From Natrinema caseinilyticum (lineage in GTDB: Archaea; Halobacteriota; Halobacteria; Halobacteriales; Natrialbaceae): a stretch of DNA of 64,000 nucleotides. The notes under the pieces are model-generated. The model saw nothing but the letters and a program-made list of their open reading frames with translations, had not been told where the DNA came from and ran no database searches. The stretch is from NCBI RefSeq assembly GCF_024227435.1, contig NZ_CP100445.1:1919369-1983368 (forward strand), given 5' to 3'. A program made the translations under genes and the position numbers. Below are positions 1 through 64,000 of this stretch, piece by piece (positions within the stretch are counted from its first letter, which is position 1; every line of letters begins with the position of its first letter).

Positions 1-54
1 CATCTTCTGCTGTCGGAGTTCCTCGAGTTTTTCTTCGTCTGGTGAACCGCTCAT
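1..54 (-). CDS. PDCD5/TFAR19-like DNA-binding protein, N-terminal fragment
   Basis: Only the first 18 codons lie in the window. The reverse strand reads MSGSPDEEKLEELRQQKM from an ATG at 54, which matches the start of the archaeal PDCD5-related (TFAR19) DNA-binding proteins: an acidic N-terminus leading into a charged, Gln-rich helix. It lies 100 bases downstream of the S19e gene on the same strand, the neighbourhood in which this small protein is usually found in euryarchaea, so the two are probably co-transcribed. The rest of the gene is off the left edge. The call rests on the N-terminal peptide plus context. Confidence 0.8.
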   Translation of the reverse strand, partial: MSGSPDEEKLEELRQQKM

Positions 55-154
55 TGGATCTCTATGTTGTGATTATCGCGCAGTCGGGAAAATGATTACG
101 GACGGCGGTAGCGGTAGCTCTCGGCGGAGAAACCGGCACGAAAACGGATCAGAT

Positions 155-610
155 TCAGGCGTAGCGCTCGAGTTCCGGGCGGTCGAGTTCTTCGAGGACG
201 GATCCCGCGGTATCGTCGAGCAAACTTCGACCGTCGGCGGTGATCCGGCGGCCCTCACCTTCGGCCGTCTCGACGAGGCCTTCCTCCTCGAGTTGCTGGA
301 GGATGGTGCGGATCAGGTTCTTCGAACCGTCCGCGCGGCGGTCGGGCGCGACCTGGTAGCGGTTCGAACCGCCTTTCGCGCCGCCGTACTCGGTCGAGAG
401 ACGCTCGACGCCGACCGGACCGCGGTCCGCGACCTTTCGCAGCAGGCTCGCGGCGCGCGTCGCCCAGAAATCGTCCTGTTCGGGCGGAAGGTCCCGGTCG
501 ACACCGGTCTTCGCGAATTTCCCCCACTCCGGTTCCTCGAGTCGATCCGCGAGGTCGTCGGCGAGCGCCTCGATGAGGTCGTCCGCCGGAACGTCGTACA
601 TCGTAGCCAT
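155..610 (-). CDS. rps19e: 30S ribosomal protein S19e
   Basis: A 151-aa protein starting MATMYDVPADDLIEALA. The family is an archaeal/eukaryotic-only component of the small ribosomal subunit. Family landmarks are visible: WGKFAKTGVDRDLPP near residues 29-43, the winged-helix segment WATRAASLLRKVADRGPVGV, and the Gly-rich turn EYGGAKGGSNRYQVAP before the recognition helix, then a C-terminal LEEEGLVE...GRRIT wing. The ATG at 610 is chosen because the reading frame upstream is Arg/Ser-rich and non-conserved, and 151 aa is the usual family length. It probably leads an operon with the PDCD5-like gene downstream and is divergent from thiL. Confidence 0.97.
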   Translation of the reverse strand: MATMYDVPADDLIEALADDLADRLEEPEWGKFAKTGVDRDLPPEQDDFWATRAASLLRKVADRGPVGVERLSTEYGGAKGGSNRYQVAPDRRADGSKNLIRTILQQLEEEGLVETAEGEGRRITADGRSLLDDTAGSVLEELDRPELERYA

Positions 611-716
611 TGGCGTGTGGTTCCCGGTGGCGGCATTTAAGAGCATCGTATCGCCACGCGTGCGGCGCGGAGACGCGGCCCGGACCGTTTTTCGCCCTCG
701 AGTCGAAACGGGGGGT

Positions 717-1622
717 ATGGACGAACGCGCCGCCCTGCGGCTCCTGTCGGGCGAACTCGCGTCGGCCGGCGACGACGCGGCAACCGTCGACGGGCTCGTC
801 GTGACGACGGATATGCTCCACGAGCGAACGGACTTCCCACCGGGGACGACCCGATACACGGCCGGGTGGCGCGCCATCGGCGCGTCGCTGTCGGACGTCG
901 CTGCGATGGGTGCCGAGGCCACGGCCGCGGTCGCCGCCTACGCCGCACCCGCGTTCGACCGCGACGAACTGCTCGCGTTCGTTCGCGGTGCGACCGACGT
1001 TTGCGAGCGCGTCGGCACCGAGTACGTCGGCGGCGACCTCGACAGCCACGACGAGTTTACCGTCGCGACGACCGCGATCGGCCGAACGGACGATCCGGTT
1101 CAGCGACGCGGGGCCCGACCCGGCGACGTCGTCTGCGTCACCGGCACGCTCGGACGGAGTGCAGCCGCGCTCGAGTATTTCGAGCGCGCAACCGACAGCG
1201 ACGGCGCTGACGACCGGCTGCTCGAGCGGGCGAACGATCTGTTCCGGTTCAGTCCCCGCATCGCGGCCGGACGGGCACTCGCTTCGCGTGCGACCGCGAT
1301 GATGGACTCGAGCGACGGCCTCGCCCGCTCGCTTCATCAACTCGCCGAGGCGGGCGACTGCGGGTTCGCGATCGAGTCCGACCGGATTCCGATCGACGAC
1401 GCCGTTCGCGCGGTCGCCGACACCGACGAGGAGGCGCTCGAACTCGCGACGACCTTCGGCGAGGACTTCGAACTCGTCGTGACGCTTCCCGAAGATGCGC
1501 GCTCGGCCGCCGCTGCGGCGACCGACGTGCCGCTGTCGGTGATCGGGTCGGTTCTCGAGGCCGAGGACGCGATAACGATGGACGGCGACCCGCTCGAGGA
1601 CCGGGGTTACACCCACGGGTGA
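717..1622 (+). CDS. thiL: thiamine-monophosphate kinase ThiL
   Basis: A 301-aa cytosolic ATP-dependent kinase that converts thiamine phosphate to thiamine diphosphate, the last step of TPP synthesis. The AIRS-superfamily signature is present: GDDAATVD at about residues 18-25, TTDMLHE (metal and substrate Asp) at 30-36, the SLSDVAAMGA nucleotide-site helix at 57-66, GGDLDS near 104, and MMDSSDGLARSL in the C-terminal half. The ATG at 717 gives the usual short N-terminus before GDDAA. Frames upstream overlap the start of the divergent S19e gene and are not conserved. The gene stands alone, facing the M50 protease gene on the other strand. Confidence 0.95.
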   Translation: MDERAALRLLSGELASAGDDAATVDGLVVTTDMLHERTDFPPGTTRYTAGWRAIGASLSDVAAMGAEATAAVAAYAAPAFDRDELLAFVRGATDVCERVGTEYVGGDLDSHDEFTVATTAIGRTDDPVQRRGARPGDVVCVTGTLGRSAAALEYFERATDSDGADDRLLERANDLFRFSPRIAAGRALASRATAMMDSSDGLARSLHQLAEAGDCGFAIESDRIPIDDAVRAVADTDEEALELATTFGEDFELVVTLPEDARSAAAAATDVPLSVIGSVLEAEDAITMDGDPLEDRGYTHG

Positions 1623-1678
1623 AGGGAAGCGACGTCCCAGAAGCGTACGTGCGCGTTCGACGGATTCACGGTGATCGG

Positions 1679-2836
1679 TCAGCCGATGATTGCGACCGGA
1701 ACCGGCATGAAACAGAGCAAGCCGATTCCGAACGTGACGATTCCCAGAACGAACCGGCGGCGTCCGAGGGGTTCGTCTCGAACCGGTGTCGCCGGCCCCA
1801 TCGACGCAAACAGCGTCGTCAACAGCCCCCAGATGATCCAGACGGCGACCGTGTTCACGCTGTGACCTTGTACGTAGAAGAGGTAGGCGGCGAGTGCGAA
1901 CAACGCGCCCGGGACGATGGCCGCGATCGTCTCCTGTAGCTCCCCGGCCATCGCCCGAAGGATGTGCCCCCCGTCGAGTTGGCCGACGGGAATCAAATTG
2001 AGGAAGGTGACGAACATCCCGACCCACGCGCCGATGACCACCGGGTTCACGCCCGTCGCCGGATCATCACCGTACAGCGGCTGGTCGAAGACGGCGGCGA
2101 GCAACTCGAGTAACGGAGGGTACCCGAGTCTGATCTCGATCGCGTTCGGGTCCTGTAGGACCGCCTCCGAAACGGTCACGGGCGGCAGATGAAGGCCGAT
2201 CACCGTCACGATAACCGTCGCGACGAAGCCGGCGAGCGGGCCGGCGACGCCGATATCGAACAGCGCCTTTCGGTCGGGCATTCGACCCTTCATTTTGATG
2301 ACTGCACCCATCGTCCCGATGAGCGTCGGCACCGGAATGAAGTACGGCAACGAGGCGTTCACCCGATGATACCGGCTCATCACGTAGTGTCCCATTTCGT
2401 GGACGCCGAGAACCCCGAGGATCGCGAGCGAGAACGGCCAGGCGCGCCAGATCGCGGTCGGTTCGGCGAACGGATCGATCTGATACCAGAACGCGCCGGC
2501 GAACAGCGTCGAACAGACCGTCAACAGGAGTAAGAGGATGTTCGTCCAGGGAACGCCATCGACGCCGACAGTCGTCGGCTGGGCGACGAGGACGTACTCG
2601 CCGTGGCGCGTCTCGAGGGTGGCGTCGTACCCGCGTTCGTGAAAGACGGGCCAGAGCTCTCGCAGTACCCGCTCGGGGTGAGCCAACGGGTCGCCATAGT
2701 ACACTAATTGATCGTCCTCTCGCCGAGTTTCGTAGACCGCGAACACCGACTCGATGCGATCGATCGGGGGGCCGTCCTCGAGAGAGCGGCCGCCGCGTCC
2801 CGCGGGACCGAATCCGGTCCGATCGACGTCTTCCAT
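1679..2836 (-). CDS. site-2 protease family (M50) intramembrane metalloprotease
   Basis: A 385-aa polytopic membrane protein. The zinc-site HExxH is HEMGH at residues 146-150 inside a hydrophobic helix (ILGVLGVHEMGHYVMSRY), and the third ligand motif is NLIPVGQLDGGH at 280-291. The first 95 residues are soluble and acidic (YGDPLAHPERVLRELWPVF...), as in the haloarchaeal subgroup with an N-terminal regulatory domain. At least six hydrophobic segments follow. Such enzymes cleave transmembrane substrates in the lipid bilayer; the substrate here is unknown. The ATG at 2836 is preferred because the longer frame upstream is Arg/Ser/Pro-rich. A 23-bp palindrome lies about 110 bases upstream. Confidence 0.93.
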   Translation of the reverse strand: MEDVDRTGFGPAGRGGRSLEDGPPIDRIESVFAVYETRREDDQLVYYGDPLAHPERVLRELWPVFHERGYDATLETRHGEYVLVAQPTTVGVDGVPWTNILLLLLTVCSTLFAGAFWYQIDPFAEPTAIWRAWPFSLAILGVLGVHEMGHYVMSRYHRVNASLPYFIPVPTLIGTMGAVIKMKGRMPDRKALFDIGVAGPLAGFVATVIVTVIGLHLPPVTVSEAVLQDPNAIEIRLGYPPLLELLAAVFDQPLYGDDPATGVNPVVIGAWVGMFVTFLNLIPVGQLDGGHILRAMAGELQETIAAIVPGALFALAAYLFYVQGHSVNTVAVWIIWGLLTTLFASMGPATPVRDEPLGRRRFVLGIVTFGIGLLCFMPVPVAIIG

Positions 2837-2942
2837 CACTCGTGGTTCACGATCTGACGGTATAAATCGACTGCCGTCGGCAGGGCCGACCGTTTCTCGC
2901 GTGAGTGTCCCCCGATCACGGACGAGATCCGCAACGCCGACG

Positions 2943-2965
2943 GCTGTCGATGTGACATCGACAGC
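2943..2965. promoter_or_regulatory. 23-bp perfect palindrome (11-1-11) in the 346-bp gap upstream of the M50 gene
   Basis: The arms are GCTGTCGATGT and its exact complement, separated by one G. The gap from 2837 to 3182 has no convincing gene on either strand. The palindrome is about 107 bases before the M50 start and 218 bases past the end of the small gene transcribed towards it. It could be an operator for a dimeric regulator, or a stem in the trailer of the small gene's transcript. No T-run follows on the reverse strand, so a terminator is less likely. Confidence 0.5.
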
Positions 2966-3182
2966 TGTGAAACACCGCCACTCGTCCGCTCGGCGCGTCA
3001 AAACCGGGTTCGAAACGTCACTTCTCCGGTCGAACCGGACGACGGTCGCACCGGCTGGATGCGCGTTGGAACAGGGCGTCGTGCCGGAACGCGTCGGTGA
3101 CGCGCCGGCACGGGGTTCGTAAGGGTGCGTGAGGGGTGCGGGGACGGTCTGTGGGTGATGCGTCGGTCGAGAGTCGTGACAG

Positions 3183-3422
3183 TCAGGCGGGCGCGACGCG
3201 CCACGTCGTCGCGCTCGTGTACGACCACTTCTCGATCTCGAGGTCGCTAACCGAGCCCGAGAGCTTGGCCATGAGCGCGCCGATTTCTTTTGGAGACATA
3301 CCAACGTCGTCTGCGATGAACTTGCCTTTGAAGTAGAGTTCTCCATCTTCGGCACGGTCGCGAAGATAGCGTTTCAGGCGGCGTTCCTTGCTTTCTGTGG
3401 AGGGTTGGGCTGTCGTGCTCAT
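3183..3422 (-). CDS. small conserved haloarchaeal protein, DUF7123-like
   Basis: A 79-aa soluble protein, MSTTAQPSTESKERRLKRYL onward, with a basic helix followed by GELYFKGKFIADDVGMSPKEIGALMAKLS and the tail EKWSYTSATTWRV. This layout resembles a small winged-helix (KFIADDVGMSPKEIGALM as the helix-turn-helix) and matches the haloarchaeal family I know as DUF7123; its function is not known. A GTG six bases upstream (3428) is also in frame and lies 27 bases from the centre of a clear TATA box, so a leaderless GTG start is equally possible. It is a single-gene unit. Confidence 0.85.
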   Translation of the reverse strand: MSTTAQPSTESKERRLKRYLRDRAEDGELYFKGKFIADDVGMSPKEIGALMAKLSGSVSDLEIEKWSYTSATTWRVAPA

Positions 3423-3450
3423 CGACACCCATCTCTTCCGACGGGGATCT

Positions 3451-3460
3451 GTTATAAAGG
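3451..3460 (-). promoter_or_regulatory. TATA box of the DUF7123-like gene
   Basis: The reverse strand reads CCTTTATAAC in an AT-rich stretch, with its centre 27 bases from the GTG at 3428 and 33 from the ATG at 3422. This is the spacing of haloarchaeal leaderless promoters. The remaining gap, 3461-3677, is unusually AT-rich for this window but shows no gene. Confidence 0.65.
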
Positions 3461-3677
3461 AAGGATGGTTAGCGACGTTTCAATTATGTTCAGCTAACTT
3501 GCTGGTAATTGATTTTTATTCAGGTTCAAACTGTTATTAACCGCAGTTCGAGAGGGCTCGAGGCGTTTTAAAACCGAAGATAACTTATTATCACAGGTGG
3601 TTTCTTCTCAATCGTTATACTCTCTTCTTTCGTGACTGTTTCGTAAATTGAGGGCGTTCGATGAACGGATATAACGG

Positions 3678-4520
3678 TCACGGTCGGTCGTGGACCCAGA
3701 ACTCGTCCTCGACGGTCACTTCCTTCTTGAACAGTGGTACTTCGTCTTTTAGACGATTGATTCCATCCTCGACGGTCCGGAACGCCTCCTCGCGGTGGCC
3801 TGCGAGGACGACGACGAAGACGATGTCCTCTCCGTCCGCGACGACACCGGTCCGGTGATGGAGTTCGACGTCGAAGACGCCGTGTCGCGCCTCGAGGTCC
3901 GCTTCCAGGGCCGCCATTCGTTCGTCGGCGATGCCCTCGTACTTCTCGAACTCGAGATATTGCGTTCGCGCGTCGTCCGCGCTATCTTTGCCGCGGACGC
4001 GACCGGTGAAGGTCGCGATCGCACCCGCTCTGTCCGCCGACGGTGATCGTTTGACGCGGGCCACTATCGACTCGAGGGTCTCGTGAGGTTCCGCCGACTC
4101 GAGGCGCTGTACGAGGGGGACGTCCGCGAGTTCGCTCGGGGTCTCGACGGTCGCGATGACGTCCTCGTCGGGGTCGATTTCGACGCTCGATCCGTCCACC
4201 CCGGGGCCCACCACGATCGACGGGTATCGCAGCCCGGAGACGCCGACGACGATCGCATAGGCGCAATCCGTCACGAGGCGGTCTATCGCATCGCCGACGG
4301 TTAGCCCGGTACCGGACGCGGTCCAATCTCCGTCCGCACCCAGTTCGTACGTGACGTCGCCGCCCATCGATTTTCGAACTTGCGTGCCGTCCGCGATCGT
4401 CGCGTCGTACCTGACGACGCCCACCCTCCCTCGCTCCGAGAGCCGATCGACGGTCTGGTCGACGACCCGCTCTACGGTGTCGCCGCCCGCACCGCCGTCG
4501 CGAATACCGAGTACGTACAT
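3678..4520 (-). CDS. moaE: MoaE (molybdopterin synthase large subunit) with an N-terminal MobB-like domain
   Basis: A 280-aa fusion. Residues 165-280 are MoaE, which uses MoaD thiocarboxylate to put sulfur into precursor Z: AGAIATFTGRVRGK (165-178), LEFEKYEGIADERM, HRTG (222-225), AGHREEAF and VPLFKKEV (261-268) with the catalytic lysine pair. Residues 1-120 resemble MobB, but the P-loop position reads GIRDGGAGGDTV, with no GK[S/T], so it should not hydrolyse GTP. The rest keeps the MobB-type order (GRVGVVRYDA, then a strand VVGVSGLRYPSIVVG). The MobB-MoaE fusion is known from other haloarchaea. The gene is monocistronic and divergent from the CapA-like gene. Confidence 0.93.
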   Translation of the reverse strand: MYVLGIRDGGAGGDTVERVVDQTVDRLSERGRVGVVRYDATIADGTQVRKSMGGDVTYELGADGDWTASGTGLTVGDAIDRLVTDCAYAIVVGVSGLRYPSIVVGPGVDGSSVEIDPDEDVIATVETPSELADVPLVQRLESAEPHETLESIVARVKRSPSADRAGAIATFTGRVRGKDSADDARTQYLEFEKYEGIADERMAALEADLEARHGVFDVELHHRTGVVADGEDIVFVVVLAGHREEAFRTVEDGINRLKDEVPLFKKEVTVEDEFWVHDRP

Positions 4521-4771
4521 ACGTAACCCATTGGGCTGGTTCGACTTTGTAGCTGTCGCCGGGTGAGCCCGCGTCCGGCGTGTCCTGGAGCTTGCGGCCC
4601 GTCGCGACTCGATCGATCCGTGGCCGGCCGCGTCCCGTTGGGCTGCACTCTGCCGGTTCCCGTTCAGGCGTTCGTCACGCAGGACGACCCACGACCGAAG
4701 GCGCCGTCATCGGAACCCTACTCCGGTCGACGGTAGCACGGGATTTTGCGCCTTCGGAGAGAACGTTCGAT

Positions 4772-5818
4772 ATGCCCCTTCGAATCGGCTTTACGGGCGA
4801 CGTCATGCTCGGGCGACTCGTCGACGACCGCCAGCGCACCCGTCCCGTCGACGCCGTCTGGGGAACCACCCTCGAGCGGCTGCGCGAGCTGGACGGGCTA
4901 GTGATCAACCTCGAGTGCTGTCTCTCGACGCGAGGCCAAAAGTGGCAGCGGACGTATCGGCCGTTTCACTTTCGGGCCGACCCCGACTGGGCCGTCCCCG
5001 CACTCGAGCGCGCCGACGTCGACGCCTGCGCGCTGGCGAACAATCACGTGTTAGATTACGAGGCGGTGGCGCTCCGGGACACGCTCGACGTCCTCGACGA
5101 GGCGGGGATCGCCCGGGCTGGTGCGGGAGAAACGATCGACGACGCACTGAACCCCGCGGTTTGGACGATCGACGAAATCGAACACGGCGCGAGAGACGGC
5201 GACACTGCTCGCGCGGTCGACGTTGCACTGGTGTCGTTCACCGATAACACGCCGGAGTACGCCGCCGACGAGGACTCGCCGGGGACGGCCTGGATCGAGA
5301 TGGACGTCGACGATGCACGAACTCGACAGCGCACGCGGGAGGCGCTCGAGCGCGCACGCGACGCCGATCCGGATCTCCTTATCGCCTCCCTTCACTGGGG
5401 GCCGAACATGGTCACGGAACCGCCGGACGCGTTCCGGCGGTTCGGCCGATGGCTAATCGAGGAGGGCGTCGACGTCGTCCACGGGCACAGCGCCCACGTC
5501 TTCCACGGGATCGAGGTCCACGAGAGCCGCCCGATCGTCTACGACGCGGGCGACTTCGTCGACGATTACAGGGTCGACCCCGAGTTGCGAAACGATCGGA
5601 GCTTCCTGTTCGTGCTCACGGTGACCTCGGACGGCCGGCCGACGGAACTCCGACTCCATCCGACCGAGATAGACGACTGGTCGGTCGCCGAGGCGAGCCC
5701 GGCGGCCGCCGAGTGGTCACGCGACCGAATGCGCGGGCTGTCCGCCCGATTCGGCACCGAATTCGAACGGGACGGCGAGGCGCTCGTCCTGTCGCTCGAG
5801 GAGGGATCCGAAGCCTGA
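4772..5818 (+). CDS. CapA/PgsA family metallophosphatase-fold protein
   Basis: A 348-aa protein with the CapA fold, a calcineurin-like metallophosphatase relative: GFTGDVMLGR at 6-15, NLECCLS near 48, LANNHVLDYEA near 90, HWGPNMV near 211, and HGHSAHVFHGIE near 237. In Bacillus the homologue takes part in poly-gamma-glutamate export or anchoring, and some Natrialba make such a polymer. Here there is no capBC or pgsBCA neighbour and no signal peptide or membrane segment, so a role in capsule is doubtful and a soluble phosphoesterase is just as likely. The ATG at 4772 directly precedes the conserved first strand. Confidence 0.85.
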   Translation: MPLRIGFTGDVMLGRLVDDRQRTRPVDAVWGTTLERLRELDGLVINLECCLSTRGQKWQRTYRPFHFRADPDWAVPALERADVDACALANNHVLDYEAVALRDTLDVLDEAGIARAGAGETIDDALNPAVWTIDEIEHGARDGDTARAVDVALVSFTDNTPEYAADEDSPGTAWIEMDVDDARTRQRTREALERARDADPDLLIASLHWGPNMVTEPPDAFRRFGRWLIEEGVDVVHGHSAHVFHGIEVHESRPIVYDAGDFVDDYRVDPELRNDRSFLFVLTVTSDGRPTELRLHPTEIDDWSVAEASPAAAEWSRDRMRGLSARFGTEFERDGEALVLSLEEGSEA

Positions 5819-5916
5819 ACCGATCCGGAGACGGTCGATCGCGCAAGCGGTGTGTCACCACGCCGTTCGGGAAGTTGGCAACCCTTAAGATAGCAACTCC
5901 GCTACACCGGGATAGT

Positions 5917-6642
5917 ATGAAAGTGGTCGTCTCTATCGGCGGAAGCGTCCTCGTACCCGAACCCGGCGGGGATCGGGTCGCCGAGCACGCTGCCGTTATC
6001 GAAGACCTCGCCTCGGACGGGTGTCGGATCGGCGCCGTGGTCGGGGGTGGCGGCGTCGCCCGCGAATACATCGCGGCCGCTCGCGAACTCGGGGCGAACG
6101 AAATCGAACTCGATCAGCTGGGCATCGACGTCACGCGGCTGAATGCCCGGCTTCTCATCGCCGCGCTCGGCGAAGAATCGGTCACGGCCCCGGCGAGGGA
6201 CTACGAAGAGGCCAGCGAGGCGCTCCGTCGCGACGACGTCTGCGTCATGGGCGGGGTGGCACCGGCCCAGACCACCGACGCCGTCGGGGCCGCCCTCGCG
6301 GAGTACATCGACGCCGACCTGCTCGTCTACGCCACGAGCGTCCCCGGCGTCTACAGCGACGACCCGAACGAGACCGACGACGCCGTCAAATACGACGAAC
6401 TCTCCGCCACGGAACTCGTCGACGTCATTGCCGGCCTCGAGATGAACGCCGGTGCGTCCGCGCCGGTCGATCTGCTGGCGGCGAAGATAATCGAGCGCTC
6501 GGGGATGCGCACCATCGTCCTCGACGGCACCGATCCCGATCGGATCGCCCGCGCGGTCCGCCACGGCGAACACGACGGCACCGATATCGTTCCCGACGGT
6601 GTCGGCGCGGAGCCGACCTACTGGGCGCGCGACGAGCAATGA
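5917..6642 (+). CDS. pyrH: UMP kinase PyrH
   Basis: A 241-aa archaeal-type uridylate kinase of the amino-acid kinase fold, which phosphorylates UMP to UDP. Visible motifs are MKVVVSIGGSVL at the start, VVGGGGVAREYI (phosphate loop) near 46-57, the ELDQLGIDVTRLNA helix, DADLLVYATSVPGVYSDDP (nucleotide and metal site) near 137-155, and a C-terminal KIIERSGMRTIVLDG strand. The length fits the archaeal form. Its TGA overlaps the ATG of lysS (ATGA at 6639-6642), so the two genes are translationally coupled. An AAGATAGC stretch lies shortly before the start. Confidence 0.96.
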   Translation: MKVVVSIGGSVLVPEPGGDRVAEHAAVIEDLASDGCRIGAVVGGGGVAREYIAAARELGANEIELDQLGIDVTRLNARLLIAALGEESVTAPARDYEEASEALRRDDVCVMGGVAPAQTTDAVGAALAEYIDADLLVYATSVPGVYSDDPNETDDAVKYDELSATELVDVIAGLEMNAGASAPVDLLAAKIIERSGMRTIVLDGTDPDRIARAVRHGEHDGTDIVPDGVGAEPTYWARDEQ

Positions 6643-8399
6643 GTTCCGACGGCGACCCGACGGACGATCCGGCAGTTGACTCGGACGCGATCAGCCCCTA
6701 CACCCTCCAGCAGGAGGGCGACGGCGAGACGCGACACGCGTTCTGGGCGGATACGGTCGCAGATCGGATAGAAGACCGCGTGGCCGACCAGGGAGAGGCC
6801 ACGAACGAAGCGAACGGGGAGGGACGACCCGCGAGCCGGAATCCCGCGGAACCGATCGTCGTCAAGGGCGGCATTTCGCCCTCGGGCGTCCCCCACCTCG
6901 GCAACGTCAACGAGATCATGCGCGGCTACTTCGTCGCCGAGGTGCTACGGGACCGGGGTCACGACGTTAGACAGGTCTTCACCGCCGACGACCGCGATCC
7001 CTTGCGAAAGCTGCCGCGCACCCTCTGTGACCTCGAGGGGAACCTCGTCGATCTCGGAGACGTCGACGCGGGCGCCCTCGGTCGGAACCTCGGTGCGCCC
7101 TACACCGACATCCCGGACCCGTTCGGCTGCTGTGACTCCTACGGCGACCACTTCTCGACCATTATCCAGGACAGCGCCGACGCCGTCGACGTCCCGATCG
7201 ACCTCGTCTCGGACACGGACCTCTACGCATCCGGCGCGTTCGAGGACGTGACTCGGTTCGTCCTCGAGCACCGTGATCGCGCACGGGAGGTCCTCTCGCA
7301 GTACCAGGACAAAGTCGACGAGGACTACGTCCCGTTCAATCCGATCTGCGAGAATTGCGGGAAGATCACGGAGACGGTGACGGGCGTCGACACCGAAAAC
7401 GAGCCGCCGACCGTCGACTACGTGTGCACCGACATGGACGCTGGCGACCGCACCATCGACGGCTGCGGCCACGAAGGAACCGCAACGCTGCGCGAGGGAA
7501 AACTTCCCTGGCGCTTCGAGTGGCCCGCGCAGTGGCAGTTGCTCGACGTCGACTTCGAACCCTTCGGGAAGGACCACGCCGAGGGCTCCTGGCCCAGCGG
7601 CCAGGACGTCGCACGCAACGTCCTCGAGATCGAACCGCCGGTGCCGATGGTCTACGAGTGGTTCACGCTCGAGGGCGAGCCGTTCTCCTCCTCGGCGGGG
7701 AACGTCATCCTCGTCTCGGACGTCCTCGAGTTGCTCGAGCCGGAGGTCCTGCGGTATTTCTTCGCGAAGGATCCCTCGAAGGCGCGAGATTTCAGCATCG
7801 AACGGCTCGACCAACTGGTCGACGAGTTCGACCGGTTCGAGGCGATTTACTTCGGCGAGGTCGACGCGAGCGAGGACGAAGTCGCCTTCGCCGAGCGGGT
7901 GTACCCGTTCGTGGTCGAAGAGCCTCGGGAAGAGCGGATTCGGCTCCCCTACACCTTCGCTGCGGTCCTCGGAATGACCGACGACCCCGCCCTTCGCGAG
8001 GAGATCGCCCGCCGCGAGGGCCACATCCCCGAAGACGCCCCCGAGTGGGCCGTCGAAGGGGCGCTCGATCGCGTCGAGCAGGCCCGCAACTGGGCCCGCC
8101 GGACCCAAAACGAGTTCGACTACGAACTCAAACGAACCGAGATTCCGGCTCACGAATTCGACGCCGACACGGAAACCGCACTCGAGGAACTGGCCGACTT
8201 CATCGAAGAGGGTCACGAGCCCGACGAGATCCAGGGCGAGATATACGAGACGGCAAAGCGCCACGACGTCGACGTCGGAGACTTCTTCGGCGCGGGGTAC
8301 CGGCTGTTTTTCGACGACGAACAGGGGCCGAAGCTCGGCCCCTTCCTCGCCAAGGTCGATCGTGAGTTCGTCGTCGCGCGACTACGACGGGAGCGCTGA
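6639..8399 (+). CDS. lysS: lysyl-tRNA synthetase, class I
   Basis: A 586-aa class I LysRS, the archaeal type unrelated to the class II enzyme. HIGH is PSGVPHLGN at 81-89, and KMSKS is the variant FSSSAGN near residue 350. A cysteine group (CENCGK near 233, CGHE near 272) fits the zinc-binding insertion. The C-terminal helical anticodon-binding part (RRTQNEFDYELKRTEIP...) is complete. The first 65 residues contain an acidic, poorly conserved extension (EATNEANGEGRPASRNP) typical of halophile enzymes. The start overlaps the pyrH stop, so pyrH-lysS is a two-gene operon. Confidence 0.97.
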   Translation: MSSDGDPTDDPAVDSDAISPYTLQQEGDGETRHAFWADTVADRIEDRVADQGEATNEANGEGRPASRNPAEPIVVKGGISPSGVPHLGNVNEIMRGYFVAEVLRDRGHDVRQVFTADDRDPLRKLPRTLCDLEGNLVDLGDVDAGALGRNLGAPYTDIPDPFGCCDSYGDHFSTIIQDSADAVDVPIDLVSDTDLYASGAFEDVTRFVLEHRDRAREVLSQYQDKVDEDYVPFNPICENCGKITETVTGVDTENEPPTVDYVCTDMDAGDRTIDGCGHEGTATLREGKLPWRFEWPAQWQLLDVDFEPFGKDHAEGSWPSGQDVARNVLEIEPPVPMVYEWFTLEGEPFSSSAGNVILVSDVLELLEPEVLRYFFAKDPSKARDFSIERLDQLVDEFDRFEAIYFGEVDASEDEVAFAERVYPFVVEEPREERIRLPYTFAAVLGMTDDPALREEIARREGHIPEDAPEWAVEGALDRVEQARNWARRTQNEFDYELKRTEIPAHEFDADTETALEELADFIEEGHEPDEIQGEIYETAKRHDVDVGDFFGAGYRLFFDDEQGPKLGPFLAKVDREFVVARLRRER

Positions 8400-8464
8400 G
8401 GGGCATCGACAACCGGGGCGCGTAGACAAAAGCCATTTGAGACCGCCACCCTGAGATAGTACCG

Positions 8465-10306
8465 ATGGACTACGGCTCCCTCGCTGTCGTCTCGCCTCCC
8501 GAAATATACGGCTCGGAACTCCTCACGTGGGTGCTCCTCGGTCTCTTGGGCTACTGGGTCGCCGTCATCGCGCTCCAGAACAGCGGCCGGTTGCCGGACT
8601 ACGTCGGAACACAGGGACCGATCCTGACCTTCCACACGAAACGCGGACGGGAGTTGCTCGATAGGCTCGCCCGCCCAAAGCGGTTCTGGCGAGCGTGGTC
8701 GAACGTTGGCGTCGGTATCGCCCTGGTCGTGATGGTGGGAATGTTCCTGTTTCTCCTCCAGGCGGCAATGACGATGCTCTCCTCGCCGCAGCCGGCGACC
8801 TCGGCGGTTCGGCAACCGCGCAACGTCCTCGTCATCCCGGGAATCAACGACTTCCTCCCGCTTTCGGCGACGCCCGGAATCGTCTTCGGACTGCTCGTCG
8901 GGCTCGTCGTCCACGAGGGCGGACACGGGCTGCTCTGTCGCGTCGAAGACATCGACATCGACTCGATGGGAATCGCGATGCTCGCCGTGCTCCCCATCGG
9001 GGCGTTCGTCGAACCCGACCAGGAGAGCAGCAAATCGGCTTCTCGAGGGGGCCAGACGCGGATGTTCGCCGCGGGCGTCACGAACAATTTCGCGGTCACG
9101 CTCCTGGTCTTCGCCCTTCTGTTCGGACCGGTCGTCGGCTCGATCGCCGTCGCACCCGGAGCCGCCGTCGGCGGCGTCGCACCCGACTCACCCGCCGCCG
9201 ATGCCGGAATCGAACCGAACGATCGTATCACCGCGATCAACGGGGCAGCGGTCGCGGGGAACGACGACCTCGCGGACCGGCTCGAGTCGACCGACGGCGA
9301 ACAGGTATCCGTCGAACTCAACGGCGAGCGGACGGTACCGGTCGATCGAGCGCTGCTCGTGACCGCGGCGATGGACGACGGCCCGACGCAACTCTCGGCC
9401 GGCGACAAAGTCCGCGCGGTCGACGGCCAGCGTATCGCGACCGAACGCGGCTTCTTCGCCGCCGTCGGCGACAGCGAACGAGTCACGCTGACGATCGAAC
9501 CAGCGGACGACGGCGAGCCGGTCGAACGCGAGGTCGCGGTCGGCGCCGCGGTCTCGATCGCGGACGGCGAACCGCTCGAGGGGGCGACCGGTCCGACCGA
9601 CGAACCGTTCGTCATCACCCGCTTCGACGGCGAGCGGATTCACGACTACGACGAACTCAGTTCGCTCCTCGAGAACAGCGAACCCGGCCAGGAGGTCACG
9701 GTGGCGGGTTACTTCGGCGACGACCGGGAGCAGTACACGGTAACGCTCGACGCGCACCCGCAGGCCGACAGCGGATTTCTCGGTATCAGGGGATATCAGG
9801 GCGCCTCCGGCGTCACGGTAAGCGACATCGGCGTACAGCTCTATCCGGCGGCGGACTACCTGTCGTTACTCGGCGGTACCGGCGAAACACCGTTCGGGCC
9901 GATCACTGACACGTTCCTCGGCCAGATCGGGGTTGCGCTGTTCCTGCCGATCGTCGGGGTCATCGGCATCTTGCCGTTCAATTTCGCCGGCTTCACGGGC
10001 GGGATTCAAAACTTCTACGAGGTACAGGGCTTCCTCGGCGCACTCGGTGACGGTCCCGTTTTCGTCGTCGCGAACATGTTGTTCTGGACCGGGTGGATCA
10101 ACGTCCAGCTCGGCTTTTTCAACTGCATCCCGGCGTTCCCCCTCGACGGCGGACACATCCTCCGAACCAGCACCGAGGCAGTCATCTCCCGGTTGCCGAT
10201 CAATGCGACCCGCGGGATGGTCCGCGTGGTGACGACGACCGTCGGGGTGACGATGCTCGTGAGCTTCCTCCTGATGCTGTTCGGCCCACAACTGATCGGC
10301 GGATAA
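8465..10306 (+). CDS. site-2 protease (M50) with PDZ domain, RseP-like
   Basis: A 613-aa membrane metalloprotease. HExxH is HEGGH at 150-154 in a hydrophobic helix (GLLVGLVVHEGGHGLLCRV). A lumen-side region at about 228-440 contains one clear PDZ core (GVAPDSPAADAGIEPNDRIT...) and a second PDZ-like repeat (LSAGDKVRAVDGQRI). The C-terminal metal motif is NCIPAFPLDGGHI near 556-568. The N-terminal helix ELLTWVLLGLLGYWVAVIAL precedes a cytosolic loop. It differs clearly from the 385-aa M50 protein at 1679, which has no PDZ. The gene is 65 bases downstream of lysS. The family releases membrane-bound regulators; no sigma-factor type partner is expected in archaea. Confidence 0.93.
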   Translation: MDYGSLAVVSPPEIYGSELLTWVLLGLLGYWVAVIALQNSGRLPDYVGTQGPILTFHTKRGRELLDRLARPKRFWRAWSNVGVGIALVVMVGMFLFLLQAAMTMLSSPQPATSAVRQPRNVLVIPGINDFLPLSATPGIVFGLLVGLVVHEGGHGLLCRVEDIDIDSMGIAMLAVLPIGAFVEPDQESSKSASRGGQTRMFAAGVTNNFAVTLLVFALLFGPVVGSIAVAPGAAVGGVAPDSPAADAGIEPNDRITAINGAAVAGNDDLADRLESTDGEQVSVELNGERTVPVDRALLVTAAMDDGPTQLSAGDKVRAVDGQRIATERGFFAAVGDSERVTLTIEPADDGEPVEREVAVGAAVSIADGEPLEGATGPTDEPFVITRFDGERIHDYDELSSLLENSEPGQEVTVAGYFGDDREQYTVTLDAHPQADSGFLGIRGYQGASGVTVSDIGVQLYPAADYLSLLGGTGETPFGPITDTFLGQIGVALFLPIVGVIGILPFNFAGFTGGIQNFYEVQGFLGALGDGPVFVVANMLFWTGWINVQLGFFNCIPAFPLDGGHILRTSTEAVISRLPINATRGMVRVVTTTVGVTMLVSFLLMLFGPQLIGG

Positions 10307-10340
10307 CGTCGCGGTCGTGTGTATCGGCAGGAAAAGCGAG

Positions 10341-10868
10341 CTACGCCTCGTTCGGATCGATCCCGTGGCGGTCGTAGAACTCCTCGGGCGTCTCCCGGAG
10401 GCGCTCGAATTCGGTGTCGAAATAGTGTTCGTGGTGACGGACGACCTGTTCGACGACCCACCGGCTGAACTCCTCGTCGAATCGCCACTCGCCTTCCATC
10501 TCGCAAATGTCGAAGCGGTCGTCCGTCGAGAAGGCGGCGTATACGTGGAAAAAGCCGAGAATGACGTCGGCGAAATCACTCGCTTTCTCACAACCCCTCT
10601 CGCGGCGGTTCTCGAGCTCTGTATAGCCTCGCTTCGTGAGTTCGAAATATTTCCTGTCGGGTTCGTCCTCGCGTTCGATGCGTGCTGCCCAGCCTTTCTC
10701 CTCGAATTTGTAGAGTATCGGGTACACCGACCCGTAGGACGGCTCCCAGTGACCGCCGCTGATCTCACGGATTTCCTTGAGGATTTCGTAGCCGTACCGC
10801 GGTTTCTCCTCGAGGAGTTCGAGGACGAGATAGGCGATGAGTCCTTTCGGCGGCCCACTTTTCCGCAT
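10341..10868 (-). CDS. PadR family transcriptional regulator
   Basis: A 175-aa winged-helix protein. The PadR signature is plain in residues 1-85: LIAYLVLELLEEKPRYGYEI, then GGHWEPSYGSVYPILYKFEEKGW and RKYFELTKRGYTELENR. The C-terminal half is helical and acidic with an aromatic-rich dimer/ligand part (ILGFFHVYAAFSTDDRF..., WVVEQVVRHHEHYFDTEF). It converges with the PDZ protease gene and its start is 194 bases from the divergent pitA-type gene at 11062, so that gene is the nearest possible target. The inducer is unknown. Confidence 0.92.
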   Translation of the reverse strand: MRKSGPPKGLIAYLVLELLEEKPRYGYEILKEIREISGGHWEPSYGSVYPILYKFEEKGWAARIEREDEPDRKYFELTKRGYTELENRRERGCEKASDFADVILGFFHVYAAFSTDDRFDICEMEGEWRFDEEFSRWVVEQVVRHHEHYFDTEFERLRETPEEFYDRHGIDPNEA

Positions 10869-11061
10869 ATATCTCGTGGATAAAACGGGCGACGGTAAAG
10901 GGTTTCGGACATCGGTTGAATCGGCAGGGTAACCGCCGCGTGTGGCGGCCCGAATCGGGTCGCGTGCAGGCGGGACGCGACAGTCGGATCGCCAGCAGTA
11001 CCGCCCGGGGGCATCGAGTCGAAACCCGGCCCTTCTTAGCCTCGCCTGTCCAACCCCCGCT

Positions 11062-12555
11062 ATGGAACGACGGCGACCGCCACAGACCGAAGAGGGCTGG
11101 TACGTTCTGCACGACTTCCGGTCGATCGATTGGGACGCCTGGCGAGCGGCCCCGGAACGGCGACGCTCGCGGGCGATCGAAGACGGAATCGATTACCTCA
11201 CGGCCTGTGAGGGCGTCGACGACGCCGACGAAGGGGAATCCGCGACGTTCGCGGTCCTTGGCCACAAGGCGGACCTGCTCGTCCTCCACTTGCGGCCGAC
11301 GCTTTCCGACATCGACACCCTGGAACGGCGGTTCGAACACACCGCACTCGCCGAGTTTACCGACCGTGCAGACTCCTACCTCTCCGTCACGGAGGTCTCG
11401 GGGTACATGTCCGAGGAGTATTTCGACGAGGACGCGGCGGTCGAAGACACCGGCATCGCGCGGTACATCGAGTCGCGGCTCAAGCCCGACCTCCCGGACA
11501 GCGAATTTCTGTCCTTCTATCCGATGAGCAAGCGTCGCGGTCCCGACCACAACTGGTACGAACTGCCCTTCGACGAGCGCGCCGAGTACCTCTCGAACCA
11601 CGGCGAGATCGGCAAGGACTACGCCGGCCGCGTCACGCAGATCATCTCCGGCAGCGTCGGACTCGACGACTTCGAGTGGGGCATCACCCTGTTCGGCGAC
11701 GATCCGACCGACGTGAAAGAACTCCTCTACGAAATGCGCTTCGATCCCTCGAGTTCCCGCTTCGCCGAATTCGGGCGGTTCCTCTCGGCCCGTCGATTCC
11801 CGCCGGCCGACCTCGGCGCGTTCCTCGCGGGCGAACGAATCCCGCGAGAGGACGACGGGAGCCATCCCCACACCGCCGGCGAATCAGAGGGCCACCATCA
11901 CCACGACAGTGACGGGGCGTCGAGCGGCCACCGCCACCAGGGAGACGACGCCGACGAGGACGAAGCGGACGTCCGCAGCGAACTCGAGGACCTGGGCGTC
12001 TACGCGGGTCAGCCCCACGGCGAGGACGTCCACGCCGTCGTGCTCTACTCCGCTGCCGACGCCGACGAGCTGTTCGAGGAGGTCGACGGTCTGCGCACGA
12101 ATTTCGACCACTACGATACGCACGTGAAGACTGCGGTGTACGAGCCACGAGACGGTGACAGCGAAAGCGCCATCGTCAGCCTCTGGGAAACCGAACGGGC
12201 CGCGAACACGGCCGCCGGGTTCCTCTCCGACCTCCCCGACATCGTCCGGCAGGCGGGCGACGACGAGACGGACTCGTGGGGAACGATGGGAATGTTCTAC
12301 ACCGTCGAGCCGGCTCACCGCGGGGACTTTCTCGGCGTCTTCGAGGACGCGGCCGACCTCCTCGCGGACATGAACGGCCACCGAAAGACGGACCTGCTGG
12401 AAAACCGTGAGGACGAAAACGACATGTTCATCGCCAGCCGCTGGGACTCCCGCGAGGACGCCATGCAGTTCTTCCGAAGCGACGCCTTCTCGGAAACCGT
12501 CGAGTTCGGCCGCGACATCCTCGCTGACCGGCCCCGACACGTCTTCCTGGCGTAA
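11062..12555 (+). CDS. pitA: PitA-type fusion: HemQ/chlorite-dismutase-like domain plus antibiotic-monooxygenase-like domain
   Basis: A 497-aa two-domain protein. Residues 1-255 are the chlorite-dismutase/HemQ fold: SFYPMSKRRGPDHNWYELPF near 152 (the YPMxKRR Tyr is the radical Tyr of coproheme decarboxylases), SNHGEIGKDYAGRVTQI (proximal haem His) and GSVGLDDFEWGITLFGDDP. A His-rich acidic linker follows at about 269-294 (HHHHDSDGASSGHRHQGD). Residues 330-497 are a dimeric alpha-beta-barrel of the ABM type (VVLYSAADADELFEEV..., FIASRWDSREDAMQFF). This architecture is the haloarchaeal PitA described in Haloferax volcanii. The likely role is coproheme decarboxylation to haem b. The His linker may bind metal or haem. 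A PadR gene is divergent. Confidence 0.9.
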   Translation: MERRRPPQTEEGWYVLHDFRSIDWDAWRAAPERRRSRAIEDGIDYLTACEGVDDADEGESATFAVLGHKADLLVLHLRPTLSDIDTLERRFEHTALAEFTDRADSYLSVTEVSGYMSEEYFDEDAAVEDTGIARYIESRLKPDLPDSEFLSFYPMSKRRGPDHNWYELPFDERAEYLSNHGEIGKDYAGRVTQIISGSVGLDDFEWGITLFGDDPTDVKELLYEMRFDPSSSRFAEFGRFLSARRFPPADLGAFLAGERIPREDDGSHPHTAGESEGHHHHDSDGASSGHRHQGDDADEDEADVRSELEDLGVYAGQPHGEDVHAVVLYSAADADELFEEVDGLRTNFDHYDTHVKTAVYEPRDGDSESAIVSLWETERAANTAAGFLSDLPDIVRQAGDDETDSWGTMGMFYTVEPAHRGDFLGVFEDAADLLADMNGHRKTDLLENREDENDMFIASRWDSREDAMQFFRSDAFSETVEFGRDILADRPRHVFLA

Positions 12556-12634
12556 ACGACCCCGGCCTACTCCCTCGACGAAGACGCGCTCCAGTCCTCG
12601 AGGGGGTTCGATGTGCACTCCCCGCTAACGGTCG

Positions 12635-12649
12635 CCAGCAGTTTGCTGG
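12635..12649. repeat. small hairpin in the 181-bp gap after pitA
   Basis: CCAGCA-GTT-TGCTGG, a perfect 6-bp stem with a 3-base loop, lies 80 bases past the pitA stop. No T-run follows. The gap 12556-12736 has no gene I can support; a reverse-strand frame across it has non-haloarchaeal composition. Confidence 0.4.
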
Positions 12650-12736
12650 AGACTCTCGGCGTTGCCCCTCCCACGTCGGAGGCATCACCTCGAACGTTGC
12701 TGTGCACGCGAGGCTGGCTTTTGTCGCCAACCCGAT

Positions 12737-12925
12737 TCAGAGGCGCCCGGACTCGGACGGCTCGTCGTAGAAAAAGTACGCGGCGATACCGGCCAGTCCG
12801 AACGCCAGCGTCACGAACGGCCACTTGCCGGCGTCACGATCGGTCGCGAACGCGTGGACGGTGACGAAGCTCGCGAGGCCGATGTGGGCGGCGATCGTTG
12901 CGACGAGAAACGACTGGAATTCCAT
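12737..12925 (-). CDS. small membrane protein, two transmembrane helices
   Basis: A 62-aa protein: helix 1 is FLVATIAAHIGLASFVTVHAF, then a short charged loop ATDRDAGKWP, then helix 2 FVTLAFGLAGIAAYFFYDEP with an acidic tail. It looks like the small haloarchaeal inner-membrane proteins of unknown role; I cannot name a family. The ATG at 12925 is preferred because a TATA-like ACTATACG stands just upstream and the longer frame upstream is Arg/Pro-rich, although that longer frame does add a weak hydrophobic stretch. Confidence 0.7.
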   Translation of the reverse strand: MEFQSFLVATIAAHIGLASFVTVHAFATDRDAGKWPFVTLAFGLAGIAAYFFYDEPSESGRL

Positions 12926-13155
12926 GGGCCGTATAGTGGATGCGGCGGCGAAAGCCGTTACGAAGGCGACCAGCTGCCCGGCCGTGGGATATCGGTGCCG
13001 TGGCCGGGACGGCAACTCACCGCACTCGCCGTGAGCCGCCTGACTCGAGGGCGGGCAGGCGCGTTATCGGTCGCGAACGCGAGCGAGCCGACGACCGGCG
13101 TGAGGAAACGAACGAAAGGAGGGGCGCTTTTGCTCGACCGTTTACCGAGGGATAA

Positions 13156-13295
13156 CGCGAGCGAGGTACGTAGCGCCTCGTTCGCGATCGGCCGTGGTTC
13201 GAGAGAACAAAGTTCTCTCGTCACTGCGCGGGATCGAAGGTCCCGCGCTGTCGTCGACGCTTCGCGCCGGCTGCAAGCGATTCCGCCGGAATCGC
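13156..13295. repeat. cluster of four hairpins in an intergenic region
   Basis: The 448-bp gap 12926-13373 has no convincing gene. It holds four stem-loops in a row: CGCGAGCGAGG (from 13156) pairing with CCTCGTTCGCG (one mismatch), CGAGAGAAC-AAA-GTTCTCTCG (13200-13220), GCGCGGGA-7-TCCCGCGC (13226-13248) and GCGATTCC-GCC-GGAATCGC (13277-13295). Three of the stems are perfect. Such chains are seen between haloarchaeal genes. They may be remnants of small palindromic elements or parts of a structured transcript. Confidence 0.6.
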
Positions 13296-13373
13296 CCGGT
13301 CAAATAAGCCGTCGGCTCTCTTGAAAATCACGAAAGATGTGGGGTGTCTTTCGAACGACGGCGTAAACGGTCG

Positions 13374-13757
13374 TTAGAAGTCGTGATCCGGGTCGTCCTC
13401 GACTTTTCGTTTCATCGAATCGCGACGGGATTTGGCGTCGCGACCGGTCGCCTCGAGCAGGAAGTCGTTTTTCGCGTCGACGGCTTCGCCGGCGGCCTCG
13501 AGTTCGTCGGGATCGAGTTCGGTCGGGTCGCGTTCGTGGAATTCGACGGCGAGTTTGTCCTTCTTGCCGGAGTACTCGACGGCCCCGACGATGATCTTCT
13601 CGAAAACGGGGTTGTCAGGCTCCTCGATGAGGTAGAGGTCGCTGCCCTTGAATTCCTCGGTCCCCGTGATGGAACCGAAGTACTCCACGATTGTCGCCTC
13701 CATGTCGGGGATCCGTTCCTCGAGATATTCACCGCGACGCATCTTGTACTCCTTCAT
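13374..13757 (-). CDS. conserved haloarchaeal protein, DUF5611-like
   Basis: A 127-aa soluble protein starting MKEYKMRRGEYLEERIPDME, followed by FGSITGTEEFKGSDLYLIEE, PVFEKIIVGAVEYSGKKDKLAVEF and a charged, basic C-terminal tail RRDSMKRKVEDDPDHDF. The order suggests an alpha/beta sandwich with a strand-rich middle. It matches the family I recall as DUF5611, which is widespread in haloarchaea and of unknown function. The ATG at 13757 is the first one before the conserved YKMRRGEYLEERIPDM block. The upstream gap 13758-14082 (325 bp) holds its promoter region, with an AACAC...GTGTT hairpin within 40 bases of the start, and no other gene. Confidence 0.85.
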   Translation of the reverse strand: MKEYKMRRGEYLEERIPDMEATIVEYFGSITGTEEFKGSDLYLIEEPDNPVFEKIIVGAVEYSGKKDKLAVEFHERDPTELDPDELEAAGEAVDAKNDFLLEATGRDAKSRRDSMKRKVEDDPDHDF

Positions 13758-14082
13758 GGGTCGAAAAAACACGGGGGAGTGTTTACCTCTTTTCATAGGC
13801 GACGTTTCGGGTGTCTGATTTATTTCGGGGGACAGAACCGATCGGTATTACGAGCAGGCGGGCGATCACCCGACGGTCGTCAGGGCGGGACGGACCGGCC
13901 GCCGAGGGAGCGGCGACATCGGACAGGGGGCGGATCGCACGCGAAGTGAGAGCGAGTCACCGGCGGACAGCGGGGTGACGCAACCGAGTACCGAAACAGC
14001 GAGAACGATCGGCACTGAAACGGCGAAAACGAGAACGCGTGATCCGCGCTCGGACAGACTCGAGCGAGGCCCTGCGCGACTG

Positions 14083-15111
14083 CTACCGTTCGCGTTCGCT
14101 GAGGTAGCCCTTCCGACACTCGGGACAGATATCGCCTGCGCGCAGCGAGCCACCGTTACCGTCGGCGACGAAGTCACAACGCGGGCAGTAGAATTCGGTC
14201 GGAACGTCGGTGTCGGACGTACTCGCGCTTTCGGTCGGCGTCGGTGCCGATTGTGCCCGTTCGATGCCGGTATCCGGTCCGGACGTGGAATCGGTGTCGG
14301 CGGACGCGTGGCCCTCGGCGACGGGTTCCGCCGTCACCGACCGGGCGTCGGTCGCGGCCGCGGCCGACACGTCAGCGGTGGCATCGACGTCGGCGCTCCC
14401 CGACGGCGAGTCGTTTTCGAGGACGATGGCATCGTCTACGGGTTCGTCCGGGTCGAGGTCGCCGTATCCGGTATCGGAACCGAGCTCGTCCTCGTCCGTG
14501 TCTGGCCACTCGGCTGGTTCGGACTCCGCACCGATCGGCGGCCCGACGTCGTCCGAGTCGGGCCATTCGCCGTGATCGCGGTCCCGATCGGGTTCGCGTC
14601 CGTCCTCGAGGATTTCGCCGTCGTCGGTGACGGGATTGCCGTTCTCGTCGGTCGGGAGGTCGAGCTCGTCGTCCGGATCGGCCGTCACAGCCGTCGACGG
14701 CTCCGTTTCCGAGTCGTCCGCGTCGGCGGGCCCAGTATCGCCGGCATCGGCGGTCGCACCGGCCGGGGCGTCCGCGTCGATGATTTCGGCGTCCGCGTCG
14801 ATGATTTCGGCTTCATCGTCGATGATTTCGGCGTCCGCGGTCTCGTCGCTCTGGGCCGTGTCCGTCTCGGCCGTGTCCGTCTCGAGTGTCGATACGTCCG
14901 GATCGGGGTCGTCGGGGAGTGCGTCGGCGTCCGTCTCGGTCGTGAGACTCGTCACTTCGGTGTTCTCGCTGACGACGTGTTTCTCGCCACAGCGGGAACA
15001 CTCTTCGTATTCCTGGACGGTAACGACGACTTCACTGCCCCGTTCTTCACGCTCGCGTTCGACGTCGGGTTCGCCGAAGTCGTGTCCGAGCAGCGAACAT
15101 CGAAGGACCAT
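14083..15111 (-). CDS. acidic protein with terminal zinc ribbons, DUF7093-like
   Basis: A 342-aa protein in three parts. Residues 1-55 are a compact domain starting MVLRCSLLGHDFGEP with a CSRCGEKHVVSE half-ribbon. Residues 56-295 are a very acidic, low-complexity linker rich in Asp, Thr, Ala and Pro, containing in-frame repeats of the seven-residue unit AEIIDAD (coded by 21-bp repeats around 14769-14837). Residues 296-342 form a second ribbon: FYCPRCDFVADGNGGSLRAG then CPECRKGYLSERER. The N-terminus matches the haloarchaeal family I recall as DUF7093. The function is unknown; two ribbons joined by a flexible acidic tether suggest nucleic-acid or protein bridging. Confidence 0.85.
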   Translation of the reverse strand: MVLRCSLLGHDFGEPDVEREREERGSEVVVTVQEYEECSRCGEKHVVSENTEVTSLTTETDADALPDDPDPDVSTLETDTAETDTAQSDETADAEIIDDEAEIIDADAEIIDADAPAGATADAGDTGPADADDSETEPSTAVTADPDDELDLPTDENGNPVTDDGEILEDGREPDRDRDHGEWPDSDDVGPPIGAESEPAEWPDTDEDELGSDTGYGDLDPDEPVDDAIVLENDSPSGSADVDATADVSAAAATDARSVTAEPVAEGHASADTDSTSGPDTGIERAQSAPTPTESASTSDTDVPTEFYCPRCDFVADGNGGSLRAGDICPECRKGYLSERER

Positions 15112-15989
15112 TGTCCCACCGTACCGAGTCTGTCCATAAAAAACGTACTGGCTGTTCTATCAATATTTACATCTGTCTGACACACCTACAAAATCAAACA
15201 TGTTTGTATAATATTATTTTTCTCTGGCACAAATATAGCCGCCGCCAATGACCACATCGCACCAACCCGTGACGATTCAAACGGCAACTGATAGTATCGC
15301 GGGTGATCCGATGGACAGTCGTCGAGCGAGCGCTCGACCCGTCACCAGCGAACGCGGAACGGGAAAGCGGCGCAAGCGGTCGTCACCGAACGAGTCGGCA
15401 GGAGGAGCCACCCGTCGTTCGGGAGTGTATACGAACCGCGTTTCGAATATCGAGACGGGTCTCGTCTCGAGGGAACGGACGGCCCCTTCCGAGGGAGGAT
15501 CGGAGTCTCGTTAGCGCAGACGAACTCGTCGAGGAGATCGTGAAGTGAGACGACGACGGCTTTCCGGAGGGACTCGTTGGATGTCGGTGCGTCCTCCTCG
15601 ATACGCGGTTCCAACAGTGACACGTGGCCCGTCCCGGGGACCGCGCTCATCCGGTTTCGGCACGGCAGAGAGTAGCGATTCGTCCGCCAGGACGTGGTAT
15701 ACGTCCCGCGTCCGCGGTCCCCGGTCGAAACGGGGAGTGCAGGACCGCTAGCCCCGGCGCCACCGAAAACGGGAGAGGAGAACGGAGACGGAGCGGGTGA
15801 GATATCCGTATCGCTGGACATCCAACGCTGCTGATAAAACGCACGATATATAACCTAACGCACTCTCGTTATCGACTCGTTTCACCGACTGTCGCTGTGA
15901 GCGGTGTCCCGGGTCACGGACGCCGGTCGAGAGCGCATCGACTGTCGAACGACAAACGTCAAATCCCAGGTGGTCGAATAAGGACACGG
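15112..15989. other. 878-bp region without a convincing gene
   Basis: The first 140 bases are AT-rich and contain the promoter region of the acidic zinc-ribbon gene. Two open frames exist but both look unlike halophile proteins: an 88-codon plus-strand frame at 15248-15514 (basic, Ser/Arg-rich, preceded by TATA-like AT stretches) and a 159-codon reverse frame at 15342-15821 with a TATATAT box about 27 bases before its ATG. The reverse frame starts plausibly (MSSDTDISPAPSPF) but becomes Arg/Ser-rich. It contains AVPGTGHVSLLE, faintly like an alpha/beta-hydrolase end, so a decayed gene is possible. Confidence 0.35.
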
Positions 15990-16286
15990 ATGAGAGCAAA
16001 GCGGGAGTACCGGAACCGAGAGGGGACGGAGGTGGCGGTACTCGACGCGCTGGTCGATCGCGCCGACGACGGAATGACCGTCTTCGAACTCCGGGCGGCC
16101 GTCGAGGTCGACATCGACGAACTCGAAGAGGCCCTGTCGACGCTCAAAGAAGACGACCTGATCGTCGTCGATCCCGGCAACGAGACGGTGATCAAACCCG
16201 ACGAGCGGGTCGTACCGGAGCAACCGACCGACGAGAACGACGAGCAATCGATCCTGGACTGGGTCCGCGAACGGCTGCCTTTTTGA
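15990..16286 (+). CDS. small winged-helix-like haloarchaeal protein, DUF6432-like
   Basis: A 98-aa acidic protein, MRAKREYRNREGTEVAVLDA onward. Residues 10-75 read as a winged helix-turn-helix: TEVAVLDALVDRADDGMTVFELR (helices 1-2), VDIDELEEALSTLKEDDLIV (recognition helix and turn), VDPGNETVIKPDERV (wing). The tail is DWVRERLPF. It matches the haloarchaeal family I know as DUF6432. It lies 39 bases upstream of the YgfZ-like gene on the same strand and is probably co-transcribed with it. Its target is unknown. Confidence 0.85.
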   Translation: MRAKREYRNREGTEVAVLDALVDRADDGMTVFELRAAVEVDIDELEEALSTLKEDDLIVVDPGNETVIKPDERVVPEQPTDENDEQSILDWVRERLPF

Positions 16287-16325
16287 ATCGAAACGCCTGA
16301 GAACCCCAGGCCCAAGGGTATATCT

Positions 16326-17417
16326 ATGAGCGTCATCGAGTCCGTCCACGCGGACCAGGGGGCCACGTTCGGCGAGCGCGCCGGCAAAACGATCGTCGAA
16401 CACTACGGTCGGCCGGAACGGACCCACCGCGCCGTTCGCAACGGCGTCGGTCTGCTCGAAATGGCGTACGGCGTCGTCGTCATCGAGGGAGACGACCGCC
16501 TCGAGTACGTCGACAACGTCGTGTCGAATCGGGTTCCGGCGACGGACGGACGGGGATGTTACGCGCTCGTCCTCGATCCACAGGGCGGGATCGAAGTCGA
16601 ACTGTACGTTTACAACGCGGGCGAACGGCTCCTCCTCTTTACGCAGCCCGAATCCGCAGCGGCGCTCGCCGAGGAGTGGTCGGAGAAGGTGTTCATTCAG
16701 GACGTCGACATCCGCGTCGCGACGGACGACTACGGGGTCTTCGGCGTCCACGGTCCGCAGGCGACCGAGAAGATCGCGAGCGTCTTAAACGGCGCCGCCT
16801 CGCCCGACGAACGCTACTCGTTCGTTCGCGGGACGATGGGCGACGAAGGCGTCACCGTCATCCGCACCGGCGCCCTGACCGGCGAGGAAAGTTACGACGT
16901 GATCTGCGCCGCTGCGGACGCCGAGGCGGTGTACAACACGCTCCTCACGCAGGGGCTGAACGCTGCGCCCTTCGGCTATCGAACCTTCGAGAGTCTCGCG
17001 CTCGAGGCCGGCACGCCCCTCTTTCGGACCGAACTCGAGGGGACGCTCCCGAACGTCCTCGGACTGCGCAACGCGCTCGACTTCGAGAAGGGCTGTTACG
17101 TCGGGCAGGAAGTCGTCTCTCGCGTCGAGAATCGCGGCCAGCCAAGCCGCCGACTCGTCGGGCTGGCGATCGATGGAACTGCAGTTCCCGACGGGGGCGC
17201 GGCCGTCTTCGACGGCGACGCATCGGTCGGCGAGGTGACTCGCGCCGGCGAGAGCCCGCTCCGAGAGGAGGTCATCGCGCTCGCGCTCGTCGACTACGGC
17301 CTCGAGAGCGAGGAGCTCACGGTCCGGGTCGACGGTGACGAAGTGGCCGCGACCCGGACTGCGCTGCCGTTCGTCGAGGGATCGGACCGGTCGGATCGAC
17401 TTCCCGAGTACCAGTAA
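16326..17417 (+). CDS. ygfZ: YgfZ/GcvT-domain folate-binding protein
   Basis: A 363-aa member of the GcvT (glycine-cleavage T) fold, of the YgfZ/IBA57 branch rather than a true aminomethyltransferase. The YgfZ signature K-G-C-Y-x-G-Q-E is present as FEKGCYVGQEVVSRVENRGQ near residues 256-275. Other parts are ERTHRAVRNGVGLLEMAYG, VSNRVPATDGRGCYALVLDPQGGI, GVFGVHGPQATEKI and a C-terminal barrel RRLVGLAIDG. YgfZ proteins bind tetrahydrofolate and support Fe-S cluster repair or maturation. No gcvH/P neighbours are present, which agrees with that reading. Haloarchaeal annotation often calls it aminomethyltransferase. Confidence 0.88.
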   Translation: MSVIESVHADQGATFGERAGKTIVEHYGRPERTHRAVRNGVGLLEMAYGVVVIEGDDRLEYVDNVVSNRVPATDGRGCYALVLDPQGGIEVELYVYNAGERLLLFTQPESAAALAEEWSEKVFIQDVDIRVATDDYGVFGVHGPQATEKIASVLNGAASPDERYSFVRGTMGDEGVTVIRTGALTGEESYDVICAAADAEAVYNTLLTQGLNAAPFGYRTFESLALEAGTPLFRTELEGTLPNVLGLRNALDFEKGCYVGQEVVSRVENRGQPSRRLVGLAIDGTAVPDGGAAVFDGDASVGEVTRAGESPLREEVIALALVDYGLESEELTVRVDGDEVAATRTALPFVEGSDRSDRLPEYQ

Positions 17418-17520
17418 CCGGGCCGTCTCGACTCGGCACCGAAAGGCGGCGACGAGCCGTAGAAGACCGAGCGTACGGGGGCAAGCGCATCTGGAAGCTA
17501 TCTTTAAACAGCGAGAGAAT

Positions 17521-17538
17521 CCCGTCCTTTAGGACGGG
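17521..17538. repeat. left-end hairpin of the insertion sequence
   Basis: CCCGTCC-TTTA-GGACGGG is a perfect 7-bp stem with the same TTTA loop as the right-end hairpin at 19027-19046. Hairpins of this type at both ends are what TnpA (HUH transposase) recognises in IS200/IS605 elements. Confidence 0.65.
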
Positions 17539-17571
17539 CGTGAATCGCGTCACTTGATTTCACAGCCGCCG

Positions 17572-17697
17572 CTAATCGGCGGAACTGGATTCCATACGTT
17601 CGTCGATGCAACCTCTCACGAGGCTGGATAGGTTGATGTGATTTTCGTCGATCCATTCGACTTGATCCTCCCGAATCGTTATCTGCTTCCGTTGCAT
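17572..17697 (-). CDS. 41-aa RHH-like mini-protein upstream of tnpB
   Basis: Reading leftward from the ATG at 17697: MQRKQITIREDQVEWIDENH, then INLSSLVRGCIDERMESSSAD and TAG. The pattern (short basic strand KQITI, helix with EWIDENHINLSSLVRGCIDE) is that of a ribbon-helix-helix DNA-binding protein, like CopG-type antitoxins. Near-identical 40-50 aa frames sit divergently upstream of tnpB in many haloarchaeal IS1341 elements. Its start is 56 bases from the tnpB start, so both promoters share one short AT-rich gap. It could repress tnpB. No toxin is seen. Confidence 0.75.
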   Translation of the reverse strand: MQRKQITIREDQVEWIDENHINLSSLVRGCIDERMESSSAD

Positions 17698-17752
17698 CAC
17701 GTCACGCTACAACTCCGTAATGTATAAGTGTGGCGTATGTGTATAGGTGTGT

Positions 17753-18988
17753 ATGGCAGAGGAAGTGACGAAAACGCTCGAGGCGACGCTTGCCCCGCCG
17801 ACACAGGGGAAAGCGGTGCGTCTCCGTCGCCTTCTCTCCACCTACCGCGAGGCGTTGCACGATGCGTTCGACTCCGGTGCCGATACGATGAACGGCGTCT
17901 CTGAAGTAGTAACGTCGTTCGACCTCCCGTATCAGGCGAAAGCTGCACTGTGTAGCTACGTCCCGAAGCTCCGGAAAACGTACAACGCCCGCGAGTTAGA
18001 CGACGAACACCCGCTCCGGCTCACGAACCAGGCCGCGAAGTTCGACCGGGATGAATCTCGACACCACGAGATTTGCTGGAACGTGCCCTTGCCGGGCTAC
18101 GGGACGAACTTCTGGATACCGCTCCGGGTCAATCCCGAGCAGGAATCGCTGTGGCACGATCTTCTCGGCGAGGATGCGAAGGCCGGGCAGATTCGGCTTC
18201 AGCAGAACCGGAGCAACTGGGTGTTGCACGTCACCGTCACCTACTCGGTCGAAGATCCAGAGACGGACGGCGACGAGACATACATCGGCTTCGATATCGG
18301 CGAATCCGCGTTGATTACGGGCTGTGCCCTCAAGCGCAACATGCCGACGAAACCGATGCTCGAAAGCGGCAGTCAAGCGCGACACCTCCGCAAAGAGATG
18401 TTCACGACGTTGAAACGGCTTCAGGAGCGAGACACCGGCGAGTGGCGAATTGACGAACGCTTCGACCACTACCAGAACGCACTCACGGATATCGTCGAGA
18501 AGGCGTCTCGAGAAGCCGCCGAGTACGCCAAGTCCTTCGAGAACCCGGTGATTGTGATGGAGGATCTGTCGTATATCCGTGAGAATCTGGACTACGGCAA
18601 GTACATGAACCGACGCTTGCACACGTGGGCGTTCGCCCGCCTTCAGGGCCGGATCGAAGACAAGGCCACCGAAGCCGGGATTCCGGTCGAGTTCGTGAAC
18701 CCGCGCTACACGTCCCAAACGTGCCACGAGTGCGGCCACATCGGCTCTCGTGGATCGCAAGCCGAGTTTACGTGTACGAACGACGACTGCCACGTAACAG
18801 AGTTCCAAGCAGATATCAACGCGGCGGCGAACATCGCCGGTCGCGTAGATCCGTGGGGAGAGAGCGTTCCTTGGAAACCGGAACGCGATGACTCGCCTCG
18901 GAACGGGAGCGCCAGTGACAGCGCCACAGTCCACCGCGAGACGAGCGAGAAATCCTCGCAGATGACGCTCGCAGCGTACTCGGACTGA
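17753..18988 (+). CDS. tnpB: TnpB, RNA-guided nuclease of the IS1341 element
   Basis: A 411-aa TnpB. The RuvC-like active site appears complete: first Asp in YIGFDIGESA near 177-186, Glu in VIVMEDLSYI near 265-274, third Asp in EFQADINAAANIAG near 347-360. The four-Cys zinc finger CHECGHIGSRG...CTNDDCH lies between the last two. The C-terminal tail is acidic and Ser-rich. TnpB nucleases use an RNA made from the element's 3' end to cut donor sites and keep the element in the genome. GTG at 17747 is in frame; ATG at 17753 is chosen. AT-rich GTATAAGTG stands upstream, shared with the divergent 41-aa gene. Confidence 0.93.
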   Translation: MAEEVTKTLEATLAPPTQGKAVRLRRLLSTYREALHDAFDSGADTMNGVSEVVTSFDLPYQAKAALCSYVPKLRKTYNARELDDEHPLRLTNQAAKFDRDESRHHEICWNVPLPGYGTNFWIPLRVNPEQESLWHDLLGEDAKAGQIRLQQNRSNWVLHVTVTYSVEDPETDGDETYIGFDIGESALITGCALKRNMPTKPMLESGSQARHLRKEMFTTLKRLQERDTGEWRIDERFDHYQNALTDIVEKASREAAEYAKSFENPVIVMEDLSYIRENLDYGKYMNRRLHTWAFARLQGRIEDKATEAGIPVEFVNPRYTSQTCHECGHIGSRGSQAEFTCTNDDCHVTEFQADINAAANIAGRVDPWGESVPWKPERDDSPRNGSASDSATVHRETSEKSSQMTLAAYSD

Positions 18989-19056
18989 AACCTACGGCAT
19001 AGCCGGAATCCCACTGTTGTGGGAAGCCTCGCCGTTTACGGCGAGGAGGATGTCAC
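18860..19056 (+). ncRNA. predicted omega RNA / sense-overlapping transcript of tnpB
   Basis: The 3' end of tnpB plus the right end of the element forms two strong hairpins (19010-19023 and 19027-19046) ending in GAGGATGTCAC. In IS605/IS1341 elements the guide RNA of TnpB comes from exactly this region, and haloarchaeal IS1341 tnpB genes are known to make sense-overlapping transcripts. The 3' boundary should be near 19056, with the guide reading into the flanking DNA; the 5' boundary is a guess. Seen: the hairpins and position. Inferred: the RNA. Confidence 0.5.
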
Positions 19057-19087
19057 GCTTATACGTTCGGAGCGCAACCGTCGATGC

Positions 19088-20215
19088 ATGTCAGGAGACG
19101 TCATAGAGCGTGACCTCCTCGAGCGCGAACCGGACGATCGGATCCGGGTCCTCGACGCCGACGGGACCGTCGTCGCCCCCGACCTGGAACCGGATCTCGA
19201 GCCGGAGACCCTGCGATCGATGTACCGGGATATGCGGTTTTCCCGGCGGTTCGACGAACGGATGATCAGCCTCCAGCGACAGGGCCGACTCGGGACGTAC
19301 GCCTCGCTGGCCGGCCAGGAGGGATCCCAGATCGGCTCGACGTACGCGCTCGCGAGCGACGACATGCTCTCCTTCCAGTACCGGGAACACGGCGCGGTCG
19401 CCGCGCGAGGGGCCCCGTGGGAGTACCTGCTCTACTGGATGGGCCACGAGGACGGCAACGCCGCCCTGGCCGACGTCGACGTCTTCCCGCTGAACATCTC
19501 GATCGGGAGTCACATTCCCCACGCGGTCGGGTGGTCGTGGGCCGCGAAATTGAACGACGAAGAGAACGTGACCGTCGTCCACTTCGGCGACGGCTCGACC
19601 TCCGAGGGGGACTTCCACGAAGCGATGAACATCGCGGGCGTCTTCGACACGCCGACTGTCTTCTTCTGTAACAACAACCAGTGGGCCATCTCCGTGCCGC
19701 GGGAGCGCCAGACCGCGAGCGCTACCATCGCCCAGAAAGCCCGCGCCTACGGCTTCGGCGGCGTCCAGGTCGACGGGATGGACCCGCTCGCGTCCTACGT
19801 CGTCACCACGGCGGCGCGGGAGAACGCACTCGAGTCCGACGGCGACCGGCCGCGACCGACCCTGATCGAGGCGGTCCAGTACCGCTACGGAGCCCACACG
19901 ACGGCGGACGATCCCGACGTCTACCGCGACGAAGCGGAGGTCGAGCGCTGGCGCCAGCGCGATCCGATCGATCGATTCGAAGCCTACCTTCGGAACCGGA
20001 ACGTCCTCGACGACGGCCGAATCGACGCGATCGAAACCGAAATAGCGGAGGCGGTCGCCACGCTGGTCGACCATGCGGAGGCCGTCGATGCCGATCCGAC
20101 CGAGATGTTCGAGTACACGTACGAAGAGCCGACCCCGCGGCTCGAGGAACAGCGCGACTATCTCGAGGCGCTTCGGGAGGCCCACGGCGACAGCGCGTTA
20201 CTCGAAGACGAGTGA
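19088..20215 (+). CDS. 2-oxoacid dehydrogenase E1 component, alpha subunit (no beta-subunit neighbour)
   Basis: A 375-aa thiamine-diphosphate enzyme subunit. The TPP motif is complete: VVHFGDGSTSEGDFHEAMNI near 158-177 and VFFCNNNQWAISVP near 184-197. FSRRFDERMISLQRQGRLGTY, MLSFQYREHG and NISIGSHIPHAVGWS are typical of the PDH/branched-chain E1-alpha family. E1-alpha normally works as an alpha2beta2 tetramer with E1-beta and passes acyl groups to E2 lipoate. No E1-beta, E2 or E3 gene follows; the next gene is an unrelated membrane protein. Its partner must be elsewhere or it is an orphan paralogue. It begins 32 bases past the insertion sequence, so its promoter may have been changed by the insertion. 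Confidence 0.9.
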   Translation: MSGDVIERDLLEREPDDRIRVLDADGTVVAPDLEPDLEPETLRSMYRDMRFSRRFDERMISLQRQGRLGTYASLAGQEGSQIGSTYALASDDMLSFQYREHGAVAARGAPWEYLLYWMGHEDGNAALADVDVFPLNISIGSHIPHAVGWSWAAKLNDEENVTVVHFGDGSTSEGDFHEAMNIAGVFDTPTVFFCNNNQWAISVPRERQTASATIAQKARAYGFGGVQVDGMDPLASYVVTTAARENALESDGDRPRPTLIEAVQYRYGAHTTADDPDVYRDEAEVERWRQRDPIDRFEAYLRNRNVLDDGRIDAIETEIAEAVATLVDHAEAVDADPTEMFEYTYEEPTPRLEEQRDYLEALREAHGDSALLEDE

Positions 20216-20293
20216 GTTCGGTCGCCGGCGGATTAAAGCGGACACTGAGACAGGCCAACGGCTATCCGGCCGTCGTGCCGAGAGACGGTCGAT

Positions 20294-20788
20294 ATGCAAC
20301 TCGAGCAGCCGTCCCAGGGGTCTGCATCGACCTGGAGCGGTACGGTGCCGAGCGCGGTCGACGTGCGGGTACTCGGACTGGTCGTCGTTGTGGCCGGCCT
20401 CGCGGCGTCGATGAACGTCCCCTACGGGGGAGTGGCGACGGCAGCCGTGGCGTTCGTGCTGCTTTCGTGCGGCGGGACCGCGCTTCACGTTCTCGGCGAG
20501 CGGAAACTGCGTCGGATAACCGACGGTCTCGTCGAGCGGTGGGACGAGGCGGGTGGACGGGTCGAAGATGTAAGCAGGTCCTCGAACGGGATGCGAACGG
20601 AATGGCGGGTACACACGCCCGACGGCGACGTCGTCATCGGCGGGGTCGCGCTGATTCCGATCGCCCGGCTGTCCGTCGAGTGGCGCGGTATCGGCGACAC
20701 GATGGCGGCGTGCGAGGCCGAATCGAACATCGACCAGCTCGCGACGGAGCTCTACCGCGAAATATTCGAGTACGACGCGGGTCGATAA
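20294..20788 (+). CDS. membrane protein of unknown function
   Basis: A 164-aa protein with two adjacent hydrophobic segments (VRVLGLVVVVAGLAASMNV and GGVATAAVAFVLLSCGGTAL, about 25-65) followed by a roughly 100-residue soluble domain with alternating strands (RTEWRVHTPDGDVVIGG, RLSVEWRG) and an acidic helix ending YREIFEYDAGR. The layout, a short helical hairpin anchor plus a cytosolic beta-rich domain, is common among haloarchaeal proteins, but I do not recognise the family. It is 78 bases after the E1-alpha stop and may share its transcript. Confidence 0.7.
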   Translation: MQLEQPSQGSASTWSGTVPSAVDVRVLGLVVVVAGLAASMNVPYGGVATAAVAFVLLSCGGTALHVLGERKLRRITDGLVERWDEAGGRVEDVSRSSNGMRTEWRVHTPDGDVVIGGVALIPIARLSVEWRGIGDTMAACEAESNIDQLATELYREIFEYDAGR

Positions 20789-20855
20789 TCGAGAGACTCC
20801 TCGAGGCGAGTTCCGCGCTCGATGCCGCGGATCGCCGGACGAGACGCCCGCTCGT

Positions 20856-21374
20856 TCACTCGAAGATCTCCTCGTGGCGCTGTGCCAGATCGGTGTACTC
20901 GCCCGACGAATACGACTCGAAGATCGATCCGGCGTCGATACCCGTTTTCTCGAGCGGCGTGATCTCGGCGGGGACGCCGCGGACGAACGACTCCGGTGGA
21001 ATCGTGTACGTGTCGGGGACGACGGTCCCCGCGGCGACGATGCTCCCGCTGCCGATCGTGACGTCGGTGTTGATCGTCGCGTTGAATCCGACGAGGGACT
21101 GCGATTCGACGGTCGCTTCGTTGAGGACGGCTCCGTGGCCGACCATCACCTCGTCGGCGAGCCGTGCGGCGTGGAGTATCGCGTTGTCGCCGACGTGGGT
21201 CTCACGGCCGATCTCGACGGGGGCGACGTCGCCTCGACAGACGACGCCGGGCCAAACGCTCGCGTCGGCGGCTACCGTTACGTCGCCGACGAGCGTCGCC
21301 TCTCGACTCACTCGCGCCGCGTCGTCGATCGTGGGCCGTTCCCCCTCGAACGCGTAGGTTCGACTGTCGACCAT
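20856..21374 (-). CDS. gamma-carbonic-anhydrase-like left-handed beta-helix protein
   Basis: A 172-aa hexapeptide-repeat protein of the gamma-CA/YrdA/PaaY family: repeats VGDVTVAADASVWPGVVCRGD, VEIGRETHVGDNAILH, VGHGAVLNEA, LVGFNATINTDVTIGSGSIV. Two of the three zinc-ligand positions are His (H68 in AILHA, H80 in VGHGA), but the third, normally His in the GHxxxLH pattern, is Asn85. The C-terminal helix is complete. The ATG at 21374 is chosen because TATTAT lies about 28 bases upstream; an in-frame ATG at 21401 lies within that promoter. Carbonic anhydrase activity is therefore doubtful. Confidence 0.88.
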   Translation of the reverse strand: MVDSRTYAFEGERPTIDDAARVSREATLVGDVTVAADASVWPGVVCRGDVAPVEIGRETHVGDNAILHAARLADEVMVGHGAVLNEATVESQSLVGFNATINTDVTIGSGSIVAAGTVVPDTYTIPPESFVRGVPAEITPLEKTGIDAGSIFESYSSGEYTDLAQRHEEIFE

Positions 21375-21475
21375 GGATGGACCGACTACCGACGTGAGCA
21401 TAATACCGGACCGTGCCTGCAGTGACTGTCAGTCCACGAAGACGCTCTCGAGAAGCGGGAGACGGTGTGGGGCGA

Positions 21476-21835
21476 TCAGGATTCGATCTTGTCGACGATC
21501 TGTTCGGCCTCTTCTCTGGCTCTGTCTTCGCCGACGTGTTTGTTGATCAGAACGTTCGTGACCTCCCAGTCGTCCTCGCCCTCGATCGTGCCGGTTCTGA
21601 CCTCGCTTCCCGCTGAGACAGACTCGGCCGGTTGGGTCGCCCAGTCGGGCGTCCGGATCTCGTCGTATCGATCCGGGTCTCGGAAGCGAACGTGGATATA
21701 GTCGTCTTCGGTCTCGACCGCGGTTACGTCGGGAGTCCCAGCCGTACGCGACCGTCCGTCGGCGGCACGTCTAACTACTGTGCTTGAAAGTGCTCCATCC
21801 CGTGAATCGTCGGGACGGACCGTCTCCAGGGACAC
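21476..21835 (-). CDS. conserved haloarchaeal protein of unknown function
   Basis: Up to 119 aa from a GTG at 21835. The conserved-looking core is residues 38-119: VTAVETEDDYIHVRFRDPDR, then YDEIRTPDWATQPAESVSAG and DDWEVTNVLINKHVGEDRAREEAEQIVDKIES. It looks like a small beta-barrel with an acidic C-terminal helix. No ATG is available in the frame, so the GTG start is used; the first 35 residues are Arg/Ser-rich and may not all be translated. No membrane segment or Cys motif. It is convergent with nothing and stands 217 bases upstream of the glnA 3' end. Confidence 0.65.
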   Translation of the reverse strand: MSLETVRPDDSRDGALSSTVVRRAADGRSRTAGTPDVTAVETEDDYIHVRFRDPDRYDEIRTPDWATQPAESVSAGSEVRTGTIEGEDDWEVTNVLINKHVGEDRAREEAEQIVDKIES

Positions 21836-21949
21836 GAGCGAAAATGTGAGTCTCGCACCCGCCTGGGAGCGATAGTACGCGCTCGATCCGGAGACGCCGG
21901 CGCTCGAGTCCCGCGATCACGATCGGTCGTCGCCTGCGAAGTGGCCGAC

Positions 21950-22006
21950 GTGCCACGGCGAACTGGACAGGAAAATCGACTCGTGGCTCGGCGAACTGGA
22001 CAGGAA
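21950..22006. repeat. two direct repeats, 33-bp spacing, between glnA and the next gene
   Basis: CGGCGAACTGGACAGGAA occurs at 21956-21973 and again at 21989-22006, and the similarity extends a few bases to the left (GTGcCaC / GTGgCtC). The pair lies just past the glnA stop in the 217-bp gap 21836-22052, which otherwise shows no gene. Confidence 0.6.
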
Positions 22007-22052
22007 GAGCGGAACCGACGGAAACCGTGGCTCGGACGCGGCTCTGCGCGCC

Positions 22053-23408
22053 TCAGAACGTCTCGAGGTAGCGGTCGAGTTCCCACTGGGAGACGTCGAC
22101 GAGGTAGTCCTCGAACTCCTGGCGCTTCGCCTTGACAAATTTGTCGGCGACGTGGTCGCCCAGCGCGCTGTAGATCGCCTCGTCTTCCTCGAGAGCGTCG
22201 ACGGCCTGGCCGAGGTTCGCGGGTAGCGTGTCGATACCGTACTCCTCGCGCTTCTGCTCGTCGAAGTCGTAGATGTTCTCGCGAACGGGGTCGTCACACT
22301 CGAGGTCCTGCTCGATCCCGTCGAGACCGGCGTGGATCATGACGGCGAGCGCGAGGTAGGGGTTACAGGACGGGTCCGGCGAGCGGAGTTCGATGCGCGA
22401 GGCCGCGGGAGTGCGCGCGGCGGGCTTGCGGATCAGCGCCGAGCGGTTGCGGTCGGACCAGGCGACGTAGACCGGCGCCTCGTAGCCCGGCACCAGTCGC
22501 TTGTAGCTGTTGACGGTCGGATTCGCGATCGCCGTGATCGCGGGCGCGTGCTCGAGGATACCGGCGGTGAACGCGTGGGCCTCGTCGCTCAGGTTGAACT
22601 CGTCGTCGTCGTCGTGGAAGACGTTCTCCCCGTCCTCGGTGAACAGCGAGATGTGCGTGTGCATGCCCGACCCGTTGATACGCGGGATCGGCTTGGGCAT
22701 GAACGTCGCGTGCAGGTCGTGCTGTGCGGCGATCGCGCGGACGACGGTGCGGAAGGTACCGACGTTGTCGGCCGTCGTCAGGGCGTCGTCGTAGGTGAAG
22801 TTGATCTCGTGTTGGCCTTCCGCGACCTCGTGGTGGCTGGCCTCGACCTCGAAACCCATGCTCTCGAGGCCGTAGATGATGTCGCGGCGGACGTCGGATG
22901 CGAGGTCTTTCGGTGCGAGGTCGAAGTAACCGCCGGCGTCGTTGGTCTCGGTCGTCGCACGGCCCTCCTCGTCCTCCTGGAAGAGGAAGAACTCGGGTTC
23001 GGGGGCGGCGTTGACGGTGTACCCCATGTCGTTGGCGCGCTCGAGGGCGTTTTTGAGGACGCGGCGCGGATCGCCCTCGAACGGCTTCCCGGTGTAGGTG
23101 TCGTAGACGTCACAGATCATCCGGGCGGCTGCGCTCTCCTCTTTCTGGCGCCACGGGAGGATCGCGAAGGTGTCAGGATCCGGTTTGAGCCGCATGTCCG
23201 ATTCCTGAATCCGAACGAATCCCTCGATAGAAGAGCCGTCGAAGTAGATCCCCTCGGTGAACGCCTTCTCGGCCTGCCGTGCGGGCACGGAAACGTTCTT
23301 GACCGTCCCCAGAATGTCCGTAAACTGTAATCGGAGGAAGTCGACGTCCTGTTCTTCGATTTCGTCCAGCACCGCCTGTTCGGTGTCGGTGAGGTTTCCG
23401 CTTGTCAT
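22053..23408 (-). CDS. glnA: glutamine synthetase, type I
   Basis: A 451-aa cytosolic enzyme that makes glutamine from glutamate, ammonia and ATP. GS-I motifs are complete: [20 protein letters not shown] near 53-72, the metal-binding APEPEFFLF near 134, EGQHEINF near 200, [11 protein letters not shown] near 246, the [12 protein letters not shown] motif near 322 and [16 protein letters not shown]. No adenylylation Tyr motif is obvious, as in other archaeal GS-I alpha enzymes. The reverse strand upstream reads GGTTTTAGTAGC, a TATA-like site. It is divergent from lrp over a 126-bp gap, so Lrp probably controls it. Confidence 0.98.
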
Positions 23409-23534
23409 CTTTCTTGTCGTGCTTACCTCTGAACTCCGCTACTAAAACCCTGCTGTTCCATGCAATTCTTCCCTCTCCAGCTCGAAACTGCATATTCGTA
23501 AAGTTCTAAAGGCTCCGGTGAGAGGATAGATGTG

Positions 23535-23999
23535 ATGACGTACGAAAATCTCGATGCAAAACTAGTGAATGCGTTACTGGGCGACGGTCGGGCGAGCCTT
23601 CGGAGCCTGGCCGAGGAACTCGACGTCTCCGTCACCACCGTTTCGAACCACCTCTCCGATCTCGAAGAACAGGGCGTGATCGAGGGCTACACACCGAAGG
23701 TCGATTACGATGCGGTCGGCTACGACGTGACGGCTGTCATCCAGCTTCAGGTCGAGGGGAACGCGTTACCCGACGTCACCGATACGTTGCGCGACCATCG
23801 CCAGATGACCAGCGTCTACGAGGTCACCGGCGACTACGACGTCATCGCCATCGGGAAGTTCAAAGATACCGACGGGATGAACGACCAGATCAAACAGTTG
23901 CTGACGGACCCCGACATCAAGGCCTCGAACACCAGCGTCGTCCTCAACGCCGTCAGCGAGAACGAACAATTCGAACTCGAGATCGAGGACGAGGCCTGA
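23535..23999 (+). CDS. lrp: Lrp/AsnC family transcriptional regulator
   Basis: A 154-aa regulator with an N-terminal winged HTH ([39 protein letters not shown] near 22-60) and a C-terminal RAM ligand/oligomer domain ([17 protein letters not shown]..., [20 protein letters not shown]). It is divergent from glnA, the arrangement described for haloarchaeal Lrp genes that regulate nitrogen and energy metabolism. A GTG directly before the ATG at 23535 is in frame; the ATG is used. CATATTCG and TTCTAAAG in the upstream gap are TATA-like. Confidence 0.96.
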
Positions 24000-24254
24000 C
24001 TCGAGCGGTCGACGGAGGGTGATGAGATCGAACGACGTCGCTCCCGAACGCGAAATCAGTCCGCGATTCTCGATGCTATCAGTTCGCACCAGCACCGTTT
24101 TCCGACCCATGTATCAGGAGGAAGCCGAGTTCGCCGATCTGAGCGACGTGTTCCGACGGGTGACCGCTGGCACGCCGCTCTCCGCTCGGATTTCGAACGG
24201 CGTGCTTTCGAAGCCGAAGCGTTGACAATCTCGCCGCCGATATGGGTCGACAGG

Positions 24255-24443
24255 ATGGACGATAGTTCCGACACGCAGTCTTCAACCCCCCCGCGAACGC
24301 GACCGCCGCTGCCCGCCGAGAACGTGATGATTACTGACACGTACCGTCGCGAAGACGAGGTGTGGTTCGTCGTGACCAGCATGTCGACGCCGCTGGTCGA
24401 ATTCCACGTGCGCGAGGACGTCATCGAACCGATCGAGGGATGA
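24255..24443 (+). CDS. small acidic hypothetical protein
   Basis: A 62-aa frame, MDDSSDTQSSTPPRTRPPLP then ENVMITDTYRREDEVWFVVTSM and PLVEFHVREDVIEPIEG. The second half has a halophile-like acidic composition and alternating strands, which favours a real gene over the competing reverse-strand frame, which is Arg/Ser-rich. It is not a family I recognise. The 255-bp gap before it (24000-24254) and the 289-bp gap after it show no other supported gene. Confidence 0.6.
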   Translation: MDDSSDTQSSTPPRTRPPLPAENVMITDTYRREDEVWFVVTSMSTPLVEFHVREDVIEPIEG

Positions 24444-24635
24444 GGGCGTCCCGGTCGGAGGTGCCCCACCGGACGAGACGAGCGCAATCGAACTGGAACC
24501 CGCCTTTTGAGACTTCTCCGGCCGCGAACGCGCCGTCACGTCGTATCCGAGGTCGAACACGTTCGCCGCATGGATACGTATTGCGGGGACTGAGAGTCCA
24601 CGCACGCTGATAAGCAAATAATATTACTAACGACT

Positions 24636-24644
24636 ATATTTTTG
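24636..24644 (+). promoter_or_regulatory. candidate TATA box upstream of the serine protease gene
   Basis: CTATATTTT lies in an AT-rich stretch (24610-24650) about 90 bases before the protease start. If used, it would give a 5' leader of roughly 65 bases, unusual for this window where most genes look leaderless. Confidence 0.4.
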
Positions 24645-24732
24645 TGCATGCTAATGGTAGGCACCCTTTGCCGGAGGCGGATGACGACCAGTATCGGACG
24701 ACGAGTAACGAAACGAGGAGACGATACTACAC

Positions 24733-26004
24733 ATGCCACAGATACGAACGATGGAAATTCCAGAATCGGTCCGCGAAGAACTGGAATCAACCGAAAACGT
24801 AACCGGAACGGCGTTCGGGCTGAAACAGACTCGGGAAGAGGGAATTACGGATACAGAAGCCATCGTCGTTTACGTCGACGAGAAACGACCCGAACAGGAT
24901 CTTGCCGACGAGGAAATCCTGCCCACGGAACTCGAAATCGAGGACGAGACCTACAAGGTCGACGTCCAGGAGTCGGGAGACGTGAAGATGCTCGAGCAGG
25001 CGATGCGCCCGACGGAACCGCCGATGGAGATCGCCGAAGCGGAACCGGAACTCGAGGCGATCCCGCCGGGCCTCTCCCGAAAGGAGAAGTGGCGGCCGGC
25101 GCCGGCCGGCGTCTCCGTGGGCCACCCGGACGTGACAGCGGGGACACTCGGGACGCCACCGTTGCGAACGGCAGACGGCCGAACCGTTTTCCTCACGAAC
25201 TCGCACGTGGCTGCGGATAGCGGGGACGCGAGCCAGGGCGACGACGTGTACCAGCCCGGCACCTACGATGGCGGGAGTGCGAACGACGTGATCGGAACCC
25301 TGATCGACTTCAGCGAAATTTCGACGAGCGAGAACAACACTACCGACAGCGCCCTCGTCGAGGTTCGCCCGGATCACCTCCAGTCGGACATCTTCGAAGT
25401 CGAGTCGGACCTGCGATCGTTTACCGACGCCGAAATCGGACAACGACACACGAAAAGCGGCCGAACGACCTCTGTGACGACCGGCAAGTGCACCGCGCGA
25501 AACGCCACGTTCAACGTGGGTTTCAAACACGGAACCGCGAAGTTCGTCGGGCTCGACGTCTTCGAGCCGATCGCGTCCGGCGGAGACAGCGGGAGCCTCA
25601 TCGGTCTCGAGCGATCCGACGGATTCTACGGCACGACCCTCCTGTTCGCCGGGAGTAGCAGCCTGACGCTCGGGATCCCGATGGACGCCGTCCAGCAGTT
25701 CCACGGCCAACTCGAGCCGATGACCGGACGGGAGCTGGTCGATCCGGACGACCTGCGGATCACGGGGACCGCGTTCTCGACGAGTCTCAACGGCGGACAG
25801 ACGACCGCCCGATGGAGCGGCCCCTGGAACGACCGTTACAGCGTCGACTTCAGGGCCATCCCGACCACGACGGACGGATGGGTGAGCAGTTCGATCGAGT
25901 CGGTGTACAGGACGAACAGCGGCGTCTATTACCGAATCCACATGGAGAACAGGCGATCCAATGCACCGGTGGACTGTGACGTCAAATACGTCGTCAGACG
26001 GTAG
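24733..26004 (+). CDS. trypsin-like (S1-fold) serine protease without signal peptide
   Basis: A 423-aa protein. Residues 20-90 form a small N-terminal domain (VTGTAFGLKQTREEG..., AIVVYVDEKRPEQDL, YKVDVQESGDV). Residues 125-330 carry a chymotrypsin-type catalytic core with all three triad positions: His158 in FLTNSHVAADSGD, Asp205 in NTTDSALVEV and Ser286 in ASGGDSGSLIG. Residues 345-423 add a C-terminal strand-rich domain with several Trp and Tyr. No Sec or Tat signal and no membrane helix is present, so it should act in the cytosol. The layout resembles bacterial and plant NAL1-like proteases rather than secreted halolysins. An 83-aa gene follows after 10 bases. Confidence 0.85.
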   Translation: MPQIRTMEIPESVREELESTENVTGTAFGLKQTREEGITDTEAIVVYVDEKRPEQDLADEEILPTELEIEDETYKVDVQESGDVKMLEQAMRPTEPPMEIAEAEPELEAIPPGLSRKEKWRPAPAGVSVGHPDVTAGTLGTPPLRTADGRTVFLTNSHVAADSGDASQGDDVYQPGTYDGGSANDVIGTLIDFSEISTSENNTTDSALVEVRPDHLQSDIFEVESDLRSFTDAEIGQRHTKSGRTTSVTTGKCTARNATFNVGFKHGTAKFVGLDVFEPIASGGDSGSLIGLERSDGFYGTTLLFAGSSSLTLGIPMDAVQQFHGQLEPMTGRELVDPDDLRITGTAFSTSLNGGQTTARWSGPWNDRYSVDFRAIPTTTDGWVSSSIESVYRTNSGVYYRIHMENRRSNAPVDCDVKYVVRR

Positions 26005-26014
26005 TGATCACACG

Positions 26015-26266
26015 ATGGAAATAACGATCACGACCCAGGATCCGGAAGACGTCGACGTCGTCACCGAGACGACCGGGTCGGAGCGGGGCCACGCCACCGC
26101 CCGGCCGCCGGAGGAGGCGCCGTCGGAAACCGTCGTGTCGCCGCCCGCGCGATATCAACCGCAGCAGCAGCAACTGACGATCGCTGTCGAGTCCGAACTT
26201 TCCACCGGAGAGGGAACCGATGTCGTCGGCCCGCCATCGGAATTCGGCCCACCCGGTTCGTGGTAG
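26015..26266 (+). CDS. small Pro/Gln-rich protein paired with the serine protease
   Basis: An 83-aa acidic, low-complexity protein: MEITITTQDPEDVDVVTETT at the start, then a Pro/Glu stretch, a run QPQQQQ and the end PPSEFGPPGSW. It begins 10 bases after the protease stop, so the two are almost certainly co-transcribed. No known family. Its disordered composition would suit a substrate, inhibitor or adaptor of the protease, but that is only inference. The 259-bp gap after it (26267-26525) shows no gene. Confidence 0.6.
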   Translation: MEITITTQDPEDVDVVTETTGSERGHATARPPEEAPSETVVSPPARYQPQQQQLTIAVESELSTGEGTDVVGPPSEFGPPGSW

Positions 26267-26525
26267 ACGGGCCGCGAGCGTCGCCAGGCGGATCGAGCCT
26301 CGATGGTCCGCACTCGGCGAGTGCTCTCGAGGCTGTATTTTCGTCGATCGAGAACTCGATACGCGACGGTGTCGCTCGAGAGGGACGCCACTCGACGTAT
26401 CGGTCGAGCGGCAAAACTGGATCCGTCGTCGTTTGCGGGCCGAACCGACGCTGAAACACGGCGTTCGGCACCTGTCGAGTGCCAATGGACGATTCGTTGG
26501 GACGAGTAAGCGGACGGGCCCTCGC

Positions 26526-28199
26526 TTACATCATGCCGCCCATGCCGCCGCCCATGCCGCCCATACCGCCACCCATGCCGCCGGGTGCGCCGCCTTCCTC
26601 GTCGTCGCCCTTGTCGGTCGACAGGTCGCCGGCGGAGATGATGTCGTCGATTTTGAGCACGAGGTTGGCCGCCTCCGCCGCGGAGGTGACGGCCTGCTCT
26701 TTGGCGTGGGCCGGTTCGACGACGCCGGCCTCGAAGGTGTCCTCGACGTCGCCCGAGAAGACGTTCAGGCCGGCCGTGACGTCGTCTTCATCGTGAGCCG
26801 CGCGCAGATCGACCAGCGTGTCGATCGAGTCGAGCCCGGCGTTCTCGGCGAGGACGCGCGGGACGAGCTCGAGCGAGTCGGCGAAGGCTTCGACGGCCAG
26901 TTGCTCGCGACCCGAAACGCTATCGGCGTAGTCGCGAAGGCGCGAGGCGAGTTCGACCTCGACCGCGCCGCCACCGGCGAGGACGCGGCCGTCGGAGACG
27001 GTCTGTGCGACGACGTCGAGCGCGTCGTTGACGCCGCGCTCGAGTTCGTCGACGACGTGGTCGGTCGAGCCGCGAAGCAGGAGCGTGACGCCGTGGGCGT
27101 CCTCGCCCTCGACGTAGAACAGTTCGTCTTCCTCGTCGCGGGTGACGTCGCCGAAGCCGAGGTCGTCTTCGGTGGCGCTCTCGAGGTCGGAGACGATCGA
27201 CGCGCCGACGACTTCCGAGAGGAATTCCAGGTCGCTCTTCTTGGCGCGGCGGACCGCGAGGATGCCTTCCTTGGCGAGGTAGTGCTGGGCGAGGTCGTCG
27301 ATGCCCTTCTGGCAGAAGACGACGTCAGCGCCGAGGTCGGCGATTCGGTCGGCCTTCTCGCGGAGCTGTTTCTCCTCGCGATCGAGGAACTGCTTGAGCT
27401 GATCGGGGTCGGTAACGGAGACTTCGGTGTCGACGTTCGCCTCTTCGACCTCGATGGCCTCGTTGAGAAGCAGGATGTCCGCGTCCGTGGCCTCGGTGGG
27501 CATGTTGTCGTGGACGGGGTCCTTGTCCACGATGCCGCCCACGAGCAGGTCGGATTCGCCGGCGCTCCGGCCGGTCTGGGTCTCGATGTTGAGGAACTCG
27601 AGATCGACGACGTTCTCGCCCTCGTCGTCCTCGACGGTGACCTGACGGATGGCTTCGACGATGAGTTCGGCGAGGTACTCCTTGTTGACCTCGGTTCCCT
27701 TGCCGGTCATCGAGGTTTCGGCGGTCTTTCGGAGCAGTTCTTCGTCGTCCGTGTCGATCTCGGTTGCGACGGCGTCGATCTCCTCGCGGGCCTGCTCGCT
27801 GGCGAGGTGGAATCCCTTGATGATCGCCGTCGGGTGGATGTCCTGCTCCAGGAGGTCCTCGGCGTTCTTCAGGAGTTCACCGGCGATGGCGACGGCCGTC
27901 GTGGTGCCGTCTCCCGCTTCGTCCTCCTGGGTTTCGGCGACCTCGATGATCATCTCGGCCGTCGGGTTGTCGATGTCCATCTCTTTTAAGATCGTGACGC
28001 CGTCGTTCGTGATCGTCACGGATCCCATGGAATCGACGAGCATCTTGTCCATCCCCTTCGGACCGAGCGTCGAGCGGACGGCTTCAGCGACCGCACGGGC
28101 GGCGCTGATGTTGTAATCCTGCGCGTCCTTGTCCTTGACGCGCTGGGAATCCTCGCTCATTACGATCATCGGCTGACCCTGCTGCATTCGCTGACTCAT
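26526..28199 (-). CDS. ths: thermosome subunit (group II chaperonin)
   Basis: A 557-aa ATP-dependent protein-folding chaperonin subunit forming double rings in the cytosol. ATPase signatures are present: [20 protein letters not shown] near 37-56, [16 protein letters not shown] near 61, and [19 protein letters not shown] near 93-111. Apical and intermediate domains follow, and [16 protein letters not shown]-like ATPase helices are at the C-terminal side (here [16 protein letters not shown]). The tail is a GGM repeat ([18 protein letters not shown]), typical of haloarchaeal CCT subunits. A strong TATA box stands upstream. It is a single-gene unit. Confidence 0.97.
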
Positions 28200-28225
28200 A
28201 GTCGAGCGAATGATTGATTGTGATT

Positions 28226-28234
28226 CTATATAAG
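28226..28234 (-). promoter_or_regulatory. TATA box of the thermosome gene
   Basis: The reverse strand reads CTTATATAG, about 30 bases before the ths ATG, with a purine-rich CGAAATAGGGGAAGA just upstream that fits a BRE region. This is a strong archaeal promoter, as expected for a heat-inducible chaperonin. Confidence 0.8.
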
Positions 28235-28570
28235 TCTTCCCCTATTTCGTCGAGCATCGACGAGCCACTGGACGGTCACCGACGACCCAAAACCATGGCA
28301 GTGCGGAGCGATTCCGACGGTTTCCAGCGGCAGATCAAGCCCGTCACTCGTTCACAATCGAACAGCGACTCGCTCGTTTTATATTAGGTTTTATGCCAGT
28401 GTTCGTCAGCCGACGCGTCGAGTCCGAGCGGGCCCCGGACCCAGCCGGAGAGGACTTCGACGGGACACGCGCTCGCACCCGAACCGAGTATTCCTTTCGG
28501 ATTCCTGACTCGGAACCGAGTCAACGTAACGGAAGGGTTATGTCGGTAGTCGCGTATTCCCACCCGATCA
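28235..28570. other. intergenic region between ths and the TraB-like gene
   Basis: This 336-bp stretch holds upstream ths control sequences and an AT-rich TTTATATTAGG at about 28378-28388 on the plus strand. Frames on both strands are Arg-rich or low quality. A frame beginning at 28393 has a TATA-like site too close (about 12 bases) to be leaderless. I see no gene I can support. Confidence 0.4.
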
Positions 28571-29335
28571 ATGGCCGAGTCCCCGCCGTTTGCAGACTCG
28601 TTCGACGACCCCCGAATCACCGCACAGTTCTGCCGCCGGCTTCCCGGTACGGCCAGTTCCCTCGTTCTTCTCGGTGTCGTCCACGACCACCCGGCGAGCG
28701 TCGCACGCGTCGAACGCGTCCTCGAGCGCGTCGACCCGGAGACGCTCGCGCTCGAACTTCCCCCGGCAGCGCTGCCGCTGTACCGGGTCTACGCCCGCGA
28801 CAGGGTCAGGGGAGACACCGCGCCGCCGCGGTTCGGCGGCGAGATGAGTGCGGCGATCCGAGCGGCCCCCGACGCGGACGCCGTCGGCATCGACGCGCCG
28901 AACTGGTCGTTTCTCCGGGAGCTTCTGACCCGGCTGATCGGGGACCGCGCGTCGCCAGCCACAGCCCGACGCGTCGTCTCGAGTCTCGGCGGCGCGACAC
29001 GAGAGGCCCTCGCCTGCCGGATCGCGGCGACGCTGACGCACGCGACTCCGATGACCGTCGCACCCGGCGAACCGATCGAGTACGACTGTGACGTCGACGA
29101 CTCGCCCGAGCGGCAAGCGGCTCACGAGCGCTCCCACGTCGCCGCCGTCCAGGCCCTGCTTGGCAGCGTCGACACCGACGGGAGCGCACTGGCGTACCGA
29201 GACGAGACGCGCGAGCACTGTATGATCGATCGACTCGAGGCGCTTCGCTCGGAGGGTGATGACGTCGTGGCCGTCGTCGGCGTCGATCACCTCGAGCGAC
29301 TCGCGAACGGGCTCTCGACGGAGGGGCCCAACTGA
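28571..29335 (+). CDS. TraB/PrgY-like (Tiki-superfamily fold) protein
   Basis: A 254-aa protein with the spaced motifs of the TraB/PrgY/Tiki superfamily: LVLLGVVHDHPAS near 31-43 (GxxH), LALELPP near 59-65 (catalytic-type Glu), and at the C-terminus REHCMIDRLEALRSEGDDVVAVVGVDHLERL (the R-x-x-x-M...VVGxxH pattern). These are metal-dependent hydrolase folds; PrgY degrades a peptide pheromone and Tiki cleaves Wnt. No membrane segment is evident here, unlike the usual archaeal TraB with C-terminal helices, so this is a short soluble form. The ATG at 28571 directly precedes an acidic N-terminus. It stands alone. Confidence 0.72.
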   Translation: MAESPPFADSFDDPRITAQFCRRLPGTASSLVLLGVVHDHPASVARVERVLERVDPETLALELPPAALPLYRVYARDRVRGDTAPPRFGGEMSAAIRAAPDADAVGIDAPNWSFLRELLTRLIGDRASPATARRVVSSLGGATREALACRIAATLTHATPMTVAPGEPIEYDCDVDDSPERQAAHERSHVAAVQALLGSVDTDGSALAYRDETREHCMIDRLEALRSEGDDVVAVVGVDHLERLANGLSTEGPN

Positions 29336-29555
29336 AGTTTCTGTCACTCCCTCGTATCCAATCGAGGCGAACGCCTCGGGATCGTTCGCCACGGTCCGCG
29401 TGGTCGACCGAAAGCGGATTTGCTACCGAAAACGCGGCTGCCCGGTCGCGGGGCGAGTCGGCGGTATCCGCCGCGAATTTCCGTGACAAAATCGGGGGAA
29501 CGGGCGACACGGTCATCGACGGAATCACTTTCAGTGGTTGCCGTGAACGCAGCGT

Positions 29556-29945
29556 ATGAGTCGAGAACGGATCTCGTCCGGGACGGAATGGGAATCGAAG
29601 GTGGGATATTCGCGGGCGGTTCGGGCCGGATCACAGGTACACGTCTCCGGGACGACGGCGACCGACGGTGACGGGAACGTCGTCGGGACGGGAGACGCGT
29701 CCGAACAGACCAGGCGCGCGCTCGAGAACATCGATCGCGCCCTCGAGCGGGCGGACGCATCGCTCGAAGACGTCGTCAGAACCAGACTGTTCGTTACGGA
29801 TATCGACGACTGGGACGCGGTCGGCGACGCCCACGCCGAGGCGTTCGGCGACATCCGTCCGACGACCAGCATGGTCGAGGTAAATCGGCTCATCGACCCC
29901 GAATTGCTGGTCGAAATCGAGGCTGTTGCGATCAGTTCCGAGTGA
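29556..29945 (+). CDS. RidA family protein (reactive imine deaminase)
   Basis: A 129-aa YjgF/YER057c/UK114 protein. Family marks are VGYSRAVRAGSQVHVSGTTATDGDGNVVG, TRRALENIDRALERADASLEDVVRTRLFVTDIDDW (with the substrate-binding Arg of RxRLFVTD), HAEAFGDIRPTTSMVEVNRLIDPELLVEIEAVA. RidA proteins hydrolyse 2-aminoacrylate and related enamines made by PLP enzymes, and work as trimers. The 220-bp gap before it (29336-29555) shows no gene. It is monocistronic. Confidence 0.94.
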   Translation: MSRERISSGTEWESKVGYSRAVRAGSQVHVSGTTATDGDGNVVGTGDASEQTRRALENIDRALERADASLEDVVRTRLFVTDIDDWDAVGDAHAEAFGDIRPTTSMVEVNRLIDPELLVEIEAVAISSE

Positions 29946-30082
29946 TCGGTCCCACGGTCGCTCTCGAGCGAGGCGGACGAGTTCGAATCGAGACGACACG
30001 CTCCGGAACCAATGGAGGGGAAGTGAGAGGCGAGCGTCGACGACGCCGGTATCGACGCCGGACCCGAAGCGAGCGCGTCCGG

Positions 30083-30397
30083 TTACCGGCGCGCCGGCGG
30101 TTCGATCAAAATTTCGCCGGCGCCACTGACGCGGACGTAATGCCCGTGGACGTGAAACGAGAGCGTGCCGCCCGCTCGGGGCGTCCCGTCGTAGCGCGGC
30201 CGGAAGAGGTCGTCGAGCGCGTCGGGATCGACGGTTTCGTACAGCGAAACGCGGCTGTCCGTGACGTCTACGCCCATACAATCGGCCAGCGCGTGGACCA
30301 CGGTCGTGCTGAGCGTCGCGGGTCCGGTCGGGTCGTGCGAGGCGCGATACAGGGGTGGAGAGCGAGACTGCGTAGCGGAGGGTGCGTATCCGTTCAT
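30083..30397 (-). CDS. HalOD1 output-domain protein
   Basis: A 104-aa protein starting MNGYAPSATQSRSPPLYRAS, with the HalOD1 order: an N-terminal strand/helix, LSTTVVHALADCMGVDVTDSRVSLYETVDPDALDDLF near 31-66, then GGTLSFHVHGHYVRVSGAGEILIEP. HalOD1 is a haloarchaea-only domain attached to sensory proteins or, as here, free-standing. Its role is thought to be signalling output but has not been shown. It converges with the RidA gene and is a single-gene unit. Confidence 0.85.
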   Translation of the reverse strand: MNGYAPSATQSRSPPLYRASHDPTGPATLSTTVVHALADCMGVDVTDSRVSLYETVDPDALDDLFRPRYDGTPRAGGTLSFHVHGHYVRVSGAGEILIEPPARR

Positions 30398-30637
30398 GAC
30401 CGTTCGTCGTCTACCCCTCTCTGTTTGAACACCAAAAGCGTAATCGTTGCTTACCGGACCGATCCGGCAACTCGAGCGGCCGTCGTGTATCAGTATCGCA
30501 GAAATTCGTCTCGAGACGAACGTATCGTAACTTCGTCGGCTTCGCTGCACGGTCCGCCGGGCTCGCCGCGCGAGCAACGCCAGCCGAGCCAGATCGGACG
30601 CTGGTCGGGAACTACCACCGGCCCCCTCGGGCGGCGC

Positions 30638-30967
30638 TCACTGCCGGAGTCCGGAAATGCAGTTCCAGCAGTACGTGTACGTCTGATCGGACACGTTGGG
30701 TGCGCCGCAGTGAGGACACCGCACCGTCTCCCCGGCGACGTCTCTATCTCGGTCGTCGATCCGTCGGTCGGCGTCACCGACGTCGTCGGCGGTTCGCGGA
30801 TAGCGGTCGGGACCGGGCGACGATCGGATCGAGGCGCGGTTTGGATCGGCAAACGTCGGCGCGCGCTCGCTATCGCCGTCGTCCCGGCGGGCGTACAGGT
30901 AGTACAGTAGCAGGTGGAGCAGGGCGAACAAGACCAGGTAGCCGATGAGCCAGCCCCAGAGCGCCAT
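30638..30967 (-). CDS. membrane-anchored zinc-ribbon protein, DUF7577-like
   Basis: A 109-aa protein with one N-terminal transmembrane helix (MALWGWLIGYLVLFALLHLL onward, to residue 25), a positively charged stop, a disordered acidic/Arg linker (28-78), and a C-terminal ribbon CPHCGAPNVSDQTYTYCWNC with Cys pairs at about 84/87 and 100/103. The ribbon would face the cytosol. It resembles the haloarchaeal DUF7577 proteins. The function is unknown. The 240-bp gap before the next gene (30398-30637) shows nothing further. Confidence 0.82.
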   Translation of the reverse strand: MALWGWLIGYLVLFALLHLLLYYLYARRDDGDSERAPTFADPNRASIRSSPGPDRYPRTADDVGDADRRIDDRDRDVAGETVRCPHCGAPNVSDQTYTYCWNCISGLRQ

Positions 30968-31043
30968 CGGTATGTGGTACGTTCTCGAGGCACTTGGATA
31001 TTCCCCGCGTTACGCTGCAATGAGAATCGCGGTGCGGTGACCG

Positions 31044-31940
31044 TCAGGAAGATTGAAAATCGCGCTGGAACTCGTCGAAGACGCTGACGTCCTCGGGAAG
31101 GTCGTACTCGAGGTGGCGTTGCTCCTGGCGATTCACCCCGGCGTCCTCGATCGGGGTGGCGGCGTCTTCCCAACCGGGCTTGATCTTGACGCTTTTCGCG
31201 GGCATGCCGACGGCGATGTGGTGTGCAGGAACGTCGTGTTGAACGACGCCGCGCGCTCCGACGATAGCGTTTTCGCCGACCCTGTTCCCCGCCCGGACCA
31301 TCGAGTCGTAGGTGAGGCGGACGTCGTCTTCGATGATGGTGTGGTAGTTGCGGACCTCGGTCTGGTCGACGACGTCGTGATCGTGGCTGTAGATGTGCAC
31401 GCCGTCGGATATCGAGACCCGGTCGCCGATGGTCAGTTTGCCCCGATCGTCCAGGTGGACGTCGTCGTGGACGATGGTGTTGTCACCGATCGTGATATTG
31501 TGACCGTAGGTGAATGAGATCCCTTTGAAAAAGCGGCAGTTGTCTCCACAGTCTTCGAATAGGTGATCCGCGAGCATTCGGCGAAACCGCAGCGCGAACT
31601 CGACGTTGTCGGCGATCGGTAGACTGTCGAACTGTCGCCAGAGCCACTGCAGGTGTTTTGACGTGCGAAACTTCTCCTCGTCCTTCTCGGCGTAGTATTC
31701 GCTCTCGAGGGTCGTGTTGCACGGATCGTAACTCTGGAGACGAACGCGCTCGGCCGGCGAGACCGACGCCCCGTTTTGCCACCGCTCGTACGCGTCACGG
31801 TCGCCTGAAAGATCGATTAGCACGTCTTCGACGACGGAACAGGTGTCCTCGTCGCTCGATAATCGCCGGTCGACCTCGTCGATGAACTCGCGCATCCCCG
31901 CCTCCGCCTCGTCGGGGAGCGAGACGTACCGCTTTGTCAT
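31044..31940 (-). CDS. acyltransferase with left-handed beta-helix (hexapeptide repeats)
   Basis: A 298-aa protein. Residues 1-125 are a helical N-terminal domain with the pattern RWQNGASVSPAERVRLQSYDPCNTTLESEYY. From about 128 on it is a LbH acyltransferase: NCRFFKGISFTYGHNITIGD, IVHDDVHLDDRGKLTIGDRVSISDGVHIYSHDHD (catalytic-type His), ENAIVGARGVVQHDVPAHHIAVGMPAKSVKIKPG, like maltose/galactoside O-acetyltransferases. The C-terminal tail is acidic and non-repetitive. The acceptor is unknown; surface glycan or sugar acetylation is a reasonable guess. It is a single gene, with the small membrane protein behind it. Confidence 0.85.
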   Translation of the reverse strand: MTKRYVSLPDEAEAGMREFIDEVDRRLSSDEDTCSVVEDVLIDLSGDRDAYERWQNGASVSPAERVRLQSYDPCNTTLESEYYAEKDEEKFRTSKHLQWLWRQFDSLPIADNVEFALRFRRMLADHLFEDCGDNCRFFKGISFTYGHNITIGDNTIVHDDVHLDDRGKLTIGDRVSISDGVHIYSHDHDVVDQTEVRNYHTIIEDDVRLTYDSMVRAGNRVGENAIVGARGVVQHDVPAHHIAVGMPAKSVKIKPGWEDAATPIEDAGVNRQEQRHLEYDLPEDVSVFDEFQRDFQSS

Positions 31941-32031
31941 ACTCTGTGATATTGCCCGCCGAGTTCATAGTGGTTCGGTTGTGCGGTGAGGGTTGCCGGA
32001 CTCGGTGGCACGCCCGGTCTCTGGTCTGAAC

Positions 32032-32241
32032 TCACTCGTTCTCGGATTGCCATCCGGAGAGAATCAGGGCGGGGAGCGCGAGCGCGACGACTACCAGCAA
32101 CGCGCCCACCACGACCCCAGCGATCGTGACCCGAGTCCGCGGAAATTCGAGGGACGTCGCGGCGAAAACGACGGCCGCACCGATGGCGAGGGCGACGAAC
32201 GAGAGGAGAAGCGCGAAGATCCGTCGTCGGGAATCGCCCAT
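32032..32241 (-). CDS. small membrane protein, two transmembrane helices
   Basis: A 69-aa protein: MGDSRRRIFALLLSFVALAI as a basic start plus helix 1, the loop ATSLEFPRTRV, and helix 2 TIAGVVVGALLVVVALALPALIL, then GWQSENE. The positive-inside rule puts both ends in the cytosol. No recognised family. It lies 91 bases upstream of the acyltransferase on the same strand and could share its transcript. It is divergent from the aldo/keto reductase gene. Confidence 0.75.
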   Translation of the reverse strand: MGDSRRRIFALLLSFVALAIGAAVVFAATSLEFPRTRVTIAGVVVGALLVVVALALPALILSGWQSENE

Positions 32242-32426
32242 ACGAGTTGCTGGCCGTCGCCGACCAAGAGCGATTCGACTCGAGCACCGACGACGGACGA
32301 TTCGACTCGAATCGCAATCGGTTCCGGATCGGTTCCCGGCCGGGTCCGTCCGACCCCCGAACGCGTTCGGATCGACCGTCCGGCCGTTCCGCACACCATA
32401 AGTTCCCCCGCTTCGAAGATGCGAAT

Positions 32427-33482
32427 ATGCACTACAGCGAACTCGGTGACTCCGGCGTCGACGTCAGCGAAGTCGGCTTCGGCGCGTGGGTCGTCGGCAC
32501 CGACTGGTGGGGCGACCGTTCCGAGGAGGACGCCCTCGAGATGGTCCGGTACGCTGTCGATCAGGGAATCACCTACTTCGACACGGGAGACGTCTACGGT
32601 CACGGCCGGAGCGAAGAACTGCTCGGACGGGCGCTCGCCGACGTCCGCGACGAGGTCACCGTCGCTACCAAGGTCGGATACGACTTCTACAACAACCCAC
32701 AGGCGGGCCACGGCGAACTGCCCAAGGAGATGGACCCCGACTATCTCCGCGAAGCCGTCGACAAGAGCCTCGACCGCCTCGGGATGGACTCGATCGACGT
32801 CCTCCAGCTTCACAACGCCAACGTCGAGGAAATAACGCCCGACGTCCTCGAGTTGCTGGACGAACTTCAGGAGGACGGCACGGTCGACGCCATCGGACTC
32901 GCGCTCGGTCCCTCGATCGGCTGGCTCGCCGAAGGTGACTTCGCGATCGAAGAAGAGTTCGACTCCGTCCAGGTCGTCTGGAACGTCCTGGAACAGGAGG
33001 TCGGCAACCACTTCCTCGAGACGATCGAGCGAACGGGCTCGTCGACGAGCCTCGTCCCCCGCGTCCCCCACTCGTCGGGCATCCTCAACGAGCAGGTGAC
33101 GCCCGACACCGAACTCGGCGAGGGCGACCATCGCGGATTCCGCCCCGACGAATGGTACGAAACGGGCTGGGAGAAACTCGAGAAACTGCGGTTTTTGGAA
33201 CGCGACGGAGACCGGACCATGGGCCAGGCTGCGATCGCGTGGTTGCTCTCACACGACCCGGTCGCCTGCGTGACGCCGACGTTCAGAACGACGGCCGACA
33301 TCGAAGAGTGGGCAGCCGCCAGCGACGTGGCGAAACTCTCCGACGAGGAGATGAGCCGGGTGACGGAACTGTACGAGAACGACTTCGACATCGACCGCGA
33401 GGACGGAATGGACGCGCTGCGCTCGTCCGTCGGCGGCGAAGACATCGAATCGGCCGGCCTGGACAAGCTCGCGGCCGATTGA
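32427..33482 (+). CDS. aldo/keto reductase
   Basis: A 351-aa NADPH-dependent oxidoreductase of the AKR (TIM-barrel) superfamily. The tetrad is visible: ITYFDTGDVYGHGRSEELLG near 49-68 (Asp and Tyr), VTVATKVGYDF near 77 (Lys), and the His of SIDVLQLHNAN near 127. C-terminal cofactor residues follow (AIAWLLSHDPVACVTPTFRTTADIEEW). The long insert LEQEVGNHFLETIERTGSSTSLVPRVPHSSGILNEQ matches the YdhF/general stress AKR type. Substrate unknown. ATG at 32427 begins the usual MHYSELGDSGVDVSEVGFG. Confidence 0.93.
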   Translation: MHYSELGDSGVDVSEVGFGAWVVGTDWWGDRSEEDALEMVRYAVDQGITYFDTGDVYGHGRSEELLGRALADVRDEVTVATKVGYDFYNNPQAGHGELPKEMDPDYLREAVDKSLDRLGMDSIDVLQLHNANVEEITPDVLELLDELQEDGTVDAIGLALGPSIGWLAEGDFAIEEEFDSVQVVWNVLEQEVGNHFLETIERTGSSTSLVPRVPHSSGILNEQVTPDTELGEGDHRGFRPDEWYETGWEKLEKLRFLERDGDRTMGQAAIAWLLSHDPVACVTPTFRTTADIEEWAAASDVAKLSDEEMSRVTELYENDFDIDREDGMDALRSSVGGEDIESAGLDKLAAD

Positions 33483-33529
33483 TCCGATCCGTCCCGGGCC
33501 CGTGTCGCTGCTGACTGGCTCCCGTTTGT

Positions 33530-33799
33530 TCACTCCGAGGGCGATTCCGTGAGCCTGAACTCGAACTCCAGCATCCCCTCCGTCTTCACGTTCACTCCGC
33601 CGAGTTCGTCCGACAACTGCTCTCGCGCTCGAGAACTCGGTTCGATGGTAACGGAGACGCTGTTTGCGTTCGCGTTGTACGTGATGTTCCCGACTGCGAC
33701 GTCGAACGCGAAGAAGCCCGGGACCTCCTCTCTGAGTTGTGCGCGCACGTGGTCGAGGTCCGATCTCACGTCGGCCATCTCTTCGTTTAAGGTTCCCAT
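33530..33799 (-). CDS. small protein of unknown function under a palindromic promoter
   Basis: An 89-aa protein, MGTLNEEMADVRSDLDHVRA then QLREEVPGFFAFDVAVGNITYNANANSVSVTIEPSSRAREQ and GGVNVKTEGMLEFEFRLTE. It reads as one helix followed by three or four strands; no family recognised. Upstream in-frame ATGs exist at 33805 and 33826. The start at 33799 is chosen because it lies about 26 bases from a TATGATATGG box, whereas 33826 lies inside that box. It is convergent with the aldo/keto reductase gene. Confidence 0.7.
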   Translation of the reverse strand: MGTLNEEMADVRSDLDHVRAQLREEVPGFFAFDVAVGNITYNANANSVSVTIEPSSRAREQLSDELGGVNVKTEGMLEFEFRLTESPSE

Positions 33800-33809
33800 C
33801 TGCATCGCT

Positions 33810-33826
33810 ATGATACACCATATCAT
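33810..33826. promoter_or_regulatory. palindromic operator-like site over the TATA box of the 89-aa gene
   Basis: ATGATA-CACCA-TATCAT is a perfect 6-5-6 inverted repeat. On the reverse strand it overlaps the TATA-like TATGATATGG. A dimeric repressor bound here would block TBP/TFB, the common mode of archaeal repression. Confidence 0.5.
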
Positions 33827-33974
33827 AACGTTGGAGCCTGAACTGTACAGGCGGTCGTGAACGTCTCGAGGGAGCCTGCTTCGCACGGCCCTCAGAAGTT
33901 GAGGCTACCCGTCGCAATGCGTACGCCCGTCTCGATGTCGTCGCGTCAATTTCGGTAGTTCACGGCCCCAGTCC

Positions 33975-36566
33975 TCACCGTATATGCCGATCGAGCAGAC
34001 GTTCCCGAACGACGAGTAAGCTCGGTAACAGGGTCACGCAGCTTACGAACGCGAAGACGATACTCAACGCGGTCACGATACCGAAGCGCTGAAGCGGCGG
34101 CGAAAGCGCGAGCGCGAGGACCCCGAAGCCCGCTGCTGTCGTCGCTGCACTCCCCAGCAACGCACCGCCGGTTCCCGTGACTGCCGTCACCAGCGCTGCT
34201 TCGGCCGATTCGTTTCGTTCGAGTTCGTCGATAACCCGTTCACCGAGATGGATGCTATAGTCGACCCCGAGTCCGATGGCGAGACTGGTGATGACGACAG
34301 TCTCACTGTTGAACGGGATGTCGAGTAGCGCCATCGCGCCGAGTAACCACGCGAGCGCGAGGACGACGGGAACGATCAGCACGACCGCGAGGCCCGGTGT
34401 GCGGTACCGCCACCAGTACAGGCCGAGAAGGAATACCAGAACAACACTCAGTGTGACCGTAAACCCTTGGACGAGCGTCTCGAACAGGGCACCCTGGACG
34501 ACTGCGGTGACGACCGGACCACCCGTTGCGACGGCGTTGGCCGGTGCAGTCGCTTCGATACCAGACGCAACGTGACGGACATCGTCGGCAATCGACTGAG
34601 CAGACGCATCAGCTTGCACACCGACGATCACCCGGGCCGACACGTACGACCCGTTTTCCGCGCGGTACATTACGGATGACGCCCGCTCGGGTGCAACACC
34701 GTAGACGAGGTCATACACTTCGGCGACGTTCTCGTCGGGAAGCCCGTCACCGTCCGAATCGTGTGCGTCTATCGCGTTAGCTACTGTCTGATTCTCGGCG
34801 GCGACGGAGCGGAGAACGGTCGCTGGACTCTCGACGGCGGCAGTACCGTCGGCCTGCATGGCGATCGTTCCGTTCTGCGGTGCCGATTTCGGGGTGTCAT
34901 CGGTTGCTTCGAGCAGCGCCGGAGAGGTCACGTTCCCGCGTAGCAGTATCTGTGCTTCTGCCCCCTGCCCACGCTGCCGAAAGGTGTCGCTTAGGTACGC
35001 CAGATTCTCGCGGATGTCATAGTCTGCCGGGGCAAATGGTTCCGGAAGCGACTCCATCCAATCGGGGGCGTCTTCCGGGAGGAAGTCGGCTCGATTGAAT
35101 TCCGTATCCAGCCCGGTCGCACCGTAGGCACCGACGCCCGCCGCGACGAGACCGAGAACCAGAATGACGACCGGGATCTGATTCGTGAGGGTTGCGGTGC
35201 TCGAAAGAACGGTGCTGATAGGCCCATCTCCGACCCCGAAGGCGGACCGCCGTCGATCTCGTCCGAGGCGAGCGAGGAGGTTTTCGACCTCGAGTTTGAC
35301 GGCCGGGACCAGCGCCGTGAAGACGACGAACATTGCGATGATACCGGTAGCGCTCAGGAGAGCGAAGTCCCGAATCGAGGCCAGCGGGCTGACGTAGTTC
35401 GAGAAGAACCCGATCCCGGTCGTGAAGGCAGCGGCCGTCAGCGCGACGACGACACCCCTCATACTCAATCGCATAGCTGCGGTGGGTGATCGCGGGTCAC
35501 CGATCGCGCCGTCGTCCTCGAGCGCGCCCGTTCTAGCCTCTCGATAGCGCATGACGACGTGGAGTGAATAGTCGATGCTGAGCCCGACGAGGAGGAACGG
35601 GACGGCGATGAGGATCGAACTGGACGAGACTCCGAGCCAGCCCTGGGTACCTTGCAGCCACACCAGTACGATTCCGATCCCGAACAGGCTCACGACAACG
35701 TCGACCGGATCGCGGTAGGCGACACCGAGGACGACGAGCAGGAGGGCGACTGCGACGGGGGTGATGATGAGAAAACTATCGCCGATGGCCTGAGTGGACG
35801 CGTCATCGACGATGCCCTGCCCGAAGACGAACGCGTCACTGAACCGTTCGTCGACGAGCGATGCAGTGGCGACCTGTGCGTCGTACGTCTCCTGTGGTGT
35901 TTCACCATCGTCACCGGCAGTCGGCGAGTGGAAGACGAGCGTGAGCCTCGCCTCCGCACGCGTCGTTCCGGACTCGTAGTGTGTCGGGAGGGACGCAGTC
36001 GGGTCAGGGCCGGACGTGGTCACGTTCGGGTCGAGGACGTGCGCGACGAGTGACTCGACCTCCTCGGGCGAACGTGATTCGAGCGCTGCGATCTGTTCGT
36101 CTAGCGTGGGGGCCGGCGGCTGTTCGTGCCGAGCGCTCGCGGTCGAACCGTGGGTCTCGTTCCCGGCGGTCTGGTCCCGGACGTAGGCCGCAGTCGCAAC
36201 GGTATTTTCGATACCGATCGTGCTCGACTCCGCCCGTAGCGTCGCTTCGATGGATTCGTTCCGCTGTATCTCCCGTTGGAGACGGAGGCTCCGCAGGAGC
36301 GACTCGCGGGTGAGGACGTCACCGCCGTCCTTTCTGACGACGATTTGGGTGACTATCGCATCGTTCGTTCCGTACGTCGATTCGATCTCGTCGAAGGCCG
36401 CCTGCTCCTCGGAGTTGATACCCGCCTGCCCGATCGACCCATCCGGACTGGTGCCGACGACCGCACCAGCGCCGACGGCGATGGTGAGCAGAAACGACAG
36501 TGCGATCACGAGTCGACGTCGTGCGACGAGGGCGTCTGCATACCGTTGCGGCAGTTGTTCCCGCAT
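33975..36566 (-). CDS. MMPL/RND-family transporter
   Basis: An 863-aa membrane protein with the RND-superfamily duplication: an N-terminal helix (RRRLVIALSFLLTIAVGAGAVV), a large extracellular loop (about 45-260), five or six helices with the LVGLSIDYSLHVVMRYREAR motif near 335-355, a second N-type helix (IPVVILVLGLVAAGVGAYGA), a second loop, and a second helix set with SLAIGLGVDYSIHLGERVIDELER near 765-790. The two GL(S/G)xDY(S) motifs supply the proton-relay Asp residues. The substrate is unknown; related archaeal proteins are thought to move lipids or hydrophobic compounds. A TTG precedes the ATG at 36566. It stands behind the HTH-DUF7521 pair on the same strand. Confidence 0.92.
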   Translation of the reverse strand: MREQLPQRYADALVARRRLVIALSFLLTIAVGAGAVVGTSPDGSIGQAGINSEEQAAFDEIESTYGTNDAIVTQIVVRKDGGDVLTRESLLRSLRLQREIQRNESIEATLRAESSTIGIENTVATAAYVRDQTAGNETHGSTASARHEQPPAPTLDEQIAALESRSPEEVESLVAHVLDPNVTTSGPDPTASLPTHYESGTTRAEARLTLVFHSPTAGDDGETPQETYDAQVATASLVDERFSDAFVFGQGIVDDASTQAIGDSFLIITPVAVALLLVVLGVAYRDPVDVVVSLFGIGIVLVWLQGTQGWLGVSSSSILIAVPFLLVGLSIDYSLHVVMRYREARTGALEDDGAIGDPRSPTAAMRLSMRGVVVALTAAAFTTGIGFFSNYVSPLASIRDFALLSATGIIAMFVVFTALVPAVKLEVENLLARLGRDRRRSAFGVGDGPISTVLSSTATLTNQIPVVILVLGLVAAGVGAYGATGLDTEFNRADFLPEDAPDWMESLPEPFAPADYDIRENLAYLSDTFRQRGQGAEAQILLRGNVTSPALLEATDDTPKSAPQNGTIAMQADGTAAVESPATVLRSVAAENQTVANAIDAHDSDGDGLPDENVAEVYDLVYGVAPERASSVMYRAENGSYVSARVIVGVQADASAQSIADDVRHVASGIEATAPANAVATGGPVVTAVVQGALFETLVQGFTVTLSVVLVFLLGLYWWRYRTPGLAVVLIVPVVLALAWLLGAMALLDIPFNSETVVITSLAIGLGVDYSIHLGERVIDELERNESAEAALVTAVTGTGGALLGSAATTAAGFGVLALALSPPLQRFGIVTALSIVFAFVSCVTLLPSLLVVRERLLDRHIR

Positions 36567-36659
36567 CAAATACTCCCTCCCGTTGCTGACGAACGCGGTT
36601 CCCGCGTGTCGGCCCGACGAAGCGCCATTGTGGAACTGCTCATCATCAGACGCTCGGTG

Positions 36660-36677
36660 CGTACCTCACAAGGTACG
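36660..36677. promoter_or_regulatory. palindrome CGTACCT-CACA-AGGTACG upstream of the MMPL gene
   Basis: A perfect 7-4-7 inverted repeat in the 269-bp gap 36567-36835, about 95 bases before the MMPL start. The same gap has a 13-bp tandem repeat (AGAAGCAGAGCGC twice, near 36788-36813). The palindrome is a candidate operator, with the HTH protein coded at 37111 as the obvious ligand. Confidence 0.5.
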
Positions 36678-36835
36678 AAGGAAGGGTCCCAGAACGTGAG
36701 ATAACCACAGTACCGACCTTTCAGCGGTACTCGCGTGGTCTCCAATTGCGGGACCGACACTGTCGCTCGAGTCGCACAACGCAGGGAGAAGCAGAGCGCA
36801 GAAGCAGAGCGCCGACCAGTTACACGACCCCGTCG

Positions 36836-37114
36836 TTAGTAACCGTACAATCCGTGGATCATGATGAGAAACCCGATACAGAGGAGGAGGCTTTCGAAGA
36901 GCATACCCTGGACACTCGGCACGCCGAGGAGATGATGGAGCACGCCGATCAGAAACGTCCCGATCGTGATCACGATGAGACCGACTGCGAAGTACTGGAG
37001 CCCGTCGATCTGCGTTCGTCGATACGCGCGATACGCCAACAGCGAGACGATGCCGCCAAGAACGAGGGCGACAGTCTTGATGACGCCAAGTAACACGACG
37101 AGGTCGTCTATCAT
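36836..37114 (-). CDS. DUF7521-like membrane protein (copy 1)
   Basis: A 92-aa protein with three hydrophobic helices: LVVLLGVIKTVALVLGGIVSLLAYRAYRR, LQYFAVGLIVITIGTFLIGVLHHLL and GMLFESLLLCIGFLIMIHGLYGY. The AYRAYRRTQIDGLQYFAVGL joint matches the AYRGYRRNDSRPMLFIAVGF of the second copy at 38033, showing that they are paralogues. The family (DUF7521) is found in haloarchaea next to HTH regulators. The start overlaps the HTH stop (ATGA), so the pair is translationally coupled. Function unknown. Confidence 0.85.
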   Translation of the reverse strand: MIDDLVVLLGVIKTVALVLGGIVSLLAYRAYRRTQIDGLQYFAVGLIVITIGTFLIGVLHHLLGVPSVQGMLFESLLLCIGFLIMIHGLYGY

Positions 37115-37566
37115 GATTCCTTCTTCATCTCCGACCAGAACGTGGCCATGCGATCCTCTGCGTCTTTCGTTCGTCGATCGATAGAGACGGTAAACTCGTC
37201 GTCGTCGTCGATGCCGATCGAGATATCCGTGAAATCCCGTTCGTAGAGTGTCGCGTTTGGTCCATCGCGGCGAACTTCCGTATATTCTCTAACGAGGGAT
37301 GCCTCTCGGAGGCGTTCGAGTTTCCTGTACACCGTCGACCTCGCAAGATCGCATTTCGTCTGGAGGTCAGCCGCGGATTTCGGTTCACGCAACGCCGTGA
37401 GTATCGCTCTGCATTTTTCGTCCTCGAGTGACCGCAACACCACCGACACGGGAGGCGACTCCGCATCCCTCGTATCGCTCTGATCCGTCTCACTGGACGT
37501 CTGCGTGACGGACGACCACGTTGGAATCAGAAAAAGACGATTTCGATTCGCATATTCTTCAGGCAT
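37111..37566 (-). CDS. winged-HTH (ArsR-like) regulator coupled to DUF7521 copy 1
   Basis: A 151-aa protein. After a disordered N-terminal 40 residues comes a winged helix: SVVLRSLEDEKCRAILTALREPKSAADLQTKCDLARSTVYRKLERLREASLVREYTEV near 41-98, then a wing GPNATLYERDFTDISIGIDDDDEFTVSI and a C-terminal helix ATFWSEMKKES for dimerisation. It is close in plan to the second regulator at 38379. The upstream region contains ACCCG-TAT-CGGGT (37582-37594) and AGCTG-T-CAGCT (37607-37617), both possible operators, so autoregulation is likely. Confidence 0.85.
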   Translation of the reverse strand: MPEEYANRNRLFLIPTWSSVTQTSSETDQSDTRDAESPPVSVVLRSLEDEKCRAILTALREPKSAADLQTKCDLARSTVYRKLERLREASLVREYTEVRRDGPNATLYERDFTDISIGIDDDDEFTVSIDRRTKDAEDRMATFWSEMKKES

Positions 37567-37790
37567 ATCTGTGAGGTATCGACCCGTATCGGGTTGTGGC
37601 AGTGTAAGCTGTCAGCTACTCGGTTTTGAGAGCAGAGGATAATATGGATACCGGGTTGTCCCAGATTGATGGACTAGCAGGGAAGCCGATGTCCGTTCTG
37701 GCAGCCGGAATTGGACGGTTGTGTCGGTAATTGCTCCGATGCACAGAGATCCAGTCCCTCATCGTGGGATCGGACTCCGACAGTGCAGAC

Positions 37791-37830
37791 GTGACATCCT
37801 CCCCGGCGTTTACGCCGGGGTTTCCCGTAC
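37791..37830 (-). mobile_element. orphan right-end scar of an IS1341-type element
   Basis: The plus strand begins GTGACATCCTCC, then the hairpin CCCCGGCG-TTTA-CGCCGGGG (37801-37820), then TTTCCC and a second weaker CCC...GGG stem. This is the reverse complement of the layout at the right end of the intact element at 19010-19056, which shares the 12-base GTGACATCCTCC (as its complement), the TTTA-type loop and a second hairpin behind it. A tnpB would be expected at higher coordinates, but only a kinase relic is found, so this is a solo end left by deletion or excision. Confidence 0.65.
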
Positions 37831-37864
37831 CGCAGGTGGGATATAGACGACCGGGCCGTAATGG

Positions 37865-38028
37865 CGACGGTACTCGACGCTGGATTCGTCGACGTTCCGG
37901 ACACGCCCCGAATCGGCGTGGAACAGCCCCTCAAACGGGTCCTCGAGCGACGCATCTCCGGTCGCCACGGTCTCCCAGCGCTTTGCGACGACGGGACCGA
38001 GTTCCAGCGGTTCGACGGCGTCGACGTC
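37865..38028 (-). pseudogene. relic of a histidine kinase (fragment between HisKA and HATPase)
   Basis: The reverse strand from 38028 reads DVDAVEPLELGPVVAKRWET, then VATGDASLEDPFEGLFHADS and GRVRNV. This aligns without gaps to DVDAIEPLELGAVVEECWEN... of the intact kinase coded at 46122-47990, with 32 of 46 residues the same by my count. No start, H-box or ATP-binding motifs remain: the right side runs straight into the DUF7521 copy 2 stop and the left side loses similarity before the insertion-sequence scar. It is a decayed fragment, most likely produced with the nearby mobile-element event. Confidence 0.75.
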
Positions 38029-38032
38029 GGAC

Positions 38033-38377
38033 TCATGCCGGCATCCGCAGCGCGTACAGAATCGCGATCAACCCGGCTACCTGACTGCACTGGCCGAGAA
38101 CCGCGGCGAGCGTCTCCGAAACGAACGGAAACGTCACGTAGAGCAATAGTAACAGAAACGGCACGGCAAGCGCCAGCGCGAACCCGACTGCGATGAACAA
38201 CATCGGCCGGCTGTCGTTTCGTCGATACCCTCGGTAGGCCTGGTACGCGATGAACGATCCGATGAGCGCGCTCAAAACGTCGGTGGTCTGAACGAACGTC
38301 GTCACCCACTCCGGCGGTAGCGCCACGTCCCAGAGCTGTAACAACGCTGTCCCGACAGGATGAGTGATCGGTCCCAC
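38033..38377 (-). CDS. DUF7521-like membrane protein (copy 2)
   Basis: A 114-aa protein with a short N-terminal segment and three hydrophobic helices: TTDVLSALIGSFIAYQAYRGYRR, PMLFIAVGFALALAVPFLLLLLYVTF and TLAAVLGQCSQVAGLIAILYALR. It is a paralogue of the 36836 gene, sharing the AYxxYRR loop and FIAVGF start of helix 2. It starts with GTG at 38377, one base after the stop of the upstream HTH gene. There is no ATG in a better place. Its stop abuts the kinase relic. Confidence 0.82.
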   Translation of the reverse strand: MGPITHPVGTALLQLWDVALPPEWVTTFVQTTDVLSALIGSFIAYQAYRGYRRNDSRPMLFIAVGFALALAVPFLLLLLYVTFPFVSETLAAVLGQCSQVAGLIAILYALRMPA

Positions 38378-38378
38378 G

Positions 38379-38723
38379 TCATATCCCCTCGATTAGCCTC
38401 GTGAACCGATCGGCGATATCCTCGTGACGGTCGAGACGGAGCGCCAGCCCCTCGTCCTCGAGTTCGACCGTAATCCGCTTCAGATTCGTCGCGTAGACCG
38501 TTCGGTGGTGACCCCGATCGGGGTCGGGTCTGGTCCGTTCGACGAGAAGCCCGCACTCACGGAGGTCATCCAGTCGCCGGTACACCGTGGGTTTGGACGC
38601 GTCGCAGTGATCGCTCAACGTATTCGCTGTCATGGGTTCCTGGCTCGTCTGGGTGAGGATCGTTCGCACCGTCGGGTCACTGAGCAAGTCCCCGATCGTT
38701 TCGACGTCGACCTCCTCACTCAC
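38379..38723 (-). CDS. winged-HTH (ArsR-like) regulator coupled to DUF7521 copy 2
   Basis: A 114-aa regulator, with a GTG start (38723): MSEEVDVETIGDLLSDPTVR onward. The HTH is TILTQTSQEPMTANTLSDHCDASKPTVYRRLDDLRECGLLVERT near 21-64; the wing is HHRTVYATNLKRITVELEDEG; the end RHEDIADRFTRLIEGI is a dimer helix. TTTATG on the reverse strand is centred about 27 bases before the GTG, which supports a leaderless start. It shares plan and the downstream partner with the 37111 regulator; the two pairs are probably an old duplication. Confidence 0.87.
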   Translation of the reverse strand: MSEEVDVETIGDLLSDPTVRTILTQTSQEPMTANTLSDHCDASKPTVYRRLDDLRECGLLVERTRPDPDRGHHRTVYATNLKRITVELEDEGLALRLDRHEDIADRFTRLIEGI

Positions 38724-38746
38724 GGTTTTCGTGTGTACAGAGAAGG

Positions 38747-38756
38747 CACATAAAGG
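38747..38756 (-). promoter_or_regulatory. TATA box of the second HTH-DUF7521 pair
   Basis: The reverse strand reads CCCTTTATGTG with CGAAAACC upstream, a good TATA/BRE pair about 27 bases from the GTG at 38723. Confidence 0.6.
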
Positions 38757-38828
38757 GGTTTTCGCTACTGCAGCCGCTGCAGTCGTGCGCGCCGAGTTTT
38801 TCGTCCCCGTCCCGTCGGTGGCAGTGTG

Positions 38829-39269
38829 ATGCAACCGACTCGTCCGATCGGACCGCTCGAACGGATCGTCGAACGAACCCGTCGCGGAGCGACGAGGCTG
38901 GCTGTGCGGGTTGGGGGCCCCGACGGCGGTCGACTCCGACCCACCGCCGGCGGCGGACTCCTCGTCGTCCTCGCTAGCATCGCCGTGAGTCTCGCGTCGG
39001 CCACGGTTCTCGGCGACAGCGTCCGCATCCGGTGGAGCGTCGGCACCTACTACGGCCCGGAGTACGCGCCGACGCCGCTCGCGCTGGCCGCGTTTCCCGC
39101 GTTCGTCGCACTGACGTATCTCGGATCGCGAGCGCTCGCCGCGGGCCTCGAGCGCGCCGACGCGTTCGTCACCGATCACGTACGCGGTCTCTACGAACTG
39201 TGCGTCGTCGCGACGCTGACGACCATCGTGGTCGCACAGGCCGCGTTCGTCGTCGCGAATCTCCTGTGA
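38829..39269 (+). CDS. membrane protein, DUF1648-like
   Basis: A 146-aa protein: a cytosolic Arg-rich N-terminus (residues 1-42), then three hydrophobic helices GLLVVLASIAVSLASATVLG, TPLALAAFPAFVALTYLGSRAL and YELCVVATLTTIVVAQAAFVVANLL. Between the first two is VRIRWSVGTYYGPEYAPTPL, which recalls the IPIHWNxxGxPD loop of DUF1648/SdpI-like proteins (bacteriocin-immunity type). That likeness is weak. Start at ATG 38829; a GTG directly before it is in frame. It is divergent from the HTH regulator and may share its control region. Confidence 0.75.
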   Translation: MQPTRPIGPLERIVERTRRGATRLAVRVGGPDGGRLRPTAGGGLLVVLASIAVSLASATVLGDSVRIRWSVGTYYGPEYAPTPLALAAFPAFVALTYLGSRALAAGLERADAFVTDHVRGLYELCVVATLTTIVVAQAAFVVANLL

Positions 39270-39296
39270 CGGGGATCTCGTCGCCGGTCGCGGCGA

Positions 39297-40073
39297 TCAA
39301 TCGTACCGCGCTTCGATCCACTCGTCCCACGTCACCGTGCCGACGGTTCGATCAGGACAGGTCGCTCCACCGGCTCTGAACCCGGCGGCGGTTTTCCCCG
39401 GGATCGGAAGGCGAACGATCGGTCGTCGCACTCCCCTCGAGTCCCGGTAGGTCCGCGCGAGGTCGCTGACGGACCGCACTTCGGGACCGCCGGTGTCGGG
39501 CGTCCGGCCCGCCGGTTCCATCGTCGCGTGTTCGACGACCGTGTCGGCGGCTTCGCCGACCGCGATCGGCTGGAGCCGAATCCTCGTCGGAAGCGGCCAG
39601 ATCGGGACCCGCGTAATTGACTCGAGCAGATCGGCGACGAACTCGTGGAACATGGTGATGCGGGTGATCGTCGACGGGACCTCGCTCGCTTCGACGGCCC
39701 GCTCCGCTGCCAGTTTGTGCTCGTAGTACGAGAGCGGGACGTCGTCGACGCCGACGATGGAGACGTACAGGAAGTTCGAAACCTCGGCGTCAGCCGCCGC
39801 CTCGAGCAGTCGTTCGGTGCCCCGGACGTCGACGGCCTCGCTGTCGCCGCGGGGCGCGCTGGCCGCGTGAACGACGACGTCGACGGCCTCGAGCGCGTCT
39901 CGAACGCCCGTGCCGTCGATCAGGTCGAGAAACGTCCACGACACGTCGTCATCGCCGCCGTCCGGCGGTGAACGGCTCGCCGCGCGAACGTCGTGTCCCG
40001 CGTCACACAATCGGGGTCGCAACGCCGTCCCGAGCGTTCCGGTCGCACCCGTAAGGAGCGTTCGACAGTTCAT
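39297..40073 (-). CDS. NAD(P)-binding atypical SDR (NmrA/complex I NDUFA9-like)
   Basis: A 258-aa Rossmann protein with an N-terminal TGATGTLG (GxxGxxG) at residues 8-15, VDVVVHAASAPRGDSEAVDVRGTERLLEAAADAEVSNFLYVS (extended-SDR strand 4 and 5), and SYYEHKLAAERAVEAS near 114-129, where YxxxK is present as Y-E-H-K. The C-terminal part has PLPTRIRLQPIAVGEAADTVVEH and WDEWIEARYD. This resembles the NmrA/NDUFA9-like haloarchaeal reductases. GTTTACACTC lies about 28 bases upstream as a TATA-like site. Substrate unknown. Confidence 0.88.
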   Translation of the reverse strand: MNCRTLLTGATGTLGTALRPRLCDAGHDVRAASRSPPDGGDDDVSWTFLDLIDGTGVRDALEAVDVVVHAASAPRGDSEAVDVRGTERLLEAAADAEVSNFLYVSIVGVDDVPLSYYEHKLAAERAVEASEVPSTITRITMFHEFVADLLESITRVPIWPLPTRIRLQPIAVGEAADTVVEHATMEPAGRTPDTGGPEVRSVSDLARTYRDSRGVRRPIVRLPIPGKTAAGFRAGGATCPDRTVGTVTWDEWIEARYD

Positions 40074-40240
40074 GGCGGATCAATCGAACCCGAAGAGTGT
40101 AAACGTACGTACCGGATTCGGCTGCAGAATTCCGGTCGGCGGCGAGGCGAGCGCCCCATATATACGTCCCTCTATATCTGGGTCCGCACCCTATCCCCGG
40201 GGAACGGCATGTATCGGATGCAGAATCCCCTTCCACATCC

Positions 40241-40375
40241 ATGAAACCGTACGAATTTAGCTGCCCGGACTGCGGCCGAGAGATCCCCGTCACCGGACCG
40301 ATGCGCGAGGCAACGCTGGCGAACGGGTGCCCCATCTGTGGACGTTCGGTGACCCCGGACAACTTCGCGATGTAA
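40241..40375 (+). CDS. 44-aa zinc-ribbon protein, DUF7560-like
   Basis: A complete mini-gene from ATG 40241: MKPYEFSCPDCGREIPVTGP then MREATLANGCPICGRSVTPDNFAM and TAA. Two CPxCGR knuckles at residues 8-13 and 30-35 make one zinc ribbon. It corresponds to the haloarchaeal DUF7560 zinc-ribbon proteins. Upstream AT-rich repeats (ATATATACG and CTATATCTG, 40156-40180) are likely promoter sequences. It faces away from the SDR gene. Confidence 0.85.
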   Translation: MKPYEFSCPDCGREIPVTGPMREATLANGCPICGRSVTPDNFAM

Positions 40376-40438
40376 CGGCACGAACGTGAGCAAAACGAGG
40401 CGTCGAGTGTGGAACTCGAGCCCGCACCCGCGCTCGAG

Positions 40439-40846
40439 TCAGGGACGGCTGCTATCGTATGCCTCCAGGAAGTCCCGTTCACGGTGCAGAAGTTCCTCGA
40501 CACCGTGTTCCAGGATGACGTCCCCGAGAACCGTCGCTCGGTAGTACGTGTACAGTCCGTCGCTGTCCCGTTCCGTCCGGACGCGTTTCTCGATCAGCCC
40601 CACGTCGCGGAGTTCGTTGAGGTGGTAGTGGAGCGTGCTATCGTCGACGTCCATCACTGCGTCGAGTTCGGTGGGCGTCATCTCACCGGTATGAGAGAGC
40701 CGGTACACGATCTCGAAGCGCGTCCGGTTCCCGATCGCAGCCTGCATGTCGAGATACTCCTCGAGAGAGAGAACGCTCGTCTCGGGGAGGAGTTCGTTCG
40801 GGTCGTCCGGAACGTCGTCGACGATCCCGGTGTGTTTCGTGCCCAT
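40439..40846 (-). CDS. winged-HTH (ArsR-like) transcriptional regulator
   Basis: A 135-aa protein starting MGTKHTGIVDDVPDDPNELL. HTH core: YLDMQAAIGNRTRFEIVYRLSHTGEMTPTELDAVMDVDDSTLHYHLNELRDVGLIEKRVRTERDSDGLYTYYRAT near 31-105, the ArsR/HTH_20 pattern with LHYHLNEL as the recognition helix. The C-terminus is helical (LEHGVEELLHRERDFLEAY). It is divergent from the DUF7509-like gene at 40945 with less than 100 bases between their starts, so that gene is the probable target. No metal-binding Cys motif is seen. Confidence 0.88.
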   Translation of the reverse strand: MGTKHTGIVDDVPDDPNELLPETSVLSLEEYLDMQAAIGNRTRFEIVYRLSHTGEMTPTELDAVMDVDDSTLHYHLNELRDVGLIEKRVRTERDSDGLYTYYRATVLGDVILEHGVEELLHRERDFLEAYDSSRP

Positions 40847-40912
40847 CTTGTCCCACGGTACTCGCTCCCAGCTTTTAGCCTTTGTCAAGCCGGCTTTCGC
40901 TGAAAATACTAC

Positions 40913-40921
40913 CTTTTATAT
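40913..40921 (+). promoter_or_regulatory. TATA box of the DUF7509-like gene
   Basis: TTTTATATT is centred 27 to 28 bases before the GTG at 40945. The spacing supports a leaderless GTG start and decides against a longer frame beginning at 40882. Confidence 0.7.
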
Positions 40922-40944
40922 TATGGTCGGTAGTATTCTCGCCC

Positions 40945-41565
40945 GTGTCCGCGAAAATAACTCGCAACCTCGTTGCAAATCGGCTCGGAAGCGTGACCTA
41001 CGACCGGTTTCTCCTGTATCTGATGGGGCCGTACAAATCGTTCAACTTGAATTACGTTCTGACTGACGAGCAACGAAAACGAGTGGCCGTCGCGGATCTT
41101 CCGGGCCCGTTTCGCAAACTGTTCCAGAACGAAGACGCAATCGACGAAGCGAAAGCGCTGCTCAGGCGTGTTCAAGGACATCTTCGGACGAATCCAGGAG
41201 TGAACGCGTTTCTCGCAGTCGATGTCGACGTCGACACGGAGCAGGTCGACGCCGTGACGCAAAGTATCGAATATACCCGCCGTGCGAACGCGACGGTTTT
41301 CGTCGTTCCGTTCCTCGGACACAACCTCGGTGTCGGAGAAGAAGCGGGGAGTATCCTCGAGAACGTGGCTGACACACACAACGAGAGACTCGTCTTCGTA
41401 CACGAAGCGAACGTCACCAGCGAGATGATCCGGTCAGCGCGAACCCGATGGGACCTCCGAATCGAAACGTACGAGACGGAAGACGAACTGGTCGACACGG
41501 TGAGACGGTTCGTCATAACCACGATGAATCGCGAGCAGTTCGACGATCTCGACTCTCTCGAGTGA
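40945..41565 (+). CDS. conserved haloarchaeal protein, DUF7509-like
   Basis: A 206-aa soluble protein from a leaderless GTG. It has YDRFLLYLMGPYKSFNLNYV near 18-37, RKLFQNEDAIDEAKALLRRVQGHLRTNPGVNAFLAVDVD, ARRANATVFVVPFLGHNLGVGEEAGSILE (here TRRANATVFVVPFLGHNLGV) near 117-145 and LVFVHEANVTSEMIRSARTRWDL. The LMGPYKS start and the GHNLGVG(E)EAGSILE middle suggest a Rossmann-like fold related to nucleoside deoxyribosyltransferase/TIR-like sensors. The haloarchaeal family is DUF7509; its function is unknown. A divergent HTH regulator adjoins it. Confidence 0.8.
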   Translation: MSAKITRNLVANRLGSVTYDRFLLYLMGPYKSFNLNYVLTDEQRKRVAVADLPGPFRKLFQNEDAIDEAKALLRRVQGHLRTNPGVNAFLAVDVDVDTEQVDAVTQSIEYTRRANATVFVVPFLGHNLGVGEEAGSILENVADTHNERLVFVHEANVTSEMIRSARTRWDLRIETYETEDELVDTVRRFVITTMNREQFDDLDSLE

Positions 41566-41629
41566 CCGGTTCGAACGAAATTCGTCGGGTCCGTTCCGAG
41601 AGCGTACGGTGCACCGAGCGGACACGCCG

Positions 41630-43069
41630 TTACTTCGAGAGGGCGCGCTCGACGGCCTCCGCCACGCTCGTCGCCTTTTCGGCTAGCACATCGGAAACCA
41701 GTCCGTCGTCGACGGCGTCTGCGAGTTCTTCCGTATCCACCACGGACACCGTCCCGTCGGCGTTCCGGATCACGTCGATGTAGAGGTCGACGTATCGAAC
41801 GCAGTCCGGGAACAGTTCGACGGGCGTACAGACGTTGACGTAGGTGCCTTTCGTCGTCCCGTCTGCGGCCCTGTACGTCGTCGGATACCACCACCGACCC
41901 TCGCGGAACTTCGTCACGGCGACGTCGCCCCGTTCTCTGGGAACGTCGAGTGCGTCGTAGCGACCGCCGGGGCTCATCGAGCGTTCCAGGGTCACCTTGC
42001 CCTCGGGGTCCCAGTCGGTCACCTCGCCACGCCCCAGTGAAACGAGCCGGCCGTCGGGTTTGCCGTGACCGATCTCGAGTCGATCGCCGACCGTCGGGCC
42101 GAACTGGCGAGCGACCGCCGCGAAGGGGAACTCGGAATCGGCGACGACGCCATCGTCTCCGAACGATCCGCAGACCGCCTCGGCGAAGTCGACCGCCGCG
42201 CTCGCCGCTCGATCAGCCGCCTTCGCCCGATGGTGGCCCGGCATCGTCGTCTCCACGCGCTTTCGAACGCCGTCCAGCGCGAATCGCGATTCCCGCCCGA
42301 ACCAGCACCACGCCGTCGTCTCCGGTGCAGCGAGCAGCCCCGGCTCGTTCGGCTCTGCCGGCGTCTCGGCGAGTGCGTCCTCGAGCGACCGCGTCCGGTC
42401 CGCGGCGTCCTCGAGGGCGGCGCCCATCGCCTCGAGGGTCGCATCGGCGGCCGCCTGCTGCCAGCGGACTCCCCACCCGTCCGGAACGTCGACCGAGAGG
42501 AGATCCGTCATGCCGACGAGTTCGTCGGCACGCTCGCCCCGAAGCGCCGCCGAGACGCCCGTTCGGCCGCGAGAAAGGGTACAGAGTCCGCCACGAATCT
42601 CGAGGGTCGGCCGGACGAGCGGTCGATCGTCGTCCCACGGCGGCGCGGGTTCCTGGACCTGCACCCGGTACCGATTCCCCTCGTCCACGTAGCCGTCGGC
42701 ATCGTCGTACTTCAGATACCCTCGGCGACCGTCGCCGAGGGCGACGACCGCACCGCTCCCGCCCTCGGCCTCGAGCACCTCGGCGTCGAAAACCGCCCCT
42801 CGAGCGACGTCTCCGGACCAGCAGAACGTGTCGATCGCCAGGGTCTCGAGTGCGCTCACGACCGTCTCGACCCCGTCAGGGTCACCCGAAATCTCGACGC
42901 CCTGCCGATCGCGGGTCGTCTCGATCGAGACGTCGGCCGGCACGGTATCGAACGACCGATCGAAGCGGTCACGGATCGGCTCTGAAGGCTGGACGACCTC
43001 GCAGTCGGTCTCGGCCAGTAGCTGGGTCGCCGCCGTCGTGTAGATACCGCGGACTCGAACCGTCGTCAT
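41630..43069 (-). CDS. FAU-1-type RNA-binding protein / RNase E/G-like, with DUF402 domain
   Basis: A 479-aa protein starting MTTVRVRGIYTTAATQLLAE. The N-terminal 260 residues hold an RNase E/G-like part with an S1-type segment (GSGAVVALGDGRRGYLKYDDADGYVDEGNRYRVQVQEP). The C-terminal 140 residues are DUF402: RSMSPGGRYDALDVPRERGDVAVTKFREGRWWYP, then TPVELFPDCVRYVDLYIDVIRNADGTVSVVDTEEL. The Pyrococcus founder, FAU-1, binds AU-rich RNA and was shown to process rRNA precursors. The ATG at 43069 precedes the conserved VRVRGIYTTA. The small gene at 43155 precedes it on the same strand. Confidence 0.9.
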   Translation of the reverse strand: MTTVRVRGIYTTAATQLLAETDCEVVQPSEPIRDRFDRSFDTVPADVSIETTRDRQGVEISGDPDGVETVVSALETLAIDTFCWSGDVARGAVFDAEVLEAEGGSGAVVALGDGRRGYLKYDDADGYVDEGNRYRVQVQEPAPPWDDDRPLVRPTLEIRGGLCTLSRGRTGVSAALRGERADELVGMTDLLSVDVPDGWGVRWQQAAADATLEAMGAALEDAADRTRSLEDALAETPAEPNEPGLLAAPETTAWCWFGRESRFALDGVRKRVETTMPGHHRAKAADRAASAAVDFAEAVCGSFGDDGVVADSEFPFAAVARQFGPTVGDRLEIGHGKPDGRLVSLGRGEVTDWDPEGKVTLERSMSPGGRYDALDVPRERGDVAVTKFREGRWWYPTTYRAADGTTKGTYVNVCTPVELFPDCVRYVDLYIDVIRNADGTVSVVDTEELADAVDDGLVSDVLAEKATSVAEAVERALSK

Positions 43070-43154
43070 CGCCGTCCCTCCGCGTCCCGCCGGTCGTCGC
43101 TCACGCGTCGTGACTCGCGCTCGAGCGCCCCGATCCCGGCCTCGACCGTGATCA

Positions 43155-43532
43155 TCATCGTATCGTCTCTCGCGTCGCGGCGAACCGGACCCGGTCGTCG
43201 ATCGTCGGCCCGAGGGACAGCTCGACGGAGCCGTCGTCCAGGAGTCGCCCGTCCTCGACGTAAACGCCCCACGTGTCGAATCGCAGCCAGCCGCGCATTT
43301 CGCCGCCGTGAGTCGTAATATCGGCGTACTCGACGGTGTGTTCCGGATACTCGGAACTCGAGTGGGCCATGGACATGTCCGAGTACACGGTATCGTTGGA
43401 GTCGAAGAACTCCTCGAGCGCGGTCGCATCGGCCCGAACGGCTTCGACGACCGCCTCGGAAGCGGCCCGGAGATCGTCGGTCCCGAGGCCGACGTCGCGA
43501 AGCGCCCGCTGGGTTCGCTGATCGAAGTGCAT
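43155..43532 (-). CDS. conserved haloarchaeal protein of unknown function
   Basis: A 125-aa soluble protein starting MHFDQRTQRALRDVGLGTDD. The first 50 residues are helical; then TVYSDMSMAHSSSEYPEHTVEYADITTHGGEMRGWLRFDTWGVYVEDGRLL is strand-rich, ending DDRVRFAATRETIR. The DMSMAHSSSEYPEHTVEYADITTHG block looks highly conserved in haloarchaea, but I cannot give a function. It lies 85 bases upstream of the FAU-1 gene on the same strand, so an operon is likely. Confidence 0.82.
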   Translation of the reverse strand: MHFDQRTQRALRDVGLGTDDLRAASEAVVEAVRADATALEEFFDSNDTVYSDMSMAHSSSEYPEHTVEYADITTHGGEMRGWLRFDTWGVYVEDGRLLDDGSVELSLGPTIDDRVRFAATRETIR

Positions 43533-43736
43533 ACGCGCCGGTTGGGTCGGAAGACCTTTGATCATTCCGAGTCCGCGCCGGCCGCCGAGACCGACCGCCC
43601 GTCGCGATCGAACCGACTCGAAGTCGGCTTCGGTCGGTGACCGGTGCGGTGCTCGCGAACGCACCCGTCCTGTTGGATTTCCGGACGGGATACCGGTAGG
43701 CGAAACGCTTGATACCGCGAACCGCCAACAGTGCTC

Positions 43737-44162
43737 ATGATAGCCCACGACTACAGAACCGAGGTCGACGACGACCTGGCCACGAGTATCGTCAGCGCTG
43801 CACGAACCGGTCTCGGAGACACCCTCCGGAGCGTGATCTATTTCACCCCGTCGACGTTCGATATCCTGTACCTCCGTCAGGATCTCTACGGGTCGGCGGA
43901 CGATGCCCGGCGGGCCAAAGCGAAACTGGTCGAGCTAGAACAGGTCGGATTCGCGGAACGACCGGTTCGGACGGCGATCAGCGACAGCGAAGGGAAATCG
44001 AACATCGGCGAATACGAATTCACCGTTCGATTCCACGACGACGGATTCGTCGCCAGAGTGCTCGAAGACGGGGCCGGCGTCCTGTTGACGACGGACAGCA
44101 TGGACGTCAACGCCTTCGAAGACGCGGCCATTGCCGTCCGAGGACTGCTACGCGGAGACTGA
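43737..44162 (+). CDS. conserved haloarchaeal protein, DUF7522-like
   Basis: A 141-aa acidic protein: MIAHDYRTEVDDDLATSIVS, then RTGLGDTLRSVIYFTPSTFDILYLRQDLYGSADDARRAKAKLVELEQVGF and EYEFTVRFHDDGFVARVLEDGAGVLLTTDSMDVNAFEDAA. The LRSVxYFTPxxxxxLYLRxDL pattern is that of DUF7522 proteins, which often sit beside taxis or signalling genes in haloarchaea. Function unknown. GTG at 43731 is in frame; ATG at 43737 is used. Confidence 0.82.
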   Translation: MIAHDYRTEVDDDLATSIVSAARTGLGDTLRSVIYFTPSTFDILYLRQDLYGSADDARRAKAKLVELEQVGFAERPVRTAISDSEGKSNIGEYEFTVRFHDDGFVARVLEDGAGVLLTTDSMDVNAFEDAAIAVRGLLRGD

Positions 44163-44309
44163 ACACGACCCCCCGCGCCACACACCCGAACCGGCACGGT
44201 CGGTCGTGGACTGGGCGCCGGAAATCGCGACGCGGCCCATCCGTCGAGGAGACACACTCGAGTCGCCGATTGCCGAACCTATACCGGGGCGGAAGCCGAA
44301 CAGACCGCC

Positions 44310-45320
44310 ATGCGTAGGCGCGACCCGGTCGAACGAGCCGCGGAGCGAAACGGGGACGGGTCAATCGACCTCTACGACGTCTCGACGTGGGAACCGCGAT
44401 CGATCGTCGATCTGCTCGCGTACACCCTCTACAACGTCGCTGGCTACGGGTTTCGCGCGCTCGTCTTGCTGATCGCGATCGCGATAACGCTCGTCTTGCT
44501 GATCTCGCCCGCAGCGGTCGTCCTCGAGGACCCGTTCGTTTCCATCTTTTTCGGGCTCTCGGTCGTCCCGGCGGGATTGCTCGCGGCGTATATCTGGTAC
44601 ACGGACATCACGACGAGCGAGCCGCTCACCTTGCTCGTCGTGACATTCGTGCTCGCGGTCCTGTTCGCGACGTTCGCCGCCCTCGTCAACTCGTTTACCA
44701 GCGCGGTGATCGGCATCGGCGGCGGGATCCTCTTCTATTATTTGATCGTCGGCCCCGTCGAGGAAACGGTGAAACTACTCGCCGTTCAGACGTTCGCCTA
44801 CCGGAGCGACAGTTTCGATGCGGTCATCGACGGTGCGGTCTATGGCGCCGTCGCGGGGCTGGGCTTTGCGGCCATCGAGAACGCGCTCTACATCAGCCGA
44901 GTCATCGGAGAAGCGAACCCGGAAGCCAATCTATTCGTCACCGCAAGCGGAATCGCGACGGTCCGGGCGCTAGCCGGGCCCGGCCACGTCATCTACTCCG
45001 CGATCGCGGGCTACTACCTCGGACTGGCGAAGTTCAACGGCGAGTACGCGGGCCCGATCGTCATCAAGGGACTGCTCGTCGCGGCGTTCGTTCACGGGAC
45101 GTACAACGTCACGGTCGGATTCGTCCCCGGCATCCTCGCTGGTCTCCTCCCCGTCGGCTTCGGATTCGCGTTCGTCACCTACGTGGTCGTTTACGACCTC
45201 GCGATCGGCTACTACCTGTATCGGAAACTCTCTCGCTATCGCGACACGTATCGCGCCGCCCGGAGGGAACCCGAGGTCTCGCGGCCGGAGATGACGGAAT
45301 TCGACCCGCCGCAGCGCTGA
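44310..45320 (+). CDS. PrsW-family intramembrane metalloprotease
   Basis: A 336-aa polytopic membrane protein. The PrsW motifs are there: YLIVGPVEETVKLLAVQTF near 145-163 (EExxK), GFAAIENALYISRVI near 188-202, AGPGHVIYSAIAGYYLGLA near 226-244 and VAAFVHGTYNVTVGF near 258-272, giving Glu and two His as putative metal ligands. About eight hydrophobic helices surround them, with a cytosolic, acidic N-terminus (1-40) and an Arg-rich C-tail. In Bacillus PrsW cleaves an anti-sigma factor; the archaeal substrate is unknown. It is the third intramembrane protease in this window. Confidence 0.93.
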   Translation: MRRRDPVERAAERNGDGSIDLYDVSTWEPRSIVDLLAYTLYNVAGYGFRALVLLIAIAITLVLLISPAAVVLEDPFVSIFFGLSVVPAGLLAAYIWYTDITTSEPLTLLVVTFVLAVLFATFAALVNSFTSAVIGIGGGILFYYLIVGPVEETVKLLAVQTFAYRSDSFDAVIDGAVYGAVAGLGFAAIENALYISRVIGEANPEANLFVTASGIATVRALAGPGHVIYSAIAGYYLGLAKFNGEYAGPIVIKGLLVAAFVHGTYNVTVGFVPGILAGLLPVGFGFAFVTYVVVYDLAIGYYLYRKLSRYRDTYRAARREPEVSRPEMTEFDPPQR

Positions 45321-45393
45321 GCGTCCCGGACGACGCCGATCCCGTCACGGCACCGTCGGTCCGGCCGTCAGCGACGGCGAGCCGACCTCGGGA

Positions 45394-45999
45394 TCAGTCA
45401 AAGCGCGCCTCGAGCAGTCGTTCGACGTACTTCGCGAGCACGTCGACCTCGAGGTGGACCGGATCGCCGGGCGCTTTCTCCGAGAGCGTCGTGAGCTGAT
45501 AGGTCGTGGGGATGACCGCGACGGTCACCCGGCCGCGTTGCGCGTCGAGGTCGGCGACGGTCAGACTGATGCCGTCGAGCGTGATCGATCCCTTCTCGAC
45601 GACGTACCGCTCGTACCCGTCGGGAAGTTCGAACTCGAAAAACCAGTCCTCGTCGACGGGCTCGACGTCCGTGACGGTCGCGACCGCGTCGACGTGGCCC
45701 TGGACGACGTGGCCGTCGAATCGACCGTCGGCCGGCATCGCCCGCTCGACGTTGACCGCCGCACCCGTCTCGAGATCGCCCAGGTAGGTCCGGTCGACGG
45801 TCTCGGTCGCCAGAAAGACCTCGAACCATTCGCCATCGGAATACCGCTCGACGGTCAGACACACGCCGCTGACGCTGATACTCTGGCCGTGTTCGAGCCC
45901 GGTCGCGACCTCCTCGGCGCCGATTCGCAGTCGGAGACCGTCTTCGGTCCGCTCTCGGGATCGGAGGGTGCCCGTCTCTTCGACGATGCCGGTAAACAT
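45394..45999 (-). CDS. ribE: riboflavin synthase, alpha chain
   Basis: A 201-aa enzyme that dismutates two 6,7-dimethyl-8-ribityllumazine molecules to riboflavin. It shows the two lumazine-binding repeats: MFTGIVEETGTLRSRERTED, SISVSGVCLTVERYSDGEWFEVFLATETVDRT; then HVVQGHVDAVATVTDVEPV and KGSITLDGISLTVADLDAQRGRVTVAVIPTTYQLT. This is the bacterial/eukaryotic-type trimeric enzyme, not the archaeal RibC of methanogens; haloarchaea have the bacterial type. The ATG at 45999 begins the invariant MFTGIV. It lies 123 bases downstream of the histidine kinase on the same strand. Confidence 0.95.
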   Translation of the reverse strand: MFTGIVEETGTLRSRERTEDGLRLRIGAEEVATGLEHGQSISVSGVCLTVERYSDGEWFEVFLATETVDRTYLGDLETGAAVNVERAMPADGRFDGHVVQGHVDAVATVTDVEPVDEDWFFEFELPDGYERYVVEKGSITLDGISLTVADLDAQRGRVTVAVIPTTYQLTTLSEKAPGDPVHLEVDVLAKYVERLLEARFD

Positions 46000-46121
46000 A
46001 CGTACGGGTGGTCGGTGGCGGAAGAAAGCCGTTCCGGTCCCCGTATCCGCGCCGCTTCGAGACCGAGGAGGGTGGCGACCGCGGGGGAGGGTGACTGCGC
46101 GAAGATCGGACTGCGGGGACA

Positions 46122-47990
46122 CTACGTATCGGCTTCGAAGGAATCGTCGAAGTGGACGGTCCGGGCCCCGACGAAGTCGAACCGCGCACCGCCGGATTCG
46201 CTCTCGGTGACGTCGACGTCCCACCCGTGGGCCTGTGCGATCGCGAGGACGATATTCAGGCCGAGTCCCGTCCCGTCGTCGTTCGTCGTCCACCCCAGTT
46301 CGAGCACCTGATCGCGGTCAGTTTCCGGAATCCCGGGCCCGTCGTCGGCAACGTAAAAGCCGCCCTCGGAAACGCCAACGGAGACGGAGACGGTCTGTCC
46401 ACCGTGTTCGATCGCGTTCCGAAAGAGGTTCTCGAACACGTTCCGGATGCGCCTCGAGTCGGCGTGGAAGAGCCCCTCCGAATCGACCCGGATGGACGCA
46501 TCTTCGGTCGCCACGTTCTCCCAACACTCCTCGACGACGGCGCCGAGTTCCAGCGGCTCGATGGCGTCGACGTCGTATCCGTTCCGGACCATCGTCAGCA
46601 CGTCGTCGATGATCCCCGCCATTCGATCGAATACCCGCCCCATCTCGTCGAGTTCCGCGATCGAGTGGTCCGCTCGAGCGCCTTCTAACAGCGCGTAGGC
46701 AACGTTGAGTGGATTTCTGAGGTCGTGGGCCAGGATGCTCGCGAACTCGTCGAGTCGTTCGTTTTGCCGCTCTACGGTACGCTCGTGTGCGAGTCGATTC
46801 AGGGCAGTTTCTGCGTTCACCGACAGGATCGACGCGAGTTCGTCGTCCGACGGATCGAACGCGCTGACGTTCGGATCGACGATACTGATCACCCCGTGGT
46901 CCCCGATCGGGAGGTAAAGCGCAGAACGGACGTCACCGCGGTCGTAGCCGTCGTCGACGGTGCGGACATCGTCGTACCGGATGAGGTTCCCGCGGTCGTA
47001 CGCACGGCTCGCCGGATTCTCACCGACGGTCGGATAGACCGGTCGATCCCCCATGTCCGCTTTCGCCTCGTCGGTAACGGCGATCGGATGCAGATGCGTT
47101 TCGTCGGCGAGTCGGACCACGGTACTGCGGTATCCGAGTATCGTCTTCGAAGCGTCCGCGACGAGCCGGGCGATTTCTTCGCGGTCGTCCGCTTGCATCA
47201 GGTGACGCGTCGCCTCGTGGAGCGCGTGGAGTTGTCGCTCGTACTCCTTTCGGGCCGTCACCTCGCGGAAGACGCCAGCGATCAGCCGGTCGCCCTGCAA
47301 TTCGAACACGTGGGCGTTGATTTCGACCGGGATTTTCTCGCCGGCTTTGGTTTCGACGTGTATGTCCGAACCGTCCGGCAACTGCGTGAAGATCGACTGT
47401 TCGTCGGCGATGTGCTGTTCGAAGAGGTCGCGATAGCGTGCGTTCTCCGTCGATGGATGCAAGATGGACTGGCTCTTTCCGACGAGTTCGTTCGGCTCGT
47501 ATCCGAGCAGGTCCGTCGTCTTTTCGTTCATCTCGACGATCTCACCGGTCGTCGCATCGGCGACGACGACGGCATCGGGAACCGCCTCGAGGATCGTCTG
47601 ATACTTCGTCCGAAGCGCGTACTGGTCGCTAACGTCCCGGACTGCGGCCATAATCTCGAGTCCGAAATCGCTCTCGATCGGACTCAGACTGATGTCGACC
47701 GGAATAAGAGTCCCGTCTTTCCGGCGGCCGAACAGATCGATATTCGCACCCATCGGCCGAGTTTCGGGGTCGTCGATGTACCGATCCCGTTTCGTGACGT
47801 GTTCGTCGCGGGACGCTTCCGGCACGATGACCTCGATGGGGTCGCCGACGAGTTCGTCCGGTTCGTAGCCGAACAGATCCACTACTCGTCTGTTCGCGTA
47901 CGTGATCCGTCCGTCGGCATCGACGAGAATGATAGCATCGGGTGACGCTTCGCAGATCGCTTCGTATCGGTGACGGGAGTGGCGAGGCAT
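46122..47990 (-). CDS. PAS-PAS-GAF sensor histidine kinase
   Basis: A 622-aa soluble kinase. PAS 1 is at about 5-120 (YEAICEASPDAIILVDADGR, GYEPDELVGDPIEVIVP), PAS 2 at 125-245 (AVPDAVVVADATTGEIVEMN), GAF at 255-405. HisKA has the phosphorylated His near 421 in FASILAHDLRNPLNVAYALL. The ATPase has the N box FRNAIEHGG, G1 VADDGPGIPETD and G2 GTGLGLNIVLAIAQAHGW. No membrane helix, so it senses a cytosolic cue such as redox or light through PAS/GAF ligands. No response regulator is adjacent. A decayed fragment of a relative lies at 37865. Confidence 0.94.
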   Translation of the reverse strand: MPRHSRHRYEAICEASPDAIILVDADGRITYANRRVVDLFGYEPDELVGDPIEVIVPEASRDEHVTKRDRYIDDPETRPMGANIDLFGRRKDGTLIPVDISLSPIESDFGLEIMAAVRDVSDQYALRTKYQTILEAVPDAVVVADATTGEIVEMNEKTTDLLGYEPNELVGKSQSILHPSTENARYRDLFEQHIADEQSIFTQLPDGSDIHVETKAGEKIPVEINAHVFELQGDRLIAGVFREVTARKEYERQLHALHEATRHLMQADDREEIARLVADASKTILGYRSTVVRLADETHLHPIAVTDEAKADMGDRPVYPTVGENPASRAYDRGNLIRYDDVRTVDDGYDRGDVRSALYLPIGDHGVISIVDPNVSAFDPSDDELASILSVNAETALNRLAHERTVERQNERLDEFASILAHDLRNPLNVAYALLEGARADHSIAELDEMGRVFDRMAGIIDDVLTMVRNGYDVDAIEPLELGAVVEECWENVATEDASIRVDSEGLFHADSRRIRNVFENLFRNAIEHGGQTVSVSVGVSEGGFYVADDGPGIPETDRDQVLELGWTTNDDGTGLGLNIVLAIAQAHGWDVDVTESESGGARFDFVGARTVHFDDSFEADT

Positions 47991-48291
47991 AACGTGAATC
48001 GTCGTGGAGTGGCCGATACTGAACCACGGTCGGCAATTGGTTTTAATCTTTTAGTATACGATCCGACATACACACCGAAAACGAGATTATTCCCCCGATT
48101 GCGGCTACGGAATAACTACGAGTCCGAATATTTCCGCAATGAATTAGTATCCACATCTTACTTCGGAAACTCGCACAAGCGGGGCTCGCTGAGATGCAGC
48201 GGAGACGGGTTCGCAGACGTTTCCCCGACACCGGCGGTTGTCAAGACGCCCGTCGTCGGCCTTTTGACGGAGCCGAAACTATCTCGTCGTA
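47991..48291. other. intergenic region upstream of the kinase
   Basis: This 301-bp stretch between two divergent genes contains AT-rich GTTTTAATCTTTTAGTATACG at about 48035-48058 (split here as TTTTAATC and TTTTAGTATACG), which looks like the kinase promoter region. No frame in it is convincing. The plus-strand gene at 48292 has no clear TATA box close by. Confidence 0.4.
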
Positions 48292-48546
48292 ATGGCCGGC
48301 ATCATCGACACGATCAAATTCGCAGGCACTCTCGTTCTGGCGCTCCCCGCGGCGATCGCCGGACTCGAGTTACTGATACAGGGACGGACGAATTACGGCG
48401 TAGCGCTCGTCGCGCTCTCTATCGGGCTCGTCGTCGTCCAGCACTGGCTTACGCTCCCCACAGATATTCCGGAACTGCTGGCGAAACGAGTCGTCGGAAC
48501 GGTCACGAAAGACCCGGAGTCCGACTCGGACGACGATCGGCCCTAG
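48292..48546 (+). CDS. small membrane protein, DUF7533-like
   Basis: An 84-aa protein with two hydrophobic helices: IDTIKFAGTLVLALPAAIAGLELL and YGVALVALSIGLVVVQHWLTLP, followed by an amphipathic stretch TDIPELLAKRVVGTVTKDP and an acidic tail ESDSDDDRP. MAGIIDTIKFAGTLVLALPA matches the haloarchaeal DUF7533 family start. The function is not known. Confidence 0.82.
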   Translation: MAGIIDTIKFAGTLVLALPAAIAGLELLIQGRTNYGVALVALSIGLVVVQHWLTLPTDIPELLAKRVVGTVTKDPESDSDDDRP

Positions 48547-48649
48547 CGGGCGTCGAGAGAGGAGTCGGCGACGACGGCGAGTCGTCCTCGGATCAGCCGA
48601 AGCGGGTCGGGCCACCGGCGTCGAGTCCGACCGTCCCCGCGAGGATGCG

Positions 48650-49903
48650 TTACTTCAGTGATGCTCCCGGATCGAGCGACTGCGACGGGGACGCGATCCA
48701 CTCGGGGCGCTCGCCGTCGTCGGTGACCGCCAGCAAATCGGCGATCCGGAGCCAGTTGTCCTCGTCGACCGTCGCCGCGACGTCGAGGCGGACGATGGAT
48801 CCGGAAGCGAGCACGTCATCCCCGTTTAGCGGTTGTTCACGGGACTCGAGCCCGACACCCGAAACTCGCGTCGCGACGTCGTCGCCCTCGCCGAAGCCGA
48901 ACGACCGGACCTCCGCCTCCAGGTCGGCCGCGACAGCGCTCACCGACGCCGATCCAGCGGTGAGCATCGAACGTGCCGACCGAAACGACTGCGTGACCGC
49001 CACGTGAACCCGTCGTTCTCGGCCGCCGTCGCTGTCGACGACGAACGTCCGGACGAGTCCACCGTGATACCCGGCCGCGCTCCGGGGCGCCGTCTCGAGG
49101 ACGATCGGCACACCGGGCCGGAGTGCGGCATCGTCGGTTCCGACGCCGGAAGACGTGTCGACAACCGTGTTACCGGCCGGAAACGCACCGGCACCGACGA
49201 TGGCCTCGTCGACGGCGATCCGCAATCGGGCCGGCGTCAGGAACTCGAAGTCGCTCCCGTGGTCGGTGTCTCGGTCGCTCCCGGTGTCGGCCGCGGGTCC
49301 GGTTTCGCTCCCGGTGTCGGCTTCGGGTCCGATTTCGCTCCCGACGCCGCCGTCGCCGGCAACTGCGAGCCGACCGTCGATAACTGCTGCATCGGCCAGA
49401 AGCGATGCCGCGCGTCGAACGCCGGCGTTCGCTGCCCGCTGGGCGGCCGCGATACGCTCGTGTTCTCCGCCCGTCTTGACCGCCCGCGCTCGCTCGAGGG
49501 CGGCCGTCGATGCCAGTTCGAATCCGGCGTTCTCGAGGTAGAGCGCGGCGTCGTGTGGTACTCGCGCCGGTGTCAGAACCGTCCCATCGTGGCCGCGGTC
49601 GGCCAGAACCGATGCGACCTGTTCAGCTGGATGGGGTCCGGAGTCGTCGGCTGCCGATCGGACGAGCCACCCGCCGTCGAGGGCGTCGTAGGCGACCGCG
49701 GTGAGTCCTCGCCGGGATCTCGGGGTACAGTACCGGATTCCCGGATCGCAGTCGGTGCCGACGTGAACGAAGGCCGTCGCGTCGCGATCCTCGAGCGCCG
49801 GCGAGATGACGGCGACCGCGTGGTCTCGTCGCTGTGGAACGACGCCCCCGGCGGCGAGGGTGTGGTTGCCGTCTTGAGTGCGACGGTCGCTCCGACCGGT
49901 CAC
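48650..49903 (-). CDS. M24-family (creatinase/aminopeptidase P fold) protein, catalytic residues lost
   Basis: A 417-aa protein, GTG start at 49903 overlapping the helicase stop (GTGA). The N-terminal domain (1-150) has the creatinase-like strands HAVAVISPALEDRDATAFVHVG and GHDGTVLTPARVPHDAALYLENAG. The C-terminal pita-bread domain begins at RARAVKTGGEHERIAAAQRA. Where active enzymes have D-x-G...Y-x-S-D-x-T-R-T, this reads ETAPRSAAGYHGGLVRTF, so both metal Asp are gone; where they have GHGIGLxxHExP it reads RVSGVGLESREQP, so both His are gone. It should be a non-catalytic member. An acidic repeat (EIGPEADTGSETGPAADTGS) is inserted near 215-245. Confidence 0.78.
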   Translation of the reverse strand: MTGRSDRRTQDGNHTLAAGGVVPQRRDHAVAVISPALEDRDATAFVHVGTDCDPGIRYCTPRSRRGLTAVAYDALDGGWLVRSAADDSGPHPAEQVASVLADRGHDGTVLTPARVPHDAALYLENAGFELASTAALERARAVKTGGEHERIAAAQRAANAGVRRAASLLADAAVIDGRLAVAGDGGVGSEIGPEADTGSETGPAADTGSDRDTDHGSDFEFLTPARLRIAVDEAIVGAGAFPAGNTVVDTSSGVGTDDAALRPGVPIVLETAPRSAAGYHGGLVRTFVVDSDGGRERRVHVAVTQSFRSARSMLTAGSASVSAVAADLEAEVRSFGFGEGDDVATRVSGVGLESREQPLNGDDVLASGSIVRLDVAATVDEDNWLRIADLLAVTDDGERPEWIASPSQSLDPGASLK

Positions 49904-51777
49904 GGCGCTTCGGCTTCGGCCTCGACTTCGTCGGCGTCCGGGTCCGCGTCGGGTTCCTGGGCCTGCTCGATCAATTCTTCGATCGTCGAGTCGGTCAGAC
50001 GGTTCTTGAGCAGGACGTCGATGGGCAGCGTCGGCGCGCCGTCGACGAGGTTCTCGAGCAGGAAGAGCCGTTCTCGAGCCCGGGACATGCCGACGTAGAA
50101 GACGCGGCGTTCGTTGTCGGTCAGGACGGGGACGGGAGAGGAAGTCTTGGTGAACTCCTCGCACCCGGGGATGTCCGTGGGGTCGTCGACGGTCGCGACC
50201 ATCTGCTCGACGACTTTCTCGGTGAGGTCGGTGCCGACGAAGACGTGGTCGGCCTCGCGACCCTTCGCGGAGTGGATGGTACCGACGCGGACGCGGTCGG
50301 TGTCCATCCCCTGATACTCGCCGATCGCGAAGTACGATCTGACGCTCTTTTTCTGGAAGTTCGTGACTTTCCGGAGCATGTCCGATGCCGAGGCTGGCCC
50401 CGGCATGAAGGGGACGTGATCCTCGATGACCGACGCGGGTATCGCGAGGTCGACGAGGTCGTCGATCCCCGCGTCCTCCTGGCGCTCGTCGATCTCGTCG
50501 AAGAGTTCGTCGCGCTCGTTCGTCCCGAACGCGGACTCCTGAAGCATGTCGGCGAGCCGGCGGGCCTGCAGGCCCGTGACGTCCTCGCCTTCGTCGATCG
50601 CCTCGACCGCGCGGACGTACTGCGTGAGGCGATCCGTCCACATCCGCTGGTCGGTGAGCGACGTGAAGGGGACGCCTTCGGTGATGAACTCGTCGATGAA
50701 CTGGAACATCTGGTATCTGGCCCGGAACAGTACCATGATGGTGCTATCACCTTCGACGAGCGTTCGCCGAACCATCCGGACGACGTCGAGCATCGACGCG
50801 TTCGCACGAGCCTCGACGGCGCCGCCTTCTTTGCGCGGCTTGAGGTCTTTGTCCTGGCGCTTTGCGATGTGGCGAATCTCCTTGTTGACCGCGTTGAGGA
50901 CGTTAGACGGCAGCCGGTAGGAGTTCGGCAAAATAATGTCGTCGTCGACTTCTTCCTCGAGCAAGAGCGCGGGGTCGGCGCCCTGCCAGGAGTAGACGAC
51001 CTGGTCGTCGTCGCCGGCTATCAGGACCCGTTTCATGTGGGGTTTCCACTCCTGATAGACGTCGTACTGGAGGGTGGTGATGTCCTGGAACTCGTCGATC
51101 ACCAGGTAGTCGACGTTGGGCAGCAGCGAGCGTTGCTTGACCCGCTCGAGCATGTCCGCGAAGCCGATTTTGCCTTCTTCGCCCTTGTAGGCGCGCCAGG
51201 CGCGGATGGCCTCCGGGACGTCGATACGGTCGTCGTCGCTGGGCCAGGTCGGCGTGTACTTGTTGCCTTCCTGCGCGTTGGGATCGATCTCCGGCGGAAG
51301 TCGAACCTCCTCTTCGTCCCACTGGAACGGAACGTCGTACCAGTCCGAGACGTCGCGGCTGGTCCGCTGCAGCCACTGGCTGGTCGCGATGACCTTGTTA
51401 CCGATCGTCGTCGATCGGGCGGTCCGGCGACCGGCACCGCTGTACTCGTCTTCGTACTCGAGGCCGTAGTCGTCGCAGAAGTCCTCTTTATCCGATTCAC
51501 CGATCACGTCGCTTCGGGAGAGATCGAGCAGTTCGTACGCCTTGGCGTGCATCGTACAGACGTTTCCCTGCAGTGCACGTGGGCTCTCGTCGAGGCGGTC
51601 CGCGAGCCGTTCTCGGACCTCCTGTGCTGCCGCTCGCGTATACGAGACAACGAGAATGTCCCGGAAGGTGACGCCGTCCTGGTCGAGGATATCCTCGACG
51701 TGGTCGAGAAGGGCGGTTGTCTTGCCACTTCCCGGACCACCGAACAGGCGGGTGACCTTCGTGTCCGTCGTAGCCAT
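49900..51777 (-). CDS. UvrD/Rep-family superfamily 1 helicase
   Basis: A 625-aa SF1A DNA helicase. Motifs: Walker A GGPGSGKTT at 13-21, Ia SYTRAAAQEVRERLAD, II VIDEFQD near 223-229, III AGDDDQVVYSWQGAD, IV ILPNSYRLP, V VGTIHSAKGREADHVFVG near 497-514 and VI RRVFYVGMSRARERLFLL near 560. It lacks the C-terminal nuclease of AddA/RecB types. The ATG at 51777 is 3 bases after the start of a TACA-rich leader and about 30 bases past CTTATGGG on the reverse strand. Its stop overlaps the start of the M24-like gene. The role is probably DNA repair or replication restart. Confidence 0.94.
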   Translation of the reverse strand: MATTDTKVTRLFGGPGSGKTTALLDHVEDILDQDGVTFRDILVVSYTRAAAQEVRERLADRLDESPRALQGNVCTMHAKAYELLDLSRSDVIGESDKEDFCDDYGLEYEDEYSGAGRRTARSTTIGNKVIATSQWLQRTSRDVSDWYDVPFQWDEEEVRLPPEIDPNAQEGNKYTPTWPSDDDRIDVPEAIRAWRAYKGEEGKIGFADMLERVKQRSLLPNVDYLVIDEFQDITTLQYDVYQEWKPHMKRVLIAGDDDQVVYSWQGADPALLLEEEVDDDIILPNSYRLPSNVLNAVNKEIRHIAKRQDKDLKPRKEGGAVEARANASMLDVVRMVRRTLVEGDSTIMVLFRARYQMFQFIDEFITEGVPFTSLTDQRMWTDRLTQYVRAVEAIDEGEDVTGLQARRLADMLQESAFGTNERDELFDEIDERQEDAGIDDLVDLAIPASVIEDHVPFMPGPASASDMLRKVTNFQKKSVRSYFAIGEYQGMDTDRVRVGTIHSAKGREADHVFVGTDLTEKVVEQMVATVDDPTDIPGCEEFTKTSSPVPVLTDNERRVFYVGMSRARERLFLLENLVDGAPTLPIDVLLKNRLTDSTIEELIEQAQEPDADPDADEVEAEAEAP

Positions 51778-51840
51778 TGTAGCTGTACAAGAGCGCGACA
51801 CCCATAAGTCACGTGGGTTTTCTTCGACAAAATTCAGCGG

Positions 51841-51999
51841 TTAGGGGTCGCGAGGAGAACGGGCGTCCCTGACGTCGGCACCGTCGCGGATTTTGTCCTG
51901 ACAATCCGGACACACGCGTGGGTCGTCGACGTCACGTGGGGTGAAGACCCTGGCATACGCGTCCGTAACGAATCCGCCGCAGTTCTGACATTCCGGCAT
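51841..51999 (-). CDS. 52-aa zinc-finger protein, DUF7563-like
   Basis: Complete from ATG 51999: MPECQNCGGFVTDAYARVFT, then PRDVDDPRVCPDCQDKIRDGADVRDARSPRDP and TAA. Two CxxC pairs (residues 4/7 and 30/33) form one zinc finger, with the VRVFTP-like strand between them. It is a haloarchaeal DUF7563 protein. TTATAATCT on the reverse strand about 37 bases upstream is its TATA box. It sits 64 bases upstream of the helicase start on the same strand. Role unknown. Confidence 0.87.
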   Translation of the reverse strand: MPECQNCGGFVTDAYARVFTPRDVDDPRVCPDCQDKIRDGADVRDARSPRDP

Positions 52000-52161
52000 A
52001 GTTCTTCTCGATAATCTGTACTCGGTAATAGATTATAATTGTGTCGGATCGAAAGTGATAAAAAGGGCCGAGAGAGCCCGTTGCAGGGTCGCTACTCGAG
52101 AAACGTCACGGAATAAAGGGGTCAGCAATCGCCTGGCGAAGCCGTCGCCAGGGAACGGTCG

Positions 52162-52347
52162 CTAGGGCGCCGGTTCCCAGCCACAGACTGTACAAGTGGT
52201 CGCTGACGTGTCGTGGAGTCCGCCGCACTCGGGACACTGCTTCTTGTTATACTCCCGTTCCCACCCTACTTTCTCGACCGAATGACCGCGGTCGGACAGG
52301 AATTGATCGATGACGTCGTCACCGGCATCCGTGGGTGAGGTTGCCAT
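52162..52347 (-). CDS. 61-aa zinc-finger protein, HVO_0416-like
   Basis: MATSPTDAGDDVIDQFLSDR, then GHSVEKVGWEREYNKKQCPECGGLHDTSATTCTVCGWEPAP. One zinc finger (CPEC near 41-44 and CTVC near 54-57) after an acidic helix. The YNKKQCPxCGGLHDxSATxCxVCGW block matches the haloarchaeal HVO_0416 family. An in-frame ATG at 52368 exists, but TTTAATA is centred about 28 bases before 52347, which favours the shorter start. Role unknown. Confidence 0.88.
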   Translation of the reverse strand: MATSPTDAGDDVIDQFLSDRGHSVEKVGWEREYNKKQCPECGGLHDTSATTCTVCGWEPAP

Positions 52348-52524
52348 GAGTATGTGAACGGATGCCATACTATTAAATCGTTGGGTCCGTGAAGATGCTG
52401 CCTCCACCAGAGACGAAATGAACCGTCTGGAGAAACCCCCGAAAGGAGACGGACCGACGACGAGAGGCAGATCGGTGCGAATCCGACCCGCGGGTTTTTC
52501 TCCGTCTCGAGCCAACTAGAACGC

Positions 52525-53376
52525 ATGAGCGACTTACGCCTCGATTCCACTCAGCTCGACCGGTACTCGAGACACGTGATCATGGACGAAATTGGACCCG
52601 AGGGCCAAAAGCGGCTCCTCGATGGATCGGTCCTGGCCGTCGGTGCGGGCGGACTCGGTTCGCCAGCGATCCAGTACCTGGCGGCGGCCGGGGTGGGTCA
52701 ACTCGGAATCGTCGACGACGATGTCGTCGAACGCTCGAACCTGCAGCGCCAGATCGTCCACGGCGACGCCGACGTCGGTCGGCCGAAAGTCGAAAGCGCA
52801 GCCGACCACGTGGCGGCGCTGAATCCGGATATCGACGTCGAAACCCACGAGATGCGCGTCACGGCCGATACCGTCGCGGACCTCGTCGCGGACTACGACG
52901 TCGTCCTCGACGCCAGTGACAACTTCGCGACACGGTACCTGCTCAACGACCACTGCGTCCTTACGGAAACGCCGCTATCCCACGGCGCGATCTACCGGTT
53001 CGAGGGGCAGGTAACGACGTTTACGAACGATCGCGGTGACAGCGATACAGACGGCGAGGCGTCACCGCCGTGTTACCGATGTCTCTTTCCCGAAGCGCCC
53101 GAACCCGGCACCGTCCCCGACTGTGCAACCACCGGGGTCCTCGGCGTCCTCCCCGGCACCGTCGGCTGCATCCAGGCTACCGAGGTCGTCAAGTTCCTCC
53201 TGGGGAAAGGGAAATTGCTCGAGGGACGACTCCTGATGTACGATGCGATGGACATGAGCTTCGAGGAGGTGCCGGTGCAGTCGAATCCAGCGTGTCCGGT
53301 CTGCGGCGACGACCCTGAGATCGAGTCCGTTACCGACGTCGCCTACGAAGGGACCTGCGAAATCTCGGCCGACTAG
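52525..53376 (+). CDS. ubaA: UbaA, SAMP-activating E1-like enzyme (MoeB/ThiF family)
   Basis: A 283-aa adenylyltransferase that activates ubiquitin-like SAMP proteins in haloarchaea for protein tagging, molybdopterin and tRNA thiolation. Motifs: RYSRHVIMDEIGPEGQKRL near 13-31, ATP loop VGAGGLGSPAIQYLAAAG near 39-56, DDDVVERSNLQRQI near 68-81, DASDNFATRYLLND near 131-144, CYRCLFPE near 185 and the conserved catalytic-Cys region VPDCATTGVLG near 200, with the zinc Cys pair CPVCGD near 258. Length is near that of Haloferax UbaA. MoaE, at 3678 in this window, depends on the same pathway through SAMP1/MoaD. Confidence 0.93.
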   Translation: MSDLRLDSTQLDRYSRHVIMDEIGPEGQKRLLDGSVLAVGAGGLGSPAIQYLAAAGVGQLGIVDDDVVERSNLQRQIVHGDADVGRPKVESAADHVAALNPDIDVETHEMRVTADTVADLVADYDVVLDASDNFATRYLLNDHCVLTETPLSHGAIYRFEGQVTTFTNDRGDSDTDGEASPPCYRCLFPEAPEPGTVPDCATTGVLGVLPGTVGCIQATEVVKFLLGKGKLLEGRLLMYDAMDMSFEEVPVQSNPACPVCGDDPEIESVTDVAYEGTCEISAD

Positions 53377-53406
53377 CGGCTGAAGAGCGGGGGCGGTCGA
53401 AACCCG

Positions 53407-54192
53407 TCAGCTCCGCATGAGCCCACCGTCGATCGGCACCTCGACCCCGTTGACGAAACTCGAGCGGGGACTCGAGAGGAAGGCGACGACGTCGCCGAGT
53501 TCGTGAGGGGCGCCGATGCGTTCCATCGGAATGTCGTCCGCCAGCGCCGCCAGACCCGCCTCGTAGTCGTCGTACGTCCCGCGCTCGACGCCGGCCTCGA
53601 CGAGTTCCTCGATCCGGGCCGTTTCGATGGTCCCCGGCAGGACCGCATTGGCCCGAATTTCGGGCGCAAATTCCCGTGAAATCGTCTTGACCAGCCCGAT
53701 CACGCCTCGGCGCACCGAGTTCGAGAGGAGGAGTCCGTCCACGACTTCCCGAACGGTCCGCGAGGTGATGCAGGTGATCGTCCCGCACTCGGAGTCGAGC
53801 AGGTGTTCGTAGGCCTCCTCGATCGTCCAGACGACGCTCATCACCAACAGATCGTAGGCCTGGTACCAGTCCTGCTCGTCCGTCTCGAGGAAGGTCGTAC
53901 TCGGCGGGCCGCCCGAGGACGTGACCAGGTGATCCAGCCCGCCGAAGGCGTCGACCGTCTCGCGGACGAGATGCGAGACGTCGTCGGGGTCCGTCAGATC
54001 GGCTTCCACCGCGAGGACGTCGCCCGTCGCCGTTTCGGCGAGTTCCTCGCGTGCCGACTCGAGGCGGCGTTCGTCGCGGCCGCAGATCGCGACGTTCGCG
54101 CCTTCGTCCGCCAGCGCTTGCGCGCTCGCGAAACCGAGACCGCTCGAGGCGGCGGTCACCAGTGCCGAATTGCCATCGAGTTCGAAATCCAT
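53407..54192 (-). CDS. short-chain dehydrogenase-like protein lacking the YxxxK motif
   Basis: A 261-aa classical-size SDR. The nucleotide motif is NSALVTAASSGLGFASAQALADEGANVAICGRD (TAASSGLG at about 13-20), NNAG is replaced by SSGGPPS (TSSGGPPSTTF near 91), and the active-site stretch reads ITSRTVREVVDGLLLSNSVRRGVIGLVKTISRE, so the Tyr of YxxxK is missing. This matches the SDR subgroup related to FabG-like BKR_like proteins with SN(A/S)xR in that place. The C-terminal IDGGLMRS is standard. Activity therefore cannot be assumed. The 260-bp gap upstream (54193-54452) shows no gene. Confidence 0.85.
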   Translation of the reverse strand: MDFELDGNSALVTAASSGLGFASAQALADEGANVAICGRDERRLESAREELAETATGDVLAVEADLTDPDDVSHLVRETVDAFGGLDHLVTSSGGPPSTTFLETDEQDWYQAYDLLVMSVVWTIEEAYEHLLDSECGTITCITSRTVREVVDGLLLSNSVRRGVIGLVKTISREFAPEIRANAVLPGTIETARIEELVEAGVERGTYDDYEAGLAALADDIPMERIGAPHELGDVVAFLSSPRSSFVNGVEVPIDGGLMRS

Positions 54193-54452
54193 ACCGGACG
54201 CGACGGGAGCGGAGTACAAATCTCTCGGGGAGTCGGCAGGCGGTCCGGGCACCGACGGTCGGTCAGCGGGTGCGTCTCGCGCGAGATGTCCACACGGTCG
54301 CCGCCCAGTTACGGAAGTTCGGGGGAGAGGGCCCCGTTCTCGAGTGCGGGGACGGATCGACGCTCCGTCAGTGTCGACAGCGCTTTTCCCCGGCCCCGTT
54401 CGATCCCGTAAAGGGGAACGGTGACGGACGGTCGTCGACCGGTCGGTTTCGA

Positions 54453-54911
54453 TCACTCCTGGTGGCGAACGCGTACCATCCCCTCGGACGTGACGCCGAT
54501 GATCAGCGGCGTCGACACCTGTCGACCGGAGACGGCCGGTCCCGCAGCGTCGCTGACGACCTTCATCAAATCCGGCGCGGTGTGATCGACCTTGACGCCG
54601 GCCTCGTCACAGGCGTCGTAAACCATCTGTGGCACGTCGTAGAGGTCCATCCCTTCGGGAACGCGAACGCGAACGGGCGCACGAAGGGCCTCGGCGAATG
54701 CGACCGTTTCCCGAGCCTTTGCCACGTTCTCACGGCCGCTCGACTCGATCGACGAGACGTTCGCCCGGGACGTCCCGAGTTCGTCGGCGATATCAGCCTG
54801 CGAAAAACCGCGTTCCCGTAGCGCGAGCACCTGCGCCTGTCGATGGGTCAACACGCTGGTCTCGGCCTCGAAGCCGATCTCCTCGAGGAGTTCCTCGAGT
54901 TCGTCGATCAC
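54453..54911 (-). CDS. Tfx family DNA-binding protein
   Basis: A 152-aa regulator with GTG start at 54911. The N-terminal HTH is SVLTHRQAQVLALRERGFSQADIADELGTSRANVSSIESSGRENVAKARETVAFAEAL near 19-76, the LuxR/sigma-like Tfx pattern. The C-terminal half VRVRVPEGMDLYDVPQMVYDACDEAGVKVDHTAPDLMKVVSDAAG is the Tfx-specific domain. The founder in Methanothermobacter activates the molybdenum formylmethanofuran dehydrogenase operon. MoaE lies in this window but far away, so any link to molybdenum here is open. It is upstream of the SDR gene on the same strand. Confidence 0.92.
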   Translation of the reverse strand: MIDELEELLEEIGFEAETSVLTHRQAQVLALRERGFSQADIADELGTSRANVSSIESSGRENVAKARETVAFAEALRAPVRVRVPEGMDLYDVPQMVYDACDEAGVKVDHTAPDLMKVVSDAAGPAVSGRQVSTPLIIGVTSEGMVRVRHQE

Positions 54912-55126
54912 GGTCCTCCCCTCCCACCGAATCCCCGGACTCGCGTTCGCATACGAACAACTAGGATTCGGCGGGATCAAAGCTTCCACGGTCCCGGCAC
55001 TGGAAGATCCCGACCCCGGACGCGCCACGGCCACCATACGACGTCTCCGTCGCAGACTCCGACGGGGGACGACGGAAAGGCAAACGGGATCCCCGGCAGT
55101 TCGAGGGGCGTCTCACGTGCGGGAAC

Positions 55127-56119
55127 TCAGTACGTTACGTCCCATCGTTCCTCGTCGGACGCAGCGAGTTCCGCCGCGACCCCGTCGGCCAATCGGTACT
55201 CCGTGCCGTCGCTGACGACGGTACCCGCTCGTTCGAGGTGTTCGAGGTGTGCGTACGACTCGCCGGGGCCGTGGAGAATGTGGATCCCCTCGAGGTCGCC
55301 GAACAGGTCGGCGCTGACGGTCCACGTGTCGCAGGGGCCGTGCCGATCGAGAGCGTCGAGAACACGCCAGGACCGCTCTTCGTGATGGTCGATGATGTGC
55401 TGAGCGCGATCCGCGGGGTCGTCGATCGGGTCGCGGTGTCCGGGCCACGCTCGAGCGTACTCGGCGTCGACGATTCCCTCTAACGCCCGCAGGTACTTCT
55501 CGAGCGGCCGGTCGACGCGCACGTCGGCACCGCCGACGTTGGGCGTGTAGACGGGCAACAGCGTGTCGCCGGAGAAAACCACTCGCCGGCCATCGAGGTC
55601 CGTCTCGAACATGCTGAGGCCCGCCGCGTGACCGGGTGTGTGGACGACCTCGAGTTCGGTGTCACCGAACGAGAACGTCTCGCCGTCCTCGAACGGAGTG
55701 ACGGTCGGCGTTTCGACGGTCGTTTCGCCGTCTGCCATGCGGTCGAGAAGCACCGTCTGCTCGTCCCCGGGCATCCCCCACTGCTCGAAGTACTGTTTCT
55801 GTCGATCGTGCATTGCGGCCCAGGCGTCCTCGTCGCCCTCGACGAGCGCTGCGTCCGCCGCGTGGACGTGAACGTCGGCCCCACTTTCGGCCTGAATCTC
55901 GCCGGCCAGCCCGCAGTGATCGTGGTGCCAGTGAGTGAGAAAGATCCGGTCGACGTCGGCGAAGCCGAGTCCGTGTTCGGCCAGCGCCGCCTCGAGTTGC
56001 TCGCGGGTCGTGGCCATCCAGTCACCGGTATCGATCAGCACCGTCTCGCTGCCGTCCGCAAAACAGTAGGCATTATTGTCGCCTTCGAACGCCGAATTCG
56101 ATAAGGAAATGCGTTCCAT
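55127..56119 (-). CDS. MBL-fold metallo-hydrolase
   Basis: A 330-aa protein. The beta-lactamase-fold motif is LTHWHHDHCG at 61-70 (H63, H65, D67, H68), with later ligands in VVHTPGHAAGLSMFE (His), VVFSGDTLLP (Asp) and AWPGHRDPI (His), which are all present. A C-terminal helical domain (WRVLDALDRHGPCDTWTVSADLF...) resembles the winged-helix tail of LACTB2/CPSF-like hydrolases. The ATG at 56119 gives MERISLSNSAFEGDNNAYCF, directly at the first strand. Substrate unknown; glyoxalase-II-like thioesterase or nuclease are options. The 215-bp gap after Tfx (54912-55126) shows no gene. Confidence 0.92.
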   Translation of the reverse strand: MERISLSNSAFEGDNNAYCFADGSETVLIDTGDWMATTREQLEAALAEHGLGFADVDRIFLTHWHHDHCGLAGEIQAESGADVHVHAADAALVEGDEDAWAAMHDRQKQYFEQWGMPGDEQTVLLDRMADGETTVETPTVTPFEDGETFSFGDTELEVVHTPGHAAGLSMFETDLDGRRVVFSGDTLLPVYTPNVGGADVRVDRPLEKYLRALEGIVDAEYARAWPGHRDPIDDPADRAQHIIDHHEERSWRVLDALDRHGPCDTWTVSADLFGDLEGIHILHGPGESYAHLEHLERAGTVVSDGTEYRLADGVAAELAASDEERWDVTY

Positions 56120-56305
56120 GCACCCACTTCTCACGGGGACCGAGAAAACGTTGACTGAAGCGGAACGCCGTGAATCGAACCCGAAAGTTCGTCCGCGAAA
56201 GGCCCTCTCGAATCGCTGTGGGCCGGCGAAATCGGCAGCGAAACAACGAGATGTCGAACGCGACGTCGGTCGCGAGCGCTTCAGCCGGCTGTCCACTCGA
56301 CGGGG

Positions 56306-56773
56306 TTACGAGCCCCAGAAGTTCTCGCGGCTGCCCAGGCGTTCGCGCGTCGAGTCGTCGGTTTCGTCGTCCGTCTGGCCGTCGCTCTCCGCGGCAGCGT
56401 CGTCCGGTGCGTCGTCGCCGTCGGATTCGTCCTGGGGATTCATCGGCAGGATCTCGAGTTCTTCCGCCCGTGCATGGTTGCTGTGAACCCGTGTGATCTC
56501 GACTCGAGCGCGGGCATCGGGGAGGACGCCGTCGACCATCACGATGAAGCCGTCCTCGGTTCGACCGACTCCGGCACCGCTTTCGTGCATGTCGACGACG
56601 TCGATGACGACCTCCTCGCCGGCCTTGACTGGCTGCGTTTTGAGGTCATCGATGGGTTGGTTGTAGTGGTTACACCACTCTTTACCACCTCGATCACCGT
56701 AGTGTTGACACCCCATTCCCGAGATCCGTTCGGAGAAGCTCGGGCAGTCGTCGGCAAGTGGACAGTCCGCCAT
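56306..56773 (-). CDS. TRAM-domain protein with N-terminal Cys cluster
   Basis: A 155-aa protein. Residues 1-40 hold four Cys (C4, C10, C22, C34) in MADCPLADDCPSFSERISGM and GCQHYGDRGGKEWCNHY, suiting a zinc knuckle or Fe-S site. Residues 48-112 are a TRAM RNA-binding barrel: VKAGEEVVIDVVDMHESGAGVGRTEDGFIVMVDGVLPDARARVEITRVHSNHARAEEL. The rest is an acidic disordered tail. Archaeal TRAM proteins act as RNA chaperones, like bacterial cold-shock proteins. GTTTAACG on the reverse strand about 28 bases upstream looks like its TATA box. Confidence 0.9.
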   Translation of the reverse strand: MADCPLADDCPSFSERISGMGCQHYGDRGGKEWCNHYNQPIDDLKTQPVKAGEEVVIDVVDMHESGAGVGRTEDGFIVMVDGVLPDARARVEITRVHSNHARAEELEILPMNPQDESDGDDAPDDAAAESDGQTDDETDDSTRERLGSRENFWGS

Positions 56774-56978
56774 GCTCCGTACTATCAGCGGTGGCGTTAA
56801 ACCGTTTCCGTCTTCCGGATACTCGCCGTAGGCTGCGAAACGCTGGTAGTAAACGCGGTGCTCGGAGACAGCAACAATAATAATTATCAGCTAGACATCA
56901 AAATTTGGTAACTGAACGTGACGCGGCGGACGGTGCGTTTCGAAAAGATTTACGGTATGGACATCCCAGTGATTGCTG

Positions 56979-57767
56979 ATGAAAATTCTCGTTACGGTCA
57001 AAGAGGTGGCGACCGTCGAAGACGAGTTCGAAATCGATGGCACTGAAATCGCAGATCAGTACCTCGGTGCAGATCTCAACGAGTGGGACGACTACGCGGT
57101 CGAAGAGGCCGTTCAACTTCAGGAGGCCGGCATCGCCGACGAGGTCGTGACGGTCACCATCGGTCCGGAAGACTGCGAACAGACCATTCGACAGGCGCTC
57201 GCGAAAGGGGCAGATCGAGCCGTCCGCGTCTGGGACGACTCGTTCGCGGACGTCGACCTGCTCGACGTCAACGCGAAGACGGAGATTTTGAGCGCGGTCG
57301 TCGAGGCGGAAGATCCCGACCTCGTGCTCACCGGTGTCCAGGCCGGCGACGACAGCTTCGCTGCGACCGGCGTTTCGGTCGCCGAGAACGTCGGTTTCCA
57401 GTGGGGTGCCGTCGTCAACCACCTCGACCACGACCTCGGCGACGTCGTCTCCGTCCGACGCGAACTCGAGGGCGGAGTCGAAGAACTGAGCGAGATCGAA
57501 CTCCCCGCCGTGCTAACGATCCAGACGGGGATCAACGAACCTCGCTACGCGAGCCTTCGGGGGATCCGCCAGGCCCAGCGCAAGGAACTCGACGTTCAAA
57601 CGCTGGCCGACCTCGGCGTCGACGAGAGCGCCATCGAGTCCGAACTCGATCTGACGGACATGTACGAACCCGAAAGCGAAAGCGACGTCACCGTCTGGGA
57701 GGGCAGCGCCGACGACACGGCCGCAGAGTTGGGAGAACTGCTTCGCGATAAGGGGGTGGCACAATGA
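56979..57767 (+). CDS. etfB: electron transfer flavoprotein, beta subunit
   Basis: A 262-aa EtfB (FixA): MKILVTVKEVATVEDEFEID, NEWDDYAVEEAVQL, VTVTIGPEDCEQTIRQALAKGADRAVRV, DLVLTGVQAGDDSFAATGVSVAENVGF and the C-terminal PAVLTIQTGINEPRYASLRGI. With EtfA it carries FAD (and AMP) and moves electrons from acyl-CoA dehydrogenases, or from FixCX-type partners, to quinone. The ATG at 56979 starts at the first strand; TTG and CTG codons precede it in frame. The TGA overlaps the etfA start (ATGA at 57764). Confidence 0.97.
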   Translation: MKILVTVKEVATVEDEFEIDGTEIADQYLGADLNEWDDYAVEEAVQLQEAGIADEVVTVTIGPEDCEQTIRQALAKGADRAVRVWDDSFADVDLLDVNAKTEILSAVVEAEDPDLVLTGVQAGDDSFAATGVSVAENVGFQWGAVVNHLDHDLGDVVSVRRELEGGVEELSEIELPAVLTIQTGINEPRYASLRGIRQAQRKELDVQTLADLGVDESAIESELDLTDMYEPESESDVTVWEGSADDTAAELGELLRDKGVAQ

Positions 57768-58717
57768 CGGACGTCCTCGCAGTCGCGGACCACCGCCGCG
57801 GCGACTTGCGCGACGTCAGCTACGAGATCATCACGGCCGGCCGCGAACTCGCCGACGAGACCGGTGGCGACCTCCACGTCGCGGTCATCAGCGGCACCGT
57901 CGACGACTTCGCCGACAAGCTCAACCGCGACGGCGTCGACGCCATCCACACCGTTTCTCACGGCGAGGAATTCAACCACGACGTCTACACACAGACGATC
58001 ACGCAGCTCTACGACGAACTCGCGCCGCAGTACGTCCTCACGCCGAACAGCGTCAACGGGCTCGATTACGCCCCCGCCGTCGCCAACCAGCTCGACCTCC
58101 CGATCGTCACCGACACGGTCGGCCTCGAGACCGACGGCGACACGCTCGTCGCGACCAGGGAGATGTACGGTGGGAAAGTCGAGACCACCAACGAACTCGA
58201 GGGCGACGCCGTCGTCACGATTCGCGGGGCCGAGTGGCCGGCAGCCGAAGGAACGGGCGACGCCGCGGTCGAGGCCTTCGACGCGGACATCGACGAGGAT
58301 ACGATCGGATCGACCGTCAACGGCTTCGAGGAAGTCGGTGGTGGCGACGTCGACATCAGCGAAGCCGAACTGCTCGTCTCGATCGGCCGCGGGATCGAAG
58401 AGGAGGAGAACCTCGACCTGATCCGTGATCTGGCCGACGCGCTCGGCGCTACGCTGTCGTCTTCGCGTCCGATCGTCGACAACGGCTGGCTGCCCAAGAA
58501 CCGCCAGGTCGGCCAGTCCGGAAAGGTCGTCACGCCCGACGTCTACATCGCGATCGGCATCTCCGGAGCGGTCCAACACGTCGCCGGTATGAAAGGATCC
58601 GACACGATCGTCGCGATCAACACGGACCCCAACGCGCCGATCATGGACATCGCAGATTACGCGATCCACGACGACCTGTTCGACGTCGTGCCGGCGCTCG
58701 TCGAGGAGTTCGAGTAA
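57764..58717 (+). CDS. etfA: electron transfer flavoprotein, alpha subunit
   Basis: A 317-aa EtfA: an N-terminal domain MTDVLAVADHRRGDLRDVSY onward, and the C-terminal FAD domain with LLVSIGRGIEEEENLDLIRDLADALGATLSSSRPIVDNGWLP (near 205-246), RQVGQSGKVVTPDVYIAIGISGAVQHVAGM and IVAINTDPNAPIMDIADYAI. All FAD-contact segments are intact. The gene is coupled to etfB by a 4-base overlap. No fixC/fixX gene follows. The last 14 codons (CTGTTCGACGTC... to the stop) are duplicated 199 bases downstream. Confidence 0.97.
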   Translation: MTDVLAVADHRRGDLRDVSYEIITAGRELADETGGDLHVAVISGTVDDFADKLNRDGVDAIHTVSHGEEFNHDVYTQTITQLYDELAPQYVLTPNSVNGLDYAPAVANQLDLPIVTDTVGLETDGDTLVATREMYGGKVETTNELEGDAVVTIRGAEWPAAEGTGDAAVEAFDADIDEDTIGSTVNGFEEVGGGDVDISEAELLVSIGRGIEEEENLDLIRDLADALGATLSSSRPIVDNGWLPKNRQVGQSGKVVTPDVYIAIGISGAVQHVAGMKGSDTIVAINTDPNAPIMDIADYAIHDDLFDVVPALVEEFE

Positions 58718-59002
58718 TCGGAACCGCGAACGCTGCGCGGTTCGGAAGCCGACAGCCGAGAACCGCGTCGTCCGAACGGACACCGTCCGTGAGGACGTGA
58801 GCGGCATTTTTTGGTCGAGATTTTTTGCACGAGGGTGAGTGGAGCGAACCCGAGTGGAAAAAGGTCGGACTGGCCTGTTCGACGTCGTGCCGGCGCTCGT
58901 CGAGGAGTTCGAGTAATCGGAACCGCGAACGCTGCGCGGTTCGGAGGCCGACAGCCGAGAACCGCGTCGTCCGAACGGACACCGTCCGTGAGGACGTGAG
59001 CG
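58675..59002. repeat. 129-bp direct duplication of the etfA 3' end and trailer
   Basis: Bases 58675-58803 recur at 58874-59002 with, by eye, a single difference (58746 A against G). Each copy has the last etfA codons through TAA, the hairpin GAACCGCG-7-CGCGGTTC (58721-58743 in copy 1) and CCGTCCGTGAGGACGTGAGCG. They are separated by 70 bases containing two T-runs. The second copy of the coding end has no gene in front of it. The near-identity means the duplication is recent or kept identical by recombination. Confidence 0.92.
58804..58825 (+). terminator. T-run terminators after etfBA
   Basis: GGCATTTTTTGG and GAGATTTTTTGC follow the hairpin of the first trailer copy, 90 to 105 bases past the etfA stop. 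Oligo-T tracts are the main termination signal in archaea. Confidence 0.6.
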
Positions 59003-59321
59003 ATCATTCTCGTGAACGTAGTGAACGAGAGCTCGGAAGAGAGCAGCTCTGCCGGTGGTTTTTCGTCGAGTATTTTCCCACAGCGTCCCCGCGACTACCG
59101 GGGTGAGCCGCTGCTGAAAGCGCGTCGCGGACGGTATCCGGGAGCGTCGCATTTCCTCGAGTCGGGTGACACGCCCGCTGTTCGTGTGAGAGCGTCGACG
59201 AAAGCCCGCGTCCCCCACCGATCTGTCATCCGTGGCAGACTCACCGCTCATCTTCGATCCACTCATCGCCGAACAAATGATCAGTAGAGATAAGTAAAAA
59301 CCAAATAGTTCCGACCGAAGT
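59003..59321. other. intergenic region upstream of the coiled-coil gene
   Basis: The 319 bases after the second repeat copy begin with TCTCGT-GAACGTAGTGA-ACGAGA, a short stem-loop, and end with an AT-rich stretch (GATAAGTAAAAACCAAATAG, 59287-59306) that should hold the promoter of the next gene. Frames within it are Arg/Ser-rich. No gene is supported. Confidence 0.45.
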
Positions 59322-61391
59322 ATGTACGGAATGCCAACTGGAACCGGCTGGGAACTAACGAAGCTCGTCGTGTGGGGGGGTGACCGCGACCGTCGGCATC
59401 CAATCGTGTTCGGCGGTCGGACGACGTCTTTCGACGCCCCGGGTGGGACCTCGTCGGTCCGGATCGTGGGATCCGATCGCGAAACGGGACGCGAGCGGCC
59501 GAGATCGGACGGTGTCCTGCCGGTCGCGGGCGGCCGCGACTCGCCACGGCTGATGACCGACGGCGGAACTGTTACCGATGTGGCGGACGGCCGGGCCGAC
59601 GATCTCGAGACCGAAATCGCCCGGGCCGAGCGGGCACTCGAGTCGCTCGAGGCCGACACCGGAGACCTCATCCGGGCGCTGACGACCGTTCGCGAAACCA
59701 TCTCGGCGCTCGAAGCTCGCGGTGCGACCGTCGTCACCGAGATCGACTCGGTGACCGACCGCGTCGAAGAACTCGAGGACGGACAGATCGAGCCGGCGGA
59801 ACTGGATCGACTCCGAGCGGACGTCACGACGCTCGAGACGAGTCTCGCCGAAGCTCCCACCGAGGCGGATCTCGAGTCGATCGAAGATCGCCTCTCCAAC
59901 GTGGCGATGCGAGACTACGTCGACGCCCAACTGGACGCACTCACGTCCGTGATCGAGGACGTCGATACGGCAGTCGGTGAACTCGAAGCGGCGATCGAGG
60001 AGGGTCGCGACGGGACGGCCGACGTCGACCAGGCGACCGTCGACGCCATCGAGACGACCGTAGAGGGCCTCGAGACCGACGTCGAGTCGCTGTCGAACGA
60101 GTTCGAATCGCTCCAGGCCGACCTGGTGGAGAGGGAGTCCTGGGAGGCCACGGTCGACGACGAACTGGCCGAGGTCAAGGAACGGCTGGAGCCCCGGGGC
60201 GAATCGATCGAGACGGCTACGAGCCCGTCACGGGACGACCGCGAGTCGGTTACGGAAGACGTCGAATCGCTGACGGACGGCCTCGAGTCGGTTACGAAAG
60301 ACGTCGAATCGCTGACGGACGGCCTCGAGTCGATCAGGGAGACCACGATCGACGAAGCGGATCTGGAAGCGGCGACAGCGGAGCTGGCCGACGCCGACCG
60401 CCTGCGGGAGGTAGAGGAGGCGGTCCCGATGATCGCCATGACGGTCGAGAACCTCGAGCGGGACGTGTCCGCTCGTCTCGAACGGCTCGACGAATACGAC
60501 GGCTGGGCGACGGACGAAGCCTTCGATGCCCTCGAAGATCGCGTCCAGACCCGCTTCGACGAGGTTCACACCGAACTGTCGTCGCTCGACGCGGCACTGG
60601 ACGCCGTCGAGGAAACCGTCTTCGAACTGGAACGGTCGGTCGAGTCGACGGACGAGACCGTCCGCGCGGTCCAAGCGGACCACCGTGAAGAGACGGTGGC
60701 GATCCGCGAGGACTTCGAAACGCTGCGAGAGCGGATCGGCGCGTTCGAAACACGGATCAGCGAGTTTCCCGAGGAGACAGCGGATCCCGACCAGGTGGAG
60801 GGCCTCGCGGAGTCGGTCACCGATCTTCGGAGGCGAGTCGAGACGCTCGAACGGGAAACCGTCACGTCGGAAATGGTAACGGCGATCCAGACGAACCTGG
60901 CCCAAACTCGGCGGCACGTCGACACCGTCGAAGGGACGGCCGAGCGGCTCGAGCCGACCGTCAGCGACCTTCACGGGGACGTCGATGCCAATCACCAGCA
61001 GTTGGAAGCGGTCTCGGCCACTCTCGAGTCGGTCGAGACGGCGATCGAATCGGATTCGGATCTCGAGGCCGACATCGAGGACGTCGAATCGAACGTCGAC
61101 GAGATCGAGGGACGTCTCGACGGGATCAACGGGAAAATCGAATCGGATCTCAAAACCCTCCATCTGGAGGTCTCAGACCTTCGTGAGCGGGTCGAAACGG
61201 ACGAGCGGAGCGTCCTCGAGCGGATGGTGAAAGACGACGTCTTCGGACTCGTGACGGTCGCGTTCGTGGCCATCAGTGCGATCGGCGCCTCGATGGCGTT
61301 TTTCGACGGCCAACACGTCTTCACAGCCGTGTTCGCCGCCGTCCCGATCGTGACCGTACTGGGCGCGCACCTCCTCGCCCAGCGCTCCTGA
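59322..61391 (+). CDS. long coiled-coil protein with C-terminal membrane anchor
   Basis: A 689-aa protein. Residues 1-75 are non-helical and basic to mixed (MYGMPTGTGWELTKLVVWGG...). Residues 85-620 are almost entirely acidic heptad-type coiled coil (DDLETEIARAERALESLEAD, RVEELEDGQIEPAELDRLRA, and so on), with an internal tandem repeat at 60243. Residues 640-689 hold two hydrophobic helices: VFGLVTVAFVAISAIGASMAFF and VFTAVFAAVPIVTVLGAHLLA. It resembles haloarchaeal SMC-like or chemoreceptor-like filaments but has no ATPase or signalling tip. A start at an internal ATG (59554, MTDGGTVTDVADGRAD) would drop the odd N-terminus and is possible. Confidence 0.8.
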   Translation: MYGMPTGTGWELTKLVVWGGDRDRRHPIVFGGRTTSFDAPGGTSSVRIVGSDRETGRERPRSDGVLPVAGGRDSPRLMTDGGTVTDVADGRADDLETEIARAERALESLEADTGDLIRALTTVRETISALEARGATVVTEIDSVTDRVEELEDGQIEPAELDRLRADVTTLETSLAEAPTEADLESIEDRLSNVAMRDYVDAQLDALTSVIEDVDTAVGELEAAIEEGRDGTADVDQATVDAIETTVEGLETDVESLSNEFESLQADLVERESWEATVDDELAEVKERLEPRGESIETATSPSRDDRESVTEDVESLTDGLESVTKDVESLTDGLESIRETTIDEADLEAATAELADADRLREVEEAVPMIAMTVENLERDVSARLERLDEYDGWATDEAFDALEDRVQTRFDEVHTELSSLDAALDAVEETVFELERSVESTDETVRAVQADHREETVAIREDFETLRERIGAFETRISEFPEETADPDQVEGLAESVTDLRRRVETLERETVTSEMVTAIQTNLAQTRRHVDTVEGTAERLEPTVSDLHGDVDANHQQLEAVSATLESVETAIESDSDLEADIEDVESNVDEIEGRLDGINGKIESDLKTLHLEVSDLRERVETDERSVLERMVKDDVFGLVTVAFVAISAIGASMAFFDGQHVFTAVFAAVPIVTVLGAHLLAQRS
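60243..60326 (+). repeat. 42-bp tandem repeat inside the coiled-coil gene
   Basis: The units 60243-60284 and 60285-60326 differ by one base (GGAAGAC against GAAAGAC) and code ESVTEDVESLTDGL and ESVTKDVESLTDGL. The unit is 14 codons, exactly two heptads, so the duplication keeps the coiled-coil phase. A third unit starts (GAGTCGATC) and then diverges. Confidence 0.9.
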
Positions 61392-61598
61392 CCCGGCCGG
61401 GTAGCAACCTCGGCAATCCGAACCCGGCCGAGTATCGGCGCCGGCGACGCGAACCCGGCCGCGTGTCAGCGGGATCGACGCGAGCCGGTTCATCGTCTCG
61501 AGTACGACTCGGCTACCGGACTCGAATCCACCTCCCTTCGGTCCGCCACCTCCCTTCGATCCGTTACGTACTTTTCGTCGCTCTCCTAAACGCCGCCA

Positions 61599-62441
61599 AT
61601 GGAATTGCTGGAGCGCCGACGGGCGCTGATCGAGGAGCGTCTCGTCGAGGTGGTCGAAGGGGTCGAGCCCGAGACGCTCACCGAGGAAGTTCGCCACGTC
61701 GCGCTCTCGGGAGGGAAGCGCGTTCGACCGGTGGTAACGCTACTGGCCTGCGAAACCGTCGGCGGCCGAGCCGAAGACGCAGTCGAGTTCGGCGTCGGGA
61801 TCGAACTCGTCCACACGGCATCGCTCGTCGTCGACGATATCATCGATCGCTCCGAACTCCGACGGGGGACGACCAGCGCGTGGGCCGAATTCGGCCACGG
61901 GCCGGCGATTATCACCAGCGACGGGCTGCTCGGCGAGGCGTTCGCGCTCTTTTCCGCCGATCCGGACGCCACCAGAGTCGTCGCGGACGCGATGGTCGAA
62001 CTCGGCGTCGGGGAGGCGACCGAACTCTCCGCCGAACCCGGTAACGAGGCGGAATACATGACGCTGGCGCGGCGCAAGACCGGCGCGCTGTTTCGGGCCG
62101 CGGCCGAACTCGGAGCGATCGCCGCCGATTCCGATCCCGTCACCGTCGACGCCCTGGGCGAGTACGCCGAACGGGTCGGGGTGGCGTTTCAGATCCGTGA
62201 CGACGTCCTCGACGCGATCGCCGATCCCGACGAACTCGGCAAACCGACCGGTCACGACGCCGCCCTCGAGCGCCCGTCGGTCGTCCAGGTGACCGATCTC
62301 ACGCCCGAGGAGGCCAATGCGACCGCCAGGTCGGAAGCAGACCGGGCGATCGACGCCCTCGAGCGAGTGGACGTCGTCGATCCCGAGGCGCGGAAGTACC
62401 TCCTCGAGTTGGCGGAGTTCGTCGTCAAACGCGAACGGTGA
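61599..62441 (+). CDS. polyprenyl diphosphate synthase (geranylgeranyl/farnesyl type)
   Basis: A 280-aa trans-prenyltransferase. FARM is LVVDDIIDRSELRRG near 75-89 (DDxxD), SARM is FQIRDDVLDAIADPDELGKPTGHD near 196-219, and GGKRVRPVVTLLACE near 38-52 binds the allylic and isopentenyl substrates. The residue pair before FARM (HTASLVV) has small side chains, which would allow a C20 or longer product, but chain length cannot be told reliably. In haloarchaea such enzymes supply C20/C25 chains for archaeal lipids. At 280 aa it is shorter than the usual IdsA (about 350), as it lacks the long C-terminal part. Gap 61392-61598 shows no gene. Confidence 0.9.
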   Translation: MELLERRRALIEERLVEVVEGVEPETLTEEVRHVALSGGKRVRPVVTLLACETVGGRAEDAVEFGVGIELVHTASLVVDDIIDRSELRRGTTSAWAEFGHGPAIITSDGLLGEAFALFSADPDATRVVADAMVELGVGEATELSAEPGNEAEYMTLARRKTGALFRAAAELGAIAADSDPVTVDALGEYAERVGVAFQIRDDVLDAIADPDELGKPTGHDAALERPSVVQVTDLTPEEANATARSEADRAIDALERVDVVDPEARKYLLELAEFVVKRER

Positions 62442-62457
62442 CGAACTGGCCGAGCAC

Positions 62458-63573
62458 TCAGGCCCGCTCGGCACCGCGTGTCCCGTCCTCCCGGTCGACG
62501 TCCGCAAAGCGCGATTCCGCGACGGCGAACATAAGCGTACTCACGATCCCCAGTAGCGTCCCCGCGGTCAACGCCGCCGCGAGGTAGGTGATCCCGACGT
62601 CGTCCAGGAAAAACGCGCTCACAGCGTGGAGAACGACCGCGATCGAGAGGACGTAAAAGGGCGCGTTGAGGTACCGCCACTCGAGCGAGTCGGCGATGTA
62701 CTCGTCGGTGATCTGACCGAGGCTGGTCGTGAGGCCGGCCGCGGCGAACCAGTGGATCGATCCGTAAACGAGCGCGGCGAGCATGACGGGGACACCGACG
62801 TCACCGGCGGTCGACCGTTGGACGCCCTCGAGAGTATCGAACCCGCTGACGCCGCCCAGAACGAACAACGCCGCGGCGACGACGTACGCGAGCAGGGTCG
62901 TCCGACCAGCGTACAGCGAGCGGCGACCGCGCTCGACGGCTGCGTCCAGCCGATCCCCCAATCCGAGCCCGCGCGAGATGAGGTAGAAGCCGAGCAGCGC
63001 CGACGTCGTTCCGAGGACGATTCCCGGCATGTTCAACACGGCTCCGATCAACGCGAGCGGGTAAATCAACAGGAGGATCCCGAGCGGGATGAGAACCGTT
63101 CCGCGCGTCTCTGGGTCGTCGAGCACCTGTTTGATCGTGTAGTACATCGATTCTAAGTTCTGGGCCTGCCGGACGACGACCCGCCGGACGCCGTCGATAG
63201 GGACGCGCGAGCGGATGATCGGGATGACGGATTCGTCCTGGGCGCCGTCGGTGACGACGAGCGCGGTGACGTCTTCCGCGGTCGAGAGGCTCGCGAGCAC
63301 CGTATCGACTTCGTTGCCGACCTCGCGATTCGCGCTGACGTCGCCTTCGTCGTTGCCGGTGACGACGGCAACCTCGACGCTCTCGTCGCGATCGGCGAGG
63401 TCGTCGTAGATGTGTAACCCCTGAAAGATGACGTTGAGGTCCGAATCCTCCGGGTCCGCCGTCGCGAGAGCGACGGCTGCCTCCTGGACTGGAGCGCGAC
63501 CGATGACCGGCGTCGAAAACCCGGTCTTTCGGCCGAGGTCGTCGTCGAGGTCGACACAGAGGACCAACAGCAT
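62458..63573 (-). CDS. DUF373 family membrane protein
   Basis: A 371-aa protein. Residues 1-145 are a soluble alpha/beta domain (MLLVLCVDLDDDLGRKTGFS, EVAVVTGNDEGDVSANREVGNEVDTVL, VTALVVTDGAQDESVIPIIRSRVPI, VRRVVVRQAQNLESMYYTIKQ), the DUF373 signature. Residues 150-355 form about seven hydrophobic helices (TVLIPLGILLLIYPLALIGAVL and others). The CVDLDDDLG start and the TDGAQDE strand are conserved in archaea and suggest a nucleotide- or metal-binding cytosolic head on a membrane base. The function is unknown. It converges with the prenyl synthase gene. Confidence 0.9.
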   Translation of the reverse strand: MLLVLCVDLDDDLGRKTGFSTPVIGRAPVQEAAVALATADPEDSDLNVIFQGLHIYDDLADRDESVEVAVVTGNDEGDVSANREVGNEVDTVLASLSTAEDVTALVVTDGAQDESVIPIIRSRVPIDGVRRVVVRQAQNLESMYYTIKQVLDDPETRGTVLIPLGILLLIYPLALIGAVLNMPGIVLGTTSALLGFYLISRGLGLGDRLDAAVERGRRSLYAGRTTLLAYVVAAALFVLGGVSGFDTLEGVQRSTAGDVGVPVMLAALVYGSIHWFAAAGLTTSLGQITDEYIADSLEWRYLNAPFYVLSIAVVLHAVSAFFLDDVGITYLAAALTAGTLLGIVSTLMFAVAESRFADVDREDGTRGAERA

Positions 63574-63794
63574 TGCGTCGAGGTTGCACGCCGCGGTATT
63601 TCCCTCTTCTGGGCCGGCGAAAGCACCCCCACGTCGGCCATCGCCCCCACTTCACGTCGACGACGCGGAATCAGTACCGAAATCGACGCGAACCGGGGAG
63701 ACGGCTCGCCGAGACACCACGGCCCGGGTCGACACGCCACGGTCCGGATGCGTTTCGCACCGCTTTTGAGTCTCGACCGGGTACGTTCCCTCGA

Positions 63795-64000
63795 ATGATC
63801 TCGAAGGGCTGTGAGCAGTGCGCCAAAGGCGGAAAGATGGTCCTGTTCGTCTACGGCTACTGCGACCAGCGCGACTGCTTTTACTGCCCGCTCGGCGAGA
63901 ACCGCAAGAACGTCACCGACGTCTACGCGAACGAACGGCTCGTCGAGACCGACGACGACGTCCTCACGGAAGCCCGGCGGATGGATGCCCTCGGAACGTC
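63795..64000 (+). CDS. radical SAM protein, N-terminal fragment
   Basis: The first 68 codons before the window ends: MISKGCEQCAKGGKMVLFVY, then GYCDQRDCFYCPLGENRKNVTDVYANERLVE and TEARRMDALGT. The Cys cluster CDQRDCFYC is Cx4CxxC, not the usual Cx3CxxC, followed by PLGE; an extra CEQC pair precedes it. This is the archaeal radical SAM subgroup annotated simply as radical SAM protein. The start at 63795 is the only ATG before the CEQC pair. The rest of the barrel lies beyond the right edge. Confidence 0.88.
   Translation, partial: MISKGCEQCAKGGKMVLFVYGYCDQRDCFYCPLGENRKNVTDVYANERLVETDDDVLTEARRMDALGT

Follow-up and report, generated by a model that had tools for sequence, protein, structure and literature searches.

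A conserved pair of genes for a NAL1-like serine protease and a small Pro/Gln-rich protein in haloarchaea

Structures of the plant serine protease NAL1 (PDB 7y77, 8has, 8hau, 8pn2 and others; Pfam PF25608 NAL1_N and PF25819 Nal1_C) contain an N-terminal domain leading into an S1-fold protease domain, and they display an oligomeric assembly. NAL1 degrades TOPLESS-type corepressors in plants, and it has been termed a plant-specific serine protease in a recent paper (PMC12915138). Trypsin-fold cytosolic proteases are also found in conserved two-gene pairs in bacteria, where antiviral nuclease-protease pairs comprise an upstream MBL-fold pro-nuclease and a protease fused to a defence protein (PMC12799240). 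A literature text search (of partial coverage, and weak as evidence) turned up no account of any NAL1-like protease from archaea, nor of the gene pair which is the subject of this report.

Gene layout and the protease

The window, a stretch of 64,000 nucleotides from Natrinema caseinilyticum (contig NZ_CP100445.1), had been predicted to contain a 423-aa protease and an 83-aa disordered protein encoded 10 bases apart, and this observation was confirmed: both ORFs are present on the same strand with 10 bp between the protease stop and the partner ORF, and they are probably carried on one transcript. The protease may start at 24733 or at a second Met at 24751. The features of the pair and of the protease are:

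24733..26004, forward strand, stop included: NAL1-like serine protease, 423 aa, with N-domain, S1/PA protease domain and C-terminal beta domain
26015..26266, forward strand, stop included: disordered Pro/Gln-rich partner gene, 83 aa, seven further genomes having a homologous small gene in the corresponding position
24754..24987, forward strand: N-terminal NAL1_N-like domain (Pfam), about aa 8-85, conserved in bacterial and viral homologues
25204..25206, forward strand: codon of catalytic His158, aligning with N-[HR]-H-V of NAL1
25345..25347, forward strand: codon of catalytic Asp205, aligning with R-A-D-G-A of NAL1
25588..25590, forward strand: codon of catalytic Ser286 (GGDSGS), aligning with E-G-D-S-G-S-L of NAL1
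25759..26001, forward strand: C-terminal beta domain, aa 343-423 (WSGPW...VDF...P...YY...N; profile A5)

The order of genes in the window is glutamine synthetase (reverse strand), Lrp-type regulator (forward), a 62-aa gene (forward), the pair (forward) and thermosome (reverse), the neighbours being named from their translations, and because glutamine synthetase, the regulator and the thermosome immediately surround the pair, the stretch is not gene-poor as had been supposed. The 62-aa gene (24255-24443) is retained in the three Natrinema species which have the pair, with a gene of similar sequence near the pair of another genome (G481; L145:6981-7142), and it possibly belongs to a common haloarchaeal small family.

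His158, Asp205 and Ser286 lie where the original prediction placed them, are invariant in 27 of 27 aligned homologues and fall by alignment on the NAL1 triad (residues 234, 291 and 385, as counted by hand along the alignment with the offset of the full-length chain). As in S1/PA-fold proteases, the triad residues come in the order H, D and S and a GDSG-type motif is present, on alignment to NAL1 and streptogrisin structures. When a family profile (A4) of eight archaeal, bacterial and viral relatives was compared with the PDB, all nine NAL1 sequences came top (best 7y77, E=1.5e-19), followed by streptogrisins and alpha-lytic proteases, with the NAL1 alignment spanning both the N-domain and the protease domain. 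The 423-aa ORF is thus, as judged by profile comparison, an S1/PA-fold serine protease and a relative of NAL1, agreeing with the suggestion that its nearest plan was the NAL1-like group. The window protein itself scored under the curated Pfam cut-offs both for NAL1_N (E=3.5e-5, 23.9 of 27 bits) and for Nal1_C (E=0.0065, 16.1 of 26.1 bits), which is why we call it NAL1-like and not NAL1; a Rubrobacter relative clears Nal1_C with 27.1 bits. A full-length AlphaFold2 model of the protease, made from three sequences only, was uninformative (pLDDT 31); a double beta-barrel that brings the triad together in space has indirect support from the homology to the solved NAL1 structures.

The description trypsin-like holds for the fold and fails for S1A Arg/Lys specificity. 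The counterpart of trypsin Asp189, assuming no gap between it and the catalytic Ser, is I280, and this position is Ile, Met, Leu, Phe or Tyr across all 27 homologues and never acidic, therefore Arg/Lys specificity is not expected; an S1 pocket of this kind, without an acidic residue, would favour cleavage after small or hydrophobic residues.

The N-terminus of the protease is not hydrophobic (maximum 15-residue hydropathy of the N-terminal part -0.09), and it has neither a signal peptide nor an RR motif, so that its proposed cytosolic location stands, an intracellular enzyme being supported by the absent signal. More distant haloarchaeal relatives (L116, L117 and the second gene in L042) carry twin-Arg-type N-termini, so the absence is a real difference of the clade to which the window protease belongs. 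The protease gene is under selection in the three Natrinema species (dN/dS 0.11-0.13), and the first idea that such enzymes are rare in archaea is not supported, a relative being found in 46 of 391 Halobacteria.

Several other homologues were noted. A second haloarchaeal NAL1-like S1 protease lies at a conserved place beside an apparent thiC (identified by eye) in many Natrialbaceae (L038, L039, L041, L043, L045), and in another genome (G103) a 1106-codon frame has the NAL1-like protease fused to a long C-terminal part (L040:4974-8294). The 'putative serine protease' of Aeropyrum coil-shaped virus (L057:3001-3981) belongs to the NAL1-like family, with a Pfam NAL1_N match below cut-off (E=2.6e-5). 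Scanning of viral contigs gave one distant homologue (L064/L134), in which the NAL1-like protease forms the N-terminus of a frame of about 1280 codons beside Ser/Thr-rich repeat proteins (IMG/VR contig, L064:2974-6816).

The partner gene and its retention beside the protease

The 83-aa partner ORF is a real gene. It is kept in two sister Natrinema species, at 76% identity in N. hispanicum and 52% in the third species, with dN/dS values of 0.34, 0.42 and 0.61 indicating purifying selection; its indels among Natrinema are of whole codons, its similarity starts at the ATG and the short gap upstream of that ATG varies among species, and a codon-usage gene caller independently recovers it. The charge-hydropathy test predicts that the protein is disordered, as the original prediction had claimed. 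Its two ends are the best-conserved parts and it contains three short features:

26015..26062, forward strand: partner N-terminus (MEITITTQDPEDVDVV), strand-like, with the pattern M-[EQR]-[ILV]-[TS]-[IF]-[TN] in short partners (alignment A6)
26144..26155, forward strand: motif 1, P-A-R-Y of SPPARYQP, matching P-x-[EQRA]-[FY]
26234..26245, forward strand: motif 2, P-S-E-F of GPPSEFGP, matching P-x-[EQRA]-[FY]

The P-x-[EQRA]-[FY] motif occurs exactly twice in 6 of 7 distinct partners, that of G328 being without the motif pair, and five partners hold 8 copies compared to 0.71 expected by shuffling, a probability value which is to be discounted because the motif was defined post hoc on largely the same sequences. 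A partner profile found no second copy elsewhere in the pair genomes, and matches of a 3-row partner profile outside the pair loci (E 0.005-0.1) were judged from their weak scores to be chance.

To follow the pair across haloarchaea, 391 Halobacteria were scanned and the flanks of homologues inspected. Every genome with an intact protease carrying the C-domain had, in the same orientation and 5-11 bp further downstream, a Pro-rich gene (8/8; three Natrinema species, G202, G184, G275, G328 and G481, in four haloarchaeal families), supporting a conserved two-gene unit that is genuinely kept together. Both outcomes that might have overturned the original prediction went in its favour: the small gene is kept in 8 of 8 homologues of the same architecture, and the triad agrees with that of NAL1. 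In G202, G184, G275 and G328, which belong to three further families, the partner is small, acidic and Pro-rich with a strand-like segment at its start. The G481 pair was found after the pair rule had been noted, which makes it a prospective test, if a small one. The G481 partner is longer (271 aa), starts without the strand-like segment, and consists of a Gln/Pro-rich low-complexity stretch with a near-identical copy of the protease's own C-domain. No partner was found beside nine inspected homologues which have other tails in place of the C-domain (Gly-rich in four of them, L107, L108, L110 and L113), nor beside six inspected paralogues of the thiC type; among the loci inspected the partner gene is therefore confined to proteases with the C-terminal beta domain.

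The C-domain proteases form one clade in a 27-row tree (support 88/99) in which four haloarchaeal families are intermixed, and this points to horizontal movement of the pair between families. No neighbour was common to the pair loci inspected, which lie in several unrelated neighbourhoods. In the other Natrinema genomes inspected the gap between regulator and thermosome is 240-550 bp or holds unrelated inserts, and one of them (G054) has a decayed protease fragment in the same place beside the thermosome (L036:4992-5287); the pair is thus an insert in a variable site. As the pair loci all fall in one clade, C-domain and partner may occur together because of a single ancestral association and not a repeated functional need. 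The interpretation first placed on the locus is thus partly supported, in that the NAL1-like plan, the cytosolic location and the conserved pair stood, and rarity and the gene-poor stretch did not.

Small genes beside two bacterial homologues were considered as likenesses of the window partner and rejected. In Rubrobacter radiotolerans plasmid 2 (L055:3815-5126) the NAL1-like protease is followed by a 77-aa lone copy of its own N-domain (E=1e-5), possibly a trans-acting regulator of another design, and the small Rhizobium neighbour has no convincing similarity to its protease.

The C-terminal domain on two protease folds

A model of the C-domain from two sequences (pLDDT 68) is six-stranded and all-beta. 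Foldseek gave no match for it at E<=0.001 (PDB, viral), VIA-align gave nothing above Z 4.7 (pallilysin), and the sequence had nothing credible in the PDB, so with no confident structural match to hint at what the domain binds we claim no fold name. Pfam matches to Peptidase_A4, ChitinaseA_N and GBS_Bsp-like were below cut-off and mutually discordant, and are taken only as 'beta-sandwich-like'.

In the Halobacteria searched, profile A5 matches only the window protease clade and subtilisin-like (S8) proteases of Haloferax. The latter are signal-less, end in the C-domain of the window protease and have behind them, after about 60 bp, an 84-aa gene which is the C-domain alone. Their loci are:

L128:3525-5572: Haloferax S8 protease with C-domain
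L129:4989-7034: Haloferax S8 protease with C-domain
L130:6001-8048: Haloferax S8 protease with C-domain

The slot after the protease is thus occupied by a disordered Pro-rich protein, by a Gln/Pro stretch with a C-domain (G481), or by a lone C-domain (Haloferax). Also inside the C-domain clade are two Natronococcus loci whose C-domain is divergent and which have no partner gene; one is frameshifted, and in the intact one (L034) protease and C-domain are joined in cis by a long linker rich in Gln and Pro. The simplest reading of these variants, from the sequences, is that the disordered stretch works as a single unit with the C-domain, most likely through binding.

Explanations of the pair and comparison with known systems

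We tentatively favour the explanation that this is a mobile two-gene unit in which an intracellular NAL1-like protease is tethered or regulated by a disordered partner docking on its C-domain. The protease, by its sequence, should be catalytically competent. The partner would dock on the C-domain through its N-terminal strand, its two P-x-[EQRA]-[FY] motifs or both, and might serve as a bivalent tether or adaptor, localising the protease, bringing protease molecules together or feeding them substrate. A wider proposal, which we regard as possible and rather doubtful, is that the C-domain with a Pro/Gln-rich partner is a portable assembly module used by two cytosolic serine proteases unrelated to each other, one NAL1-like (S1) and one subtilisin-like (S8). 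These would make up an undescribed class of scaffolded protease inside the cell, whose place and time of action would be set by a disordered bivalent partner supplied either in trans or in cis.

Tight two-gene operons, patchy and horizontally moved with one decayed copy (G054), would also be expected if the partner were a dedicated inhibitor or antitoxin that restrains a potentially self-damaging cytosolic protease for as long as it escapes degradation itself, and the partner is small, acidic and disordered with a dN/dS three to five times that of the protease; the lone N-domain copy downstream of the Rubrobacter protease is likewise what a trans-acting propeptide-like inhibitor could be. We consider this unlikely. 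Antitoxin genes are usually first in their operons and the partner gene is downstream, and neither Natronococcus nor any clade lacking the C-domain has the partner while their proteases keep an intact triad, so that the protease is not evidently toxic alone. PADLOC had no match for either protein, counting against this idea too, and a reading of the pair as a defence system was rejected on the same result. That the partner is instead a substrate, cut to free a short peptide as a signal or structural piece, would suit a disordered and accessible protein that has conserved ends and two sites of conserved small/hydrophobic and aromatic residues. It seems to us a poor prospect, as the G481 and Haloferax partners are partly or wholly a folded copy of the protease C-domain, which fits binding better than cutting, and the partner lacks the secretion signal that a signal-peptide role would call for.

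The appearance of the C-domain as a portable add-on to an unrelated subtilisin-like protease also fits an anchoring role, in which C-domain and partner would hold the protease on a polymer granule or a structure of the cell, its proteolysis serving turnover there; the Gln/Pro-rich tract resembles, by analogy, scaffold-forming low-complexity regions, and the next gene in Natronococcus reads, by eye, as a PHB-depolymerase-type esterase. This is improbable given that the inspected pair loci have no common neighbour and that the C-domain fold searches gave no carbohydrate- or polymer-binding match. It is very improbable indeed that the small gene is an independent hitch-hiking reading frame, inherited beside the protease by chance. 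A single historical event could explain linkage within one clade, but the linkage has outlasted horizontal moves among four families into different neighbourhoods at a spacing of 5-11 bp, the partner shows purifying selection and in-frame indels, its profile finds no second copy, and related systems carry C-domain copies in their partners.

If the module proposed above did move between two protease folds, it would be a new form of regulation of cytosolic proteolysis in archaea. Specific predictions that can be tested follow from the shared C-domain and from the partner with its double motif, and the simple archaeal version, with two genes and a disordered partner that is conserved, offers a tractable system for the selectivity of NAL1-type proteases inside cells. 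The NAL1 plan of N-domain plus protease extends across haloarchaea and bacteria and to an archaeal virus, although NAL1 has been called plant-specific (PMC12915138).

Set against known systems, the bacterial antiviral pairs (PMC12799240) are alike in having a trypsin-fold cytosolic protease in a conserved two-gene pair, but the window partner is small, disordered and downstream, and upstream of the window protease there is the 62-aa gene and then the Lrp-type regulator in place of a pro-nuclease. The S8 peptidase of Haloferax mediterranei pHME505 (WP_014732744.1) with the hypothetical protein WP_004061042.1 has the same C-domain, no signal and a small gene downstream; its catalytic domain is subtilisin-like and unrelated to the S1 domain of the window protease, and WP_004061042.1 is the C-domain itself and not a disordered Pro-rich protein. 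The thiC-linked haloarchaeal S1 paralogues (e.g. L038, L039, L041, L043) have the NAL1-like N-domain, protease and triad and are 33-38% identical to the window protease, but without such a C-domain or partner. Viral PHROG 20754 ('protease') matches over aa 8-320 (E=3.7e-33) with the same N-domain and protease, and the Aeropyrum coil-shaped virus enzyme is a homologue of this kind without the C-domain; no Pro-rich partner with P-x-[EQRA]-[FY] motifs was found in viral neighbourhoods of the PHROG 20754 type. NAL1 shares with the window protease the N-domain leading into an S1-fold protease, the aligned triad and an intracellular location, whereas the window protein differs in its C-terminal beta domain and in having a partner gene, and the TOPLESS substrates of NAL1 are plant proteins (PMC12915138) for which there is no evidence here. 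The protease is therefore of the known NAL1-like kind and its partner of an undescribed type, and the pair looks like an undescribed two-part protease system.

Follow-up and report, generated by a model that had tools for sequence, protein, structure and literature searches.

Terminal-only remnants of IS605-type/IS1341 transposons and PATEs are described from Haloquadratum walsbyi, where the loss of the core leaves 52 bp (PMC3119063). A second kind of sequence relevant here is a gene cassette encoding an HTH regulator, a DUF7521 protein and a transporter. Plasmid records of Haladaptatus, Halostella, Natrinema zhouii and Haloferax larsenii carry this cassette at 69–76% DNA identity to the one described below, and annotate its transporter as an MMPL family transporter. 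The papers searched contain no mention of DUF7521.

The locus described here lies in Natrinema caseinilyticum, in a stretch of 64,000 nucleotides (the window; G000:C1:1919369-1983368) of a 4.77-Mb genome. It is probably a lineage-specific insertion scar, apparently without present function. On the minus strand the order is HTH_1, DUF7521, 46 kinase codons, 46 bp, the tip of a transposable element, a regulatory region, HTH_2, DUF7521_2, the MMPL/RND transporter and the gene at 33886-33530. The features are as follows.

33975..36569, minus strand: MMPL/RND-type transporter of the inserted cassette, with 63–80% identity per aligned piece in seven of the eight related loci.
36836..37114, minus strand: DUF7521_2, protein of the inserted cassette (Pfam PF24365, E 3.6e-27).
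37111..37566, minus strand: HTH_2, regulator of the inserted cassette (Pfam HTH_20).
37567..37790, minus strand: putative regulatory region of the HTH_2 cassette, 224 bp, with a DNA match at 37604-37681 to three cassettes and an operator-like site at 37755-37769.
37791..37844, minus strand: right end (tip) of an element of IS1341 type (TnpB-only, IS200/IS605), with the outer edge at 37791 and the inner side towards 37844, up to 94% identical to the right ends of related elements.
37845..37890, no strand: 46-bp spacer from tip to kinase fragment, matching neither piece, with no kinase continuation.
37891..38028, minus strand: histidine-kinase fragment of 46 codons, a non-coding relic, identical in 32 of 46 amino acids and 80% of nucleotides to the kinase at 46437-46574.
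38033..38377, minus strand: resident DUF7521 protein (Pfam PF24365), with a full or partial orthologue in 14 sister loci.
38379..38741, minus strand: resident HTH regulator HTH_1 (Pfam HTH_20), syntenic in sisters.
46122..47990, minus strand: intact PAS-GAF-HisKA-HATPase histidine kinase (Pfam), the nearest relative of the fragment.

An earlier, sequence-only reading of the window had recognised an IS1341 right end with a hairpin at 37791, and this assignment is borne out. GTGACATCCTCC and the hairpin begin at that position, and the 54-bp tip (37791-37844) matches both G000:C1:3518505-3518559 in its own genome (87% over 55 nt, E 2.7e-11) and a copy in genome G022 (94%, E 6e-17). The IS1341-type assignment is right because a full TnpB frame precedes the right end of the matching copy at 3.518 Mb. 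Near the window tip there is no TnpB match within 1.5 kb and no left end of its element family; the sole full left-end match in the window, at 17498-17557, belongs to another element. With no TnpB match within 1.5 kb, the solo tip is a relic of an IS1341-type element and not a working member. Of the two ends that a PATE or terminal-only element would have without its core, only the right one is recognised; two or three nucleotides beside it resemble a left-end start, but this is no proof.

Intact copies have the TnpB stop codon 8 nt ahead of an ATATCCC arm, and the inner side of the window tip begins with ATATCCC. Copies with this arm number 23 and occur in 13 of the 29 genus genomes; their TnpB is at least 332 aa long in 19, 18 and 47 aa long in two, and missing from two, the window copy and one in G022. 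The latter (L184, G022:C2:442393-442446) is also a right-end tip standing alone with no TnpB; it shares 94% identity with the window tip and is cut near the same place. Nine exact tips occur in the own genome, with a TnpB match on the inner side in four, a 40-residue match in one and none in four, a census in which nine of eleven TnpB frames served as queries (those of L101 and L103 were left out), so that TnpBs of such kinds could be missed. The window also holds a complete-looking TnpB-only element at 17498-19056, whose left end is 90% identical to that of the solo tip's family; the TnpB (17747-18988), however, shares only about 29% identity with the other TnpBs tested, and the right end belongs to a different subtype.

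Next to the tip the sequence-only reading had placed 46 residues with 32 identities to a kinase encoded 8 kb away. These identities stand, at 80% in the DNA, and the match to the own kinase covers 138 nt with 27 nucleotide differences (E 2.3e-31 in the 4.77-Mb genome). The homologous codons run from 37891 to 38028, not from 37865, and their counterpart at 46437-46574 is 8.5 kb away. Likewise the two relics are side by side as described, but not in contact, since the 46 bp at 37845-37890 lie between them. The kinase homology starts 4 nt after the stop codon of the resident DUF7521 gene, the two closest named matches of which are in Natrinema hispanicum and Haloterrigena sp. H1. Neither relic is part of a gene, as the sequence-only reading had said of full genes: the tip has no TnpB or left end attached, and the 46-codon fragment contains no Pfam domain, HisKA and HATPase in one frame included. 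The two HTH-DUF7521 pairs said to flank the relics are confirmed by Pfam PF24365 and HTH_20.

Within its own genome the fragment has a sole other match, the kinase at 46122-47990. Among 125 family genomes, the longer matches that were traced proved to be kinases of this kind, the others being short and weak; the 46-bp spacer gives short, weak matches only in the same genomes. The fragment is an extra kinase copy, because the kinase gene itself is found at a conserved position, both here and in 10 of the 14 sister loci. Its DNA identity is 80% to the own kinase, 75% to the orthologue in G005 and 62–69% to 13 other kinases. Differences between the fragment and the own kinase fall on the three codon positions as 9/7/11, compared with 10/5/17 between the own and G005 kinases, and the fragment breaks five otherwise invariant columns where each of 15 kinases breaks none to three (none to four when the fragment is left out). 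This pattern would fit drift without coding constraint, in a small sample of 27 differences. In a tree of 16 sequences the fragment groups with the own and G005 kinases, and the branching order among them is not settled (AU p for the fragment split 0.58 with the own kinase, 0.49 with that of G005 and 0.06 outside both). The fragment may therefore come from another strain.

Comparison with sister genomes indicates what the locus looks like when empty. We located 14 sister loci, each with a full or partial DUF7521 orthologue; the other 14 of 28 genus relatives gave none. The gap after DUF7521 extends for about 130 bp or less to the next gene's match in all 14, compared with about 4.1 kb in the own genome. 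A transporter, a second HTH-DUF7521 pair, an element tip and a kinase scrap are each absent from the gap in all 14 sister loci. The next gene is that at 33530 in 11 loci and an aldo-keto reductase gene in three. G022 and G002 show weak transporter matches (26–29%) beyond the aldo-keto reductase gene, which are excluded from the cassette count. The kinase gene is absent from the loci of G022, G002, G017 and G016. Variation also affects the neighbouring genes: five of the 14 loci (L076-L080, from G017, G012, G008, G007 and G016) match the resident DUF7521 only in part, in G020 HTH_1 occupies two frames, and three loci have no match to the 33530 gene. From the partial DUF7521 matches, the HTH_1-DUF7521 pair seems to have been lost repeatedly in sisters. 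The sequence-only reading had called the place a rearrangement hotspot, for which truncated or missing neighbours in several sisters offer weak support; however, other insertions are seen in the gap in none of the 14 loci.

Most of the additional DNA is accounted for by the cassette. Eight related loci were compared, seven of which have HTH, DUF7521 and transporter genes in this order and one of which has no transporter match. For HTH_2, the first ten matches listed outside the own genome are 59–71% identical. In other haloarchaea cassette relatives occupy unrelated places, several of them on plasmids, and none of the eight loci has a kinase relative or a DNA match to the tip. Within the own genome there is no second copy of 36500-37790 apart from a 28-nt match. 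The G+C content of the insert is low, with only two of 120 sampled 4.1-kb windows as low or lower.

Operator-like sites of the form TCCCA-N5-TGGGA, or close to it, precede HTH_2 in all eight relatives (L112-L118 and L120), and such palindromes also precede the transporter in all seven relatives that have one; of 250-bp stretches drawn at random from the window, about 1% contain a comparable site. Our locus retains TCCCAGAACGTGAGA before the transporter (36687-36701) and a degenerate TCCCACGATGAGGGA (TCCCA-N5-AGGGA, 37755-37769) about 21 bp from the tip, the latter not counted by the palindrome scan. When the stretch with the degenerate site was aligned with the relatives, the score was reached by 16–18 of 500 shuffles for the three best, by 75–132 for three others and by more than 300 for the remaining two. 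The arrangement of these palindromes suggests that HTH_2 would control itself and the transporter. The DNA between the tip and HTH_2 is, on this evidence, the putative regulatory region of the cassette and not a relic. Because cassette regulatory DNA appears to reach to about 21 bp from the tip, the tip marks the upstream edge of the cassette.

These observations lead us to propose the following history, in which the order of events is our inference and for which no genome at an intermediate stage was found. The HTH-DUF7521-MMPL transporter cassette makes up most of the roughly 4.1 kb that separates resident DUF7521 from the 33530-33886 gene; it may have come from a plasmid, and most likely it settled in the gap carrying a truncated element on its upstream side. 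There a TnpB-only element would have inserted, and the subsequent loss of the core and the left end would have left the 54-bp tip. Most of the join between tip and DUF7521 would be filled and closed by 138 bp copied from the local kinase gene, or from a close relative's, and this copy would have drifted without coding constraint. Both the source of the fragment and its copying during an error-prone join are inferred. Breaks in Haloferax volcanii are repaired by microhomology-mediated end joining and recombination (PMC7776575), which makes an error-prone join plausible. The specific proposal that the kinase scrap is templated filler, copied during end joining as the cassette integrated, is nevertheless doubtful. 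Microhomology at the DUF7521/kinase join was considered as a cause and rejected, the similarity being at chance level (scores as high are reached at 163 of 1838 positions in the kinase and at 1399 of 20000 in the window). If the filler reading is true, the locus would be a natural haloarchaeal record of an integration that was closed with a copy of DNA from a gene 8.5 kb away.

An insertion explains the locus better than the deletion of something shared by ancestry, because the sisters show a short empty gap. The sequence-only reading had supposed that an entire element and a second, entire kinase gene once stood here and that deletion left one end and one fragment. Part of this agrees with our results: both pieces are truncated remnants, core and left end of the element are gone, and a cut from the kinase gene into the inside of an adjacent element would give the present order. 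A full kinase gene at this place is where the account falters. The search for one, or for a full element, that had been recommended in sister genomes found neither in the gap of any of the 14 loci, no kinase relative accompanies any of the eight cassettes, and 46 bp of DNA between the pieces would be left unexplained. We thus regard this deletion as unlikely, and deletion of a shared ancestral kinase is disfavoured by the same 14 short, empty gaps. An ancestral block lost from every sister is far less probable still: truncated or missing genes beside the gap in several sisters do indicate that losses happen here, but all 14 sister loci would have to have lost the block down to a plain gap, and cassette relatives lie at other places and on plasmids.

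A possible, though less probable, alternative to the stepwise scar is that the block, fragment included, arrived ready-made from another genome, similar to Natrinema, where cassette, element and kinase adjoined. The age of the fragment equals the split from the G005 kinase within error, and cassettes of this kind do occur on plasmids; however, neither the fragment search in 125 family genomes nor the eight cassette loci include such a donor. It is also conceivable, though we give it hardly any credence, that the relics are useful: the tip could serve as a terminator or as an orphan guide-RNA end, or a transcript that covers the fragment could act on the kinase message. The tip hairpin is strong (-24.9 kcal/mol for 56 nt) and the fragment retains 80% identity over 138 nt. 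The omega-RNA, or reRNA, consists of a transcribed scaffold reaching inwards from the right end, plus a guide. Inward of the 54-bp tip the sequence has been replaced, and the adjacent stretch that would supply the guide-RNA scaffold in intact elements is gone. Moreover, 33500-39000 contains no Rfam match to a known RNA family, and the relics have no counterpart in sisters. An insertion scar with no current function remains our preferred reading.

By itself the locus matters little beyond marking the boundary of one inserted cassette in a chromosome of Natrinema type. Were strain-level relatives to show the steps, it might exemplify the way in which cassettes of plasmid type and broken TnpB elements become established in the chromosomes of haloarchaea. 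The operator-like palindrome common to the promoters of HTH-DUF7521 and the MMPL transporter is more useful, for assigning a role to regulators of this kind.

Compared with the described systems, the tip resembles the Haloquadratum walsbyi remnants in being a short, palindrome-bearing end after loss of the TnpB core, 52 bp there and 54 bp here. In the remnants as described there (PMC3119063), however, the core was lost between two near-terminal palindromes and both ends are fused, whereas here only right-end sequence is recognised and a left end was not found. The intact IS1341-type element of the own genome (G000:C1, about 3.517–3.519 Mb) shares a right end that is 87% identical to the tip over 55 nt but, unlike the tip, has a full TnpB and a left end. 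The plasmid cassettes of Natrinema zhouii (NZ_CP084882.1) and Haladaptatus pallidirubidus (NZ_CP085305.1) contain the same genes as the window cassette, and the related cassettes examined for operators have TCCCA-N5-TGGGA sites as it does; in contrast to the window, the eight related cassette loci carry neither a kinase relative nor a DNA match to the tip. Haloquadratum is already known to carry terminal-only remnants of elements of this type, and the locus is ordinary debris of known kinds.
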